Positions 1-64,000 of a stretch of DNA of 64,000 nucleotides are shown here, piece after piece (the stretch's first letter is position 1; each line of letters opens with the position of its first letter). The notes under the pieces were generated by a model, which was given only the letters and a program-made list of their open reading frames with translations, had not been told where the DNA came from and searched no databases. The DNA lies in NCBI RefSeq assembly GCF_910596095.1, contig NC_056534.1, forward strand, positions 35,697,588 to 35,761,587. Reading direction: 5' to 3'. Source of the stretch: Thunnus maccoyii (taxonomy: Eukaryota > Chordata > Actinopteri > Scombriformes > Scombridae). Both the position numbers and the translations under genes were made by a program.

Positions 1-3000
1 AACAAATAATGTCTGCACACTGGATTATAGCACCCCAAGTCATGCCATCAGGCATCGATAACGAGCTCATCATGTTTGTGATGACATCTGCGTGATGTAA
101 CTAACTTGCTGTCTATATGCACTTTGCTCTCTGTCACGTTGGCCGTGTGCCTGATGAAGACCCAGGAGGGTCGTTGCCGTTTCCAGTCAATAAAAAGATT
201 TTAGGAGCTATAATCAGAGTGTGCAGACGCTCCTGCAACTGACATAAAGCATACAGCATGGGGCGTTCACATTTTATCTCTTTGCCATTAAAATGTTTTA
301 ACCAGAGTCCTGAGAAGTTGCATGTGTGAAAAAATTGCATGCACACTCTGCATGGGCTCGAGACCGGATCCACCCAGATAATACTGCACTGACCGTCCTC
401 TACTCCTCCTTTTTTACCCATCACATGTGAATGATTGTAGCTTTAGAATCTGCGCCATAAAATACTATAAAAATACCTAAAGACTGATCTTTGATAAAGC
501 AGAGTGTAACTAGTAATCCCATCATGTGCTCACACCAGAGGATCACAGTGAAGAACAGATTTGAACCCTTGACCCCCAACATCCATAAACATCATAACCT
601 CTCACAGCTGTTGCACTGATGCACACGAACCGATGGTTAAAGCTGAGTAAAGAGCACAAAATCAGCCGCCAACAGATGCATTAATCCTACAGAATATCAC
701 AACATGTATCAGAGACAGTAGGCTGCTCCCATCTCATATAACTGATTGGTTGGCTGAGTAACGTTGCTGAAACCTGACGTGGTTTGACAAAAAGTTATTT
801 GAGTGAATGACCAGCAGGTATTTCAGTGAAGACATCAAACAGGTATTTCACTCGCTCAGTCACAGAGCATCAGGCTTGATTTCTTTCCAAAATGTGTGGC
901 ATCCATTTTAAAAACATGCAGTCACTCTCATAAATGTTGCAATGTCAACCGCCGGCATTTCTCTCAGATTGCCAAGCCCGAAATAAACAACAACTGCAGC
1001 AGGGACCCCGACAGGCCCCGCAGTGTTTCCTGTGTCATAAAAAGAAGTCAGGTTGAAGTTCACAAGCAGAAGTACATTCCAGGATTGAAAGATGACATAA
1101 ACTTCAACCTGAAGAAAACCAACAGATAAAAAAACCAACCATGTGGCATTAAAAAAAAGGTTAAAAGTTTCTGTAGTTAGTTTCTGTATTACAAAAGGCT
1201 TTCCATACCCTTGAAGTATGAAAAGCTAGTTTGCATAAAGCTTTCAGTTTTCTCCTTTTAAAACCATCTTATCTGATCCATTGAGCTTTCTCAAGGTAAT
1301 CGGATGCACTGAATTGAGAGAAACTATTTTGAGCAGCTTCTCTGGCACGCTTTGGCCTTTAGGAAGAGGAAAAGGAAACAGAGGTGTGGACAGAGGAAGT
1401 GGCTGTGCAGCATAAAAAAAAAAAAACCACAAACTGTAAATTCAGATGTTGGCAAAGGATGTGGGTTCATCACTGAACCTGCTGCTCCACCTGTGAATAC
1501 GAGACAGTCTAGACTCAAATAAAAAGGCCAAAACTCCTGCCTCACTCTGATGCACAGTTATGACATTTCAATCCAGCACGCAACGGATGACCGGCGTTAG
1601 TGATCGATGACCCGCATGCAAAAACCTGATAAATATGACACGGTCTGGTGATATTTGCCAACTGCCTGCGTTAACGAGGATTGCCTGAACGCACCATTAG
1701 ACAACTGATTGGATTGTGGGATACTAAAAGGCCACAAAAGGACATACTAGTCCTTCAAGTTTAGGCAAGAGAAGGCTGCATATCTCTGCCACATTTGGAG
1801 ATGTCTTTAAAAAACATGATAGGGTCTGTTGTTATGACGCACTCAGACTTGAACACTTCAGAGGATTCAGCCCTTGAATATGGGACACAGCGACGGCTTA
1901 GCCAGAAAGTCAGGAAAAAGCACGAGAGAGAGAGAGAGAGAGAGAGACCATGTGCTGTGTCATTCACACATGGATTCACACCCAGGTGACGAAAAACTCC
2001 TCAGCAACAACTCACACGCCCTGGCAGCAGTAGCAGGAGGGTCCCCAAGTGAAATGTCTGTAGTCAATTACCATTTTTTTAAGAGAGCCCCCTGCTCCCA
2101 CACCCCAAAAACCCTGCCCACCACACCCCCGGTCAGTCCAAAACACACTGATTATGTAACGTGAACTCTGAGCCAACACCCGGATGATAAACAGCATCCT
2201 TCTATCACCGAGATCTGCAGACGATGCCGTCTGATAGTCTGCCCTTTCTCATGCTGCTCTGCCAAGACGAGAATGAGATCACACCATGTGCGAGGATGCA
2301 AACACGAGAACAGAGCACGCAATAACAGAGACGCTGTCTCAGGAAAGGTGGGAGCAGCACAAACAGGAGTGCAAGTCATTTCAAGAAAAGGATTTTTCAG
2401 TCCGGTATCAGTGACGCATGACTTGCTGTTAATAGTTTAAGCAAAGTGTCTGGAGCTGACCTAAAATGATAAACAAAGACTTATGCAGTAGATTCTGGGC
2501 TTCTCAAGCAACAGTGAAAAAAAAACTCTTTTTGAGTAGTGCATGGACTTTCAATCTTAAAAGTCATGGAGCTCTTCTTTGTGGGTTTTATTCCTCCCAC
2601 CAGTATCTAATATTTCCAACATTATCAAACTGTCCCTGTGCTGTTTGGGACCCTGTCAAGGACCCCTAGGTGGTCTCCAGGACTCCCTCTTTTTATAGCC
2701 ATTGTTTTGGGAGTTCCTGGCTGGTTTTTGTAAGCCTTCACGTGGAGCTTTAATGATACCGTTTGTCTCTCGGGACAAACACACTGACTTCTTCTCGCTG
2801 GTTTAGCAAAAAGGCCCAGTTCAGCCTCACAGAACAATAGCGGTGTGTACGCCGTGGCAGCCTGCTGGGAGAAACACATGAAGGCAACGCCGGTCAATAA
2901 ATCCAACACGGTACGACCGAGACTGTGCCAGCTGAGTGTTGTACCGCTGCATACCCGAATACACGGCTTTGTGAGAGTAAAAACACACGTTGAAATCACC

Positions 3001-3238
3001 GCCCCGACGGCACCGTGCCATGCTAACGTCTCACATCCATCATCACAAACTGGCCACTCCACATTACAAAGAGGGCGTCTGAGCAAATTATGTGTATTGG
3101 ATTTAAAAAAGACACAGCACAGAGACAGGGAGGTTAATTAACAGTATTTTGGGGGGTTATTTAAATGTAAAATAATACAAGGAGACGAGAGGTAGTAACT
3201 TAAATACTGTCGCTCGCGCTAGAAACGTTACTACGTAC
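1..3238. other. No gene recognised
   Basis: Short open stretches only (longest 153 codons, 2625-3086 minus) without family resemblance. A GA microsatellite lies at 1924-1948. It may be intron of whatever starts at the CpG block. Confidence 0.5.
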
Positions 3239-3665
3239 CTTTCAACCGCCGACGCTGTTCTTGAAGACTCCCGGAGAAACAAACAGTCCCTCCCTTTCGG
3301 TGCAAATGCACTAAATATGTCGACAGAGCCGTAAATTTCGCCGGATTAACAATAGAGCCGCGCAGTCAGCGGCGGGCGTCTATCTCCGTGTCCTTCCCTC
3401 CACGTTTGAGCAGCGTCAGGCGGCGGCAGGCTGCTCCCCTTCATGAAGGATGGACCCGGGCGGGGAGGAGGGGGGGCGGGGGGGTTAGAGGGGGGAGTGA
3501 CCGAGGAGTCCGGCTGCAGATTGAAGCAAGGCGAAACGAAGCGTGGTGGTCGTAAAAATAAAAAAAATTTAAAAAAAAAACAGAAAATGCAGATTAAATC
3601 CGACCGGGGGTCCAATCAATGGCGCGAGACTGGTGGTTATGCAAAGCAGGAGTGACGTCAAATTC
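3239..3665 (-). promoter_or_regulatory. CpG-rich promoter and possible noncoding first exon of an unseen gene leading left
   Basis: The only strongly CpG-rich block in the left 8 kb. On the minus strand it has CRE TGACGTCA (3653-3660), an inverted CCAAT (3612-3616) and a GC-rich run. It ends in GGTTGAAAG followed by a GTACGT donor (exon end 3239). No coding sequence is recognised. In human the gene downstream of MCOLN1 in the same orientation is PNPLA6, so that is the first candidate, on synteny alone. Confidence 0.4.
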
Positions 3666-3904
3666 AAACCAAACTCGAGAGATGTGTCTCGTGGCCCTGG
3701 GGGTTCCCAAACTGGGGTCCGGGGCCCCCATGGGGAGTAAGAACAGGGTCCCAGGGAGTGAGGAGCGACTTCATACTACATGCTAATATATATATATACA
3801 TAGAAAATAGCACTTCAAGCAATGCAGAGAGACAATCATAAATATAGGCCCTAAAAAACAACAACAGCAAAATGCAATCACACATTTTTAGCAAAAACAG
3901 TATA

Positions 3905-4012
3905 AAAGACTTTCACCTTCAACTTTCAACTTTATTTGTCCCCAGAGCGTAACTGGTTTTGCAGCAAGACATACATACAAGACGATACTTTAAAAAAAAA
4001 CAAAAACAGCCT
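3905..4012 (-). mobile_element. LINE 3' tail (L2/CR1-like) fragment
   Basis: On the minus strand GGGGACAAATAAAGTTGAA followed by repeated GTTGAAG-like units, preceded by GCTGCAAAACCAGTTAC. This is the usual 3' end of a fish non-LTR element; only the tail is present. Confidence 0.5.
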
Positions 4013-5264
4013 ACATAGGGACAGGATTTAAAAACTGAGACTAGAAGACTGTTCTGGTCCAAGTGTAGTACAGCTTTGTTTGTATTTTAACGTTCATACA
4101 TGAAAATACTGCAGCAAAGCAGAGGAGGAGAAAGATAAAAAAAAAACAACATGGCTACAATTTAATTTAAAGGAGTCCCTGAATAATTCAACTCTACACG
4201 AATAAGCAAAACATCCTCAGGCTCTATTGTAAACAGGAAGCCAGTGAAGCATGATTGAAGGGGCGATTTAGTATTGCACTTCCATAAAGCAGAGGGAGAA
4301 CTAAAACAAATTGAAAAAATTCAAAATTTGAAGCAACAGAGGCCGAAATAACCTGACTTTTCCCCCCTAGAATGTCAAAGAAAATGGCCCATGCATGTCT
4401 TTCAAACTGCTGCCTCCAGTTTGTAACAACCCTGATCTATCTTTTCTCATTTTTACTTTCACTAGTCTCCAGGTCTTATCAAACCACTATAATTTTATAG
4501 TTTGATATACTTTAACATTTCATGTCTTGTTTTTGCATGCGTTTGCTTTTATTCTTTGTCTCATTATTTTCCTCGTAAAGCACTTTGTAACCATGAAGCT
4601 CAAATTATACAAGCAGAGGTCGTTTTACTTGGCTGGTAATAACTGTGTGAAACCACTCGCTTGTTGTTTCACATGGATATCAGGAGTATTGTAATTTGTG
4701 GAAGGTTTCAGTGTTTCCACTTTTGCATTGCCACCTGCTGTACGGTCAAGTGTGTGATTTTGTATCGAGAGAGAAAAATAGGAGGGGGAGAGCGATGCAA
4801 TCTCATCAAATAGGGGTTCCTGAGAATCTCTAAGCATGAAAAGTTCAGAAGCTGTTTCTCTAATAAAGCACTAGCACTCCACACACACACTCCTTGCACT
4901 TTTCTTCTACCCGCATGTGTTTATTCTCTGTACTTAAATCGTAATTTGAGACAGCGAGTTGCCTGAGTAATATTCTTCCTCCTTCACATGCACAAAGGGC
5001 TTTCTGTTTCCTGAGATTTGGATAGTTAGGAGTAAGGCCTGAATAAACTCTCTGAGGATGAAGAAGGTTTCTCTAAAAAATTTACACTGTTAACTTTCTG
5101 TCCTTGTAGTTTCGCAGTGTCCACTTCCCTTATGGTACAAACTCACAATAGCTGTGAGTTGAATGCATTTTTTTTTTTTTAAAGTCGTTTCTTTGAGCTG
5201 CAGCTGCAAGCTCCACAATAGAAATCAATGAAAAGGGAGAAGACATACAAAGACTATTGCGATT

Positions 5265-5307
<43 letters not shown>

Positions 5308-5440
5308 TGAATGGAATAAGACATCTGACATCAACTGTTTTACTGATAAAACTCAGAGACGAAGAGAAAGAATGGAGACATATAAAAGAATAAGCCTAGG
5401 GCGAAGAGAAATCTGAGTGAAGTGAGGAACGAAGGCTTAC

Positions 5441-5484
5441 CAGAAATCAGGAATCATGGGCTCGTCCGTGCACACGTTCTCCAT
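5441..5484 (-). CDS. Candidate short first coding exon, unrecognised
   Basis: ATG at 5484 reads MENVCTDEPMIPDF and reaches a good GTAAGC donor at 5440. It stands alone between mcoln1's 3' end and the CpG block, with no partner exon found. Could be chance. Confidence 0.15.
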
Positions 5485-8387
5485 GTGCCTCAATGAAGAG
5501 TGAAAGTGTGTGTGTGTGTGTGAGTCATGTCTCAGCTCTCCATCCCTGCTCTTTACAGGCCTGTTTCATCAGCAGCTTGTCAGCTTTTCCAATCGGCAAG
5601 AGGCCCTGCACCAGAGCGAGGGGGAAAACCCCAAAACTCTCCCTTTATAGTTTCACTAATTCTTCACATAAACTCAGTGTTAAAAATCAATTTAAAAGCT
5701 AAAAAAGAGGGCTGCAGTATCATTTAAAAGCAAGTTTTGGAAGTGTTAAAGTGTGAAATTCTTGCCACAGGAAGCTCTTGGGTGTGGATCCACTAGAAAT
5801 ATGCCAGTTAACTATTTTACGCTCCTTCTTTTATTAAAATAAACTCAGCACTAATGGCATCCGTCATTATATCACAGAGGTGAAAAAAGCTACTAAATCC
5901 CCTCACATCCTGCCCATCCATTTCAGATTGCTCGGTAATGTTGTTACACAAGGGTGTGGCTCAGCACTGGGCTCTGGTGAAAAAAAAAAAAAAAAATCCT
6001 TAACAGAATTAAGATAGACTCATAATCTAAGGGGATTTTATACACAGACTTGGCTTCTTTAAAGCTGTTTCTCCAGTGTGGTCTGCTCTCCCATCTGCCC
6101 AAACACCTCATAGTAAGGACAGCTGCACACACTGCCTGTGGCACAGAGCAAACTCTCTGCAAGCCCACACACACAGACAAAAAAGACTGACAACACAAAC
6201 TTCACAACTGCAGGTTGAGTGACTCAGTGTATTAGATATCAGACAGGAAAAAGGAAACTACTACTGCTGCAGGCCTGCATTTCTGATCTGAGGTGTGTTT
6301 GTTAATATAAAAGAAGTTCAAACAGTCAGTCACAGTTGAGCACGTCTCATTAAATACTGAGATCAAACTGGCTTCAACAAAGGACCACACCTGCAATCAG
6401 CATGATGAAACTACAACACAGCAACACACTATCTCCATTGTGCATCAAAGGTGTTGAGTGAAAGCTGTCCTGCACACACACACATATGTAAAAAAAGTAA
6501 ATTCAAATGTGAACTCTGCTCCTTTCTCGCTCCTGCAGTTCAGTCATGAACCATCAAGGCATCTTCAGCTCAGTACATAATGTATGATGATATTAAGCTA
6601 AGTGGGTGGAAGGCAAAAATGTGCTACATCAGTTGCCAAGCCGCGCTTGGGAAGCTCAATAACCAGGAAATGAGCTCATCATATCGGACCGCTCTGAAAA
6701 AAAAAGATCCAGAATTGTAATTTCCCTTCTGTGAGAGCTTTGTGTTGTAGCGTCAACATGCAGAGTATTCACAACAGCTGTGCACAACTATGTGTGTGTG
6801 TCGGATTAAAGGACTTATTTGCAAAAATCGAGAATCATATTTCCTCTAAAATCTCCACGCATCTTTTTCATCTGCCAGCAAAGTAGAATGACGGTATGAA
6901 GTCGACTCCCACTTCCTTTGTGTGAACACGAGTCACTTACTCCCTCTTCTGACATTTCAGAGGTGCTGCGGCCGCCTGAAACATGACGTCTTCAGCTGCT
7001 GGCACTTGAACAGAAGGTGGCCTCCTCAATAAAGTTAAGAGCATGATACACGATGAAATGAAAGTTTTAATGTCAAAGATGATCCGGCAACCTTTAATCA
7101 GTAGATTGGCAGCAAATGTGACGACTTCAATGTTTCATTTTTTCAAGTACAGTTCAAGTACAGATTATTTATATATATATATATTAAAAAAAAACCAACA
7201 TGACACCTCCACACTGTAGGAAAGGAACATCTAGGTAATACTAGATAATATATGCATGCGTGTCATACCTGTTTAAGTTAAGGCCATGGCTCCATTTGGC
7301 ACAGCTCTGCCATCAGAATATTTAGTTTAAATGTGACACCGCTGGCTAACAGTCCACAAAATGAGATGACTGAAACAATACTGTCATCTTACATTGCATT
7401 AACCCATTACTACTTGGACCAGAGATCATCTCTTCTTCACAAAAGAAACTATAAACTACTAAAAAATACCTTTTTTGGAGTTTTGTATGTAAGACTCCTT
7501 TAACTAGTGTGCGTTTTATGAGGTACAAAGAAAAAGAAAAATGTTTCATAACGAAGACAACAAACAGACTAAAAAGCACTGAGTTAGTTATGACATGACA
7601 TTATTACAGAGCTACAGCTCTCCTCTTTGTATCTACCCTGAACCCTGCTCCATTTAACAAGGCGATTCAAGTCTTTTGTTTCTTAAAACAAGTCAGATAC
7701 AATTTGTTGATGGCCATCAGAAACTGAGAGAGTAGGTCAATATTTCTGACTTCTAAACAACGGATGGACTCTTTGTTTTTCATGATATACTTTGGCATCA
7801 TTAAAGAAACATGCACATAGGTCTGGGGAACAGCTCTCCTTAGCTGTCGTAGCCGACCATAGACGAGGCTGAGTGCTTCATTAGTGAGTGAGTGCATCCC
7901 ATTATAATCGATCGTTACTCAGATAAAAGCAATACATCATGCAGTCTACGACGGCGACCCAGCGCAGCCATGAACAAAACAAAACCAGGAGCCACAGATA
8001 GAAGGCAACGTGATGCTTGTGCTGTTTGAAACGTTATACTGTAGGTGCAGCTCGCAGAGAGAAAACAGATCAATTCCACACCTGAGAACTCGTCTGTGTG
8101 TTTGTGGTCCAGTTTTGTGAGATTTTTGCCCTGATTGTCTTAAAAAAAAATTAAAAAAGAGAAAGACAGACTACTAGAAGGTGGATTTCCCTCCGTCTAT
8201 AAATTTACATGCATCCACTGTAAATTAATGCATTTCAAATTAATGATTTTAGTGTAATGAAAAGGTTCGTTATTGGATGTGTTGTGAGTATAAATGTATA
8301 AATGCCTCAGTTTAAGAGCTCTGTCTTCTCGAGGTAAACTGTTTTCTTCATATCCTTTGAAATCTGAATTAAAAACAGTCAGCAGCA

Positions 8388-8849
8388 TTTAATGCAATGC
8401 TGCAATCCTCATAATGGCACTTGTACCCAACTTGGTATCTGTTGCTGGTTCAGCATTGTGCGTTATCAAATACATAAGAACAAAATACTGTTTTAAAATT
8501 AAAAAAAAACAAAAAGGACTGTCTGAATGGAACAGTGAAATGTCTGCGCTTTAGTCATCCACGAGGCAGCAGAGTCCTCTTCATAAAGAGGAAAGGTCCA
8601 GTCTTTCTTCAGGCCTCGCTTTTTTTGTCTTTATGGGAGTTGACGACAGGAAAAATAAGTTACACATTCCTTCTACAGGGTGCTGGTCCGACTGATGGCG
8701 ACTCATCCATCGGACGAGTGCTGAGTTTTGACCCAGATACGGTGGAACGGTGCAGAGACTCTGGCTGTCGGGAGTGTGCAGTGTATCCCTGTGGTCAGCA
8801 GGGGGGGCTCCTGAGGCTCCTGAGGCTCCTGAGGCTTCGGAGGTCAACT
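8388..8849 (-). other. mcoln1: Likely mcoln1 3' untranslated region
   Basis: From the stop codon to a minus-strand ATTAAA signal at 8388-8393. It contains a short CTCCTGAGG tandem repeat (8808-8836). The signal choice is uncertain. Confidence 0.4.
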
Positions 8850-11800
8850 TCAGTTCACCAGCAAGACGTCCTCATAGGTTGTTGTTCTGTGGGAAATTTA
8901 AGATGATTCATGCAGTTTTATTTGAAGTAAAAATACTCTACAGTCATGATTTTTTTTTATATCATAGTCCTACATGCTTATAAGAGTGACTTCATGGTAA
9001 TATTTAGTGAATATAGTTCAAAATGTTGATAAATGATGTTAGAAAAGGATCAAAAATGCACAAATGTGTTGGAGAAACAATTCATTTTCAAATCTGATCC
9101 TCATGGGACCCCATATAACTTCAATTTTGATCATTTTAAAAACTAAAGATAAAAGTTTATTTGATGTTTTACAGGTTGAGGAAAGCGTACCACCCCTCAT
9201 CTGGTGAAAAGTGCCTCAAACATGCATGGTGGTGCATGCATGCAAGCTAGAGACAGAGCTGTAATTCTTAGCTCACAAAAAAAACAACATGATTTCCACT
9301 TGAGTTAAATATTGTGGTGAACACACAAACGGTTTCTGATATAACCAGGTAGCTTACACATGTTTCCCCTTCTGTCCTTTTCAGCTACTGTCTCTTATCT
9401 CTTGCTTTTTACTTTTAGATATAATTAATCGCAATAGAATTATTCTGTCTTTGTCAGCGTGTCACCTGCCACGTCTAACGGGACGCAGCAGAGAAATCAC
9501 TGTTGTTGTTGTTGATCTCATTTCCTCTCACCTGTCACAGCAGCAGAAGAAGGAGCACGGCGACGTCTCCAGACCTCTGAACTTCCCAGAGCTCGGTGCG
9601 TCTGTACACTCTGCTATGAAGGCATGAAGGTCTGTGATGTGTATGGGTTCCTGGGTTTGGTGCTGAGGAAATCAACGAGATTATTATTATTATTATTTAA
9701 CGATGTGAAAACTATTTTACGCAGCCGTTTTGACCAGGTTTAATATTCTATACTGTAGTTGTGACACAGGTCAAGCAGTCAGTTTAAGTCGACCCCGTTT
9801 CATACCTTGATGGTCTCGTAGGCTCCTGTGATGAGAGCAATGAAGAGCGACAGCACCATGTAGATGAAGAGGGAGATGAAGGTGTACAGGTAAACTTGAC
9901 TGAACAGCCACACCAGAGTGCTGCTCTCCTGCATCTCCGAGAACGTCACGAACATGTCGTCCCCGTTAATGAGGGAGAACAGGCACTCCGACACCATGGA
10001 CAGAGAACGGAACTGCGGGACAGAAAACGATAAACTCAATCAAACCTCTGCAAACATTAAGAAATGAAGATGAACTGAAATGGAAAGCTGGATTGTTTGT
10101 GTAATTATTTACAGACCAAAATTAATTTTTCACAAACCTTCACGTGGTACGGTCCCAGAACGATCCAACCACAGAAGCAGTAGCCCAGATAGATGACGGC
10201 CACGCAGCAGCAGAACCGGATCACATTGGGGAACGCTGCTCGAAGTGTCACGATCAGGATCTGGAGACATCACGCGGATCAGATTACGATGTGAGAGAGA
10301 GAGAGCGGAGAGATTAGATTAACAGGCTTTATTAGATTATATCAAACCATTAAGAGGATCATTTTCTCACCTTCTGACAAGTTTATTAAATCAGCAAACC
10401 AGTTACAACATTATCAGTTGATGCACACCAGCGTATCTGTAACTCACATTGTACTTCTGGAAGAACGTGAGGTAGCGAATGACTCCCACCCACACCAACA
10501 GGGTGGAGGTCCCCAAGAGGATGCCACATAAGTCATAGGAGGACATATTCTGTCAGGAGAGAAAGAAGGATTATAGTTTGACAAGGAGCACATGGCAGAT
10601 TATCAAAGTATCGATAGAGTTAAAATACTCTGTGCGTAAGACTATAAACACCTTAGACTCTATGCCAATTTTGATGACACTGCCAGTGATGGTGAGGATG
10701 TCGCTGATGATGAGGAGGATGTACCAGCCGTTAATGAACTCCAGGCGGTCTGCCCAGCACACTTTACGATCCAGAGTCTCCTTGAAGAAGTGCACAAACT
10801 CCTGAGAAACACACACACACAGAGAGGAAACATGAGACGTCCTGGCAGTGAGAGGTTTATAGCGACACATCAAGGGGATTATAAACAACGATTTATTCTG
10901 TGATGTTTTTTTTTTTTTATATCCTTTGGTTGTAACAGACTTCCCTTACCTGTTGCAGGACGATGCCTCGCAGTATGGAGCGTCCACACAGCAGCAGTGA
11001 CAGCGTGCACACCAGAGCTACAGCGACATCAAACGCCACACGTGTGTAATTCTCAGCTGGGGGGTTCAAAAAGAAAGAAAGCAGAGGTGTTAACAGTCTT
11101 TCACTTCGATGTGGCAGCAGCAGAGCCCTTCTGCTTACAACTGCTGCCATATAAATACCTACATGAGGTGAAACTTCCTGTTCTTCAGTATTTATAACTG
11201 TAAGAAACACAAGATTTCCTCATTTTGCTTCACACCTTGAGCTTGCTACCAGCTCAGTGTCATCTTTCACTTGCGTACTGCAGTATTAATGTGACTGCTT
11301 TGAGTTTTATGTTCATGCTGCTCTCCCTTATTTTAAAGAGCACCGTCCGTCCACTCATGTGGTCTCACCATGTCCAGAGACGCTCGGGTCCTTACACTCC
11401 TTTATGGTCGCCTGGTTTTCTAACCGGATCTTCACCTTACCGCTGTGAGACTTGTTGTCCAGTACTATCTGTAGGAGAGAGGAGACCAGCAGACAATTCA
11501 TAACCTGTATTATTATTAACCTCAATATGTTTACAGGAATTTGAAGGCTGTAAAGCTATAGTGTGTGGGAGATTTTCTTATATTTTTTAGTTGACATATG
11601 CTCCGAAGTATATCTTTCTGTGGAAAGATGTTGACTTCTGTTAGGGTCATTGAACAGCCCGGCAGCAGTACAGAGATGTTCTCTTCTCAAGTGTTTAAGT
11701 GAGCTTCGCCCTTCTAACCAATCAGAGGAGGCCAAAGTCAGTGATGGGAGCTCACCGCTGTCAATCAGTACATGAACGCACTTCTGGCCAACTGCTCCTC

Positions 11801-14800
11801 TCATAAAGACGTGGCTTTGGCTCACTCACAAGCTCCTGATACTTGCAATCTAAGAAGTCTGTTATTTCCAGTCCTCAGGGTGAAATCAATACATTGGTCG
11901 TGTTGAAGGTGAAGAGCTGAGCGCGACGGAGCACGGAGAGGAAAGGAAGGGAGGAACGGAGTGGTTCGCTTTCAAGTCTCATGTTACTGCTAGCTTGGTT
12001 TCCAGAACTTACATATTGTAGCTTTAATGACATGCTTGTAAAGATCGCTGCTCCTAAATATGTCGAGTACAGTAAGCGCTCTTCAACATGTCATGCATCA
12101 CCTCTGGACCGAGCACCAAGGGTTTTACTCACTGTTATGTAAAAAGTGTAGCAGTCTGGGATCTCATTGTTGATGATGGTCTGTATATTGATCGCCTTCA
12201 GCTGAAACTCTATGGTGACGTTAACGAACCTTGAAAGAACAAGAAACAAACACATAGTTGGAAACTGAGAGAGAAACAGAGACGGAAGCAGGTATTTCAT
12301 GTTATTAAAAGAATGACCAAAACCACACATGAAGCAGGATGAGAAACTATTCATAGCGCTGTGTGAAGTTTTTTGTAATGAAACCCGTGTCGGTGTTCTT
12401 GCACACATGCTTGAGTTGCGCGTGTGCAGCAGAGATAAGTGACTCGTTGAATGTCATCAGATACTATAGAGATAATCTTGCTGACGAAGGCAAGATGTGA
12501 AAAATGAAGCCTTACTTGTGGAACTTGAGCGTAAAGTTCTTGTAGGTGTCGGTTAGCGGAGCTGGAGGCACCGACAGAGGGTTCACACCTATACAGTCTG
12601 AAGATAGACCACACAGAGAAAAGTCATGTTGAGTAAACACTGACATGAATTACTATCAAAAAGAAAGACATTTTACTATTCCTCTATACAGTATATATTG
12701 AGTACAACATGAAAATGTATGAAAAAGTAAGAAATCTTATCAGAATTATTAGAGGCAGATCACAAAGATACTTGACACACATGTGATACAAGGTGATGTT
12801 AGGCTTTAGGAAGAAAGGAAGGAGGAAGTAAAACTTTAAAAAGAGGTTGCATCCTTGTATTTCTCTTCATTCTGCACAGTGAAGCTCAAATATCCAAAAA
12901 CACATTGTTGAGTAGAGGGGGGACTTTATCAATACTTCTCCCGAGGTGCATTCATTGTCTGTATGATTAAAAAAATGTTTTGTTTTTCAGATCTTTCAAT
13001 TGATACAAGAAGCCGACATGTGATTAGGGCTCCACATTATCAGCTAAAATGTATGTCATTGCCTGAAGTTTGATTATTATTTTTTTAAAAAAGCTTTTGT
13101 AGCACTTTGTTGAGAATACACTCCAGCTCTGGCAGCCAGAAAACACCCTGAAACATTCGTCCCACTGAGACATTTCCCTCTGAAGTGATAAGAGAGGTTG
13201 CTTATTTTGACCCTACAGGCAACAACTGTCAGTCTGGCTAGTCTGCAGATAATTGTACACTACTCGCCCTCTGACTTTTTAAAACTACATTATATGCAAA
13301 CTATGCATGAGGCACCCTTTTTTAGAACTATTTATGCTTCATTTGGTCTGCCTCTGTGGCACAATCTGCATTTTACAGTTTATTTTAGTATAAAAAGGAA
13401 AGCATACAGTTGTGTTTATCAGTGAACTTGACTGAGATAACAGCCGCTCTGGTTAACACGCAGTGGCACCGACACTCACAGTGCTTTTTATGTGATGTGA
13501 CAATTAAAACGTTGTATAACTCATACCACGGTACATATCTCCTTTGATGTGCCGCTGAACTGTAATTTCACAGTTTTCACCAACAACTTGTCACACAGAG
13601 GAAAAAGTTCACTTATCAGCAGTGCACAGAGCTGAGAACAGCTTTCCAGCACTGCTAGCAATGTTAACGTCTCCTTCACGTCGTACGGTGTGGTTCGTGT
13701 ACCTGTGATGATGTGAGGGTCTATACTGAAGGTGTCGTTGGCTGGGTCGATGCGTCCCTTCTTGTAGTACTGTTGGCAGAGGGAGAGCGCGCTGCCGTTC
13801 ACGCCAACATCGTAGACGTATGCGTAGCGTCCCACTGTGGTCTCCGGTAAGGCTAGATACTGGGGAGAGGATGAGAGGAGCCATGGAGACACATCACTGT
13901 CTTTGTACTCTGATCCAATAACATCATGTTTTCTTTTGTGATTTACTGCCTTTTACATTTCAAACTGTTCACACTGGTTGTTCATGGGCATCAAACGTCT
14001 ATTCTAGCGTCATGATGGCCGCGCTGAGCAGTGGGCCACCTGGTCGGCCATCTTGGTGGGATTAAACTGAGTGAGGAGCCATGTACTGACGATTTATTGG
14101 TACCCGGTTGTTTTTGTGGGGCGATTACAATAAGCGCTCTAACACCACCATCCATCCAACTCGTTTTAGTTTTCCTCTATTACAGCATCCACATCCACAA
14201 CTTTATCTAGGAAGGGAAATGTCGGTCGATCCAGACTGAAATATCTCAACAACCATTTGGTTATCTGGCATAAAGTTTGGTACAGACACTCATGGTTCCC
14301 AGATGATGTATCCTAATGTATCTTCAGTGAACCCCTGACTTCTCCTCTGAACTAAAAAGTCTAAATGGTGGTGGTGGTTTTTGACCAAATACCTGCAAAA
14401 CTAATGACATTCCCATCAGCCTGAGCTGCTAACACTCTAAATTAAAACGGTAAACATTATAGCATTGTTACTGTGAGCACATTCAAATAGAAACACTACA
14501 AATACTAAATACAGCCTCACTCCAAAACCATTTGGTTGTAATATTAAAATAATTTGGGCAGCAAAGACGCAGAAACAGGAAGTGAGCTGTATTTCTGCAC
14601 TGGTGCCTGCAAGCTGTTTTCAACAATCCCTTTTTCTCCACTACATTTGAGCTGCGGGTCAAGACAAGACGACTGCCATATGTGTACAAGAATACTACAA
14701 TATTGATCCAATTCTAACTCGTTATATCTGAGAAGAGGCATAATTTAAAATTGCTTTATTGTCCCTCCTCACTTAACAAAAACTGTACTTGCTCATGTGG

Positions 14801-17800
14801 GCACAGTTCGAGTCAGGTCATCTGGTTTTTATGAGCTCACATTTTTATCATCCTGCAGGAACACATGTATTATTTATTGCGAAACATTCAGAGTGAAGAC
14901 AAAAATAGGATGTGGGACTTTTTTTCTGCAGTAATTTCACAAGTCAGAAAATAGTTGCTCAGTAGATAAACATGTTCTCATTTTTCTTGTGTGCAATCAA
15001 TCTTCTTCAATTGGTTAGCGTTACAGCTATAACGTAATAAATCAGCTCTCTCACGCACCGAACCCGACCTCATGACAACAAAACAGCATCATTCAGCCAC
15101 CAATGTAACTATAATGACTGATATAAAACATTATTGATTCCCACAGGGACCTACCTGCTCCACAGCGTAGAAGATGTGGTCATAGACGTCCTGCTGCGTG
15201 TAAACGGCGAAGGAGTCGTCTAAGGACTCATCGTAGTCTTTGAGGAAGAGGTGCTTGAAGGTCATGGTGTTCTCCTCCTTGAAGGTCACCACCACCTGGT
15301 TACTGAGGCCAAACAGTACCAACTGCAGCAAAGAGGAGGAGGTTGTTAAAGATGTTGACAGGTCAAAGGAAAAGGAGAGAGGAGAGAATGAGATGCACCA
15401 TGAGGAGGAGGAGGAGGAGCGATGATAAAGAAAAACCCTGAGGCTAAGACTTCTTTAAAACTACGCTGTAATTTACGGCTTGTAGATCATGTTCTCAGAA
15501 TCTCTTCTGTGTGTTTTTGCACCTCATAAATCACTGACAGCACAAACCTACGTGTGAAAATTACATTTCAGCTGCGTCCACTGTAATATATTGTGTACTG
15601 AGCCTGTTGGATAAATAAAATGTAGTTGTATAAATGTCTAACTACTAAATTTATTTGGTATTTTATTTATTTGGTTTCCACTAACGCAACATAACTCACT
15701 AAAGCGTCAATACTAAGCAAACCGGCATGTTGCGTCGCTCTGGGTGATATTAAAAATCAAAACTGACATTGAGGGAGAAGTTCAGCTACATAAATGCAAG
15801 ATCATTTAAACAACAAACATGACCAGACGCTCATTTGTCTGAAACAGCAGATTGGCACAAAGTGTTTCTATGAAGACAGAAGAAATATGATGGTGCAACA
15901 TCGCCTCCTCTGAACCCTGATTGTGACAAAACAATCTTGTGGTGAGAAAGGAAGAACGATGCAACGTGACGTACCTGAGCTGTAACAATAATGATCTTCA
16001 GCAGCTGCAGGACCAGTTTATACGGCTTGCGGCCTTTGGCATGATATTTGTCACAAGGGCTCATGAAGAAGTATTTCAACTTCCTGCGAATGGCCTCCTC
16101 TTCCTGAGTGGCCCCGACCCAATGACCCGCCATTGCCGTGGGCAACTGATGGTTGCTATGGTTGCTGCCATGACTGTTACTGTGATGGTCGTGCTCGCCG
16201 CTGCTGTCTGTGGACCTGTAGTGAGTCACCGAGCTGGACGGGTCTTGTCGTCCTGGAAAAAAAGAAAAAAAAAAGATATTTTCTCAGTAATTCTCATGAC
16301 AGTTTTAAGTGTGATCTTAAGTTTTTAAGAAATTTAATCTCATTCAGGACACTAAAAAAGTGCTCAATTAATCCTTTAACAGAACTCAGACACCTCTGAC
16401 TGATGGATGAATTCCCTGGTTAATCAGTGATAATATCCCAGAGGCGTGCACGCCGTTCCTCGTGCTTTATAGTATCCTAATGGCTGATAGACCACAAAGA
16501 GGATTGTTTGTAGACCAAACTACAGTGTGTGTCCATGCAATATAAAACACTGGTAGGTGTCCAAATTGCTACGCCGAGACCACAATGTGTAGTATTTTAC
16601 AACATCTGACCGCAGAGAGATTCTTCTCTCATCATGACTGTCAATGTCTTAACTGTTTAACCTCATTAGAGCCGGTAGTAATGACGCCTGACTCAAAGAC
16701 ACATTCAGGGTTTCCCCCCCGGAAATTCTTTAGTCGATTTCGTAAGTAGGTGATGACCGAAACAATTAGCCACTCCTTAAATATATGACGTTTTCTCTTT
16801 TTACCTTCAGTTTCATGTTTTATTTCATTAGTTTTTTTTAAATCTCTTATATTAGTGGAGGTGGTCTTTGTTTCAGGTCCACCTCTGTTATAAAACACAG
16901 CAGGAACCTTTTCAGTATATGAGGCATGAACGAATGGAGCTGGGTCACAAGGCTGTCGCACTAATGAACATCAGGGCGATGATAAATGTCAAACGTCCAC
17001 GGCAATAAAGCGATTTGGCAAAAACTGGGAGACCAGAACTCAGGACAAGAGCCCTTATTGTGCAGTCCGACAGACAATCACATGAACGGAGCTGGTTTTC
17101 GGAGCCCTCGTCTAGTCCTTTATTGCAAAACTTGACTCCACTTTCAACTCGGTGACACTGAGTGCATCCAGCGACAGCATCCTGTCAGCGCCGCACGAGT
17201 GCTCAAGCCTGAACAGCCTGTCTTCAGCTTTAAAGACTTTCACCTCAGTCTGACACCTTCTCTTTGTCTCTCACTGTCTTTTTAACTTCTTTCTACTCCG
17301 GCATTTTGGACACGTGCTCCGCTTAGCTACGCTTGTGATTTAACGCTTTAAAGTCACGGAAAGTGATGTAACTGAAGGCAGATCGCACCAAAAATAACCG
17401 ATATGTTATTTTTACAGTTAATGATTTCTTCTTTTCTTATCAAACGAGGAGGTGAATCATTCTTCTCTCTTTAAATACAGAAAGGAAACTGATGCCCAGG
17501 TACAGCTATAGAAATGTATTTCAACCTTGTGAAAAGGGAGAAATCTATTTTCCCAGAGTCTCTGCGCCATGTCGGCCGGTTAACGCCGAGATCAGTGCAG
17601 TAGATGAAGAAGTGAGGCAGATTCCTGGGATGGTTGGGTAAGAGCTGACAAATCTTTGAAGTCAGGCCTGACTGAGTCTGACAAGAGTAAGAAGAGAAAT
17701 TAAGGAGAGCGTGTATGAAGTTACACAGAATAAACCCGAGAAAACACGGAAACACTGATAGATTTTTTACCAATAATGTTCTCTTAGAATGATGACACAG

Positions 17801-20800
17801 GCTTTTAAGTAATATTTAGTAATATGACACTTTGTAGTGAACAGAAGAAAGTATTAAGTAATAATTTTCTATTGTTATTTTTATTGTTATCATCAGTATA
17901 TTTTTCCTAAAGACGAGGTATAAGAACATCTGACAGTCTGTCATTTTCAGTTGAAATTATACTGATGTGTCCGATTCAACTGTATAATTGTGAAACTATT
18001 GTGGGTTTCTATTGTGTATTGAAACTTCTCGGTCAGACTTAGACAACAACGTCTTACTAGTAAACCCACAAGCTGCACCAACAAACAAAAACAGGAATCA
18101 AATCAAGCATGAGATCATCTCAACTCGATGCAAGTCTATGCAATATAAATATAAAATGACTAACGATAGAAGTTTTAAATCCCCGTGATAAAACACAGTA
18201 CATGTAGGTGAGGATAAGAAACAGGGTGAAGTGAGGTAAACTACTTTTAATGTATTCAAGTACCACTGGGAAGGAAAATACCCACATCCTGATGTGTAAC
18301 CACTAGAGTCTTTACACCCACATGATGTCACTTCTGCTGAACATTAGCCACTGCAGCTACAGGAGCAAACTAAGAGATAATGGTTAAATACATAGTGGAA
18401 GAGTAGCACAATCAGAGAGGAGTCATACAGCCAATTATTAGTTTAAAAAGCATAATCTGTTTGTTAACATAAGCTAACATTAGCTACTGGTCTTACCAGT
18501 CTAGCAAGGGTGTGTTTTATTGTTCATGAACTAAGAGAAAGAATGGTGTCATGTCTTCTGTCAACTGTTTCACAGCCTCACTTTCAATAATTATTGTGTG
18601 TGAACTGATATAACCTTTAAAATCAACTTCAAAGAACGGGTTTTGTGGTGAAGGAAAAAGGAAACAGAGACAGACGAATCCATCAGGTCCTTTACTTTTA
18701 CTCCTACTTGCAGACATTATAATAAAAGCTATTTATCATTTAGCTCCAGAGGCCTCCTGAGTTGATCCTAAATGTCTGCAGTACAGTACAGCCAGTTTCC
18801 TATTATTTCATCTCTATTTATGTATTTACACATCGTTAAATAATGTTCTTAATTTTACATTTCACATAAAGGGAATTTACTTCTTTTAATCAAAATTTGA
18901 TGTCTTTGTAAAAAATCAATGCAGATGTGGGTAATCCTCGTCTCTGCTTGGTTATTACGGCTCAGAACATAAATGTGATTAATCATGAGATCAGCTGAGA
19001 GGTGCTCGTGTTCCTCTTTCACTTTTCTCTAAGTAGGAATAAGCTGCTTGATAAATGCTTTTTAATTCTTCAAACTGGCTCTTTAGAGCATCCTTATGTG
19101 TAATTTTGTTTTAGAGGTTCGATAAAGACGGAGAGGTCATTTATGGTCAGAAACAAAGCTGCAGGTCGATGTGTCGTGTCTTAACAGGAACTGACCACAT
19201 CTTGAAAGAAAGTCACAAATCACTAAGTAGGCTAATCACGCTTAACACTTGTCACATGTTAAGACCAGGTCGCTATAAAGAAACAATGAAGAACAGGGTC
19301 ACCCCTCTTCACATAAAAGGAGATGACTTGTGGTGATTATAGTTGTCCATCCTGAACAAAAAACAGAGCATGTGATTACTGCTTTTTCTCAGACAGACGT
19401 TGGACTTCATTTAAGTTTGCATGTGCGAGTTCAGATAGACTGTGAGTCAGGACGAATCCAAACAGTCAGCAGAGCAAACCACCGGCTGAGCAGATTTCTC
19501 CGACGGAAATGAGAAGTGAAACGGGAGGAACATGCCAATAGAGTTCGATATCAGCGCCGAGTGTAAACAAGGTGAAAGTTCAACAGGATTTATTACACAG
19601 AGAAGGTTTGGGAATGACATGTCTCCAAATTCTTATCAAGTTTTCCTGTTTTTAAAACACGCATAGATCGTTATACGTAGTTTAGCATGCAAAAGGATCT
19701 TTTTGGCAACTGTGACTAAAGACTTCTTTCTTTTTATAGGTAATTATCCATGACCTAAATGTAAACAAGAGTCACCAAAACATAAACCAAAAGGCCGGGA
19801 CTTGCTGTCATTCTCAAATTAACGGTCTTCTAATACAAACTAACAACAGTTAACAACAATTGAACCTGAATAATTAATGTTTTCTAATACTTCGTGAAAA
19901 GGAGGCTCCAGAGCGTTAGGCTGAAGACTACAAGTTTAAAAATGAAATAATCTGCGGTGCATTGTGGGTAATGTAGGCACCAGGTTTTGACAAGGTAGAA
20001 GATGATGTGGAATAAAAAGATGATATCTGAGGTTTTTATCCGCTCTCAGTTGGACAGTGTTATAAGAGTGAAATGCTGAGTCAGCGCAGCGCTCTTTTAA
20101 AGGTGCAATCAGCATTTTTTTGTTTGGCTTATACTTCAAGTTATTGTTCTTCCTTGTGACAACTGAAAATATACAGACTTTTATTTGATCATTCTGAATT
20201 ATGACTCTGGCTTTCCATCTTTATATTCATCAGTTACATGTTCGAATACGGTTTAAATTCATGTGGCCGAGAGAAAACAGAATTTTGGGTTTTAGATTTT
20301 TGGAGGGAAAGCACTCAATAATTATTCTAGTTGGTCAAATCCTTACAACTATATGTAGCTTATGATTTCTTAAGTCATTTGTTTTTCAGTAACTGTACCT
20401 GTGCATGACTCACTTTGGGAAGTGAGTCTAAACCTCAGATATTATGATAACCACACGCGATTATCTGCAGTAAACCACACCTATATATATACAGGAGTCA
20501 CTTCCTACATTCATAAACACCTGTTGTTGACTTGTGATCATTTGTAGCTGTTAGAGTGATATAATAACACCAAGGTTAGCATTTGGCTTCCACAAAATTT
20601 GCTTTGAGTGATGACATTTTAATGAACTCGGCTCCGAACGAGGCAGACGCAAGGTGCCCCGGCCTCGACAGGGGTTGCGTGCCGCGGGGAGAAGAATGAA
20701 AAACAAGCCGAAAGAATCCAAACACTTAACATTTCACGCAGACAATAGGTGCGAGGCTGAGTGCACGCATATCTTTGATCAGAGGAGCGTATCAGTCGTC

Positions 20801-22900
20801 ACGGCAGATAGAAATCGGACAAACAAAAGTGGGTGCACGCCGCTGACCTCGGCACCAGGTTTGACACTTTAAGACGGAGTCGCTCGAGCTGAATGAATCT
20901 GTGAAAATATCTGGCTCTTCTGGTTCACGGTCGCCTGTGGATCGCTGGCAGAAACGCTGATGTGGCTACCTGCCTGTCAATCAAAATCTTCACTGTAACC
21001 AAAAATCTGTCAACAAGTCGGTATCAGAGCCCGCATCTGGTCTGGAAGTCCACAGCAAGAGGCCACCCACGGGTTGAAAGTCCAAAACTTCCACTTATTA
21101 CTGAGTTCAAGGAAATATCTCCAATAAAATATATGATATGCTGACATGGTTTATTTGTATGTAGACAATGCTTACCCCCAGTGGTATCAGATAGCACGGA
21201 TAGTTTGTTTTTGTTTCAACAGCAAATCGTCCCGGTTACTCAGGATGATGAACAGACATTGTTTTCTGTAGAGCAGAGTTCATTAATATTTGATAGGAAC
21301 TGTACTTCCAGTGAAATCTATTCACAGTAAACAATCCTCAATAAACAGGTTTTGAACACCACAAATGATATTTATCTTACATGTCAACATAGCGGGGGGT
21401 GCCAGCAAAAGTCTCAAAGACAAATATCTTAAAACTTTATGCACACACGTGCCGCAAAGGGCGAGCAGAAAATTATATTTTTGTAATTTAGGTGAACTGA
21501 CCCTTTAGCCTGAAGCTTTCTGAACACAAAGCAATCCTTAATCTGCACTCATAGCTTCTTAAAGCAGAAGTGAAAAACACAGGCTGATATTAAAATGATT
21601 CAAAAAGTCTTTGATGCGTCAATATCTTAACTCAAGGTCTACTTACTAGCTTTTTTTCAGAGCTTTCAAACACATCTCACAGTCTTAATAACCTAGTGAG
21701 TAGATCTTAAATCTGTCTCCAAGGTCAAGAATGAGGAACACAATAATCGGTGGAGCTGTACTCCGTCTACCCAACGTTGACGATCCTGTGAAAAAACTGC
21801 AGACTAAACCATGCGTGAGCGCTACACCCTGTTATTATGCATGAAAGAGTCAGAACATTAAGATGTGCTTGAGCCAGTAGATTGGCTGAAGGGGAGTGGA
21901 TGCTGGTGCAGAATCTGGGTCTTAATGTGGGAGAGAGTCAGTTAGACCAAGAAACCACATAATCCCTGAAACTGGGGCAAATACTTCACACACAGGGTGT
22001 CATGCATTCTCTCTCTTCTAGTCAACTATTTCATCATCTATTAATCTGCTAATTATTTTCTAGATTCAGCTTATCGACCGACAGTCCCAAACCCAAAGAT
22101 ATTAAATCTACAGTGATATAAAAGTGAAACGCTGAAATAATCGATTATCAAAATAGTTTCTGATTAATTGTATGCCGATCAGCAAATCAACTCTGATGTA
22201 GTTTCTATTCTCCACTTAGACAAACAAGTCAAAAGCAAGCACAATGATTATTTTTCATCAGAAAAGCACGATTAAATGAGTAAAACATACATTTGTTATT
22301 ATTATTAGCATTACTTTTCAGTCGATCAACTAATCGGTTATTGATTCAACTGTATATAGTCTGTTTCTACTGTGTTCATGAGACAAACAGTATAAAAACA
22401 AATGCCTGGAGTTGAGTTAAACTGAACAGCAGCCACATGATCATCAACCGCAGGTCACATCTTCATCTTTCCTGCTGAACTTTCTGTATTAGGACACCGC
22501 AGAAGAAAAACCTTTCTTTGGCAACAAGGGTTGACATGTAGAGTCATCGCGGCAAAAACCTGATGTTGACAGAGCTGCTTGGTGACAAAAAAAATGAACT
22601 TGGTGATAATGACTGCTAATGACTAATAACTCATCTGCTCAGAACATCATGACAGAGCAAAACACACGCAAAGTAACAGAGATGAGCGTCATGCTGTGGA
22701 TGTTTCAACAAGAGGAAAAACAACGATTTCAGACACCAAAATGCGGCTGTGCAATTAATTAAAGTCGTAAGAGAACTTAAAAAACTGTGCATTAGCAAAC
22801 AAAAATAACCTGTACTTCTAAACAAAACATTTAAATCGCGAGTAACGGCTGAGTGAATGTCGACATTACCTGTGAAGTCCTGCTGTTCTGTCGCCGCCAT
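8850..22900 (-). CDS. mcoln1: Mucolipin-1 (TRPML1) lysosomal cation channel, complete, 14 coding exons
   Basis: Six-pass TRP-family channel that releases Ca2+/Fe2+ from late endosomes and lysosomes, gated by PI(3,5)P2. Coding exons in transcript order: 22900-22870, 16252-15975, 15322-15155, 13859-13703, 12597-12516, 12229-12133, 11468-11369, 11056-10950, 10801-10652, 10549-10448, 10260-10138, 10012-9806, 9662-9532, 8886-8850. All borders are GT/AG, phases agree, and the total is 1770 nt (589 aa; human 580). Seen: basic patch RRK at residues 66-68 before [10 protein letters not shown], where the phosphoinositide binds in the family; a luminal domain with NGS, NDT, NFT, NVT and NYT sequons; pore filter NGDDMF at 481-486; a cysteine cluster FFCCC near 573; and C-terminal VLLVN, as in human LLVN. 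Oddity: residues 11-46 are Ser/His-rich and lack the N-terminal di-leucine signal of human TRPML1. Which fish copy (a or b) cannot be told. Intron 1 is 6.6 kb. Confidence 0.97.
11550..12027. mobile_element. MITE-like element in an mcoln1 intron
   Basis: Ends with inverted repeats beginning TAAAGCTA with similar following bases; the right end has TTAA and the left end a one-base variant. It lies between exons 6 and 7 of mcoln1. No coding sequence. Confidence 0.5.
14230..14525. repeat. Teleost interspersed repeat (AAATATCTCAACAACC family), copy 1
   Basis: In an mcoln1 intron. Blocks CTGAAATATCTCAACAACCA, GACCAAATACCTGCAAAACT and CATCAGCCTGAGCTG are shared with the copy at 23.4 kb. Confidence 0.6.
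16253..22869 (-). other. mcoln1: mcoln1 intron 1
   Basis: 6.6 kb without a recognised gene. A small CpG-richer patch at 20.63-20.87 kb (GCCCCGGCCTCGACAGG) stands out and could be a regulatory element. A fragment of a dispersed GCATTGTGGGTAATG repeat is at 19.9-20.1 kb. Confidence 0.6.
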
Positions 22901-23069
22901 ATTGAACGTTTAAAACACAATAAATAGGTAAATAATAAAGCTAAAACTCTTGAATAGAAGTTTTTTTTTTACTCTTATTCTTTGTGGCTCTGGCTTTTCA
23001 GCTGACAGCAGTCCTGAAACCAGCTGCTCTCTTTCTCCTGCTGTTTATTCAACCCTCTTCCTCTCTCGG

Positions 23070-23079
23070 GTCACGTGAC
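23070..23079. promoter_or_regulatory. CLEAR-type E-box (TFEB/TFE3 site) upstream of mcoln1
   Basis: The palindrome GTCACGTGAC lies 170 bp upstream of the mcoln1 start codon and matches the full CLEAR consensus. A second, weaker E-box (CCATGTGACC, 23085-23094) is 6 bp away. MCOLN1 is an established TFEB target in mammals; function here is inferred from motif and position only. The A-run at 23110-23135 borders the promoter. Confidence 0.7.
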
Positions 23080-23135
23080 TGACACCATGTGACCAAATCA
23101 CCCCGAGCTAAAAAAAAAAAAAAAAAAAAAAAAAG

Positions 23136-25593
23136 CCCAAAAACTGGCCAGTGTACTAAAGTGCCAGAGGGTGTAGGACACTGATTTGCAACAGATTTTT
23201 AAGTTGATCCCGTGCGAGACGTGACATGCTGCTAAACAATTGCATTTTTATTAAGTAAAACCCTAAAAATATCTGAAATGATGATGTTGTGCAGCCTGAT
23301 GTGAGACATGTCTAGACTTGCTTGTTCATTACTGATGAAAAGCTTCATCAGCCAGCAGGCAGCATGGCTCTCAAGTGTCTGTCGGTCTTAATTGAAATAT
23401 CTAAACCACTTCTGGATGGGTTGTAAATGTTGTACATTCATTTATGGTCACCAGAGGATGAATCCTAATGACTTTAGTGATCCCCTGACTTTCCTTGTAG
23501 CACCACGATGAGCATGTGGTTTTGAGTAAAATGTCTAAGTGTTGCCATGACATTTGGTACATACACTCATGCCCCTCTCAGGATAAATTGCAATCCTTTT
23601 GGTGATCCCCTGATGAAATTATTTAAAAAATAGATTTATGACCAAATACCTGAAACTGTTCCTATCAGCCTCAGCTGTACTTTGTGGTTTGTGCTAATTA
23701 GCAACTGTTAGTGTAACATTGTACCTACTTATCAGCATGTTAGCATCGTCATGGTGATCATTAGGGCTAAGCACAAAAAACAAAATTACTATATGGCCTG
23801 TGACTCTTTTTACACAGTGACAGAGAGGTGAATCATGTTTAATGTTTTTTCACGCAGAGATTTTCCAAGATTCTGATTTTCTTTTCACTGCTGCTCCTAA
23901 AAGACTCTTTACCAAATCGGGTAAAATACACTGTTATTCATAAATTTAGATGATCATAGAGGTCATGAGTCTGATCCACCTGAAGGTTTTCACAATCCAT
24001 TCTTTTATACATACCTATTGCCAGGTTTTGTTTATCCTCTGAGTCTCTACCCTAATGTGTATTTACTATATTTGATGTAGATTCAGATGGAAATTAAAAA
24101 ACTTCTAAATATTTTTCTCTTATTAAAATAGCAAACCTAGAAAATGCAACCTCAGCAGAAGTATAAACTGATCTTATTTAGTTCCTCCATGTATGTAAAT
24201 GTGGTGCAAACATTACAAATATTTTCCAATTAAATTTCAACTCAGTGCTGCAAACGTCTGCAACTTAAGATTCATAAATGTATTATTCATACAGGACTTT
24301 TGTGCTGCATTACATAACATTGTACGGGTGCTTCTACTATGTTAACACTCAACATGGTTAGTTGCATACTAATTTTGGCTTTTGCTCTTTATCATTACTT
24401 TCACTCACATTTTAAAAGAATCTAAAGATTTCAGTGTAAATTTACAGATTTTTGAAGGTAAATGGTAAAACAGGCCGTCTTCTGCAACTAAATGCAACTT
24501 CTGTGTTTTGCCATAAAACATTTAAGGTACCCAGAAACAGACGAAGAGTGAGGTCCTTATTCTCCCTCTGAGACACATGACTCACTTCCCTCCATGCTTT
24601 CCCAACACTTACTTTTCCAGTTGCAACATCTTATATGGTAAAACACCCATGATTTCTTTAAAACATAAAATCGAAATACTGTTATTCCCAGAGATCAAGA
24701 AAAAAAAATCCAAAAAACATCCATTCATGTATTTATTTACATTTTATCAGAGCAAAGTCAGGTGTAAGCTGCCTCACCTGAGTACATCCCTGTAAGACTG
24801 TGTTACAGTGTTGAGGAGATCCAGACAGTCTGAGAAGGATTAAAATGTGATCCCATCAGGTCTGCAATGCATTTTTTTACCCAATAATATAGTAATATGG
24901 GGAAATAGAAGATTTCCCATCATATGTTTGGTTTGGAAATTGTTAGTGTTGATTTAATATGCTCAACAAAACACAAGAACCTCATTTGCAGCACAAGATT
25001 AACCAAATGTTTAGTGCAATGTTTACATTCTGAATTTGTCCCAGTAAGTCTTAGTTTCCACTGCATAGGAGTGGAATTAATAAATATGTCTGAATAACAG
25101 ATACATTCAGTGCATTAAACACTCTCCATCAGAGCTCCAACAACTAGACGATAAATCCATTAGTTGAGTGACAGAAAGTGAACTGAAAACAATTTTAATA
25201 ACTGATTGTAATTGAATTTTTTAAGCAAAAATGAAAAAAAAAGAGAAAAGTTCCAGCTTGTCAAATGTGAGGATGTTTTCTATGACAGTAAACTGAATAC
25301 ATTTGGGTTTTTGACTGTTGATTGGAAGACAGCAAACAATTTAAATGTGTCAACTTGCATCCATGATATTCACCAGCAGTTAATCAAGCAAATTATTACA
25401 GATTAACTGATGATCCTGCTATCAGTGAATTTACAATCCACTATTCTCAAACAAAATAAATACACTGTCTTCACCGATGGTGCCTTTAAACAACACAGTC
25501 TGCAGCGATGTTACAGACATCTAGCAGTCAATTAACATTCATACCACTCACACACACTCAATCTCTCATCTTCACTTCCTCTTGTCCCTCGCC
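23136..25593. other. Intergenic region mcoln1-trappc5
   Basis: Includes the trappc5 3' untranslated region (extent unknown), repeats at 23.39-23.77 and 25.13-25.41 kb, and otherwise AT-rich sequence without recognised features. Confidence 0.5.
23390..23770. repeat. Teleost interspersed repeat (AAATATCTCAACAACC family), copy 2
   Basis: Between mcoln1 and trappc5. Carries GATGAATCCTAATGACTT, GTGATCCCCTGACTTTCC and TATGACCAAATACCTG; two internal half-units repeat. Confidence 0.6.
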
Positions 25594-26304
25594 TTATCTG
25601 CCTTCCAGGGCTTTGTCTCTGGCGATCACCGCCTCATCAAACTTGATCATGAGCGTGGTGCCCTTGTGCCAGTGGACCGTGACCTTGGCAGGGAAGCCGC
25701 TGTGGGTCAGGATGGCGTCTACGATGCCTCCAGTGAAGGCCGCACAGTTCAAGGTGCTGTTCTCCTTCGGAATAGAGATGTACGCGTTGACGAGGGGCTC
25801 CTTCTCGATGATGTAGTACGTCTTGTCGTCGTCGTTGGCCTGCTCCAGCTTATCTGCCTCCTTGCCGAACAAGGCTCTCCACACAGACACCTGCGGGATA
25901 CAAAGCAAACGACTGAGGAGGATGTAGGTGGAGGTTCACACTGGGGTCATACTAACTAAACTAACTGCAATTATACTGTAGTTTGTTGTGTTGTTGTATT
26001 AGACAACTATATAGTAAGAAGTTTCTAATATTTTTAAAATCTGATTCACTCACTCACTGGCAGCTTACTGGGACACTTAATGGAGCAGAACCATCACTGA
26101 AGGACTGGTTGACAATTTTCAAGTCTGTCTTAAAACAACAGTCAGGTGTCCAAATGAACACCGAAGCTGGATCATCTTGCAATAATCATTCCTCCTGTTC
26201 ATACTGGCCATTAGAAGATTCCTTCATAGTACACTTACAATATAAGCCCCAGTGTAAGACCCAGACAGTGCAAATGAATGGCTTTGAAAACTTTTCTTCT
26301 AGTA

Positions 26305-26340
<36 letters not shown>

Positions 26341-26349
26341 GAACAGACA

Positions 26350-26419
<70 letters not shown>

Positions 26420-26696
26420 GAGTCACCTTGATGAACAGCAGTATGTTCAGTACTTTGGTCTCTCTCTTGCCGCTCCTCTCCCTCAGCACCAGCACGTCCA
26501 GCAGGCTGGCTCCCACCCGCTGACCCAGCTCTGCCAGCCGGGCCTGCAGCTCGGACACCGAGTACACCCGGCTCTGGCAGTACTGCACCACCTCCGAGAA
26601 CAGCAAACCGAAGGCGCTCACACTCACCTCGGTCTTGGGTCTGCTGAGAGGCCGCTCCAGGATAGCGGACTTGCCTCTGGTGAAGCGAGTCTCCAT
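25594..26696 (-). CDS. trappc5: TRAPP complex subunit 5, complete, 2 coding exons
   Basis: Bet3/Trs31-family subunit of the TRAPP tethering complex, which acts as the Rab1 exchange factor in ER-to-Golgi and Golgi traffic. Coding exons 26696-26427 (90 codons) and 25890-25594 (98 codons plus stop) join in phase 0 to give 188 aa, the same length as human TRAPPC5. Recognisable blocks: start METRFTRGKSAILER, then LLFSEVVQYCQSRVYS, ALFGKEADKLEQAN, IPKENSTLNCAAFTGGIV and the C-terminal ALEGR. The start is fixed by the conserved METRF and sits just after an acceptor-like CAG, so a 5' untranslated exon probably ends near 26859, where a GTAAGT donor follows. The 5' splice site of the coding intron is followed within 10 nt by a long UG run in the transcript. 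A CRE-like TAACGTCA (26901-26908) and a CLEAR-like E-box lie upstream. Confidence 0.97.
26306..26418. repeat. CA microsatellite in the trappc5 intron
   Basis: Two CA runs (26306-26339 and 26349-26418) split by a short GAACAGACAG-type interruption. The second run begins 8 bp beyond the trappc5 donor site, giving a UG-repeat in the pre-mRNA. Confidence 0.97.
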
Positions 26697-26912
26697 CTTC
26701 TGGTGGAGGGAGGAGAAATGAAAACACAAGTTCTTGCACTTTAAGCTAGCAGGCTAAAGCTAATCACAACAAACTGCTGCAGTCGTTATTTTTGTACATT
26801 TTAGCTTTCAAAAGAATACTAAACTCAAACTACAGTCTGAATTCATACGATCACTTACTATTGTTTTTGTTGTTGTTCTGATGACTTCCACTTCTGGGTG
26901 TAACGTCACTGT

Positions 26913-26922
26913 GTCACATGAC
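26913..26922. promoter_or_regulatory. CLEAR-like / M-box E-box upstream of trappc5
   Basis: GTCACATGAC differs by one base from the CLEAR palindrome and contains the MiT-family TCACATGA core. It lies about 220 bp upstream of the trappc5 ATG and next to a CRE half-site. Role inferred only. Confidence 0.35.
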
Positions 26923-26944
26923 ACCACTGATACTGACGTTTACC

Positions 26945-27470
26945 TAAAAAAAAAAAACTCAGTCATGATAAAAATGTTCAAAAAGTCACAATTATGACTT
27001 CTTAAAGCAGTATTTTGTCAGTATATTTTATTATATTTATATATATGTATTTTAAGTACAAATGTTGACCCAGTAAGTCAAGTAGTAAGTCAAAAAGACA
27101 CTGAATAAAAATAACTTTACATATTTACTCACTTATCTTATGATTTTTAAAAATTTAGTAACCTATGTTGTAATTTTGACATAAAAAAATTCAGAATTGT
27201 GAACTAATACTTGTAGTAAATTATCAGATAGTAAGTCAAATCCTTTGATTTACTATCTCATGATTTTGGGTTAAAAAGTCATAATTTAGACTCATTCAAA
27301 ATTTTGAATTAAAAAGTCTTAACTTGACTTAAAATTTGACTCATAATTCATAAATAATATAATAAAAAATAATTATTTTGACCGACAGTCTTATAATTAA
27401 AATCAATTTTGACTCAGCATCTCATAATTTTAACTTACTGTGATTACTTTTATAGTTCTCATTCCTAACA
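26945..27470. repeat. Degenerate AGTCATAATT-type low-complexity array
   Basis: AT-rich stretch in which AAAAAGTCA, TCATAATT and TTTGACT recur irregularly on both strands. No gene content. Confidence 0.55.
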
Positions 27471-28492
27471 TATATTTTTTAATAGCAGGGATGTCGTGTG
27501 CGCTGTCATTAAAATTTATTTATTGTTTTTTTTTCTTTGTGAGTTCACATAATCTAAATAACACAAATTCATATTTGACGATTTGTTTTTAAATTGTTTT
27601 AATTGTTTCTTTAATGGCTTTAAATCTAAAACTTTTCTAACTTTTATAAATCATATTCAAAAGTATTGTTTTCAAAAATAACGCCACTTCATGATTTTGC
27701 TGCTTCTGAAACCTGCACTTATACACATGTAATCATTAATACAGAGGAATAGAGAGAGAAAACTTCTTTAAATGCATAAAACTAAAGTGAAGGGAATATT
27801 TTCTCTCTTTTTTTTAACAAACTGTCGTCTAAGATGCCCACTAGTGGCAGCTTTCACACCAGTTTTGTCATGCCTGCTTCAAACCAGTACACTTCATGTT
27901 TTCCATAATTCCCCTGCATCAAAAGTTCACATGACTGTTTATGTGATCACCAGTGACTAAAAACGTTTCCTGCTACTGGTGAGCACACAACAGACGCACA
28001 TATCACATGAGATGGTAAACATTAACCATAAATCTGATTTATCTTCCACTTCAGTTGTGTTTATTAAACAACATTCTGTGTACAAATAAAGCTGTACAAG
28101 CCCGTATAACATACATGTATAACCCAATATCACTTAAAATAGCATTTATTTGTTATCAGTGTAATAAACCTCACTAGGGCGCTGAGACTTTGTTTTGCTC
28201 ATGACACACTTTAACTTACGGTAGGCTAAATCAATACTTGGAGCCATCAGTGAACACAGCGTACTCTCTCTCCCCTGTTGGGACACAACACTGCAGTCGT
28301 GCACGTACACCTGCACAACTCCTCTCAGAAGTTGTAGAGAGCAACGGTTTATATTTTCAGAAAGCCTACATGTGGAGGAGATTCCTTCGTACCTCACTGT
28401 TTCTGTTTTCTTTTGTTCATTTAACTAAATCTGCATCTTAAGTTGAACAGAAAATTTGCTTTTTTTTAGAAGCAACAACCAGGAGATGCAAC

Positions 28493-31400
28493 ATGACTTT
28501 ATTTGGACTGTTGTTTTTTGTTCTGGCTTTATCAAACTTCTTTACCGTCTATAGCAGGCCGGCGGGTAAGTTTCACAAATTTTATTATTCAGAAGTTATT
28601 CAAAATATATAAACATTTATGTTTTGTTTACAATATTTATGATTATTTTGAGTTAAATTCTTCATTTGGTGGTATTGTGTGGTATTTTTTTACTATGCAA
28701 ATTAGGAAAATGTTCTTTCCAGGCAAGCTGTTGTTAATTAAAGTGAATTACAGATTAATTCCCTGTAATCTGCCATCTTTGATTTATATAATTTAATTTA
28801 CATTTTTTATTTTTCAGATACCTTTATTGAATTTTCTGAATATAAATCAAGAAACAACCCATTTTCACAGATTCACTCGTCACACATACAAATATTAACA
28901 AATACCTATTCATCCCCATAAATAAAGAGAAGAGACAAAAACATGGAAGACACCTGTTACACACATTAATGGAGATCTTTGTGGTTTCTGGTTGAATTGT
29001 GTGCTTGAGCTGTTTGGATTTGAGGTTTGCCATTAACTCCTCTATCTAGCATCAGTGAGATGGTGGTACAGTGCTATAAATATCCACTTGGTATGACCTA
29101 ATATAAGTTTCAGATAAACTTTTAAATGCATTGTTGCACAAAATGGATTTTGACCCCCATCACTTACATTGAAGGCTTTTAATAGTCAGTATGAACATGA
29201 TTACAGCAAGGAAAACCTGACACACTTGAAAAACCGTGCACCTATCCTTTAAATGATCTTCTTTTGCATTGTTGTCAGGCGGCCACCTGCGTAACATGGA
29301 CAGCTTCATCCGTGCTGTGCAGCAGGTTGAAGACTCCAACCCCGGTCTGTCCCCCCTGGCTCTAGTCAGGGCCCTGCGGAGGACTGCCGGCCACGACGAT
29401 GCAATGACCATCCACTTCCTGGGTGCTTCATACAATCACAGTGATGCTGAGGTCCTCAAGACAGCCATCCTCAACGCCTCATCCTTCAGCTTTTTTGACA
29501 AGGCCATCCACCACATTGTGACAGATCATGGGGAGGAACGAGGGGTGGTTCTCGTTCCAGATGGCACCACAGTCGCCCTTGCACCCTTACTGCTAGGAAT
29601 CGAATCAGGACTGAAAGCTAAGATGGAGGCGACGCCAGCTGTTGGGATCTTCCCTCTCACCTTAGGCAGGACCCTGGGCCTGTCCTTCCTCAGCCTCCAG
29701 GACTTCCCACCATCTAGTCGCCTAGGGCCTAACGGGTGCTGGGACAGCGTGGACCACCCTAAGGTGTTCAAGCTGTCTAGGCCTGCCACTCTGGCCACTG
29801 ACGCTGTTATTAATGGGGGCATGGATGGAGCTATATTGGGCATGGACCTCAGCAGTCTACCTGCATCTGAACAGCCACAGGCCCTCAGTGTCATTTTGAA
29901 GGGATACTATAGTTTTATTCTGCATGAGGGGCAGGGTCTTGATGCTGTGTCCAGCCATGTTAGCCCGAGGCGGAGGGAGATCTCCAAATCCATGCTGGAG
30001 CGCCTTGATCTTCACAGCCAGGTGATGGAGACGCTAGAATTGGTCTGGAAGTTGGAGAAGACAGAATGGATCAGTCTGGATACGGGAGTGAGGAAGGCGG
30101 TGAAAGATGGGATGCAGGCATTTATACACAAATACTGGGGTGAGCTATGAAATGATCAAAAAGTACACAAAGTAGGGCTTCATTATCAATTAATCTACCA
30201 ATTATTTTCTCAATTAATTGATTGGTTTGTAAAATGTTAACAAATTGTGAAAAATATCCCTCACAAGTTAAAAGACCCATGATGTTAAAATTAGAGCCGC
30301 AGCGGTTAGTCGATTAATTGATCGACAGAAAATTCATCAGCAACTATTTTGATAATTTATCACTTGTTTTAGTCATTATTTAAGCAAAAATGCCAAAAAT
30401 GTTTTGGTCTCAGCTTCTCAAATGTGAAGATTTGCTGCTTTTCTGTGTTTTATTATTTTATTATTGTAAATTGAATATCTTTGGGTTTTGGACTCTTGGT
30501 CAAACAAAACATTTGAAGACATCACTTCAGACATCAAAATTACAGAAGGCATTTTTCACTATTATCTGACATTTTATAGACTAAACAACTAATTACGATT
30601 AATTCTCTGTCAATTGACTAATTGATTAGTTGACTAATTGTTGGCTATAGCCCTAGATAGCCCCCTTGATGGTTAAACAATGCTGTGCAGTAGTCTCTTT
30701 CATCAGTTAGGACTGTACTGTCACTGACAACTCTGAGATAGCTCAAATAATAGAGGAGCCAGATACCAATATTGAATTTCCAAGTTTAAAAAAAAAATTT
30801 TTTTTGATAAGGATCCCTTACTTAAAACCAGGCTCAACAGCAGTGTTTTAATGCCCTTTCTGGTTGAAAGTTTTGAGTCTGACCTCATGTGCGATACCTG
30901 CCTAGCATGGCAGACTAGCAACCAGCTAATGAAATTAGTGGAGCATTTAGCAGCTAGAGAGACAGATATTTCCCTCAGGAGTTAGTACAGGCCAAAAGAA
31001 AAAAAAAGCTAAAGGGAAAGTGAATATTGGACTTAAATTCATCCTCACAACTCCAAATGAATACTAATGTCGCTAATGAGGTTTATTTTATGAGGTGATA
31101 ATACTTTATGTCAGTGTTGTGTTTGTTGCTCTGCCCCCAAAAGGTAAAAAAATCAATCAATGCAAATTGTTTTTTATAGAACCTACACTCACTGGCCACT
31201 TTATCTGTGCTTACCTGTGCTTTAGCTACACCTGTACAATCTAATGCAATCCAATATAGTTTGGACACAAATTCTACTTTTGCGAAACTTAAAGGTGCAC
31301 TATGTCAGATTTGGCCATCTGCACCAAACAAATAGGGGGCAGCATCTCACCAGAAACCATTCTCATAGAATTATGACTCACTAAACATAGTGTAAAGCTT

Positions 31401-33692
31401 ACTGTTTACAGTGGATCAGATCAGTTCATCGGATCATGCAGCTGAGATGACCAGCTGTCTCACCCAGCCAGCAGCTGCAGCAGCAAATTTCCAAATAGGC
31501 ATTATTTGGATAAACTGACGACATATGCAGAATCTAAATGGTTACTTTCTTGCCTGAAAAAATATTAAAACTTAATAAAGGGATATATAAACAGTCCTAC
31601 CGTGAAAATTTCAGCCTGGCTCCACCATTGCTGCTGGTGCTCAGGGCAGCACTACTTCTTCTTCCTCTCATGTTGGACTGAGGGCAGACTGGACACTACA
31701 GTGACCTACTGTCACCTCTGAGGTACCCAGTGGTATTATTAGACAGTACAGGCCGAAGCTAGCTGGGTAGCATGCTAACTTCAGTAGATATCTCTGCAAC
31801 ACAATACATGAACATGTTTGACATAACGTCAAAAGTGTTATTTCTTCACATGCCGTTGATAATTTTAGTTCATTTTTGAATGTTTTAAACTTAAATTCTG
31901 GCCAAATCTTACATAGTGCACCTTTAATAAAGTTTAGTTTGATAATCTTGACCGGTATCTTTTCTCCTTTTTCCTCCAGACTGCCCTCAAATTATTCCTC
32001 GCTGTCAGTGGGGGGCAAAGGCCTACAAGGGTACACCTATCCCACTGTCTCTACCCCTTCAATTTCTCTACGTTCACCACACCTATGAGCCGTCCTCGCC
32101 CTGTTTGTCCTTCCCAAACTGCTCTCGCAACATGAGAGCCATGCAGCGTTTCCACCAGGAAGACCGCAGCTGGAACGACATAGGATACAAGTAACTGATC
32201 TTTAAAGGAATAGTGCTGGACATTTTGGGAAATACACTTATTTGCTTCCTATATTCTTGCTCAGAGTTAGATAAGAAGAGCAATACCGCTTTTATGTCTG
32301 GATTAAGTATGGAGCTCAGCTGGATCAAGGAGGCTTTAGTTTAGTTTAGCCTGTACTTTGACATAGCCTGGCTCTGTTAATACATTGTATCTTGTTTGTT
32401 TAATCTGTGCACAAACAGAAATGTAAAAATAACAATGTTACGCCCTATAAAACTACAATTTGTTATTTTTACATTTTTACAGATATATGATCCAGGCTAG
32501 CTGTTTATGCTAAGCTAGGCTAACTAGCTTTTAATGGAGATAATTAATGCTGGTGGAGTATTTGATATCTTTTTTTGTACATATTGTTGAAAAGGTGTCA
32601 CACTCTATAAGTCATTTGGTATTAATTCTTTGTATCTTGTACTATTTGTGTCATAACATTAAATTACATTCAGTAATGTATGTAATTTTTCTGTATGACC
32701 TTTGCACCCTCAGCTTTGTGGTTGGCTCTGACGGCTACGTTTATGAAGGCAGAGGTTGGAACCTCCACGGCATACACACCAGGGGACACAATTCCAGGGG
32801 GTACGGCGTGTCAATCATTGGTAACTACACCGCCACTCTGCCGTCTCGCCATGCCATGGACCTGTTGCGCCATCAACTAGTCCGCTGTGCAGTAGATGGA
32901 GGAAGACTGGTTGCCAACTTCACAATCCATGGCCACAGACAGATGGTGAACTACACTGCCTGCCCTGGAGACGCCTTCTTTTCAGAAATAAGAAAGTGGG
33001 AGCACTTCAAGGTAAGACAACTGTCACTTTTGTCTTATTTGAACATTTAAAAGGGTTTCATGAGAGTTAGTTATGAGTTAGTGAGTTAATTCTTCAGATT
33101 TTTAACATGGCAGACCTCATTCAGTGCAGCGATAATTTAAATCAGTGATGCTTTGAATGATGGTCTGTCTGGTCATCCTCGCATGTAGAGTGAAATAGTG
33201 AGTATAGAGCTCATTCACGCCTGTGTTTAGATCCGTTGTTATACATCAAAGGTAGAAAGATCTTCAGGACATCATGTAGGATGAACCATGTTGATTTGCC
33301 AGTTAATTTATCTGTTTAATTAGTGGAGTTTATTCTCCTTGTTAGGCAGATCTTCACAATATAAAAATTATATTACAGTATAATAATCATAATAAGCAGT
33401 ATGGAACTTATGTGATCGAGATTTTTAGGCAAATAAAGCATAAATAAATGTATTTCTGATAATCTGACTTTATTTGTAGTTATGCTGGTGGTTGTTTAGC
33501 TTATAATGATTGCTAACTGGGGGTTTTGTAGGTTTCTCTATGGGAGTAAGACTTTATTCCAACTCAGTGGGACAGAAATCAAAAACTTTTCAACTCTAAC
33601 CTTTGAAGTACTTCAGTCCTGATTCACAGTTGTCTTATTTCTTCCTTCTTATGATTTTACAGGAAACTGTCTCTCCAAAAACAGAAGAATGA
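28493..33692 (+). CDS. pglyrp2: Peptidoglycan recognition protein 2-type amidase, complete, 5 coding exons
   Basis: Secreted Zn-dependent N-acetylmuramoyl-L-alanine amidase that cuts the lactyl-amide bond between MurNAc and the stem peptide. Exons 28493-28565, 29279-30139, 31980-32190, 32714-33011, 33663-33692; phases agree, 1473 nt, 490 aa. Residues 1-22 form a signal peptide (MTLFGLLFFVLALSNFFTVYS). Residues 25-311, mostly one 861-nt exon, are the family's long N-terminal region. The PGRP/amidase_2 domain starts near DCPQIIPRCQWGAK (312). Catalytic residues match active family members: His344 in VHHTY, Tyr381 in DIGYN, His456 in GHRQ and Cys465 in ACPGD, so an active amidase is expected rather than a binding-only PGRP. 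AATAAA follows at 33710. Introns 3 and 4 contain transposon and repeat insertions. Alternative: another long fish PGRP paralogue; the N-terminal region favours PGLYRP2. Confidence 0.94.
30175..30655. repeat. AT-rich teleost repeat (AACCCAAAGATATT .. GATTAATCGATTA family), tandem copies
   Basis: Just inside pglyrp2 intron 2. Contains GAGCCGCAGCGGTTAGTCG and TTGACTAATTGATTAGTTGA ends and ATATCTTTGGGTTTTGGACT. Further copies or fragments: 22060-22345, 25130-25410, 34500-34695, 43985-44075, 61385-61610. Confidence 0.6.
31289..31927. mobile_element. MITE with TTAA target duplication in pglyrp2 intron 2
   Basis: TTAA flanks both ends. The termini are inverted repeats of 24 bp starting AGGTGCACTATGT, with one mismatch. 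No coding capacity. TTAA duplication points to piggyBac-type mobilisation; this is inferred from structure. Confidence 0.8.
32208..32545 (+). repeat. Teleost interspersed repeat (GGAATAGT..TTTTGGGAAATA family) in pglyrp2 intron 3
   Basis: Begins 17 bp inside the intron with AAAGGAATAGTGCTGGACA and carries the GAGTTAGATAAGAAGA and GCTAAGCTAGGCTAAC blocks of a family seen again at 44.10 and 55.53 kb. Old and diverged. Confidence 0.55.
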
Positions 33693-33709
33693 AAGGACTG
33701 GCCCACTGT

Positions 33710-33715
33710 AATAAA
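33710..33715 (+). other. Polyadenylation signal of pglyrp2
   Basis: AATAAA 18 bp after the stop codon, giving a very short 3' untranslated region. Confidence 0.6.
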
Positions 33716-34937
33716 TGTGATTGTTTCTAACACTCGTCTTGTTCATTTGCATCACCAACAGGGTTCATTGCCAAGAAATATTGACGATGATTCAAACCAT
33801 GTAGTCGTCGCTTTACCACAACATTAATTTAAAAAGCAAACTGTGAATCTTAGAATGATTATCATTTGTGTTGAATGTTTTTTGTGTGTGTGTGTTTAAA
33901 TACTTAAAAGGTATTTTATATCTAATCATTAACTCTGTTTCTTTTAATATTCATATTCTGTGCACTGTATTAGTGTACAATAATGTAGGCTGTAAGGTTA
34001 TTTGAGATGAATAATTCCACAGTTACAGTACTTGCTAAAAAAAGATGGCATTTCTGTCCTCAGTGAGGTAATTTGAACACCAGTAGAGTACAAAATGAAG
34101 ACAATACAATATGCATAAATTAATACCACACCAAAGAAATAGACGACAGACACAATTCACTTCAAAAAGGGGTTAAACAGACTGGTGTATCATTTCATCA
34201 CACTCTGCTGCGTCTACTCACGGTGAGGAAAGAGGGTGAGGCTTCGCTCAAAGCAGACAAAGTAAATACTAGATAAAGTAAATGTTGCCCTTAAAACTTC
34301 AAATCAATGAGAAACTACACACACACAGAAAGACATACAAATCACTCGAATGAGGTAAACTTCTCCAGGGGACATCTGACATTTTTATCTAATAAAAAAA
34401 ACCTCTCAGCAGATTGATCTGCTGACTCATTTACTGGTTTGGTCAATAAAATGACAGGACATGAAAAATGAAAACCTCCTGAAACCTAAAGTGGCGTCAT
34501 CGAATTTCTTGTTTTGTCAGACCAACAAACCCCAAAACCAAAAGATAATCAGTTTACAACGAGAAAAACAAAGAGAAGTAGCAAATCTTCACATCTGATA
34601 AGCTGGAACTGGGAAAAAAATGACTCAACGATCGATTGAATGTCAAAATAGCTGCAGATCCATTTCATTTTGATTAATTGTTTGAGCTGTAATGCAGCGG
34701 ACTGAGGCACCGGAGTGCAGAAAGACAGAGTGCACTGAGATTCAGAAAGTAGAAGTAGCATTTAGATCCAAGTTCACTGCTATAACAACTCAGCAGACCA
34801 CCAACAGACTCCAATGTTTTCCCATAATTTTGCACTTTAACCCGACCCACTTTCCCTCACACACTAACACCAAATGGCCTCAACTGACTGTTTACTTTGT
34901 AGAGTTCATCGTACTACAGGTAGATGCAGCAGGTGAA

Positions 34938-34990
34938 TTACAGGAATAAACTAGAAGCAAGCAGGATGTAGAACCAGGAGATCTTGGTGT
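34938..34990 (-). pseudogene. Possible terminal exon of a lost immune-type membrane gene
   Basis: After an acceptor-like TTTCAG the minus strand reads (D)TKISWFYILLASSLFL then a stop, a hydrophobic tail in phase 1. Mini-exon candidates of 26-27 nt with acceptor and donor lie upstream in both copies of the local duplication (near 35862 and 36936) and read LHHVDVTA and LHRGHFTA in matching phase. No upstream extracellular-domain exon is visible, so a relic or chance is likely. Confidence 0.2.
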
Positions 34991-35659
34991 CTGAAATATG
35001 AAAACACATCAACACTTTAATGAGAGAGGCCTCATGACTCATGACAGTTTCACAAACAGACGTCTAAAATCTGAGTGAACATGAAAATGCAAAATAAAAA
35101 GTGGACTAATCTAAACTAGGATCAAATGTTTGTAGGTCTTTTATCCATTAAGTTAACATATTTTTTTAAATATCTTTATTCTTTTAATATGTTTATCAAT
35201 ATTTTGAAATAACTTCAAGAATAAGGAAGCAAAATATTCACATTCAGTATGAGGGATAGTTCAACAGACAGTTCAACATAAATATCAGGCTTTTCTTACA
35301 TGTCAGATATTTATAAAACAATAACAACATTAAAAATGATTTTAAAAAACTTTTTTTTTTAAAAAAAAGGAAAAACCAAGTTCATTTTTTCAGAGATGCT
35401 CCCATACTCTCACATTACATTGTTCATAAATCAATTCACAGGAAAAAGAGTTCAGAAGATTCACGATATTTAATCTATAGTCTCCATATATGATGTTTTC
35501 ATAGAGTGATTGTTTATCTTTAATAATGTAAGTAATCTATTCCAGAGATGAGTCGTGGACAGACAATGAAAATGATCCTTTTTCCAGAAAAAATGACTCT
35601 TTTAAAAAATAGATTCCACATATATTGCACATTTTTTAAGGTAGAATCTTATTATTTTT

Positions 35660-37035
35660 AGATTAAATTAAAATGTTGCACCATAATTACATATCTATCA
35701 GTTTATAGAGAGGACTTTTAATAATGTTGGGAGGTAATCAAACAGTAAATGTGTGACTGTAGTTGGCTTCCTGTTGATTCTCCCTCTTGTCACCAAGCTC
35801 CCGTTAGAAAATAAGTTTGGTTGTACTGTAAGATATGATTTTCATTCTTCATCCTTCGTACCTGCAGTGACATCCACATGATGCAGAACTGAAAAATACA
35901 AACTGTGAAGGATGACTCTACATGACGCAGGGGACATTAAGGCTACTGATATCAGGAAGGTTAAAGTTCAGATGTGACTGATATTTTATTTTCACACTAC
36001 TAAAAAGTCTGCAGAACAAATGAGTCATAGAAGGAAAGAGATAACAGCAGTTAAAGGATCAGTCAAGAAGGGAAAAGTCAAAGGTAACTGGGTTCGGAAA
36101 AGTGAGTTCTCAGAAGGTTCATCTGAAAATCACCTGATCATAAAAACCCCTTTAAAAATGTGATAGGATTTTGATATGATATATTTAGAATATATTACGG
36201 GTGTCTGTTATTTAGACAAATAAAAGAGAACTGTACTGTATCAGTTTTGCTACTTAGGATGTCAAAACTCTGAGCCTGAACAACTCCAAACCCCTCAGAA
36301 TGCAGAGAGAACCTCATAGATGTCGATTACTTAATGTATAGTCTCCATATATGATGTTTTCAATAAACAGCAATAAACAAAGATCAGAGGAAGCAACATC
36401 AGACTCACATAAACCATATTCATCTTGGTGTGAAAAGGTCTTCAGGGCTTGCTGGGCTTGTTAGATCTTCCTCCAAAACTCTTTTCAAAAACATTTTCTT
36501 TTAAATGATCATTTATCATTTTTTACTCGTTATTAAAGAGTTGTATAAAATAAGCCATCGAGGCTGAAATACAGCTGTTAGCTACATTTTGAACCTTTTA
36601 CTCCATTTCAGTCGTGCATGTTTAGTGTTTTTTAGGTTATAATTTCATTGACAGCAACGCCATCTGCAGGATTCAGGCGATTAGTGTTTCACAACATAAT
36701 ATTTCTTGGTTTGCACGTACTGTATATTGCAAATGTTGGATATTTAATGTAGATTCTTGGTCTTTTTTTTGTCATTATTTAAAGATGTGTTAGTTTAGTA
36801 TTCAGCACCATATTTACGTATCTGGCAGTATAGAAAAGACTTTTAATAATATAGGGAGGTATTTACAGAAGATAAAATTAAACAGTTAAATTGACTGAAA
36901 AAGACTTTCTTACACAGCCTCTGTATCTGGTTACCTGCAGTGAAGTGGCCACGATGCAGACTGTGAAGTATGCATCTACATGACACAGATGAGTTCAAGG
37001 CTGCTGATATTTGTGAAGCAAAAGTTCAGATGTGA
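35660..37035. repeat. Diverged local duplication between pglyrp2 and the lysozymes
   Basis: 35670-35990 and 36790-37035 share GACTTTTAATAAT(G/A)T(T/A)GGGAGGTA, CCTGCAGTGA, TCTACATGAC(G/A)CAG and GTTCAGATGTGA. A further shared piece (TATAGTCTCCATATATGATG) lies at 35476 and 36338, so the arrangement is not a simple tandem. Confidence 0.6.
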
Positions 37036-37261
37036 AATTCTGGGGAAAGGTCATACAAATTATATGTGATATTATTTCTATTGGGTTGCCGGTCTGCCCT
37101 CAGATATTTGTCCTTGGACCACTTCCACCTGAGTTAAGACTGTCAGGTGCAAATAAAAAGTTATTTTATTATAGTTATTATAGTGATTTTATGCTCACTT
37201 CAGGCTAAACACTGTGAAGTCACCTATTCCCTTTTTTCTTTCTTTCCTCTCACTCTCTCTC

Positions 37262-37302
<41 letters not shown>

Positions 37303-37379
37303 TGTAGATCACTATGAGTATCTGTTTAGTTAATTCTGAAAAATCAATTCAGAGGTGACTGAGATTTTACTCATCTCAT

Positions 37380-37610
37380 CCAAAAGGCTTCTTCAGCTCT
37401 GACTAGTAGTCAGTTTCAGGTATTGAACCCGGGACTGTGTCGTTTACACCTTCAGGGTGTACTGACTGGTGTTTCTTCACTTTGACATGGATGGCCTCCT
37501 TCAGTCATCTTTCAAACCACCTGTCTTCTCTGTCTACTGTCACTTCAGATGTAGCTGGACTGCATGAATCCTGACCCGAGGAGGAAGAATCTAGCCCTTC
37601 TCCCGTGTTA
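37380..37610 (-). mobile_element. Fragment of a Penelope-like retroelement 3' end
   Basis: On the minus strand AGGTGGTTTGAAAG, CTGAAGGAGGCCAT and CATGTCAAAGTG correspond to the downstream (W)FERGVKEAIYVK-type tail of Penelope-like elements of fishes, followed by CTGAAGAAGCCTTTTGGATG. Short, old and broken. Family assignment is from memory of the pattern. Confidence 0.4.
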
Positions 37611-38404
37611 TTTGATCATACTTTCTATTTTACTGTATTTATGTATTTTAAATCATGCTTGTTGATACTGTGTTAGACAATACCATTTAACTAACTGACC
37701 TTGTTGTGCTGTGCACTGGTTTAGCAGTTGTTTTGTCATACAGGTCTGTGCACTCCTGCCTGTACTGGACTGCATACACTGCATTTCTCTGCTTATGTTT
37801 GGGTGTGTGTGCTCAGCAGGTTGGACGAGCTTGAGTCACAGTCAGTCGTAGCCCTTCAAAAACTCGAGATGTGTTTTTAAGGGTGCATTGTTCCATTAGA
37901 GAGAAATCATTTGGTACACATCTCCCCAAATTTCAGCCACAGACTGATACATACTTGTATACTTGTTAGGGGTGCTTCCTCTTTTGTTATAAAACTAACC
38001 ATCTTCAATTAAGACCAAGCTTAAACTGGGTGCCGTTTCACTTTTTCATCATATGGTTAAGTAGGCTACGTAGTTAAATTATTTCTTTATTCATCTGTTT
38101 TAATTGCGTTTATTGTTGATATGCGAACAGGAGTCTGCACGGGGTGTTTTATTTTGATATTTTGATAATTGACCGGATGCTCAATGCTGTTTCTGTGTCT
38201 GACTTCCTGCGTAGCTCGATCTGCTCTGTGCTACTTGACGCGGCTTCCGTAAAACATAGACGAGGCACCTGTCTTAAGCGCAGCGGAGCGGAGACGCTTC
38301 TGAAACGCGTACCAAACCATAGTAGAAGCACAAAAATCAAGGAAAATGACCAAATCAACGAAAGCTGAGTATGTTAACAAAATTGAGCAGTTTAGTTGCC
38401 CTGC

Positions 38405-38479
38405 TACTGCAGTAATTACGGTAGCCTTAGGGCAGCTAAGGCTATCAGCTCTGACTAGGCTGCTGTAATTACTGTAGTA
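38405..38479. repeat. Foldback element upstream of the lysozyme pair
   Basis: Arms 38405-38424 and 38460-38479 pair at 17 of 20 positions (TACTGCAGTAATTACGGTAG on the left). The centre holds a second small inverted repeat around AGCCTTA and TAAGGCT. Confidence 0.6.
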
Positions 38480-38733
38480 TGAGTGCAACTCATTTTAAAC
38501 GGCGGAAGGCTTCCCGCAGTGAAGACGCTCCCGGTGGAGTAGGGCGCTGTGCAGAGGACGGAGCAAAACGGCATCGGATCCGGAACGCGGCGCTCACGCG
38601 CACGGTGGAATCCTGGGGTAAGTCCCGGTGCCTGTTACGTCAGCGAGGGCAATTTCCTGTAAATCAGCTGCTGTGCCGTCAAGTTTTCCCAGTGGCAAAG
38701 GGAAAAGGGGAGTAGCAGGCGAGACAAGGCGGT

Positions 38734-38745
38734 GAAAGTGAAACT
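38734..38745 (+). promoter_or_regulatory. Interferon-stimulated response element upstream of the first g-type lysozyme
   Basis: GAAAGTGAAACT is a perfect match to the ISRE/IRF consensus GAAANNGAAACT. It lies 165 bp upstream of the first lysozyme ATG and 11 bp upstream of the TATA-like box. The aligned position in the second copy (41223-41234) reads GAAATAGAATAC, which has lost the second GAAA. Confidence 0.65.
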
Positions 38746-38755
38746 GAACACGAAC

Positions 38756-38764
38756 ATTTAAATA
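38756..38764 (+). promoter_or_regulatory. TATA-like box of the first g-type lysozyme
   Basis: ATTTAAATA, conserved in the second copy at 41246-41254 within the shared block CGAACATTTAAATA. This places transcription start near 38785-38795. Confidence 0.45.
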
Positions 38765-38909
38765 GAGCCATTCCTGCATGTTGACGGAGACGGAGGACAC
38801 GGTATTATAGCTTTCACTTTTATTATTTTTTATAATTTTTTATCATTTTATTTTATTCTCGAAACTTTTCCAGTTTTGAGAGGACCAATCAGAAGAGCAA
38901 ACAGCAAAA

Positions 38910-40110
38910 ATGGGTGAGAGATTGCGTCGTTTTTAATGTGGAAGGAACTTGACTTTGAGCCGTGAACACACACAGGAAACAATAGTATTCCTCAGACTTC
39001 TAAAACAAGCCTAGACTGTGCCTGTTTTTTTTACTTCTCTTTTTAGATTTGTGTTTTTGTAGCTGCTGTAGTGTCATGCTGTATACACACACACACACAC
39101 ACTACTATGGCTCTTGTTTGTAAGGATGTGTGGGATATGCAACTGTTAAGTCCTTTCAAGAGTAAAAATAATTTCATATTATTATTATGAACATTTGTAG
39201 GTTATGGAAACATCATGGATGTTGAAACTACTGGTGCTTCAGAGAAAACAGCCCAGCAGGACAGTCTGGGATACGCAGGTAAACGTCTCTGCAGTAGAGA
39301 AACACAGGAGCTGATTTGATCAAGAAATTGTAGAAATGTAATGAAGCCTTCATCTAAGTTTAATAGAATTTGATGCATTTGTTGCACTGAGGCCATATTC
39401 CTGTTTGATTTCTCTGTAAAGGTGTGAAGGCGTCACACACCATGGCAGAGACTGATAAGGACCGAATGAAAAAGTACAAGTCCATCATCAGCAAAGTGGG
39501 AGGCAAATATGGAATCGAACCTGCTCTCATTGCTGCCATCATCTCCAGAGAGTCCAGGGCTGGAAATGTGCTGCATGATGGCTGGGGAGACTATAACCCA
39601 CAAAGAGGAGCGTATAACGCCTGGGGACTGATGCAGGTTTTTAACAAATACTACTGTTTTACTCTTAGTAGAGTCTCACATTACAATACAATAACAACAA
39701 TGTTCATCCTGTTTTATTCTCATTTCTGTAGGTTGATGTCAATCCTAACGGAGGTGGACACACTGCACGGGGCGGGTGGGACAGTGAGGAACATCTCTGC
39801 CAAGGCACAGAGATCTTGATTTATTTCATCGAACGGATCAAAACCAAGTTTTCTGGCTGGAGCCCGGAGCAGCAGCTGAAAGGTTTGTTTGACTGAAACA
39901 GTAGATTCTCACGTGCACCGAATGGTTTCACACTTTTTTTTTCATTTGTCGTCATTTGTACTTTTTGTCTTTGCAGGAGGGATAGCATCCTACAATATGG
40001 GAGACGGAAACGTCCATTCGTATGATGGAGTGGATGCCAACACAACAGGTCGAGACTACTCCAATGATGTTGTTGCCAGAGCTCAGTGGTACAAAAACAA
40101 TTTTTTTTAA
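38910..40110 (+). CDS. lyg: Goose-type lysozyme, copy 1, complete, 5 coding exons
   Basis: Muramidase (GH23) that hydrolyses the MurNAc-GlcNAc bond of peptidoglycan. Exons 38910-38913, 39201-39278, 39422-39636, 39732-39882, 39977-40110; the first coding exon holds only ATG plus one base. Total 582 nt, 193 aa, typical for fish g-lysozymes, starting [15 protein letters not shown]. Catalytic residues by family alignment: Glu71 (ISRESRAG), Asp84 (GWGD) and Asp101 (QVDVN). There is no signal peptide and only one cysteine, as usual in fish members, so export would be unconventional or release by lysis. AATAAA lies at 40206. The upstream region has a perfect ISRE and a TATA-like box, so interferon induction is likely. 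It forms a tandem pair with the gene 2.45 kb downstream (82% identical protein). Confidence 0.96.
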
Positions 40111-40205
40111 AAGCTGAAGCTGTCCACAACAAAATTCTCCTCAAGATCTCCTTCAAATCATGAAGAAAACAATGTAATGAGTGTAATTTTTCAAAACTTT
40201 AGATT

Positions 40206-40211
40206 AATAAA
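40206..40211 (+). other. Polyadenylation signal of lysozyme copy 1
   Basis: AATAAA 96 bp after the stop codon; the same signal follows copy 2 at 42661-42666. Confidence 0.6.
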
Positions 40212-40657
40212 CATAATACAAAGCAAAAACACAAATGATGTATCTGTTTATTGGACTCAGTGTGAACTCTCACTGTGATAAGAAAAGTAATATTTTTGTA
40301 GCTTTGTGTACTGAACTACACTGCTCTTCAGAGATCATCTTATAATAATGATGCAGCACCACATTCATTCTATCAATTTCTTTCAACTGCTTTCAAAAAT
40401 CATGTAGTGTGTCACCAGTCTGTGTCAAAGCTATACTTCTGCAATCCAGCGGCTCCCAACCAGGTAGATAAGCCTGAGAGGCTGCGAGATTACGAAAACG
40501 AAAGGAAAGCAGTGTGTGTAGTTCCTGCAGAAATTTGTCAGGAAGGAGACCAACAAGAGATTCCTGCAGTATGCTGAGGGGGCTGAGATGGACTGGGAGA
40601 AAATCCAGATGAAGATAAGAGATGGAGTTGTCTAAATGTTTAGGGGACTTCTCTCTA

Positions 40658-40704
<47 letters not shown>

Positions 40705-41094
40705 GAACACTTGTGTAAGCTTTTGGTCACGCCCTGTATTGTGTTGTTTTCCTTCTGGCTCTTTTTTTTTTTTTTACTTCTGTGCACAACTGCTGGTTTA
40801 ATTCGTGTATGTGTTGTTAAGCGTCCATGATGGTGTATCTCCCTCTTGTTATGGCCACTTGAATCAGGTCATATGCAGAATACTTCTTCCGTGTGAAATT
40901 GAAAAACTCAAGTTCAAAGTTCAAAACTAGTGAAATGTTATTCAGTCTGAAAGTGAATCAAAATCAGCATGAATATTGTCGTTGATGATAAAAGAGTGAG
41001 TTTTCAGTACCTGCTCTGTGAAATATCAGTGAGTAAAAAACGAACAGATGCAGAATTATGTGCTTTATTATTTTCAAATCTGTGTTAATGACAC

Positions 41095-42988
41095 GAAGAG
41101 TCCCGGTGTCTGCTACTGTCAGTGAGGGCAATTTCCTGTTAATCAGCTGATTTGCCGTTAAGTTCTCCTATTTCTTCACGGGCGAACCAGTCAGACTTGC
41201 TCCATAACGAACTTTGCAGGGGGAAATAGAATACGGAACACGAACATTTAAATACAGCCATCCCTGCATGTTCGCACCACAAGGCAGACGGAGGGACACC
41301 GTGTTGCAGCTTTCACATTCCAGTTTCGAGAGGATCATCAGAAGAGGAAAAAGCAAAAATGGGTGAGAGATTGTGTTGTTTTTACTGTGGAAGGAAGGAA
41401 ATTGGCTTTGAGCCGTGAACACACACACAGGGAACAATAGTATTCCTCAGACTTCTAAAACAAGCCTAGACTGTGCCTGTTTTTTTTACTTCTCTTTTTA
41501 GATTTGTGTTTTTGTAGCTGCTGTAGTGTCATGCTGTATACACACACACACACACACTACTATGGCTCTTGTTTGTAAGGATGTGTGAGATATGCAACCG
41601 TTAAGTCCCTTCAAGAGTAAAAATAATTTCATATTATTATTATGAAAATTTGTAGGTTATGGAGACATCATGCGTGTTGAAACTACTGGTGCTTCAGAGA
41701 AAACAGCCCGGAAGGACAAGCTGGATTACACAGGTAAACGTCTCTGCAGTAGAGAAACACAGGAGCTGATTTGATCAAGAAATTGTAGAAATGTAATGAA
41801 GCCTTCATCTAAGTTTAATAGAAATAGATGCATTTGTTGCACTGAGGTCATATTCCTGTTTGATTTCTCTGTAAAGGTGTGAAGGCGTCACACACCATGG
41901 CAGAGACTGATCAGGGCCGAATGAAAAAGTACAAGTCCATCATCAGCACAGTGGGAGACAAATATGGAATCGATCCTGCTATTATTGCTGGCATCATCTC
42001 CAGAGAGTCCAGGGCTGGAAATGTGCTGCATGATGGCTGGGGAGACTATGACCCAAAAAGAGGAGCGTATAACGCCTGGGGACTGATGCAGGTTTTTAAC
42101 AAATACTACTGTTTTACTCTTAGTAGAGTCTCACATTACAATACAATAACAACAATGTTCATCCTGTTTTATTCTCATTTCTGTAGGTTGATGTCAATCC
42201 TAGCGGAGGTGGACACACTGCACGGGGCGGGTGGGACAGTGAGGAACATCTCTGCCAAGGCACAGAGATCTTGATTTATTTCATCGAACGGATCCAAAAA
42301 AAGTTTCCTGCCTGGAGCCCGGAGCAGCAGCTGAAAGGTTTGTTTGACTGAAACAGTAGATTCTCACGTGCACCGAATGGTTTCACACTTTTTTTCCCCG
42401 TTTGTTGTCATTTGTACTTTTGTCTTTGCAGGAGGGATAGCATCCTACAATATGGGAGACAAAAACGTCCGTACCATTGAAAGAATGGATGTCGGCTCAT
42501 CAGGTGGAGACTACTCCAGTGATGTTGTTGCCAGATCTCAGTGGTACAAAAACAATTTTTTTTAAAAGCTGAAGCTGTCCACAACAAAATTCTCCTCAAG
42601 ATCTCCTTCAAATCATGAAGAAAACAATGTAATGAGTGTAATTTGTCAAAACTTAAGGTGAATAAACATAATACAAAGCAAAAACACAAATGATGTATCT
42701 GTTTATTGGACTCAGTGTGAACTCTCACTGTGATAAGAAAAGTTAAAAGTAATATTTTTGTAGCTTTGTGTACTGAACTACAACTGCTCTTCAGAGATCA
42801 TCTTATAATACTGATGCAGCACCACATTCATTCTACCAATTTGTTTCAAATGCTTTGAAAAATCATGTAGTGTGTCACCAGTCTGTGTCAAAGCTACACT
42901 TCTGCAATCCAGCGGCTCCCAACCAGGTAGGGGTGTCGCAAGATAAACCTGAGAGGCCGCGAGATTATGAAGAGGAAAGGAAAGCAGA
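41095..42988 (+). repeat. Tandem duplication unit 2 (lysozyme locus)
   Basis: Direct repeat of unit 1, covering promoter, all exons and introns, the 3' untranslated region and a few hundred bases beyond. The end boundary (CGGCTCCCAACCAGGTAGG) is shared with unit 1. Confidence 0.85.
41359..42565 (+). CDS. lyg: Goose-type lysozyme, copy 2, complete, 5 coding exons
   Basis: Exons 41359-41362, 41656-41733, 41877-42091, 42187-42337, 42432-42565; 582 nt, 193 aa, with exon sizes and phases identical to copy 1. Catalytic Glu71, Asp84 and Asp101 are kept, so it is expected to be an active muramidase. It differs from copy 1 at 35 residues: 7 in exon 2, 9 in exon 3, 5 in exon 4 and 14 in exon 5. No codon differs silently. 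Intron 3 (95 bp) is identical to copy 1 and intron 2 differs at 3 of 143 bases. The exon-5 stretch [17 protein letters not shown] looks closer to the bird form than copy 1 does. The ISRE is degraded, which suggests different control. AATAAA lies at 42661. Confidence 0.95.
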
Positions 42989-43093
42989 ACAGGCAAATTT
43001 CCAACTGGTGACAGGCGGTTACAAGTGAACATGTCTTAATTTTAAGAGTAAAAATGGTTGGGAACCACTGGTTTAGTCTGTTTACTGTAAAGG

Positions 43094-43122
43094 GAAAGTG
43101 AAAGTGAAATCTCAGTTTCACT
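43094..43122. promoter_or_regulatory. Composite IRF element between lysozyme copy 2 and the GFI1-like gene
   Basis: Three GAAA boxes at 6-bp spacing (GAAAGTGAAAGTGAAA, 43094-43109) are followed by the inverted AGTTTCACT (43114-43122). This is the classic IRF-binding arrangement; whether it is an enhancer or chance is open. Confidence 0.4.
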
Positions 43123-43276
43123 AACTTTGGAGTTGACCTTCACATAATCACAGTTCTGCTGAGGATATGGACAGACCATATGAGAAAGATAAGCACATTT
43201 CCCTGAAAATTCACACTTTTTATAAGCTGAATTCACTGGCACTGGTTAATTTTCTAATGCTGACAATATGCCAATG

Positions 43277-43282
43277 TTTATT
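43277..43282 (-). other. Candidate polyadenylation signal of the GFI1-like gene
   Basis: AATAAA on the minus strand, about 220 bp after the stop codon. Confidence 0.4.
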
Positions 43283-43502
43283 ATCATCAAGGGTCATGAA
43301 ATAATATCCTGTGAGCAGGGTAAGAACAGTTTTCTTCCCTCAGTGTCCTAAAGGATAAATCTAAAATATAAACTATTATAGCTTTGGATGTAATACTGTA
43401 TTTTACTTGGTCATAAGGACAACACAGTCAGCAGCTTTACAGTATGTCCTCAAAGTGCTTTCTCTGAAAAAGGCTGCAGATGTTGACTCGGCCGTATGAA
43501 AG

Positions 43503-46627
<3,125 letters not shown>

Positions 46628-49600
46628 CGCTCAGGAGGGAGGAAGACCAGTTCTACGCTCGAAATCAAAAGAATCTAGAGGACAAAACAAACAAAATGAA
46701 GTGTTGATGATACCAGTCACATCCACATTTTTCTCATTTGAAATCTTATTGGTTGCATATTTATACAAATTATGAACAAGAAACCAGTGGAAATGAGTTT
46801 TTCTCTGCAATATTAATAGTTTATACATACTGCCTTTAATTATATATACAATGTAATCAAAGGCAAGTACTGACATGATGGACCAAAAGGTTACATGAGG
46901 TGTTTGTGTTGTCCAGAAGAGGGCAGCAGAACTGCATATTCAAACGTTTGCTCCCTGCTTGACTCTCTGTACACTGTGTATTAACATGTACTGATGAGAT
47001 GCCACAAAGAAAAACATTTTGTATTGTCACAATATTAATTACAATGTAATGATTATGATTACAGCTGGTTCTTAATTTAAAAACCTTTCACTTTTTCCAC
47101 ATTTTGGTGTTATAAATGATTTAACATTAAAGTTGTATTTTGCAACCAGTCTTTACATGACATATATAGATATATAATAACAAATGAAAGGAATATAAAG
47201 TTTACCCAAAGATGTCATAAAACACCTAGAGACTGCGTTAGATTCTTGTCTGTTTTGTTTTTGTTTTGTTGATTTGTTGTTGAGCTGAAAGTTGAATCTT
47301 TGCCATGTAGGATCCAGACAAGGTTTTCTTCATGGACCTGTGTTTTGCTCTGATCATTATTTCCTGTTTTTGGAGATTTTTTTTTGTGTGTTTTTAATCT
47401 TTGGGGGTATTTTTGCCTTTATTTGACAATTGAAAGTGAAAAGAGAGACAGGAAACGTGTAGAGAAAGAGGTCTGACATGTAACACTGGTCCCTAAGTTT
47501 GACCAGTCTGCAGCCTCTGTGGAGCTCCTAACATTTAAATCAGAGAGGTCAGTTTTTGTCGTATCAGCCCAAAGAATCTTTTTCTTCTCATTCAATTGTT
47601 TTGATGCCTTTTTGTCAGGACTGGCTTACTTGACAATAAAGGCCTGATTGGTCTGATGGCACACTGCAAGTGGGAAATCTAATTGAATCTGACATTTGGA
47701 CCTAAATGTCCTTCAGACCTGGTTTGTGATAACGTGACATATGAAACGTCATGTCATATGACAATTGCAACTATATCACTTACTGCAACACATTTCAAGA
47801 CTTAGTGATAGCACTTCACTAAACGTGACGCTGCAGCTAACACCTCAGTCTTAGCTGCAGCATCACTTTCAGACCATAGACCATAGACCATAGACCACAC
47901 AGACAGAAGACTAGGTCCATGTATGAAACACTAAAGTGCTTTTCAGTTGAAACTACTGGTGTAACTTCATCTTTCAGTCAGTGATTCAGTCAGTCAGCGA
48001 CTGACATTCACATTTATGGGGCTGGTCCCTGCAGTCCAGCCAAAAAAGGTGATGTGATTGTTGCATGTTTAAAAGTATTTAAAATAACAGTAAAACTATT
48101 GTTTAAGGAGCTTAATATATAAACAAGAAGTTGCTGTAAATGTTTTGAAACAGAGGGTACATATTTAAGACCCAACCCTGTCTTTATCTCCTCTCACCTC
48201 TGTAGAAAAGGAAACAGTTGATCAGCAGTGCACGAGAGATCAGATCGTTCACTTGCATGACATAATAAACTACTCAGAAAATAAAAGGCTTGCACGGTGT
48301 GCAGATAGAAGTTTTCTGTAGGTGACAGGCAAGAATGTCTAAATGCTCTAACATGATCCATAAACACCTGTTTTCACACCAATATAAATGTATTATGAGA
48401 TTGTAAATAACACCCACCATGTTAGATTGATTTAATGCCTGTATTCCTGATGTGAGGACGTATAATATATAATTGTCTTAACTGTTCCAATTGGTTTTAG
48501 ATATTCTTATCTATGTTACATGTGTAAGGTTGCCTGTATGCCCTAAACTATGTATCCTCTGGCAACACAGACAAGATAACAACTATCTTCTTGTTATTAT
48601 AAATAAAACATACCGTAGCTCAACTTTGGAAATCAGTTGACTGAACGAGTCTACAACTCTGGCGTGATGGTTGTTGAACTCTCTTCCTCGTGAAAAGCGT
48701 ATGTTTATGATTAAGGGAAACTTTCTAGCTTTGACAGAAATCTGTTGAAGCCCTTTTCCCTTAAATTATATTTGCTGATGCCATAATGGATGCACATTTT
48801 CTTATATATCTATTTTTTTTTTAAATCTTATAACTTTTAAACACATTTCAAGTCACTAATTTCACTAATTTATTGAGCTACTTCTTCAGATGTTTAGTAT
48901 TCCATCTGTTTTGGTAGTGTATGTTGGTACTGTTTAGCAGGATGATAATATGGATCTGAGCAGTAAATATAAACTGTGAATATAGCCTTAATGTGGTCTG
49001 TGGGTACTTGATAACCTCCCTGATGGAGGCCTGTCACACTCAGTATGATGAAAACTTTCTCTCAGGGATGAAAACAGGACATCCAATAATGAGATTTTTC
49101 TACGTCACAATCTGAATGCACTTTTAATTTTTTCACTAATTTCAAACATTTTTAAGAATGTGTTTATTATTGGATTTGTCGTATTCATGTGTATGTAGGT
49201 AACAAAAAAATCTTATAAAATAAAACTATAAAATGTGGAAAAACAGCAACTTTCTGAAATGTGCAGCCTGTTTACACCTGGAATTAACGTGCGTCTCTAC
49301 GGGCATCTCGGGTGACCACTTGTGATTAGATCTCACTTCCCCGCTATATATGCAAATAAACACGTACATCATTTCCGTTCGCAAAGACCAAATATGTTGT
49401 TGTTTTGAACCGGCGCTCTGACCGGGTCCGTGTCCAAAGCTGTGTTGTTTGATAACAAGATAAACAAATATACAATGAGCCCCTCACGAAAATCAAACGC
49501 CCTACTGTCCTACTGATTTGCTGTAGCACCGCATCTGAACATATATATATAACAAAATATATAGTTATATGCAGCGATCTCCCCGCAGCTGCGTCTCTCC

Positions 49601-50843
49601 ATTGAGAGACGTTGTGCGCATTTACGCGCGAGGCACAGCAGCATAACTTCATTGATTATTTAAATCTACAGACTCGCCGACATGATCTAATGTTAATTAA
49701 TGTTCTGTGTTCGTCTCCACATGCAAAAGGTCAGTTGTAGTTATCAACCTGACAGCACAGAGGAAACTATCCAGCAACGTTTAGCTTCTGAAATATTTTT
49801 TATACAGACAAACGAAAAACAACTTATGTTCTGGTTTTGGTTTGATTCCAACTCCAATTGCCAATTTGAATACGAAAACCGGTTAGAGGACCGGGAAAAC
49901 AGGAAAAATGGGAGGTGGATTACGTTGTTTTTTTTTTAAATTCACACGAAAACAGAAAAACAAAATGATGCATTATTTACCCTGTTATCAAACAAGTTGA
50001 ACACAGCTTTGGAAGGTTCACGGACCAGGAAGCAGCGATCCACTAGTCTGCCGGACTATAGAGGACGTCAGTTGAGTAGGGGGTCCTTCAGTGTGGCCCA
50101 GGACACATTTACATACACCCTGCTTGAAGAAAGACGAAAGTGGCCACATGCGAGCCAGACCACCCCCGAATGTGGTTTGAGCAATCGGATCTCAATGCGT
50201 CTTGGGTGTGTTCACACCTGTATCAAAGCTGTCCACTTGTGATCATATCACTAGAAATGTGAACAGGGCCTATTGTTTACAGGAGAGCAAGTGTGTTAAA
50301 ATTGACACGTCTTGCTTTTGCTTTCGTTGTCTTCTGCTTTAGTAACACGTATTTCATTAACAAACTTTAATTCATGTTTTAAGTCTTTAGTTAGTGTTTA
50401 TGAGCTCTGATATTCACTATAAGACGACATCATAACGAACCGACTCACATGAAAAAAAAATCATTTTACAGGCTTTTATGTGCATTTTTTTCCGTTAAGA
50501 CTGAAACAAAAAGAAAGATCCACATGGTCATATGGAGTTAATTACAAAACTAGGTGATTGTCATTTGAATTACTAAAAAGTAGATTTGTTGAATAAAGAT
50601 AATTACTTCTACTATTACTAATTCAGCACAACTTGTCTGGCCTACTTTTGTTATCTGCGTACGTTTGTTAAAAAAGTTAGGCTCAAGGATAAAACTGCAT
50701 CTGTCAAACAGCCCAAAATGGGTTTTTTTTGTCATCATGTTAAAAGCAAAAGATACACATCAACAAAAGTAACCCCAAGAACTGTAGTACCTCTCCTTTC
50801 AATAGAAACATGAAATTTCAGATATAGATATGCAAATACTTAC
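46628..50843. other. Region upstream of the GFI1-like start codon
   Basis: Possibly the first intron of the GFI1-like gene. Contains a dispersed-repeat fragment at 47.38-47.53 kb, a short tandem of ATAGACC units near 47880, and the 1-kb transposon at 49.26-50.27 kb. Confidence 0.4.
49264..50271. mobile_element. Nonautonomous DNA transposon, about 1 kb, class unclear
   Basis: The left end GCAGCCTGTTTACACCTGG and the right end (reverse complement) GGCCCTGTTCACATTTCTAG are diverged inverted repeats. The right half carries CCAAGACGCATTGAGATCCG and CACTTGTGATC blocks I know from abundant teleost repeats. An 81-codon open stretch inside (49997-50242) is not a recognised gene. Confidence 0.55.
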
Positions 50844-51130
50844 CAGATATCACGCTCTATCAGTGCTTCTTGACGTCACACAGACACACTTTACACTAAT
50901 AGTTTAACTGAGACAAGAGTCTAATATCAAGTTAGGCAGGACAATGTGAAGTCAGTCTATCACATGTGAGGTCAGTCATCAGTCTGAGCTGGCTTATGAG
51001 CCGTTGGTTGATGTTCTCTGCAGGTTGATGAGAGAAGACACGGACGAGGAAGTGTTTCAGCTTTGACACCTCTGAGCCGACACTAAACCACACTGCTTCC
51101 TCACAAACCCAAACACAGCAGCACACTCGC
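50844..51130 (-). promoter_or_regulatory. Candidate promoter and 5' untranslated exon for the GFI1-like gene
   Basis: A strong minus-strand donor (GATATCTG then GTAAGTAT) ends a possible noncoding exon at 50844. A palindromic CRE (TGACGTCA, 50871-50878) lies just inside. The SNAG exon at 46627 has acceptor-like sequence a little upstream of its ATG, so a 4.2-kb first intron is plausible. The upstream limit of the exon is a guess and nothing shows transcription. Confidence 0.25.
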
Positions 51131-51969
51131 AGCACCCTCCTTTTTTTTTAAAAACTTCTTTAGATTGTATTAGATTGTAGATTTGTTGCAGGGGTGCATT
51201 AAGTAAACACAACATCAGATTAATGTAGGTAGACCAAAAAAAATAAGCTGATGCGAGAGGAAGAGGTTGGACAACTGTGAAAATTCTTCAGAAAGTGTTG
51301 ACACACTATGTTGACACAGTTGCATTACAAAATACACCATTGAGGTCAAATTTAACAGAAGCTGGCTGATGCAACACTCGAGGCCCTTCTATAATATTCA
51401 ATGGAAATGTGGAGTGCATTAATGAGAAAGAAACATCAAGAGGAAATGTGAACACATGTATGTCTGGTTAATACATTTGAGAAACCTGTGATTTTAACTT
51501 GTGTTCTCGTCACTTCACTCTTCAGCTGCCATAAATACTGGAGCACCACATATATATATCTGTGGCTGAAAATAGTCCCTAAAAAAAGCACTATTTATTT
51601 CTGTTTGAAGCAAACCTGTGACGGTAACCAGCTCTTTCAAGAAATAACCTTAAAAAAAAAAGAAACTATATATTTGTGCCCTGTTTTAAAAATATATGTC
51701 TCCAGTAGGAGTGAAGAGGCTTGGGGTAGGGTAGGGACATCAGAAAGCATTTGGTTTTTGGTCTTTTATTGGGATTTGTTGAGAATAAGAAAAATATTGT
51801 TTAATTCTGGCTTCATTCTTAAATGTTGTTGTGCTTGTGTAATAACAAATACGTCTTCATTTTTGTCTCTCGTGAACCTCAAGCTCTGACAACAATCAAA
51901 ACTGACGTCATGGAGGACTTTATACCAAAGATTCTGTGATATCAAGAAAGAAATGCACGTGAACTCATT

Positions 51970-52300
51970 TTAAAGGTGCAGAGTGTAAGATTTAGTGGCA
52001 TCTAGCAGAACGGACTTAGCAGAAATGGGATATAATATTCATAAGTATGTTTTAATTAGTGTATAATCACATGAAAATACAAATTGTTGCATGAGCCCTT
52101 TATAGCCCACCATGTTGTTTCTACAGTAGCCCAGAATGGACTAACCACTGGCTCTAGAGAGGGCCTTTCATGTTTTTTGCGAGTTTCACGACCACCATAG
52201 GTTCTCCCACACGCTTTGAAGGGGAAGGGTTGGTTGCAGTTGGTTGCAATCTGCAAGCTCACTGCTAGATGCTACTAAATCCTACACACTGGTCCTTTAA
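51970..52300. mobile_element. MITE with TTAA target duplication
   Basis: TTAA at both ends; inverted termini of about 34 bp starting AGG(T/A)(G/C)CAG and containing GATTTAGT(G/A)GCATCTAG. The sequence matches a very common short nonautonomous DNA transposon of percomorph fishes as I recall it; 331 bp in total. Confidence 0.8.
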
Positions 52301-54060
52301 AACTGCTGCTGTCCTAACGAAAGACTCTTGAAGGACGGAGAAGTCCAGAGAGTTGATGCATATGGGCGCAAATGTTATTTATATTTATGTTTATTTTTGT
52401 CAAACCTACAATATTTCCTCGATTTCCAGCGGTTGATGAAACCATGCTTTTCTTAAGCAGTTATTTGTAAATCCTTAACTAAGTTTGTGTGTAAAGACTT
52501 TCCTTAGTAACTGCTAGCTAGTTTACTAGTTAGCTAGTGATTCACTAGCAATGGACTATGAACAGGAAGTCACTGCATCACAATAATTGTCAGAAATAAT
52601 AATTTTTAGGAGGCAATCTATATGTTAGACTCATCAGCTAATCCTTTGTAAATGTAGGTGGTTTATTTATATACTCAAAAATTGAGAAATGCCTGTAGTG
52701 TATCATTCAAGTATACTGATCTAACCACGGCTAGTTAGCTAATGTTAGTTATTTAGTCTGATGTCACATTTTGTTATTTATGTGAAACGCAATATACATA
52801 TTTTTTCTACATAATTTTACATCAGTTAAACATAATTTTAATTGTCTATTTTATGTATTAATATTCTTTTTCTCAAGCTAAGCAAGGTAACCTTAGCTTT
52901 ATCAGTTAGCTCAGTTAGCTTTGAAACAGTTATACCTGACAACTACTGGGTGTAAATATTTAGTAACTACGTAAGAGCTATTAATTTAATGATGCACAAA
53001 TCCACGTATAAGTTCGAACTTATGAACAAAAGGGGGAACCGGCTCCAGTTGAACATAGATCCTAATGAAAGACGGGCAAAATCCATGAAATGCATCAATA
53101 ATTGCACCTGAGAAGCTTCAAGTTAATATAATCACCCATTTATAAAAAAACAACACAAACACAATCGGGCCTTTGCAAAGGTGCAATGTCAAAGTTTATT
53201 TTGTATCATTCATAGGATACAGAACACTGAAATGTATTTTTTCCCCATCATACTGGATTTTATATAATCTTTACTGTCATTTAATATATTTGACAACAAC
53301 ATCAGTTGAACTGTAAGAGAGAAGGAGAGAGGGTGGACAAGGTTCCTGGGTATGATGCTGTGGATATCAAACAGCCGTCACATACAGCACACCAATAAGA
53401 AATCCTACATCAGACTAATCAGGATGAACACTGTCTGTAAGGAGAAACTCTCTTTGTTTTGCATTGAGTCGTCTAATTTCCCCTTTAAAATCAGGGAAAA
53501 CGTGACTGGGCGTTCCAGTTTGAAGATGACGAATCTGGAGCTACAGTACACAACGTGATCTCATTTTAATCCACGCAAAATTCACTTTAAATGACACGAC
53601 TGTTGATGAATGAAGGGCTGTAGTGGCTGACTTGTCGATGAAACCCTCGTTAAACATACATGAGGTCATATAGCCTAGTGTGTAAATCTACCTACTTTTA
53701 TGGCACGTTATGATGTTTAATCATTATCGTCTCATGTAATGCTGTTAGCAGGAGGAAACAAAGTATTGATGGCAATCATAAAAATAATACTAAAGGATGA
53801 GAGCTAGTACCATATTCAAAAGTAATTTACAAACATATCAAAATGTTTCGTCACAGTAGATAGAGTTTTATTTAGACAGTGGTGAGAACAGAGCACCATC
53901 ACTGAACAGCAGTGTACAGATGTGTTAATGTGTTGACGGACACTGAGCACTGATCTGGGTTCAGATTAGGGTTCATTTTGGAAAGGACACTGAAACCTTA
54001 GTCTTGAATGAAAGCTCTTTACAATTAGTATATGCATTTTAAATTTTTTTGACTGAAACA

Positions 54061-54594
54061 TTAAAGTTATAATCCTTAAGATTACAGCTGTGATAGATTT
54101 GGCAACACCTGTGGTCACTGGTGGTAATGGCAAGTACCTTTTAAATAATTCAGCTCCAAGAGTTCGGTTTGAAACATACTTTTTTGTTACTCTCAGAAAT
54201 GCAACAGGAGAGGAGCAACGTGTGCATACTGTATGTTTACAGCGCAGCCAAACAAATACTGGGCTGAGAGGATTTATCACCACATTATGTTTTAATAAAA
54301 AAAGACAGTAGTCAAGAATGTTTTCTGCCACGTTAACACTGAACTCATGTTCCAGTGTTTGTCTGGTGCATCACGTGAGAAGCTTGCATACACCGACTTA
54401 AGTCTTCTGCATTTATCTTTTCCTGTAAGTCCACTGAATCTCACAAGAGAAAGGCCGACCCTGAACGCTAACTACAAAAACTATTGTATAGCAGCTACAG
54501 AACGCTAATGCTTTGAATGGCTGTCAGTCATAAATATGATCAAACATGGGGTTTTATAGAAAAATAATACAAATCTTAAGGATTATAACTTTAA
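54061..54594. mobile_element. MITE with TTAA target duplication
   Basis: TTAA at 54061-54064 and 54591-54594; perfect inverted termini AAGTTATAATCCTTAAGATT. No coding sequence. Same TTAA preference as the elements at 31.3 and 52.0 kb but different termini. Confidence 0.8.
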
Positions 54595-55527
54595 GACCAG
54601 ATATGACCCAAAGTAAATGGATCTAAGGACCTAAATCTGAGTCTACAGTCTGTACATGCTAAGAACAAGAAGGAACTCAACTGAAACCATCCATACAATT
54701 CTTATTTGGTCTGACAACATCTGAACATTGAATCCAGTGAACAGATTTCAGTTGTCACACCCACCAATGACCACTAAAAAGCTGTTATTTGCAATAGTAT
54801 GGTGGACAAACCAACATCCTCTTTAGCTTTTTGATGGCCATTACTGGAAGACCCAATTTCCTTTTTTCTTAGATGGCAGCAATAATTCTCTCCTTTACCA
54901 TAGTTTCATTTGTACCACACAAACATGTTAGCATCATGAAGCAGAAAGTGGGCCTTTAGAGAATTTAGAGAAAATCTTCTGACATCAGTCCGAAGAATAA
55001 TGAAGCTCAATACAAAGTCAGGATGGATAATCGAGTCCCTCTGAAGAACTAAACAGAATAAGCAGAAATGATCCTGCCATGAGTCCATAAATCCACAACA
55101 TCCCTCACTAAGAGAGTTTCTCTGTCTCTGTAGTGCAAAAAGCAGATCGCTGCTCTGTACATACGACACCCTGTTTGATAAACTATACACACTCGTCATC
55201 TTCTGTCTTCACTGACAGTGTTACAGCTTTAAATCTTATATACTTTTGTCTCCTGTTGCACTGTATATCTCATATTTCCCCACACATTTACACCCTTTTT
55301 TCTAAACAGAATATATTAATGTTTGATATGTAAAATATTTTCCACCCACACACTCCAGCTATGACAACAGCCTTTTTGTTTGCACCTTTACAATATGAAC
55401 TACTCCCTCCACTCTCATCGGCCCACATGCTGCAGTCTGAGCTGTCAAAAAAGTGATGTGCACATGAACTGGTGACTCCAGATCAGCACTGGTAACCTGG
55501 ATCTCTTTGCTTGTATGGGAAACTGAT

Positions 55528-55720
55528 AAAAAAGGAATAGTTTGACATTTTGGGAAACACGCTTATTCGCATGGATTAGAAGATCGATACCACTGTCACA
55601 CTTGTCTGTTAACTATGAAACTAGCAGCCGGTTAGCTTAGCTTAGCATAAAGAATGGAAACAGGGGAGGAAAGTGAACGTGACTCTGGTCCAAAGTAACA
55701 AAATCCATCTATCTGTTAAG
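55528..55720. repeat. Teleost interspersed repeat, same family as at 44.1 and 32.2 kb
   Basis: GGAATAGTTTGACATTTTGG, then GATCGATACCACTGTCAC, then TTAGCTTAGCTTAGCATAAA. The best preserved of the three copies. Confidence 0.65.
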
Positions 55721-56343
55721 TTTTATCTTGTTTGTTTAAAGCAAAAAAAAAAATGTCAAGGGTTTTAGCTGCTACAGCCTTACTTGGTCTCATATGATCA
55801 ATAGCTTATGGCAGCTAATGTTAGAAAACTTATGCTAGATATTGATATGTAGCTGACATTAGTGACTCTTTTCAACTTGTCCCAGTGTTTTAGCATTTAC
55901 CCTTTTATGCTAACTTCTGGCTTTAAACCGTACAAAAACTGAAGTGTAAAAACAAGCTGGGGTTTAATGTGCTGGACTTTTTCTTGACTGTGTTGCTTGG
56001 CTAACCTTAGCCTTCTTGCTAAGCTAACTGTCTGAGTGGTTTAAAAGAAGTACATTGAACGGTAAACCTCTGTTTATTTAGTTTTTACTTATGGTTGTCT
56101 TTGTAATTATTTATGTTTAGCATTTGCACTTTAAGGTATGTTGATTTTATCTTTTATATTTGCGATAATTTTTACGAATATGATGCTTTTGTTATTAGCA
56201 CGTGGTGTTAAATGTCCTGTTGCACAATGAGCTCACCAGGGCCAGTTCCTATCCTCAAATTCCTAACTCTGAAGAGAGCAAATAAATGCATTTCATAAAA
56301 TGTCGAACCCTTTCCTTTAACTCACATCCACACACACACACAT

Positions 56344-56380
<37 letters not shown>

Positions 56381-57820
56381 GATAATGTTTGGTTTTGAAG
56401 GAAAATTAATTGTTTCCATCATTGCTAAATGTTGAGAAGCTCCAGGGAGAAATAAAGTTAAGCTGCTCAGTTTTCAAATCGGATCAGTCTGCACAGTAGT
56501 AACCTAATCTACAGCAGTGTTAACGGGAGGTTTGCGTGTCTTCACCTCACAAAAGATTAAAAAATTGAAAAACAAAACAGAAAGAAGAAAATGGAAGTAG
56601 TAAATGCAAAATCATAGCAGCACATTTTCTGTCGCTGAAACACTCTCAGTCTCACAGTAAACCTGTAACAGACGACAGCCTCTCAGGGCTCTTAGTTGGC
56701 ACAAAGGACGGTGGGAACTCAACCGATGTGGAAAGTTTGGCCTCTGTCGGTACCTCTACACTCATATAGTTTCATATAGATATATCAAAAATAAAAAAAA
56801 TATCAAAATAAATTACAACATATAAATAATTTTAAAAAACAAAAACAAAAAGATTTGGCAACATTGAGTTTCTTCCTTCCTTTTTTTGTGGGTTACGGTG
56901 AAGCTGCTGTATTAACTTTGCTTGCCTTTTTTTGTCATCTGCAAGCCACAGACACAGACAACACACATATTTAGTATGTTAAAATGTTCATGATTCATTT
57001 AGGAATGCCATCTTGTGATATCCCTACAGTTTGATACTGACGTGTACAATATTCCTACACTTCACCTCTCCTACTCGTACTCATCGTCTTTTAAAAATTT
57101 TTTTTTTTTTTTTTTTTTTTTGAGAGGTTAATGGATGGCTGATAAAACTTTTTTTCTGAAGGCAGTGAAGATGGATGTGTGTCTTCCTCGTGAGAGGCAT
57201 AAAAAGGGAAAAAGAGAAAGAAAGATGTATTTGACTCTGAACCAATCGGGGAATGAGAGTTATTACGGGTAGACAGAGCATACAGTGTTTCAAGTGTCTA
57301 CTACTCAGTTTATAGGGACAAGGAAGAGTTATTCTCTGTCTGTCTACCCATCTTTCACTTCGCCACGGTCACAAATTCAGGTCCAGTGGTCGATCTCGAG
57401 CAGCGAGCAGCAACAGTCTTGCTGCTGGTCCAGTTTATCAGTCCATTTAGATTATCTTTGTGTGTGTTGGGATGGATATGTATCATGACGGACAGTTTCT
57501 GGCGCAGTTACACGTGGGTAAAAGGAGAGAGGCTTTACAATGACCTCGTTGTCAGGGAAACACGGGGTCGGACAGTGTAGGGGGAAAAGGTGTTGGAGAC
57601 AGTAACGGGAGCGGAGACAACAGGTCGTGATGATCAGAAGAGGTCCAATCAATGCCACTATGTCTGCATCAAGTAAAAGGTAAACACTGGAAAAGCCGAG
57701 TGGGAGGACTGGATTGGATAATACAGTTCCAGTTTACAGGAGCGGGAGTCCAGTCCTGTAGAGTTCCAGCGTCTCTTTAGGGTCAAAAATCCATCATATT
57801 CTTTGCACCTCCTCCGGGTC

Positions 57821-60800
57821 TCAGTTATCCAGCCCCTCGGCACACACCATGCTGCCGTACAGCTGCTGTGGGTCCGGGTGTGTCCGCACTCGCTCCTCTG
57901 CCTCGCTGTCTGTGCTGCCCTCGCTGTCGAGGCGGGCGGACGGGTGACACTGGCCGGACAGGGAGGGGTAAAGGGCGTTGGGAGGCAGCGGGCTGGGGAG
58001 GAGGTCGTCGTCTGAGCTCAGGTAGTCCCCCTCGGCGGAGGTAGGGCTGGCCAGACAGAGATCCTGGTAGTTGGTGCTTCCGCCTCCACCGCTGACCCTG
58101 GAGCTGGGGGTCGCCTTCTGCCCCCGCAACTCCCTGATCTGAATAAAGAGAAGACGTTTTATTCAGTGAGTTGGTTGGTTTTGTCAGTATTTCAGTGGTA
58201 TATACAGTATTTAATTCTGCTGACACAAGGGGTGACACTACTCTGTTATTGATATTTCCCATAAAAAGAACAAACTAATGATCTGTTAGCACATCTCTCA
58301 ATACTTTCTTCTCCCCTACTCTGTCTGTGGCAGTCAGTCGTAAAGATGGAAATCTTTTAAAATGGCTCACACCCTTTTTCCTAAAAACAGCTGGACACTG
58401 TAGTCTTTATCAAATGTTACTCAAACAGGAGTAAATAGTGCATTTGTTGTTTAAGTGGATGCTGCTATAGTTAGTATTTACCACAGCTGGACAGTGTAAT
58501 AATAAGATGCAGTGCCCATGTTCATTGTAATGAATCATTTATATATTTTTGGAAGGTGGAGGTCTATGACGCAGAGGAATAAGTTTGATCAGGCTTTTCA
58601 TTATCTATGTATGTCATCGTAATAAATATATATTAAAACAAAAAAAAAGTGTAAAACAATGGAATATCAATAAGAGAGAATAGGACAGGGGACAGCTTGT
58701 TAAAAATATATTTATCAATTATCTGATTGTTTTATATAATTATCTGATATTGTTTACTTCATGTTGTCTATCAAGAAGGAGGAATTTTTAGAGGAGGGAA
58801 AATATAGTGTGTAGTCTATACTTTAACAAAACATCTGCCCCATCTGCAAAGATGATGATCACATAATGACAGCGGGTGCCTTGTTTCCATAGAAACTCAA
58901 CAGTACAACGGTATATCCGTGCAGCATATGAGTTATCTTACAAAGTGCCTCCTCACAGATCACTGTTCATGTTTTGAAACTCAACAAAAGTTGTCTGTTG
59001 AGTTTCAAAACATCATCAGTGAAATTAAATATTATATAACAATCCATGGTAAAATAATAAGAGACTGATGTTTAATAATCTATTAATAGAGTTGATTCCG
59101 CTAGATGAGTCTTTGCGAAAGCATTAAATGTCAGGTGATGGGATTTTTTTTTTAAAACGGTTGTTGGGTGTGAAAAAACCTGTGAAACTCACTGATGTGT
59201 ATCATGTTTACTGTTTGGAGGTTGTGCAAATAGGGCAGTGAGGTCTTTAGTTTGAGTTAAATCAGAGCAAGTTCTCCCACAGTCCCCAATCTAGATAAAA
59301 AAGTGAACCAGATTTAAAAAAAAAAAAAAAAACAGTAAAAAAAAAACCCTAAAAAAGATGTTTGCCTGTTTCTCTTCCGTCACCGCTGTCCACCTTTCAG
59401 ATTAAACCAGTCGCTTTAGAAGAGCGAAGATAGAAGAAGAGTTGCCACCGTAGTTAATCAGGGCATATATGCTTTTTGCTTGTTAACCGTGCATCTACCA
59501 CAGTGACTCATTACAAATCTCAGAGGTTTTTGTATTCCCCCCTTATCATCCACTAGCTAGCTGAAGGGAGGGGGGGGGGAGGGGAAACCAGTGGTTAACC
59601 AATGGAAATGTTTTGACTGTGTGACTGCTCATGAAGCTACAGCAACATAAAAAAAGAACATGAGCCCTGTGTTTTTGGGTCATTTTCTATCATTTTATTT
59701 TTGCAATGTAAACAGGCTGATTAACACACAAACATGAGCAGCAGACTTGTTTTGAACATTAAGAGAATTTGTAGCTGCTGCTAAATTCATGTCGAGCTGA
59801 ATCAGAACAACTAAATGCATATAAATACATATAAATCAGATGCATTATTCATCTCCGTATGACTCAATGGTATGATGACTGCTTAGAGGGCTACACTGAG
59901 ATTTTTCTAAATGGTTCAATGTTTCCTCATCTATACTCACGCAAGTTTCAGTCTCATTTATAAAAACCACTGCTTTGATCAAAAAGGTGAGGGAGGGAGA
60001 GAGAGAGAGAGGAGAGGAGCGGTAAAGGGCAGGGCAGTCACATCACACCCCCTCACTTAAAAAAACCACTTCCCTCCTAGTCACGCATTGTTTCTGTCTG
60101 AATGAACAACCCCACAGTAGAGGGTATGTCGGTTGAGAACTTTGTATCTCCAAGACAAGGTTTGAAAAAAAAAAAAAAAATCTTCATGAACCCGAGAGAA
60201 TTTTTTCTCAAGTTTAAAAAAAATCAGCAAATCTGAAGTTCCAATTTTATTTATTTAACCCGACAGCGAAGTAGTTGAGCGGGCGGCTGTGTACAGAGGC
60301 TGCGCAGCTGTGGGTTCACATATGACTTTCTCACTGTCACGCACATATTCTTTTGAAACTCTCTCATCTTTCAGAATTAAAGTTCACTGTGAACCAAATG
60401 ATGAGAATAGAGTCGTCGGGGAGGATCAGTGGTCTCTCATTACAAGAAAGACATTGACACAACTGCGAGCGTGTTTAGGTGGAAGTGGTATCTGTTGTGA
60501 GGCTGTATGTAGAGATTCTTCTGTGGTGGTTAGCAAAGGCTGCAGGATATCTACCGTACATGCATGTACAGACATAGTATACACACACGCACTGTGTCTG
60601 TGTGTGGTGTGTGTGTCTGCTCCCCGTTTTAAAGCGGAACTCGGTCAACGAAATCACACCGTGAATAATTAATTATTAACGTGTTTGTCAGCTGTGTTAT
60701 TGTAACCCTAATAAATCAGATGCAAAAAAAACTTTAAAATATCAATTTTCACTGTAAGTAAACATTTACAGGCTCATCTGTCACCGGGTCGGATTTCACA

Positions 60801-62685
60801 GGTTGATGCTTTATAGCACAAACGACTGATACCGGAAATCTGAATCTCTGTAAGGCTGCGAGATACATTTCAAATAGAAGCTGAGATTTAAACAGATCTG
60901 CTGTTGTGACGATTAACGGCTGTTTAAATCGGTCGGATAAACAGCTGACCAATCAGAGCTCAGTAGAGCTGATTAAGAGAAGGGATGTCATAGCTTGCTA
61001 GCTTCCTATATTCATTAGAAATAGCTACGGAAAAAACGGTGAGTGTGGATGAGATTGACGTATCCACTCTCGTGTTGACATATTTCTGTGATTAATGTAA
61101 ACCACTTGAGTCTAACTGCTCCTGGCATCCGTGACCGCAGCTTCTGTGTTGATTGAAAACAACGTCAGTGGGATAGATGAGTCACTCACCACTGATTGGT
61201 TAGGATTAAAACAAAAGAAAAGAACCTCGCTTCATCCCAACGCCATATGAGCCAATATGAAAACAACATCAAGCTGAATAAATAAAGTGAAACAAACCGG
61301 CGAATCAGCCTGATTATCAGAGTAGACTCATCAATATTCATTGTTCTTCCAACATAAACAAGAGTTTCTGACAGATGGCGGAACTAGTGCTGCAAGTGTT
61401 GATTAATTATATTCTGGATTAATTCATTAAATCAATTAATTGTTTGGTCTAAAAAAAAATAATTACAAAATGCCCATCACAGTTTTCAAGAGCCTGATGT
61501 CTTGTTTTGTTGAGCCGACAGTCTATTATACTAAATTTACAAAAAAATAAAAAAATCAGAGCAAAGCAGCAAATCCTCACGTTTGAGAAGCTGGAACTGG
61601 TGAGTGTTTGTTAACCTACTTATCATCTCAGCTTTACAAGGAACAGTGAAAGACTGCTGACATGCATTTGCTCTTAAAAAAAAAAAAAAAAAAAAAAAGG
61701 AAAACAAACATGCACGGTGATGTCAGAAAGGGACACCGCGAAGTAGACTGACTGCTTCCTGTGTCACATCAGTGATCCTTTTATTCAAGTCCACGCCACT
61801 CTAAAAACAGGTTTTTGTTCTCGTTGCTTCAGTTTGATGTTTGAGCTTCGCTGTGAGGGATGATTGATGTGCAGAGTTTGACACTAGAAGTCTTGTTTTC
61901 CACACTCATCTGCTGAAAGCGGAAAGTTTCTCTGAGCTCACTGAAAATCTGAGTTTAAAGGGGCGGACCTACGAGTATGATTTATGACATTATAACTACT
62001 TTGGAAGCCAATTCTGGTGTAATATTTAACTTACACAAGTGTGATGTGGAAACTTGAACTCGAACACACACACTGAGGATGAACTTTACGGTGCAGTAGG
62101 AGACATATTGTGTCCAGCAGCTAAACTTCTGAAATGAAATATATTTAAATATTTATAGATTCTGGATTTTTAATGAGGGAGAGGCAGTAAGAGGCCATTT
62201 TAAGGATTTTAAAGTGGTAATTATACTTTTTTTAGTGGAAAAAAACACATCAGGCACATTATTGTTCCAAGCAGAGTATATTTATATGTCTTAATATGTA
62301 TCTGGAGGGGATCTTTAAGGTATTACAGTTGATGTTTAAAATGCTGCATATTGCACAGATTTATTGAGCCACATTTTATGACTTTTGAAGGGTGCATTAC
62401 TCCTTCCTGTATATAACACAAGTTCAAATGAAACATGAGTGTGTGTATGTGAGTGTGTGGGGACAAAAAGCAAAGAGCCCTTACTGTAAAATCATTGATT
62501 TTAGGGTGAAGGCTTGGTTTAAAGTTAAGGTTAGTTTAAGGTTATGTTAAGGTTAGGGTAAGGGTTAGGGTTAGGCATGTGGTGGTTATGGTTAGAGTTA
62601 AGATAAGTCTCCAGGAAATGAATATAAGTCAATGTAATTTCCTCTGAAGTAATGGAAACACGACTGTGTGTGTGTGTGTGTGTGT

Positions 62686-62741
<56 letters not shown>

Positions 62742-62843
62742 GACCTCATTCTTGAGCTCAGCAATCTGGTCCCGGAGCTGGTTGATGTACTGTCTGGAGT
62801 CTGAGTGATTGAGCTGACCCTGAATCAGCCCTGCCTCTTTCTG

Positions 62844-62916
<73 letters not shown>

Positions 62917-64000
62917 CAAACCACTATCATGTTATGGTCACAGTCTCTTCATCATTGAAATAAAGTTAAAATCTATCAGTTCAAACACACACACCTGTAT
63001 CTCCAGTTCAGCGATCTTCTGCCTGAGTTCAGCCATGGCAGCCATACTGTCTGCTTCCCTCAGTCGCACGGCCATCACCTCTTCTTTACTCTACGTGTGT
63101 GGAGGGACGGGAGGAGGAGGGGGAGGGGGAGGTGTAGAGAAAGAGAGAAAAGTGAGAGAAGATATTTCCTGCTTAAGAACTCATGCGTTGGACTTCAGTG
63201 ATGGATACTGATGATGATACACGTCCTGCTCTGTGTGTTTCTGTGAATGTTTAATTTCCCCCCATTTGTCTTTTCTGGATATGAATCCCACACATAGTCA
63301 GACTCTGCCCGTTTCTCACCCCTCTTTCTTCAAAGAATCCTAATTTTCTCTTCTTCTCTCCGTTCTACTCTGTTGTTAACTTGCTCTTTGTATTTTGCAT
63401 GTTCTCCATCCCTGTTTTGTCTTCATTTCTTGTTTTTTTTCCAGGACCAAGAGAACAGTGATTCATGATTAATCCCCATTTACATTCTCCTCACATCTTA
63501 CTTCTCCCATCATCCCTCAAAATCTTTTCTGGGTCTCTCCATGTGCATCTCCCTCCCTCATCCCTCATCTCCTGCTGCCTTTCTCCCCTAACTCCTTTAT
63601 CCTTCCCCTTTCCCCTCTCCATCCAGACCTTGCAGTCGAACTCGGCCTGCTTCCTTTTCATCTCGTTGACTTGGGCCTGGAGAGCTTTGTTCTGATTGGC
63701 CAGCATCTGTAGCCGGTCCTGAAGGGCGGAGCGTTCTTGCTCATTGCGACCAATCAGCTTGCTGTGGATCTGGTTCTGCAATGAAGGATGTTGAATGTGA
63801 GACGGTGAGAACTGATAGTTTGTCTATGAGAGGTCAGAAACCCGAAACGATCTGCATTTTAGCTCGATAAATTACTTTAATGATTAATGAAATATCTGAA
63901 TTGTTGATTAATTCATTTATTTTACAGTCTTTACAGTGTGTCTGACCTGGCTCTCCTGCTGCAGGGCTTTCAGTTTGACCTCTCGGAGCTCGGCCTGGGC
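57821..64000 (-). CDS. evi5l: EVI5-like Rab GTPase-activating protein, C-terminal 236 aa only (gene continues off the right edge)
   Basis: Last five coding exons: 64000-63947 (partial), 63775-63629, 63090-62995, 62840-62745, 58138-57821. Every junction is phase 0. They encode the coiled-coil tail of a TBC-domain RabGAP; the TBC domain lies beyond the window. Diagnostic matches to EVI5/EVI5L: MKRKQAEFDCK then SKEEVMAVRLREADS, AELRQKIAELEIQ, QLNHSDSRQYINQLRDQI and the end SEGSTDSEAEE to AEGLDN, close to human EVI5L SEGSSDSDAD and QGLDN. The last exon (106 codons with stop) is acidic and Ser-rich (YLSSDDDLLPS). The 96-nt exon at 62840-62745 sits between two long microsatellites. The preceding intron of the last exon is 4.6 kb. 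The EVI5L ending rules out EVI5. Confidence 0.95.
58969..59013. repeat. Perfect 18-bp inverted repeat (hairpin) in an evi5l intron
   Basis: Arms 58969-58986 (ATGTTTTGAAACTCAACA) and 58996-59013 are exact reverse complements with a 9-base loop. Confidence 0.85.
62520..62600. repeat. Telomere-like GGTTAG repeat patch in an evi5l intron
   Basis: Degenerate GGTTAGGGTTAGG and GGTTAAGGTTA units. A similar GTGTGGGGACA .. GGTTAGGG block is a common dispersed repeat in teleosts, so it need not mark an old chromosome end. Confidence 0.6.
62665..62739. repeat. GT microsatellite next to the evi5l donor site
   Basis: About 75 bp of GT with one C interruption. It starts 5 bp beyond the donor of the 62840-62745 exon and reads as a CA repeat in the transcript. 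Confidence 0.97.
62845..62917. repeat. CA microsatellite and TA run next to the evi5l acceptor site
   Basis: CA run (62845-62906) followed by a short TA run. In the transcript it is a UG repeat that replaces the usual pyrimidine tract directly before TTTCAG of the 62840-62745 exon. Confidence 0.97.

Follow-up and report, generated by a model that had tools for sequence, protein, structure and literature searches.

In the window, which comprises 64,000 nucleotides of Thunnus maccoyii DNA (NC_056534.1, positions 35,697,588 to 35,761,587), two lysozyme genes lie in tandem on the forward strand, each with five exons and apparently intact. The exons of copy 1 (38910..40110) were re-derived and lie at 38910-38913, 39201-39278, 39422-39636, 39732-39882 and 39977-40110; those of copy 2 (41359..42565), likewise placed by alignment, lie at 41359-41362, 41656-41733, 41877-42091, 42187-42337 and 42432-42565. 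Both copies comprise 194 codons including the stop (193 amino acids) without any indel between the coding sequences, all eight introns are of the GT-AG type, and both genes retain their reading frame, splice sites, poly(A) signals and catalytic residues. The sequence between the two copies is unrelated, and their 5' flanks can be aligned only in part. The protein of copy 2 is identical to P0001, which is named 'lysozyme g-like [Thunnus maccoyii]'.

On sequence grounds, both copies are g-type (goose-type) lysozymes. Copy 1 matches solved members of this family over its full length (3gxk, E 1.9e-68 over residues 1-193), with six distinct solved sequences reaching E 0.001 or better. For copy 2, a structure model with a mean pLDDT of 85.9 (only 55-71 at residues 71-110, where the catalytic residues are found) was compared by Foldseek, resulting in 3mgw as best match and in g-type lysozymes for all nine PDB matches at E 0.001 or better (TM 0.82-0.91). 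The catalytic roles of one Glu and two Asp in g-type lysozymes are described in PMC4914998 and PMC4243810. In copy 1, Glu71 (39550-39552) and Asp84 (39589-39591) delimit the catalytic stretch of codons 71-84 (39550..39591), followed by Asp101 (39735-39737); the stretch is the same in copy 2 (42005..42046), where Asp101 lies at 42190-42192. In agreement with the first-pass annotation of this DNA, which described these residues as untouched, the two copies agree at E71, D84 and D101, and alignments of 24 and 38 sequences showed no variation at these positions. The proteins P0179-P0188, which were added later, are partly included in the catalytic-residue alignment and lie outside the trees and the residue comparison given below.

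The codon alignment of the two copies showed differences at 35 of 193 codons, corresponding to 44 bases, with 7, 9, 5 and 14 replacement codons in exons 2 to 5; nine of the 35 codons carry two-base differences. These counts are the same as those of the first-pass annotation, which had also placed the densest replacements in exon 5, where 12 of the 16 codons 160-175 differ. The larger block of codons 160-185 (40006..40083 in copy 1, 42461..42538 in copy 2), with 14 of 26 codons differing, would form the beginning of the final helix together with the loop leading into it, according to the structure model. Altogether, the proteins diverge by 18%, and the charge is altered at 18 of the 35 replacement sites. 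The earlier statement that silent codons are absent holds codon by codon, as not a single codon differs by silent change only, but it overlooks silent steps hidden in codons 63 (CTC/ATT) and 164 (TCG/ACC), where one such step is unavoidable in each. With half a silent step each added for codons 25 and 137 by path averaging, the NG86 count amounts to 3.0 silent differences at 125.7 sites. Neutral evolution was simulated 4000 times under each of three ts/tv settings, and no run was free of silent-only codons (minimum 1; means of 8.3, 9.1 and 10.0).

Compared to the exons, the introns are more alike. Between the copies, intron 1 shows 10 mismatches in 287 bases and two indels, intron 2 shows 3 in 143, intron 3 none in 95, and intron 4 shows 4 in 93 and two indels (39940, 39962), with all four mismatches lying in the final 36 bases adjoining exon 5 (39941..39976). 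The values for introns 2 and 3 reproduce those given before; introns 1 and 4 were absent from that comparison. Pooled, the introns differ at 17 of 618 bases (2.8%) and the exons at 44 of 582 (7.6%), which is a 2.8-fold difference.

The divergence is not uniform over the repeat unit, amounting to 7-9% at its edges and to 2% in its interior. In copy 1, the 5' edge (38640..38988) includes the 5' flank and the start of intron 1; beside exon 1, 5 of 42 and 6 of 75 bases differ, and further out the sequences are poorly alignable. At the 3' edge (40373..40510), 10 of 138 bases differ from copy 2, and the homology beyond fades at about 40510-40520. Within the interior (38989..40372), 16 of 805 non-coding bases differ (2.0%). 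Both the 5' edge (11/117, p 2e-4) and the 3' edge (10/138, p 2e-3) exceed this value, with the tract boundaries fixed after the divergence pattern had been seen. This contrast between edges and interior suggests that gene conversion probably homogenised the interior, an interpretation which, like those on orthology below, is based on the DNA of one gene pair and on the proteins of relatives. The non-coding differences in the interior occur in clusters, with 9 pairs of neighbours lying within 12 bp compared to 3.2 expected (P 1.5e-4). By eye, these islands have replacement islands next to them at two places only, at the end of intron 1 and, at a greater distance, ahead of exon 5. Silent and interior non-coding rates agree (3/126 vs 16/805, p 0.73); silent divergence within the selected exons is not elevated, as it would be in a homogenised pair of the opsin type, the 2.4% determined there being no different from the interior non-coding value.

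Positive selection on the two proteins is well supported. The dN/dS analysis suggested by the first-pass annotation, calculated pairwise for the two tuna copies, resulted in 4.0 by counting (NG86, replacement 41/453.3 vs silent 3/125.7, dN/dS 3.97, Fisher p 0.006) and in an omega of 6.9 by likelihood (GY94, LRT p 4.8e-4). With silent and interior non-coding sites combined as reference, replacement differences amount to 41/453 (9.0%) compared to 19/931 (2.0%), an approximately 4.4-fold excess (one-sided Fisher p 8e-9). The roughly ten-fold faster coding divergence claimed before is therefore too high, both against introns and for replacement sites. Without exon 5, the excess is retained with the introns as neutral yardstick (24/349 vs 18/903, one-sided Fisher p 5e-5), while silent sites alone give only p 0.05. 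In the copy 2 model, the changes avoid helices (11 of 35 in helices, p 0.004).

Relaxed constraint on a decaying duplicate would fit the observation that the 35 changed sites lie at more variable columns of the family (entropy 1.69 vs 0.86). However, it predicts an omega of at most 1, where 4-7 was obtained, and neither gene shows any damage to frames, splice sites, poly(A) signals or catalytic residues. Furthermore, the residues used are those known in the family. In the residue comparison, which comprises 177 proteins (174 without the three scombrid rows, and fewer letters at gapped columns), the residue of copy 1 was found at 35 of 35 sites and that of copy 2 at 33 of 35 among up to 174 other fish lysozymes; as a yardstick without formal test, about 18 of 35 would be expected for random one-base replacements of copy 2. 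Since the residues occur in other fish lysozymes, the changes are tolerated ones and do not reflect decay, and relaxed constraint was rejected as having next to no probability.

The proteins of relatives point to a different history for exon 5. The alignment pool comprised 179 rows (both copies and P0002-P0178), taken from homologue searches of which the best 120 of 866 and the best 120 of 258 matches were listed, and trees were calculated on 56, 46 or 22 rows. The later proteins P0179-P0188 came from a search with 13 of 13 matches listed. At eight sites (40, 41, 163, 164, 166, 168, 170 and 179), copy 1 agrees with P0002 of the yellowfin tuna T. albacares, and copy 2 with P0004 of Scomber and with P0003, which by its placement in the tree of 56 rows would be a scombrid as well. 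The copy 2 residues R163, T164, E166, M168, V170 and S179 are common to Scomber and P0003 and uncommon in other fish lysozymes; the exon 5 residues of copy 1 are of the usual type in the other fish lysozymes compared and also occur in T. albacares. Altogether, P0002 is copy-1-like at 24 of the 35 sites, with copy-1-like and copy-2-like sites forming a mosaic of 8 runs compared to 14 expected (P 0.007).

For exon 5, IQ-TREE constraint trees on 22 rows rejected a joining of the Thunnus copies (p-AU 0.016, delta lnL 26), whereas under a different model and with 46 rows the same arrangement was borderline (p-AU 0.067). In the latter analysis, a branch of copy 2, P0003 and P0004 received a support of 94, and holding the five scombrid rows together was not rejected (p 0.475). 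Exons 1-4 do not resolve the tree and slightly favour uniting the two Thunnus copies (delta lnL 2.9; 22 rows). The quick tree search had performed poorly on 56 and 46 rows; with 46 rows, a constrained tree of exons 1-4 was 12 units better than the 'free' tree; the constraint trees on 22 rows were run afterwards, and both results are reported here. Since the exon 5 types are common to other scombrids and the joining of the Thunnus copies was rejected in one test and borderline in the other, some of the contrast is probably older than the genus Thunnus. At sites 77, 87, 112, 133 and 144, both copies equal P0002 and differ from P0003 and P0004, a pattern also predicted by a young duplication. Among the five scombrid rows, N5, D8, N86, Q88, K136, T137, S140 and R175 are examples of residues private to copy 1, and K21, D25, D55, G66, S105 and S185 of those private to copy 2. 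An old exon 5 would predict some silent divergence; codons 160-179 show one silent step in 14 silent sites, which fits a dS of up to about 0.2-0.3 and is unlikely at 0.5.

We consider it reasonably probable that these data result from a tandem duplication older than the 2% intron divergence suggests, followed by conversion and opposed by selection. The duplication would have given rise to two g-type lysozymes, after which gene conversion, once or repeatedly, would have overwritten the interior of the unit and kept introns and silent sites alike. Selection would have kept and added amino-acid differences against this conversion, as the 9% at replacement sites compared to the 2% at neutral sites suggests. 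The loop of residues 160-179 in exon 5 and codons 40-41 would chiefly represent an old difference retained from before the split of tunas and mackerels, judging from the shared residues, while the changes private to one copy are probably younger. The first-pass annotation had instead proposed diversifying selection after a recent duplication. Its selection is borne out by an omega above 1 in both calculations; its recent date is not supported, given the more diverged edges and the exon 5 types common to other scombrids. A duplication within the tuna lineage, diversified by point mutations and without conversion, so that the introns are alike for lack of time, nevertheless keeps a real if minor chance. 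It would account for the high omega, for silent and interior non-coding divergence agreeing at about 2%, for the private changes in both copies and for the five sites at which the Thunnus copies agree with each other and differ from P0003 and P0004. However, it leaves the 7-9% divergence at the edges of the same unit unexplained, T. albacares already possesses a copy-1-type protein (24/35 sites), and several reversals to the usual fish residues would be needed in copy 1 and P0002, considering the six exon 5 residues common to copy 2, Scomber and P0003.

The mosaic of P0002 and the conflict of the exon 5 tree could also originate from exon pieces brought as blocks into copy 1 or 2 from a third, older paralogue or from retained allelic variation. 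This is improbable, since a diverged donor should introduce silent differences, of which only 3 in 126 sites were determined. A search scoring best candidates only found five other lysozyme-g genes in the genome (C2:35.556-35.586 Mb), which are too diverged for a donor role, with 58-64% DNA identity and silent differences at 32-45% of same-residue codons. Thus, an older origin of the differences, named beforehand as the finding that would speak against recent diversification, is seen in part, namely at 8 clean sites among the 35, which lie in exon 5 and at codons 40-41, while conversion from the older lysozyme cluster is excluded. Replacement of exons via cDNA was rejected as well, because silent changes, which any diverged donor would introduce, are almost absent. 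Finally, two haplotypes of one gene could have been misplaced in tandem, as the data derive from one assembly and P0001 and P0002 are the only Thunnus-named entries among the matches listed (best 120 of 866). The unrelated sequence between the copies and the only partly alignable 5' flanks argue against this artefact, and alleles do not ordinarily differ by 18% in protein sequence without a single silent-only codon, which makes it highly improbable.

To our knowledge, venoms and sensory receptors provide the best-known duplicates with coding sequences diverging faster than their introns. Introns of venom genes are better conserved than their exons. The tuna pair resembles the goose-type duplicates of other fish, which are lineage-specific, tandem in zebrafish and medaka (Irwin 2014, PMC4243810; cod LygF1, PMC4914998), and share family and catalytic residues; in contrast to the tuna pair, the catalytic residues are altered in some of the cod duplicates (PMC4914998). 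A term search of both texts found no 'positive selection', and that of PMC4243810 neither 'gene conversion' nor 'concerted'. The tandem L/M opsin genes of gibbons likewise show closer similarity in introns than in exons, which was attributed to conversion together with selection maintaining the protein differences (PMC3213168), but their replacement divergence is not significantly above the silent one, whereas in tuna silent sites resemble each other as closely as introns do and high divergence is confined to replacements. The peak-of-divergence idea of Teshima and Innan is described in PMC3924837. For the ruminant CEACAM32 duplicate, a different gene family, conversion was detected with several paralogues in introns and leader exon and none in the Ig-like domain exons (PMC7042247). 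Duplicated snake venom phospholipases A2 share with the tuna pair a dN/dS above 1 (near zero at catalytic residues) and selected residues mostly outside the helical scaffold (PMC1783844), although they belong to a toxin family that is large and represented by many sequences, as opposed to one lysozyme pair. Adaptive evolution was proposed in the title of a study on the g-type pair MGgLYZ1/2 of mussel (PMC3448621), an invertebrate. A literature search for tandemly duplicated lysozyme g in Thunnus found no paper, and no 'lysozyme' appeared in the listed text of the T. maccoyii genome paper (PMC9670116).

The tuna case concerns plain antibacterial enzymes, in which catalysis is untouched and a surface loop is remade. 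The pair can be read as a further case of a known type, where conversion homogenises duplicates and selection holds the proteins apart, and it cautions that near-identical introns need not imply a recent duplication. A bolder reading, which we regard as unlikely, is that the pair goes back to two old lysozyme lineages, separated before the divergence of tunas and mackerels, which survive in tuna only as scattered replacements, conversion having erased nearly all silent and intronic traces, even third bases in changed codons, and selection having preserved nearly all replacements. If true, the pair would record, at the grain of single codons, what selection keeps against strong conversion. On the main reading, it is likely that the two genes encode muramidases of the same chemistry with different surfaces, which would suit different peptidoglycans or escape inhibitors such as PliG. 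With this pair, it can be tested directly whether change in immune enzymes is driven by the variety of bacterial peptidoglycans or by lysozyme inhibitors.

The window (G000 C2:35697588-35761587, assembly and contig) carries two head-to-tail g-type lysozyme genes on the plus strand, copy 1 at 38910-40110 and copy 2 at 41359-42565. Both comprise five exons with a coding part of 4 bases in exon 1, GT-AG introns, an AATAAA 96 bases past the stop and a product of 193 residues. The protein of copy 2 is identical to the Thunnus maccoyii record 'lysozyme g-like', on which basis the window is assigned to southern bluefin tuna. Copy 1 matched 3gxk, a structure of cod g-type lysozyme, along its full length. 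The AlphaFold model of copy 2 showed a mean pLDDT of 85.9, with lower values of 55-71 for residues 71-110, and its nine PDB matches at E <= 0.001 were all g-type lysozymes.

Between the coding sequences, 44 bases differ; they fall in 35 codons and, as the first-pass annotation had stated, every one of these codons changes the residue. Its claim of zero silent codons holds insofar as no codon differs by silent change only, but codons 63 and 164 each contain a silent step. Since these two need one silent step each and codons 25 and 137 half a step each by path averaging, the Nei-Gojobori method gave 3.0 silent changes on 125.7 sites and 41 replacements on 453.3 sites. This gave a dN/dS of 3.97 (one-sided Fisher p 0.006), and a pairwise GY94 model, custom-implemented for this analysis, an omega of 6.9 (likelihood ratio 12.2, p 4.8e-4). 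Neutral simulations, 4000 for each of three ts/tv settings, always produced at least one silent-only codon. Introns 1-4 showed 10/287, 3/143, 0/95 and 4/93 mismatches, which bears out the described identity of intron 3 and near-identity of intron 2; two indels each were found in introns 1 and 4. All four mismatches of intron 4 lie within its last 36 bases (39941-39976 vs 42396-42431), ahead of the divergent exon 5. Compared to silent and interior non-coding sites together (19/931), the replacement excess was significant (p 8e-9), although at about 4.4-fold it is well below the tenfold faster coding divergence first estimated. With exon 5 left out, 24/349 replacements stood against 18/903 (p 5e-5), while exons 1-4 judged on silent sites alone gave p 0.05.

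The 35 changed sites fall on variable columns of the family (mean entropy 1.69 vs 0.86 bits), while seven conserved columns changed nonetheless (21, 63, 168, 172, 173, 179 and 185). Residues found in the other fish lysozymes compared occupy 35/35 sites in copy 1 and 33/35 in copy 2, whereas about 18/35 would be reached by random one-base replacements of copy 2. In the copy 2 model, 11 of the 35 sites lie inside helices, though these comprise 105 of 193 residues (avoidance p 0.004), and the dense block at 160-175 forms the loop joining the last two helices. Charge is altered at 18 sites; the catalytic E71, D84 and D101 are the same in both copies, as originally noted. The pattern is one of selected change outside the core and not one of decay.

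The simple recent duplication initially proposed is disfavoured because of the diverged edges of the repeat unit, the clumped differences in its interior and the apparently separate history of exon 5. Compared to the interior (16/805), the 5' edge (11/117, p 2e-4) and the 3' edge (10/138, p 2e-3) differ more, with boundaries chosen after inspection of the pattern, and the 5' flank farther from the genes is only partially alignable between the copies. Within the interior, non-coding differences cluster (P 1.5e-4), as would result from patchy gene conversion. In exon 5, R163, T164, E166, M168, V170 and S179 of copy 2 recur in P0004 of Scomber scombrus and in P0003, probably a scombrid from its place in the tree, whereas copy 1 and P0002 of T. 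albacares carry different residues, mostly common in other fish lysozymes; M168 occurs in 2 and S179 in 6 of 174 other fish lysozymes. Exon 5 trees uniting the Thunnus copies were rejected with 22 rows (LG+G4, p-AU 0.016). Under a mixture model and with 46 rows they reached p-AU 0.067, and a tree uniting the five scombrid rows passed the test there (0.475). Exons 1-4 do not decide the grouping, with a slight preference for uniting the Thunnus copies (delta lnL 2.9), and sites 77, 87, 112, 133 and 144 set the three Thunnus rows off from P0003 and P0004. In the whole-length tree P0002 fell with copy 1, and P0003 and P0004 fell with copy 2 (supports 89, 93 and 85, none of them starred).

Exon 5 of copy 2, whose dense replacement block lies at 42461-42538, shares 77% identity with its Salmo salar counterpart, so this type may be ancestral. 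A word-based search with this exon yielded 13 proteins, including Salmo salar, other salmonids, smelts and pipefishes, an incomplete list from which Scomber P0004 is missing. Since codons 160-179 offer only 14 silent sites, where one silent step is compatible with a dS of up to 0.2-0.3, an old exon 5 is compatible with the few silent changes, with little room. Among the five scombrid rows, copy 1 is private at 10 sites and copy 2 at 9. At the 35 sites P0002 is copy-1-like at 24, copy-2-like at 9 and other at 2, arranged in blocks (8 runs vs 14 expected, P 0.007). Either about ten residues of T. maccoyii copy 1 changed after the split from T. albacares, or the loci exchange blocks.

On the strand of the lysozyme pair and some 6 kb ahead of it lies an N-acetylmuramoyl-L-alanine amidase domain (32544-33050, +; Pfam Amidase_2, E 1.3e-11), so that two kinds of peptidoglycan-cutting gene adjoin. 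It may be PGLYRP-like, and 29257-30150 (+), which gave no Pfam match, is perhaps part of the same gene. A direct tandem duplication of 96 bases (97% identical) follows downstream of the lysozymes at 44207-44398. Five older lysozyme-g genes (L019-L022) occupy the minus strand at G000:C2:35555965-35586254, and residues 87-92 of the pair are missing from each of them. Two of them, g2 and g4, have identical exon 5 translations (45 residues) and different exons 3 and 4, either by conversion or by constraint.

Gibbon L/M opsins, as excerpted from PMC3213168, likewise have introns more alike than exons, with the same reason proposed. Unlike in the tuna pair, their replacement divergence is not significantly greater than the silent one; the tuna exons showed no raised silent divergence. 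For CEACAM32, the abstract of PMC7042247 describes conversion in introns and leader and its absence from the Ig-domain exons, and venom phospholipases combine omega > 1 with conserved catalytic residues (PMC1783844, in part). A term search for 'positive selection' gave no match in the g-type lysozyme evolution texts PMC4243810, PMC4914998 and PMC11576321, while the mussel lysozyme paper PMC3448621 does contain it.

Altogether, the sequences make it very probable that two apparently functional lysozymes have been under positive selection. The whole reading, in which conversion homogenised the background of this selection and the divergence is partly older than it appears, carries moderate confidence. 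The driver would be differing peptidoglycans or bacterial inhibitors, for example PliG, which was crystallised with salmon g-type lysozyme (by the title of 4g9s) and, according to an excerpt of PMC4914998, suppressed all lysozyme activity in cod spleen and head kidney extracts.
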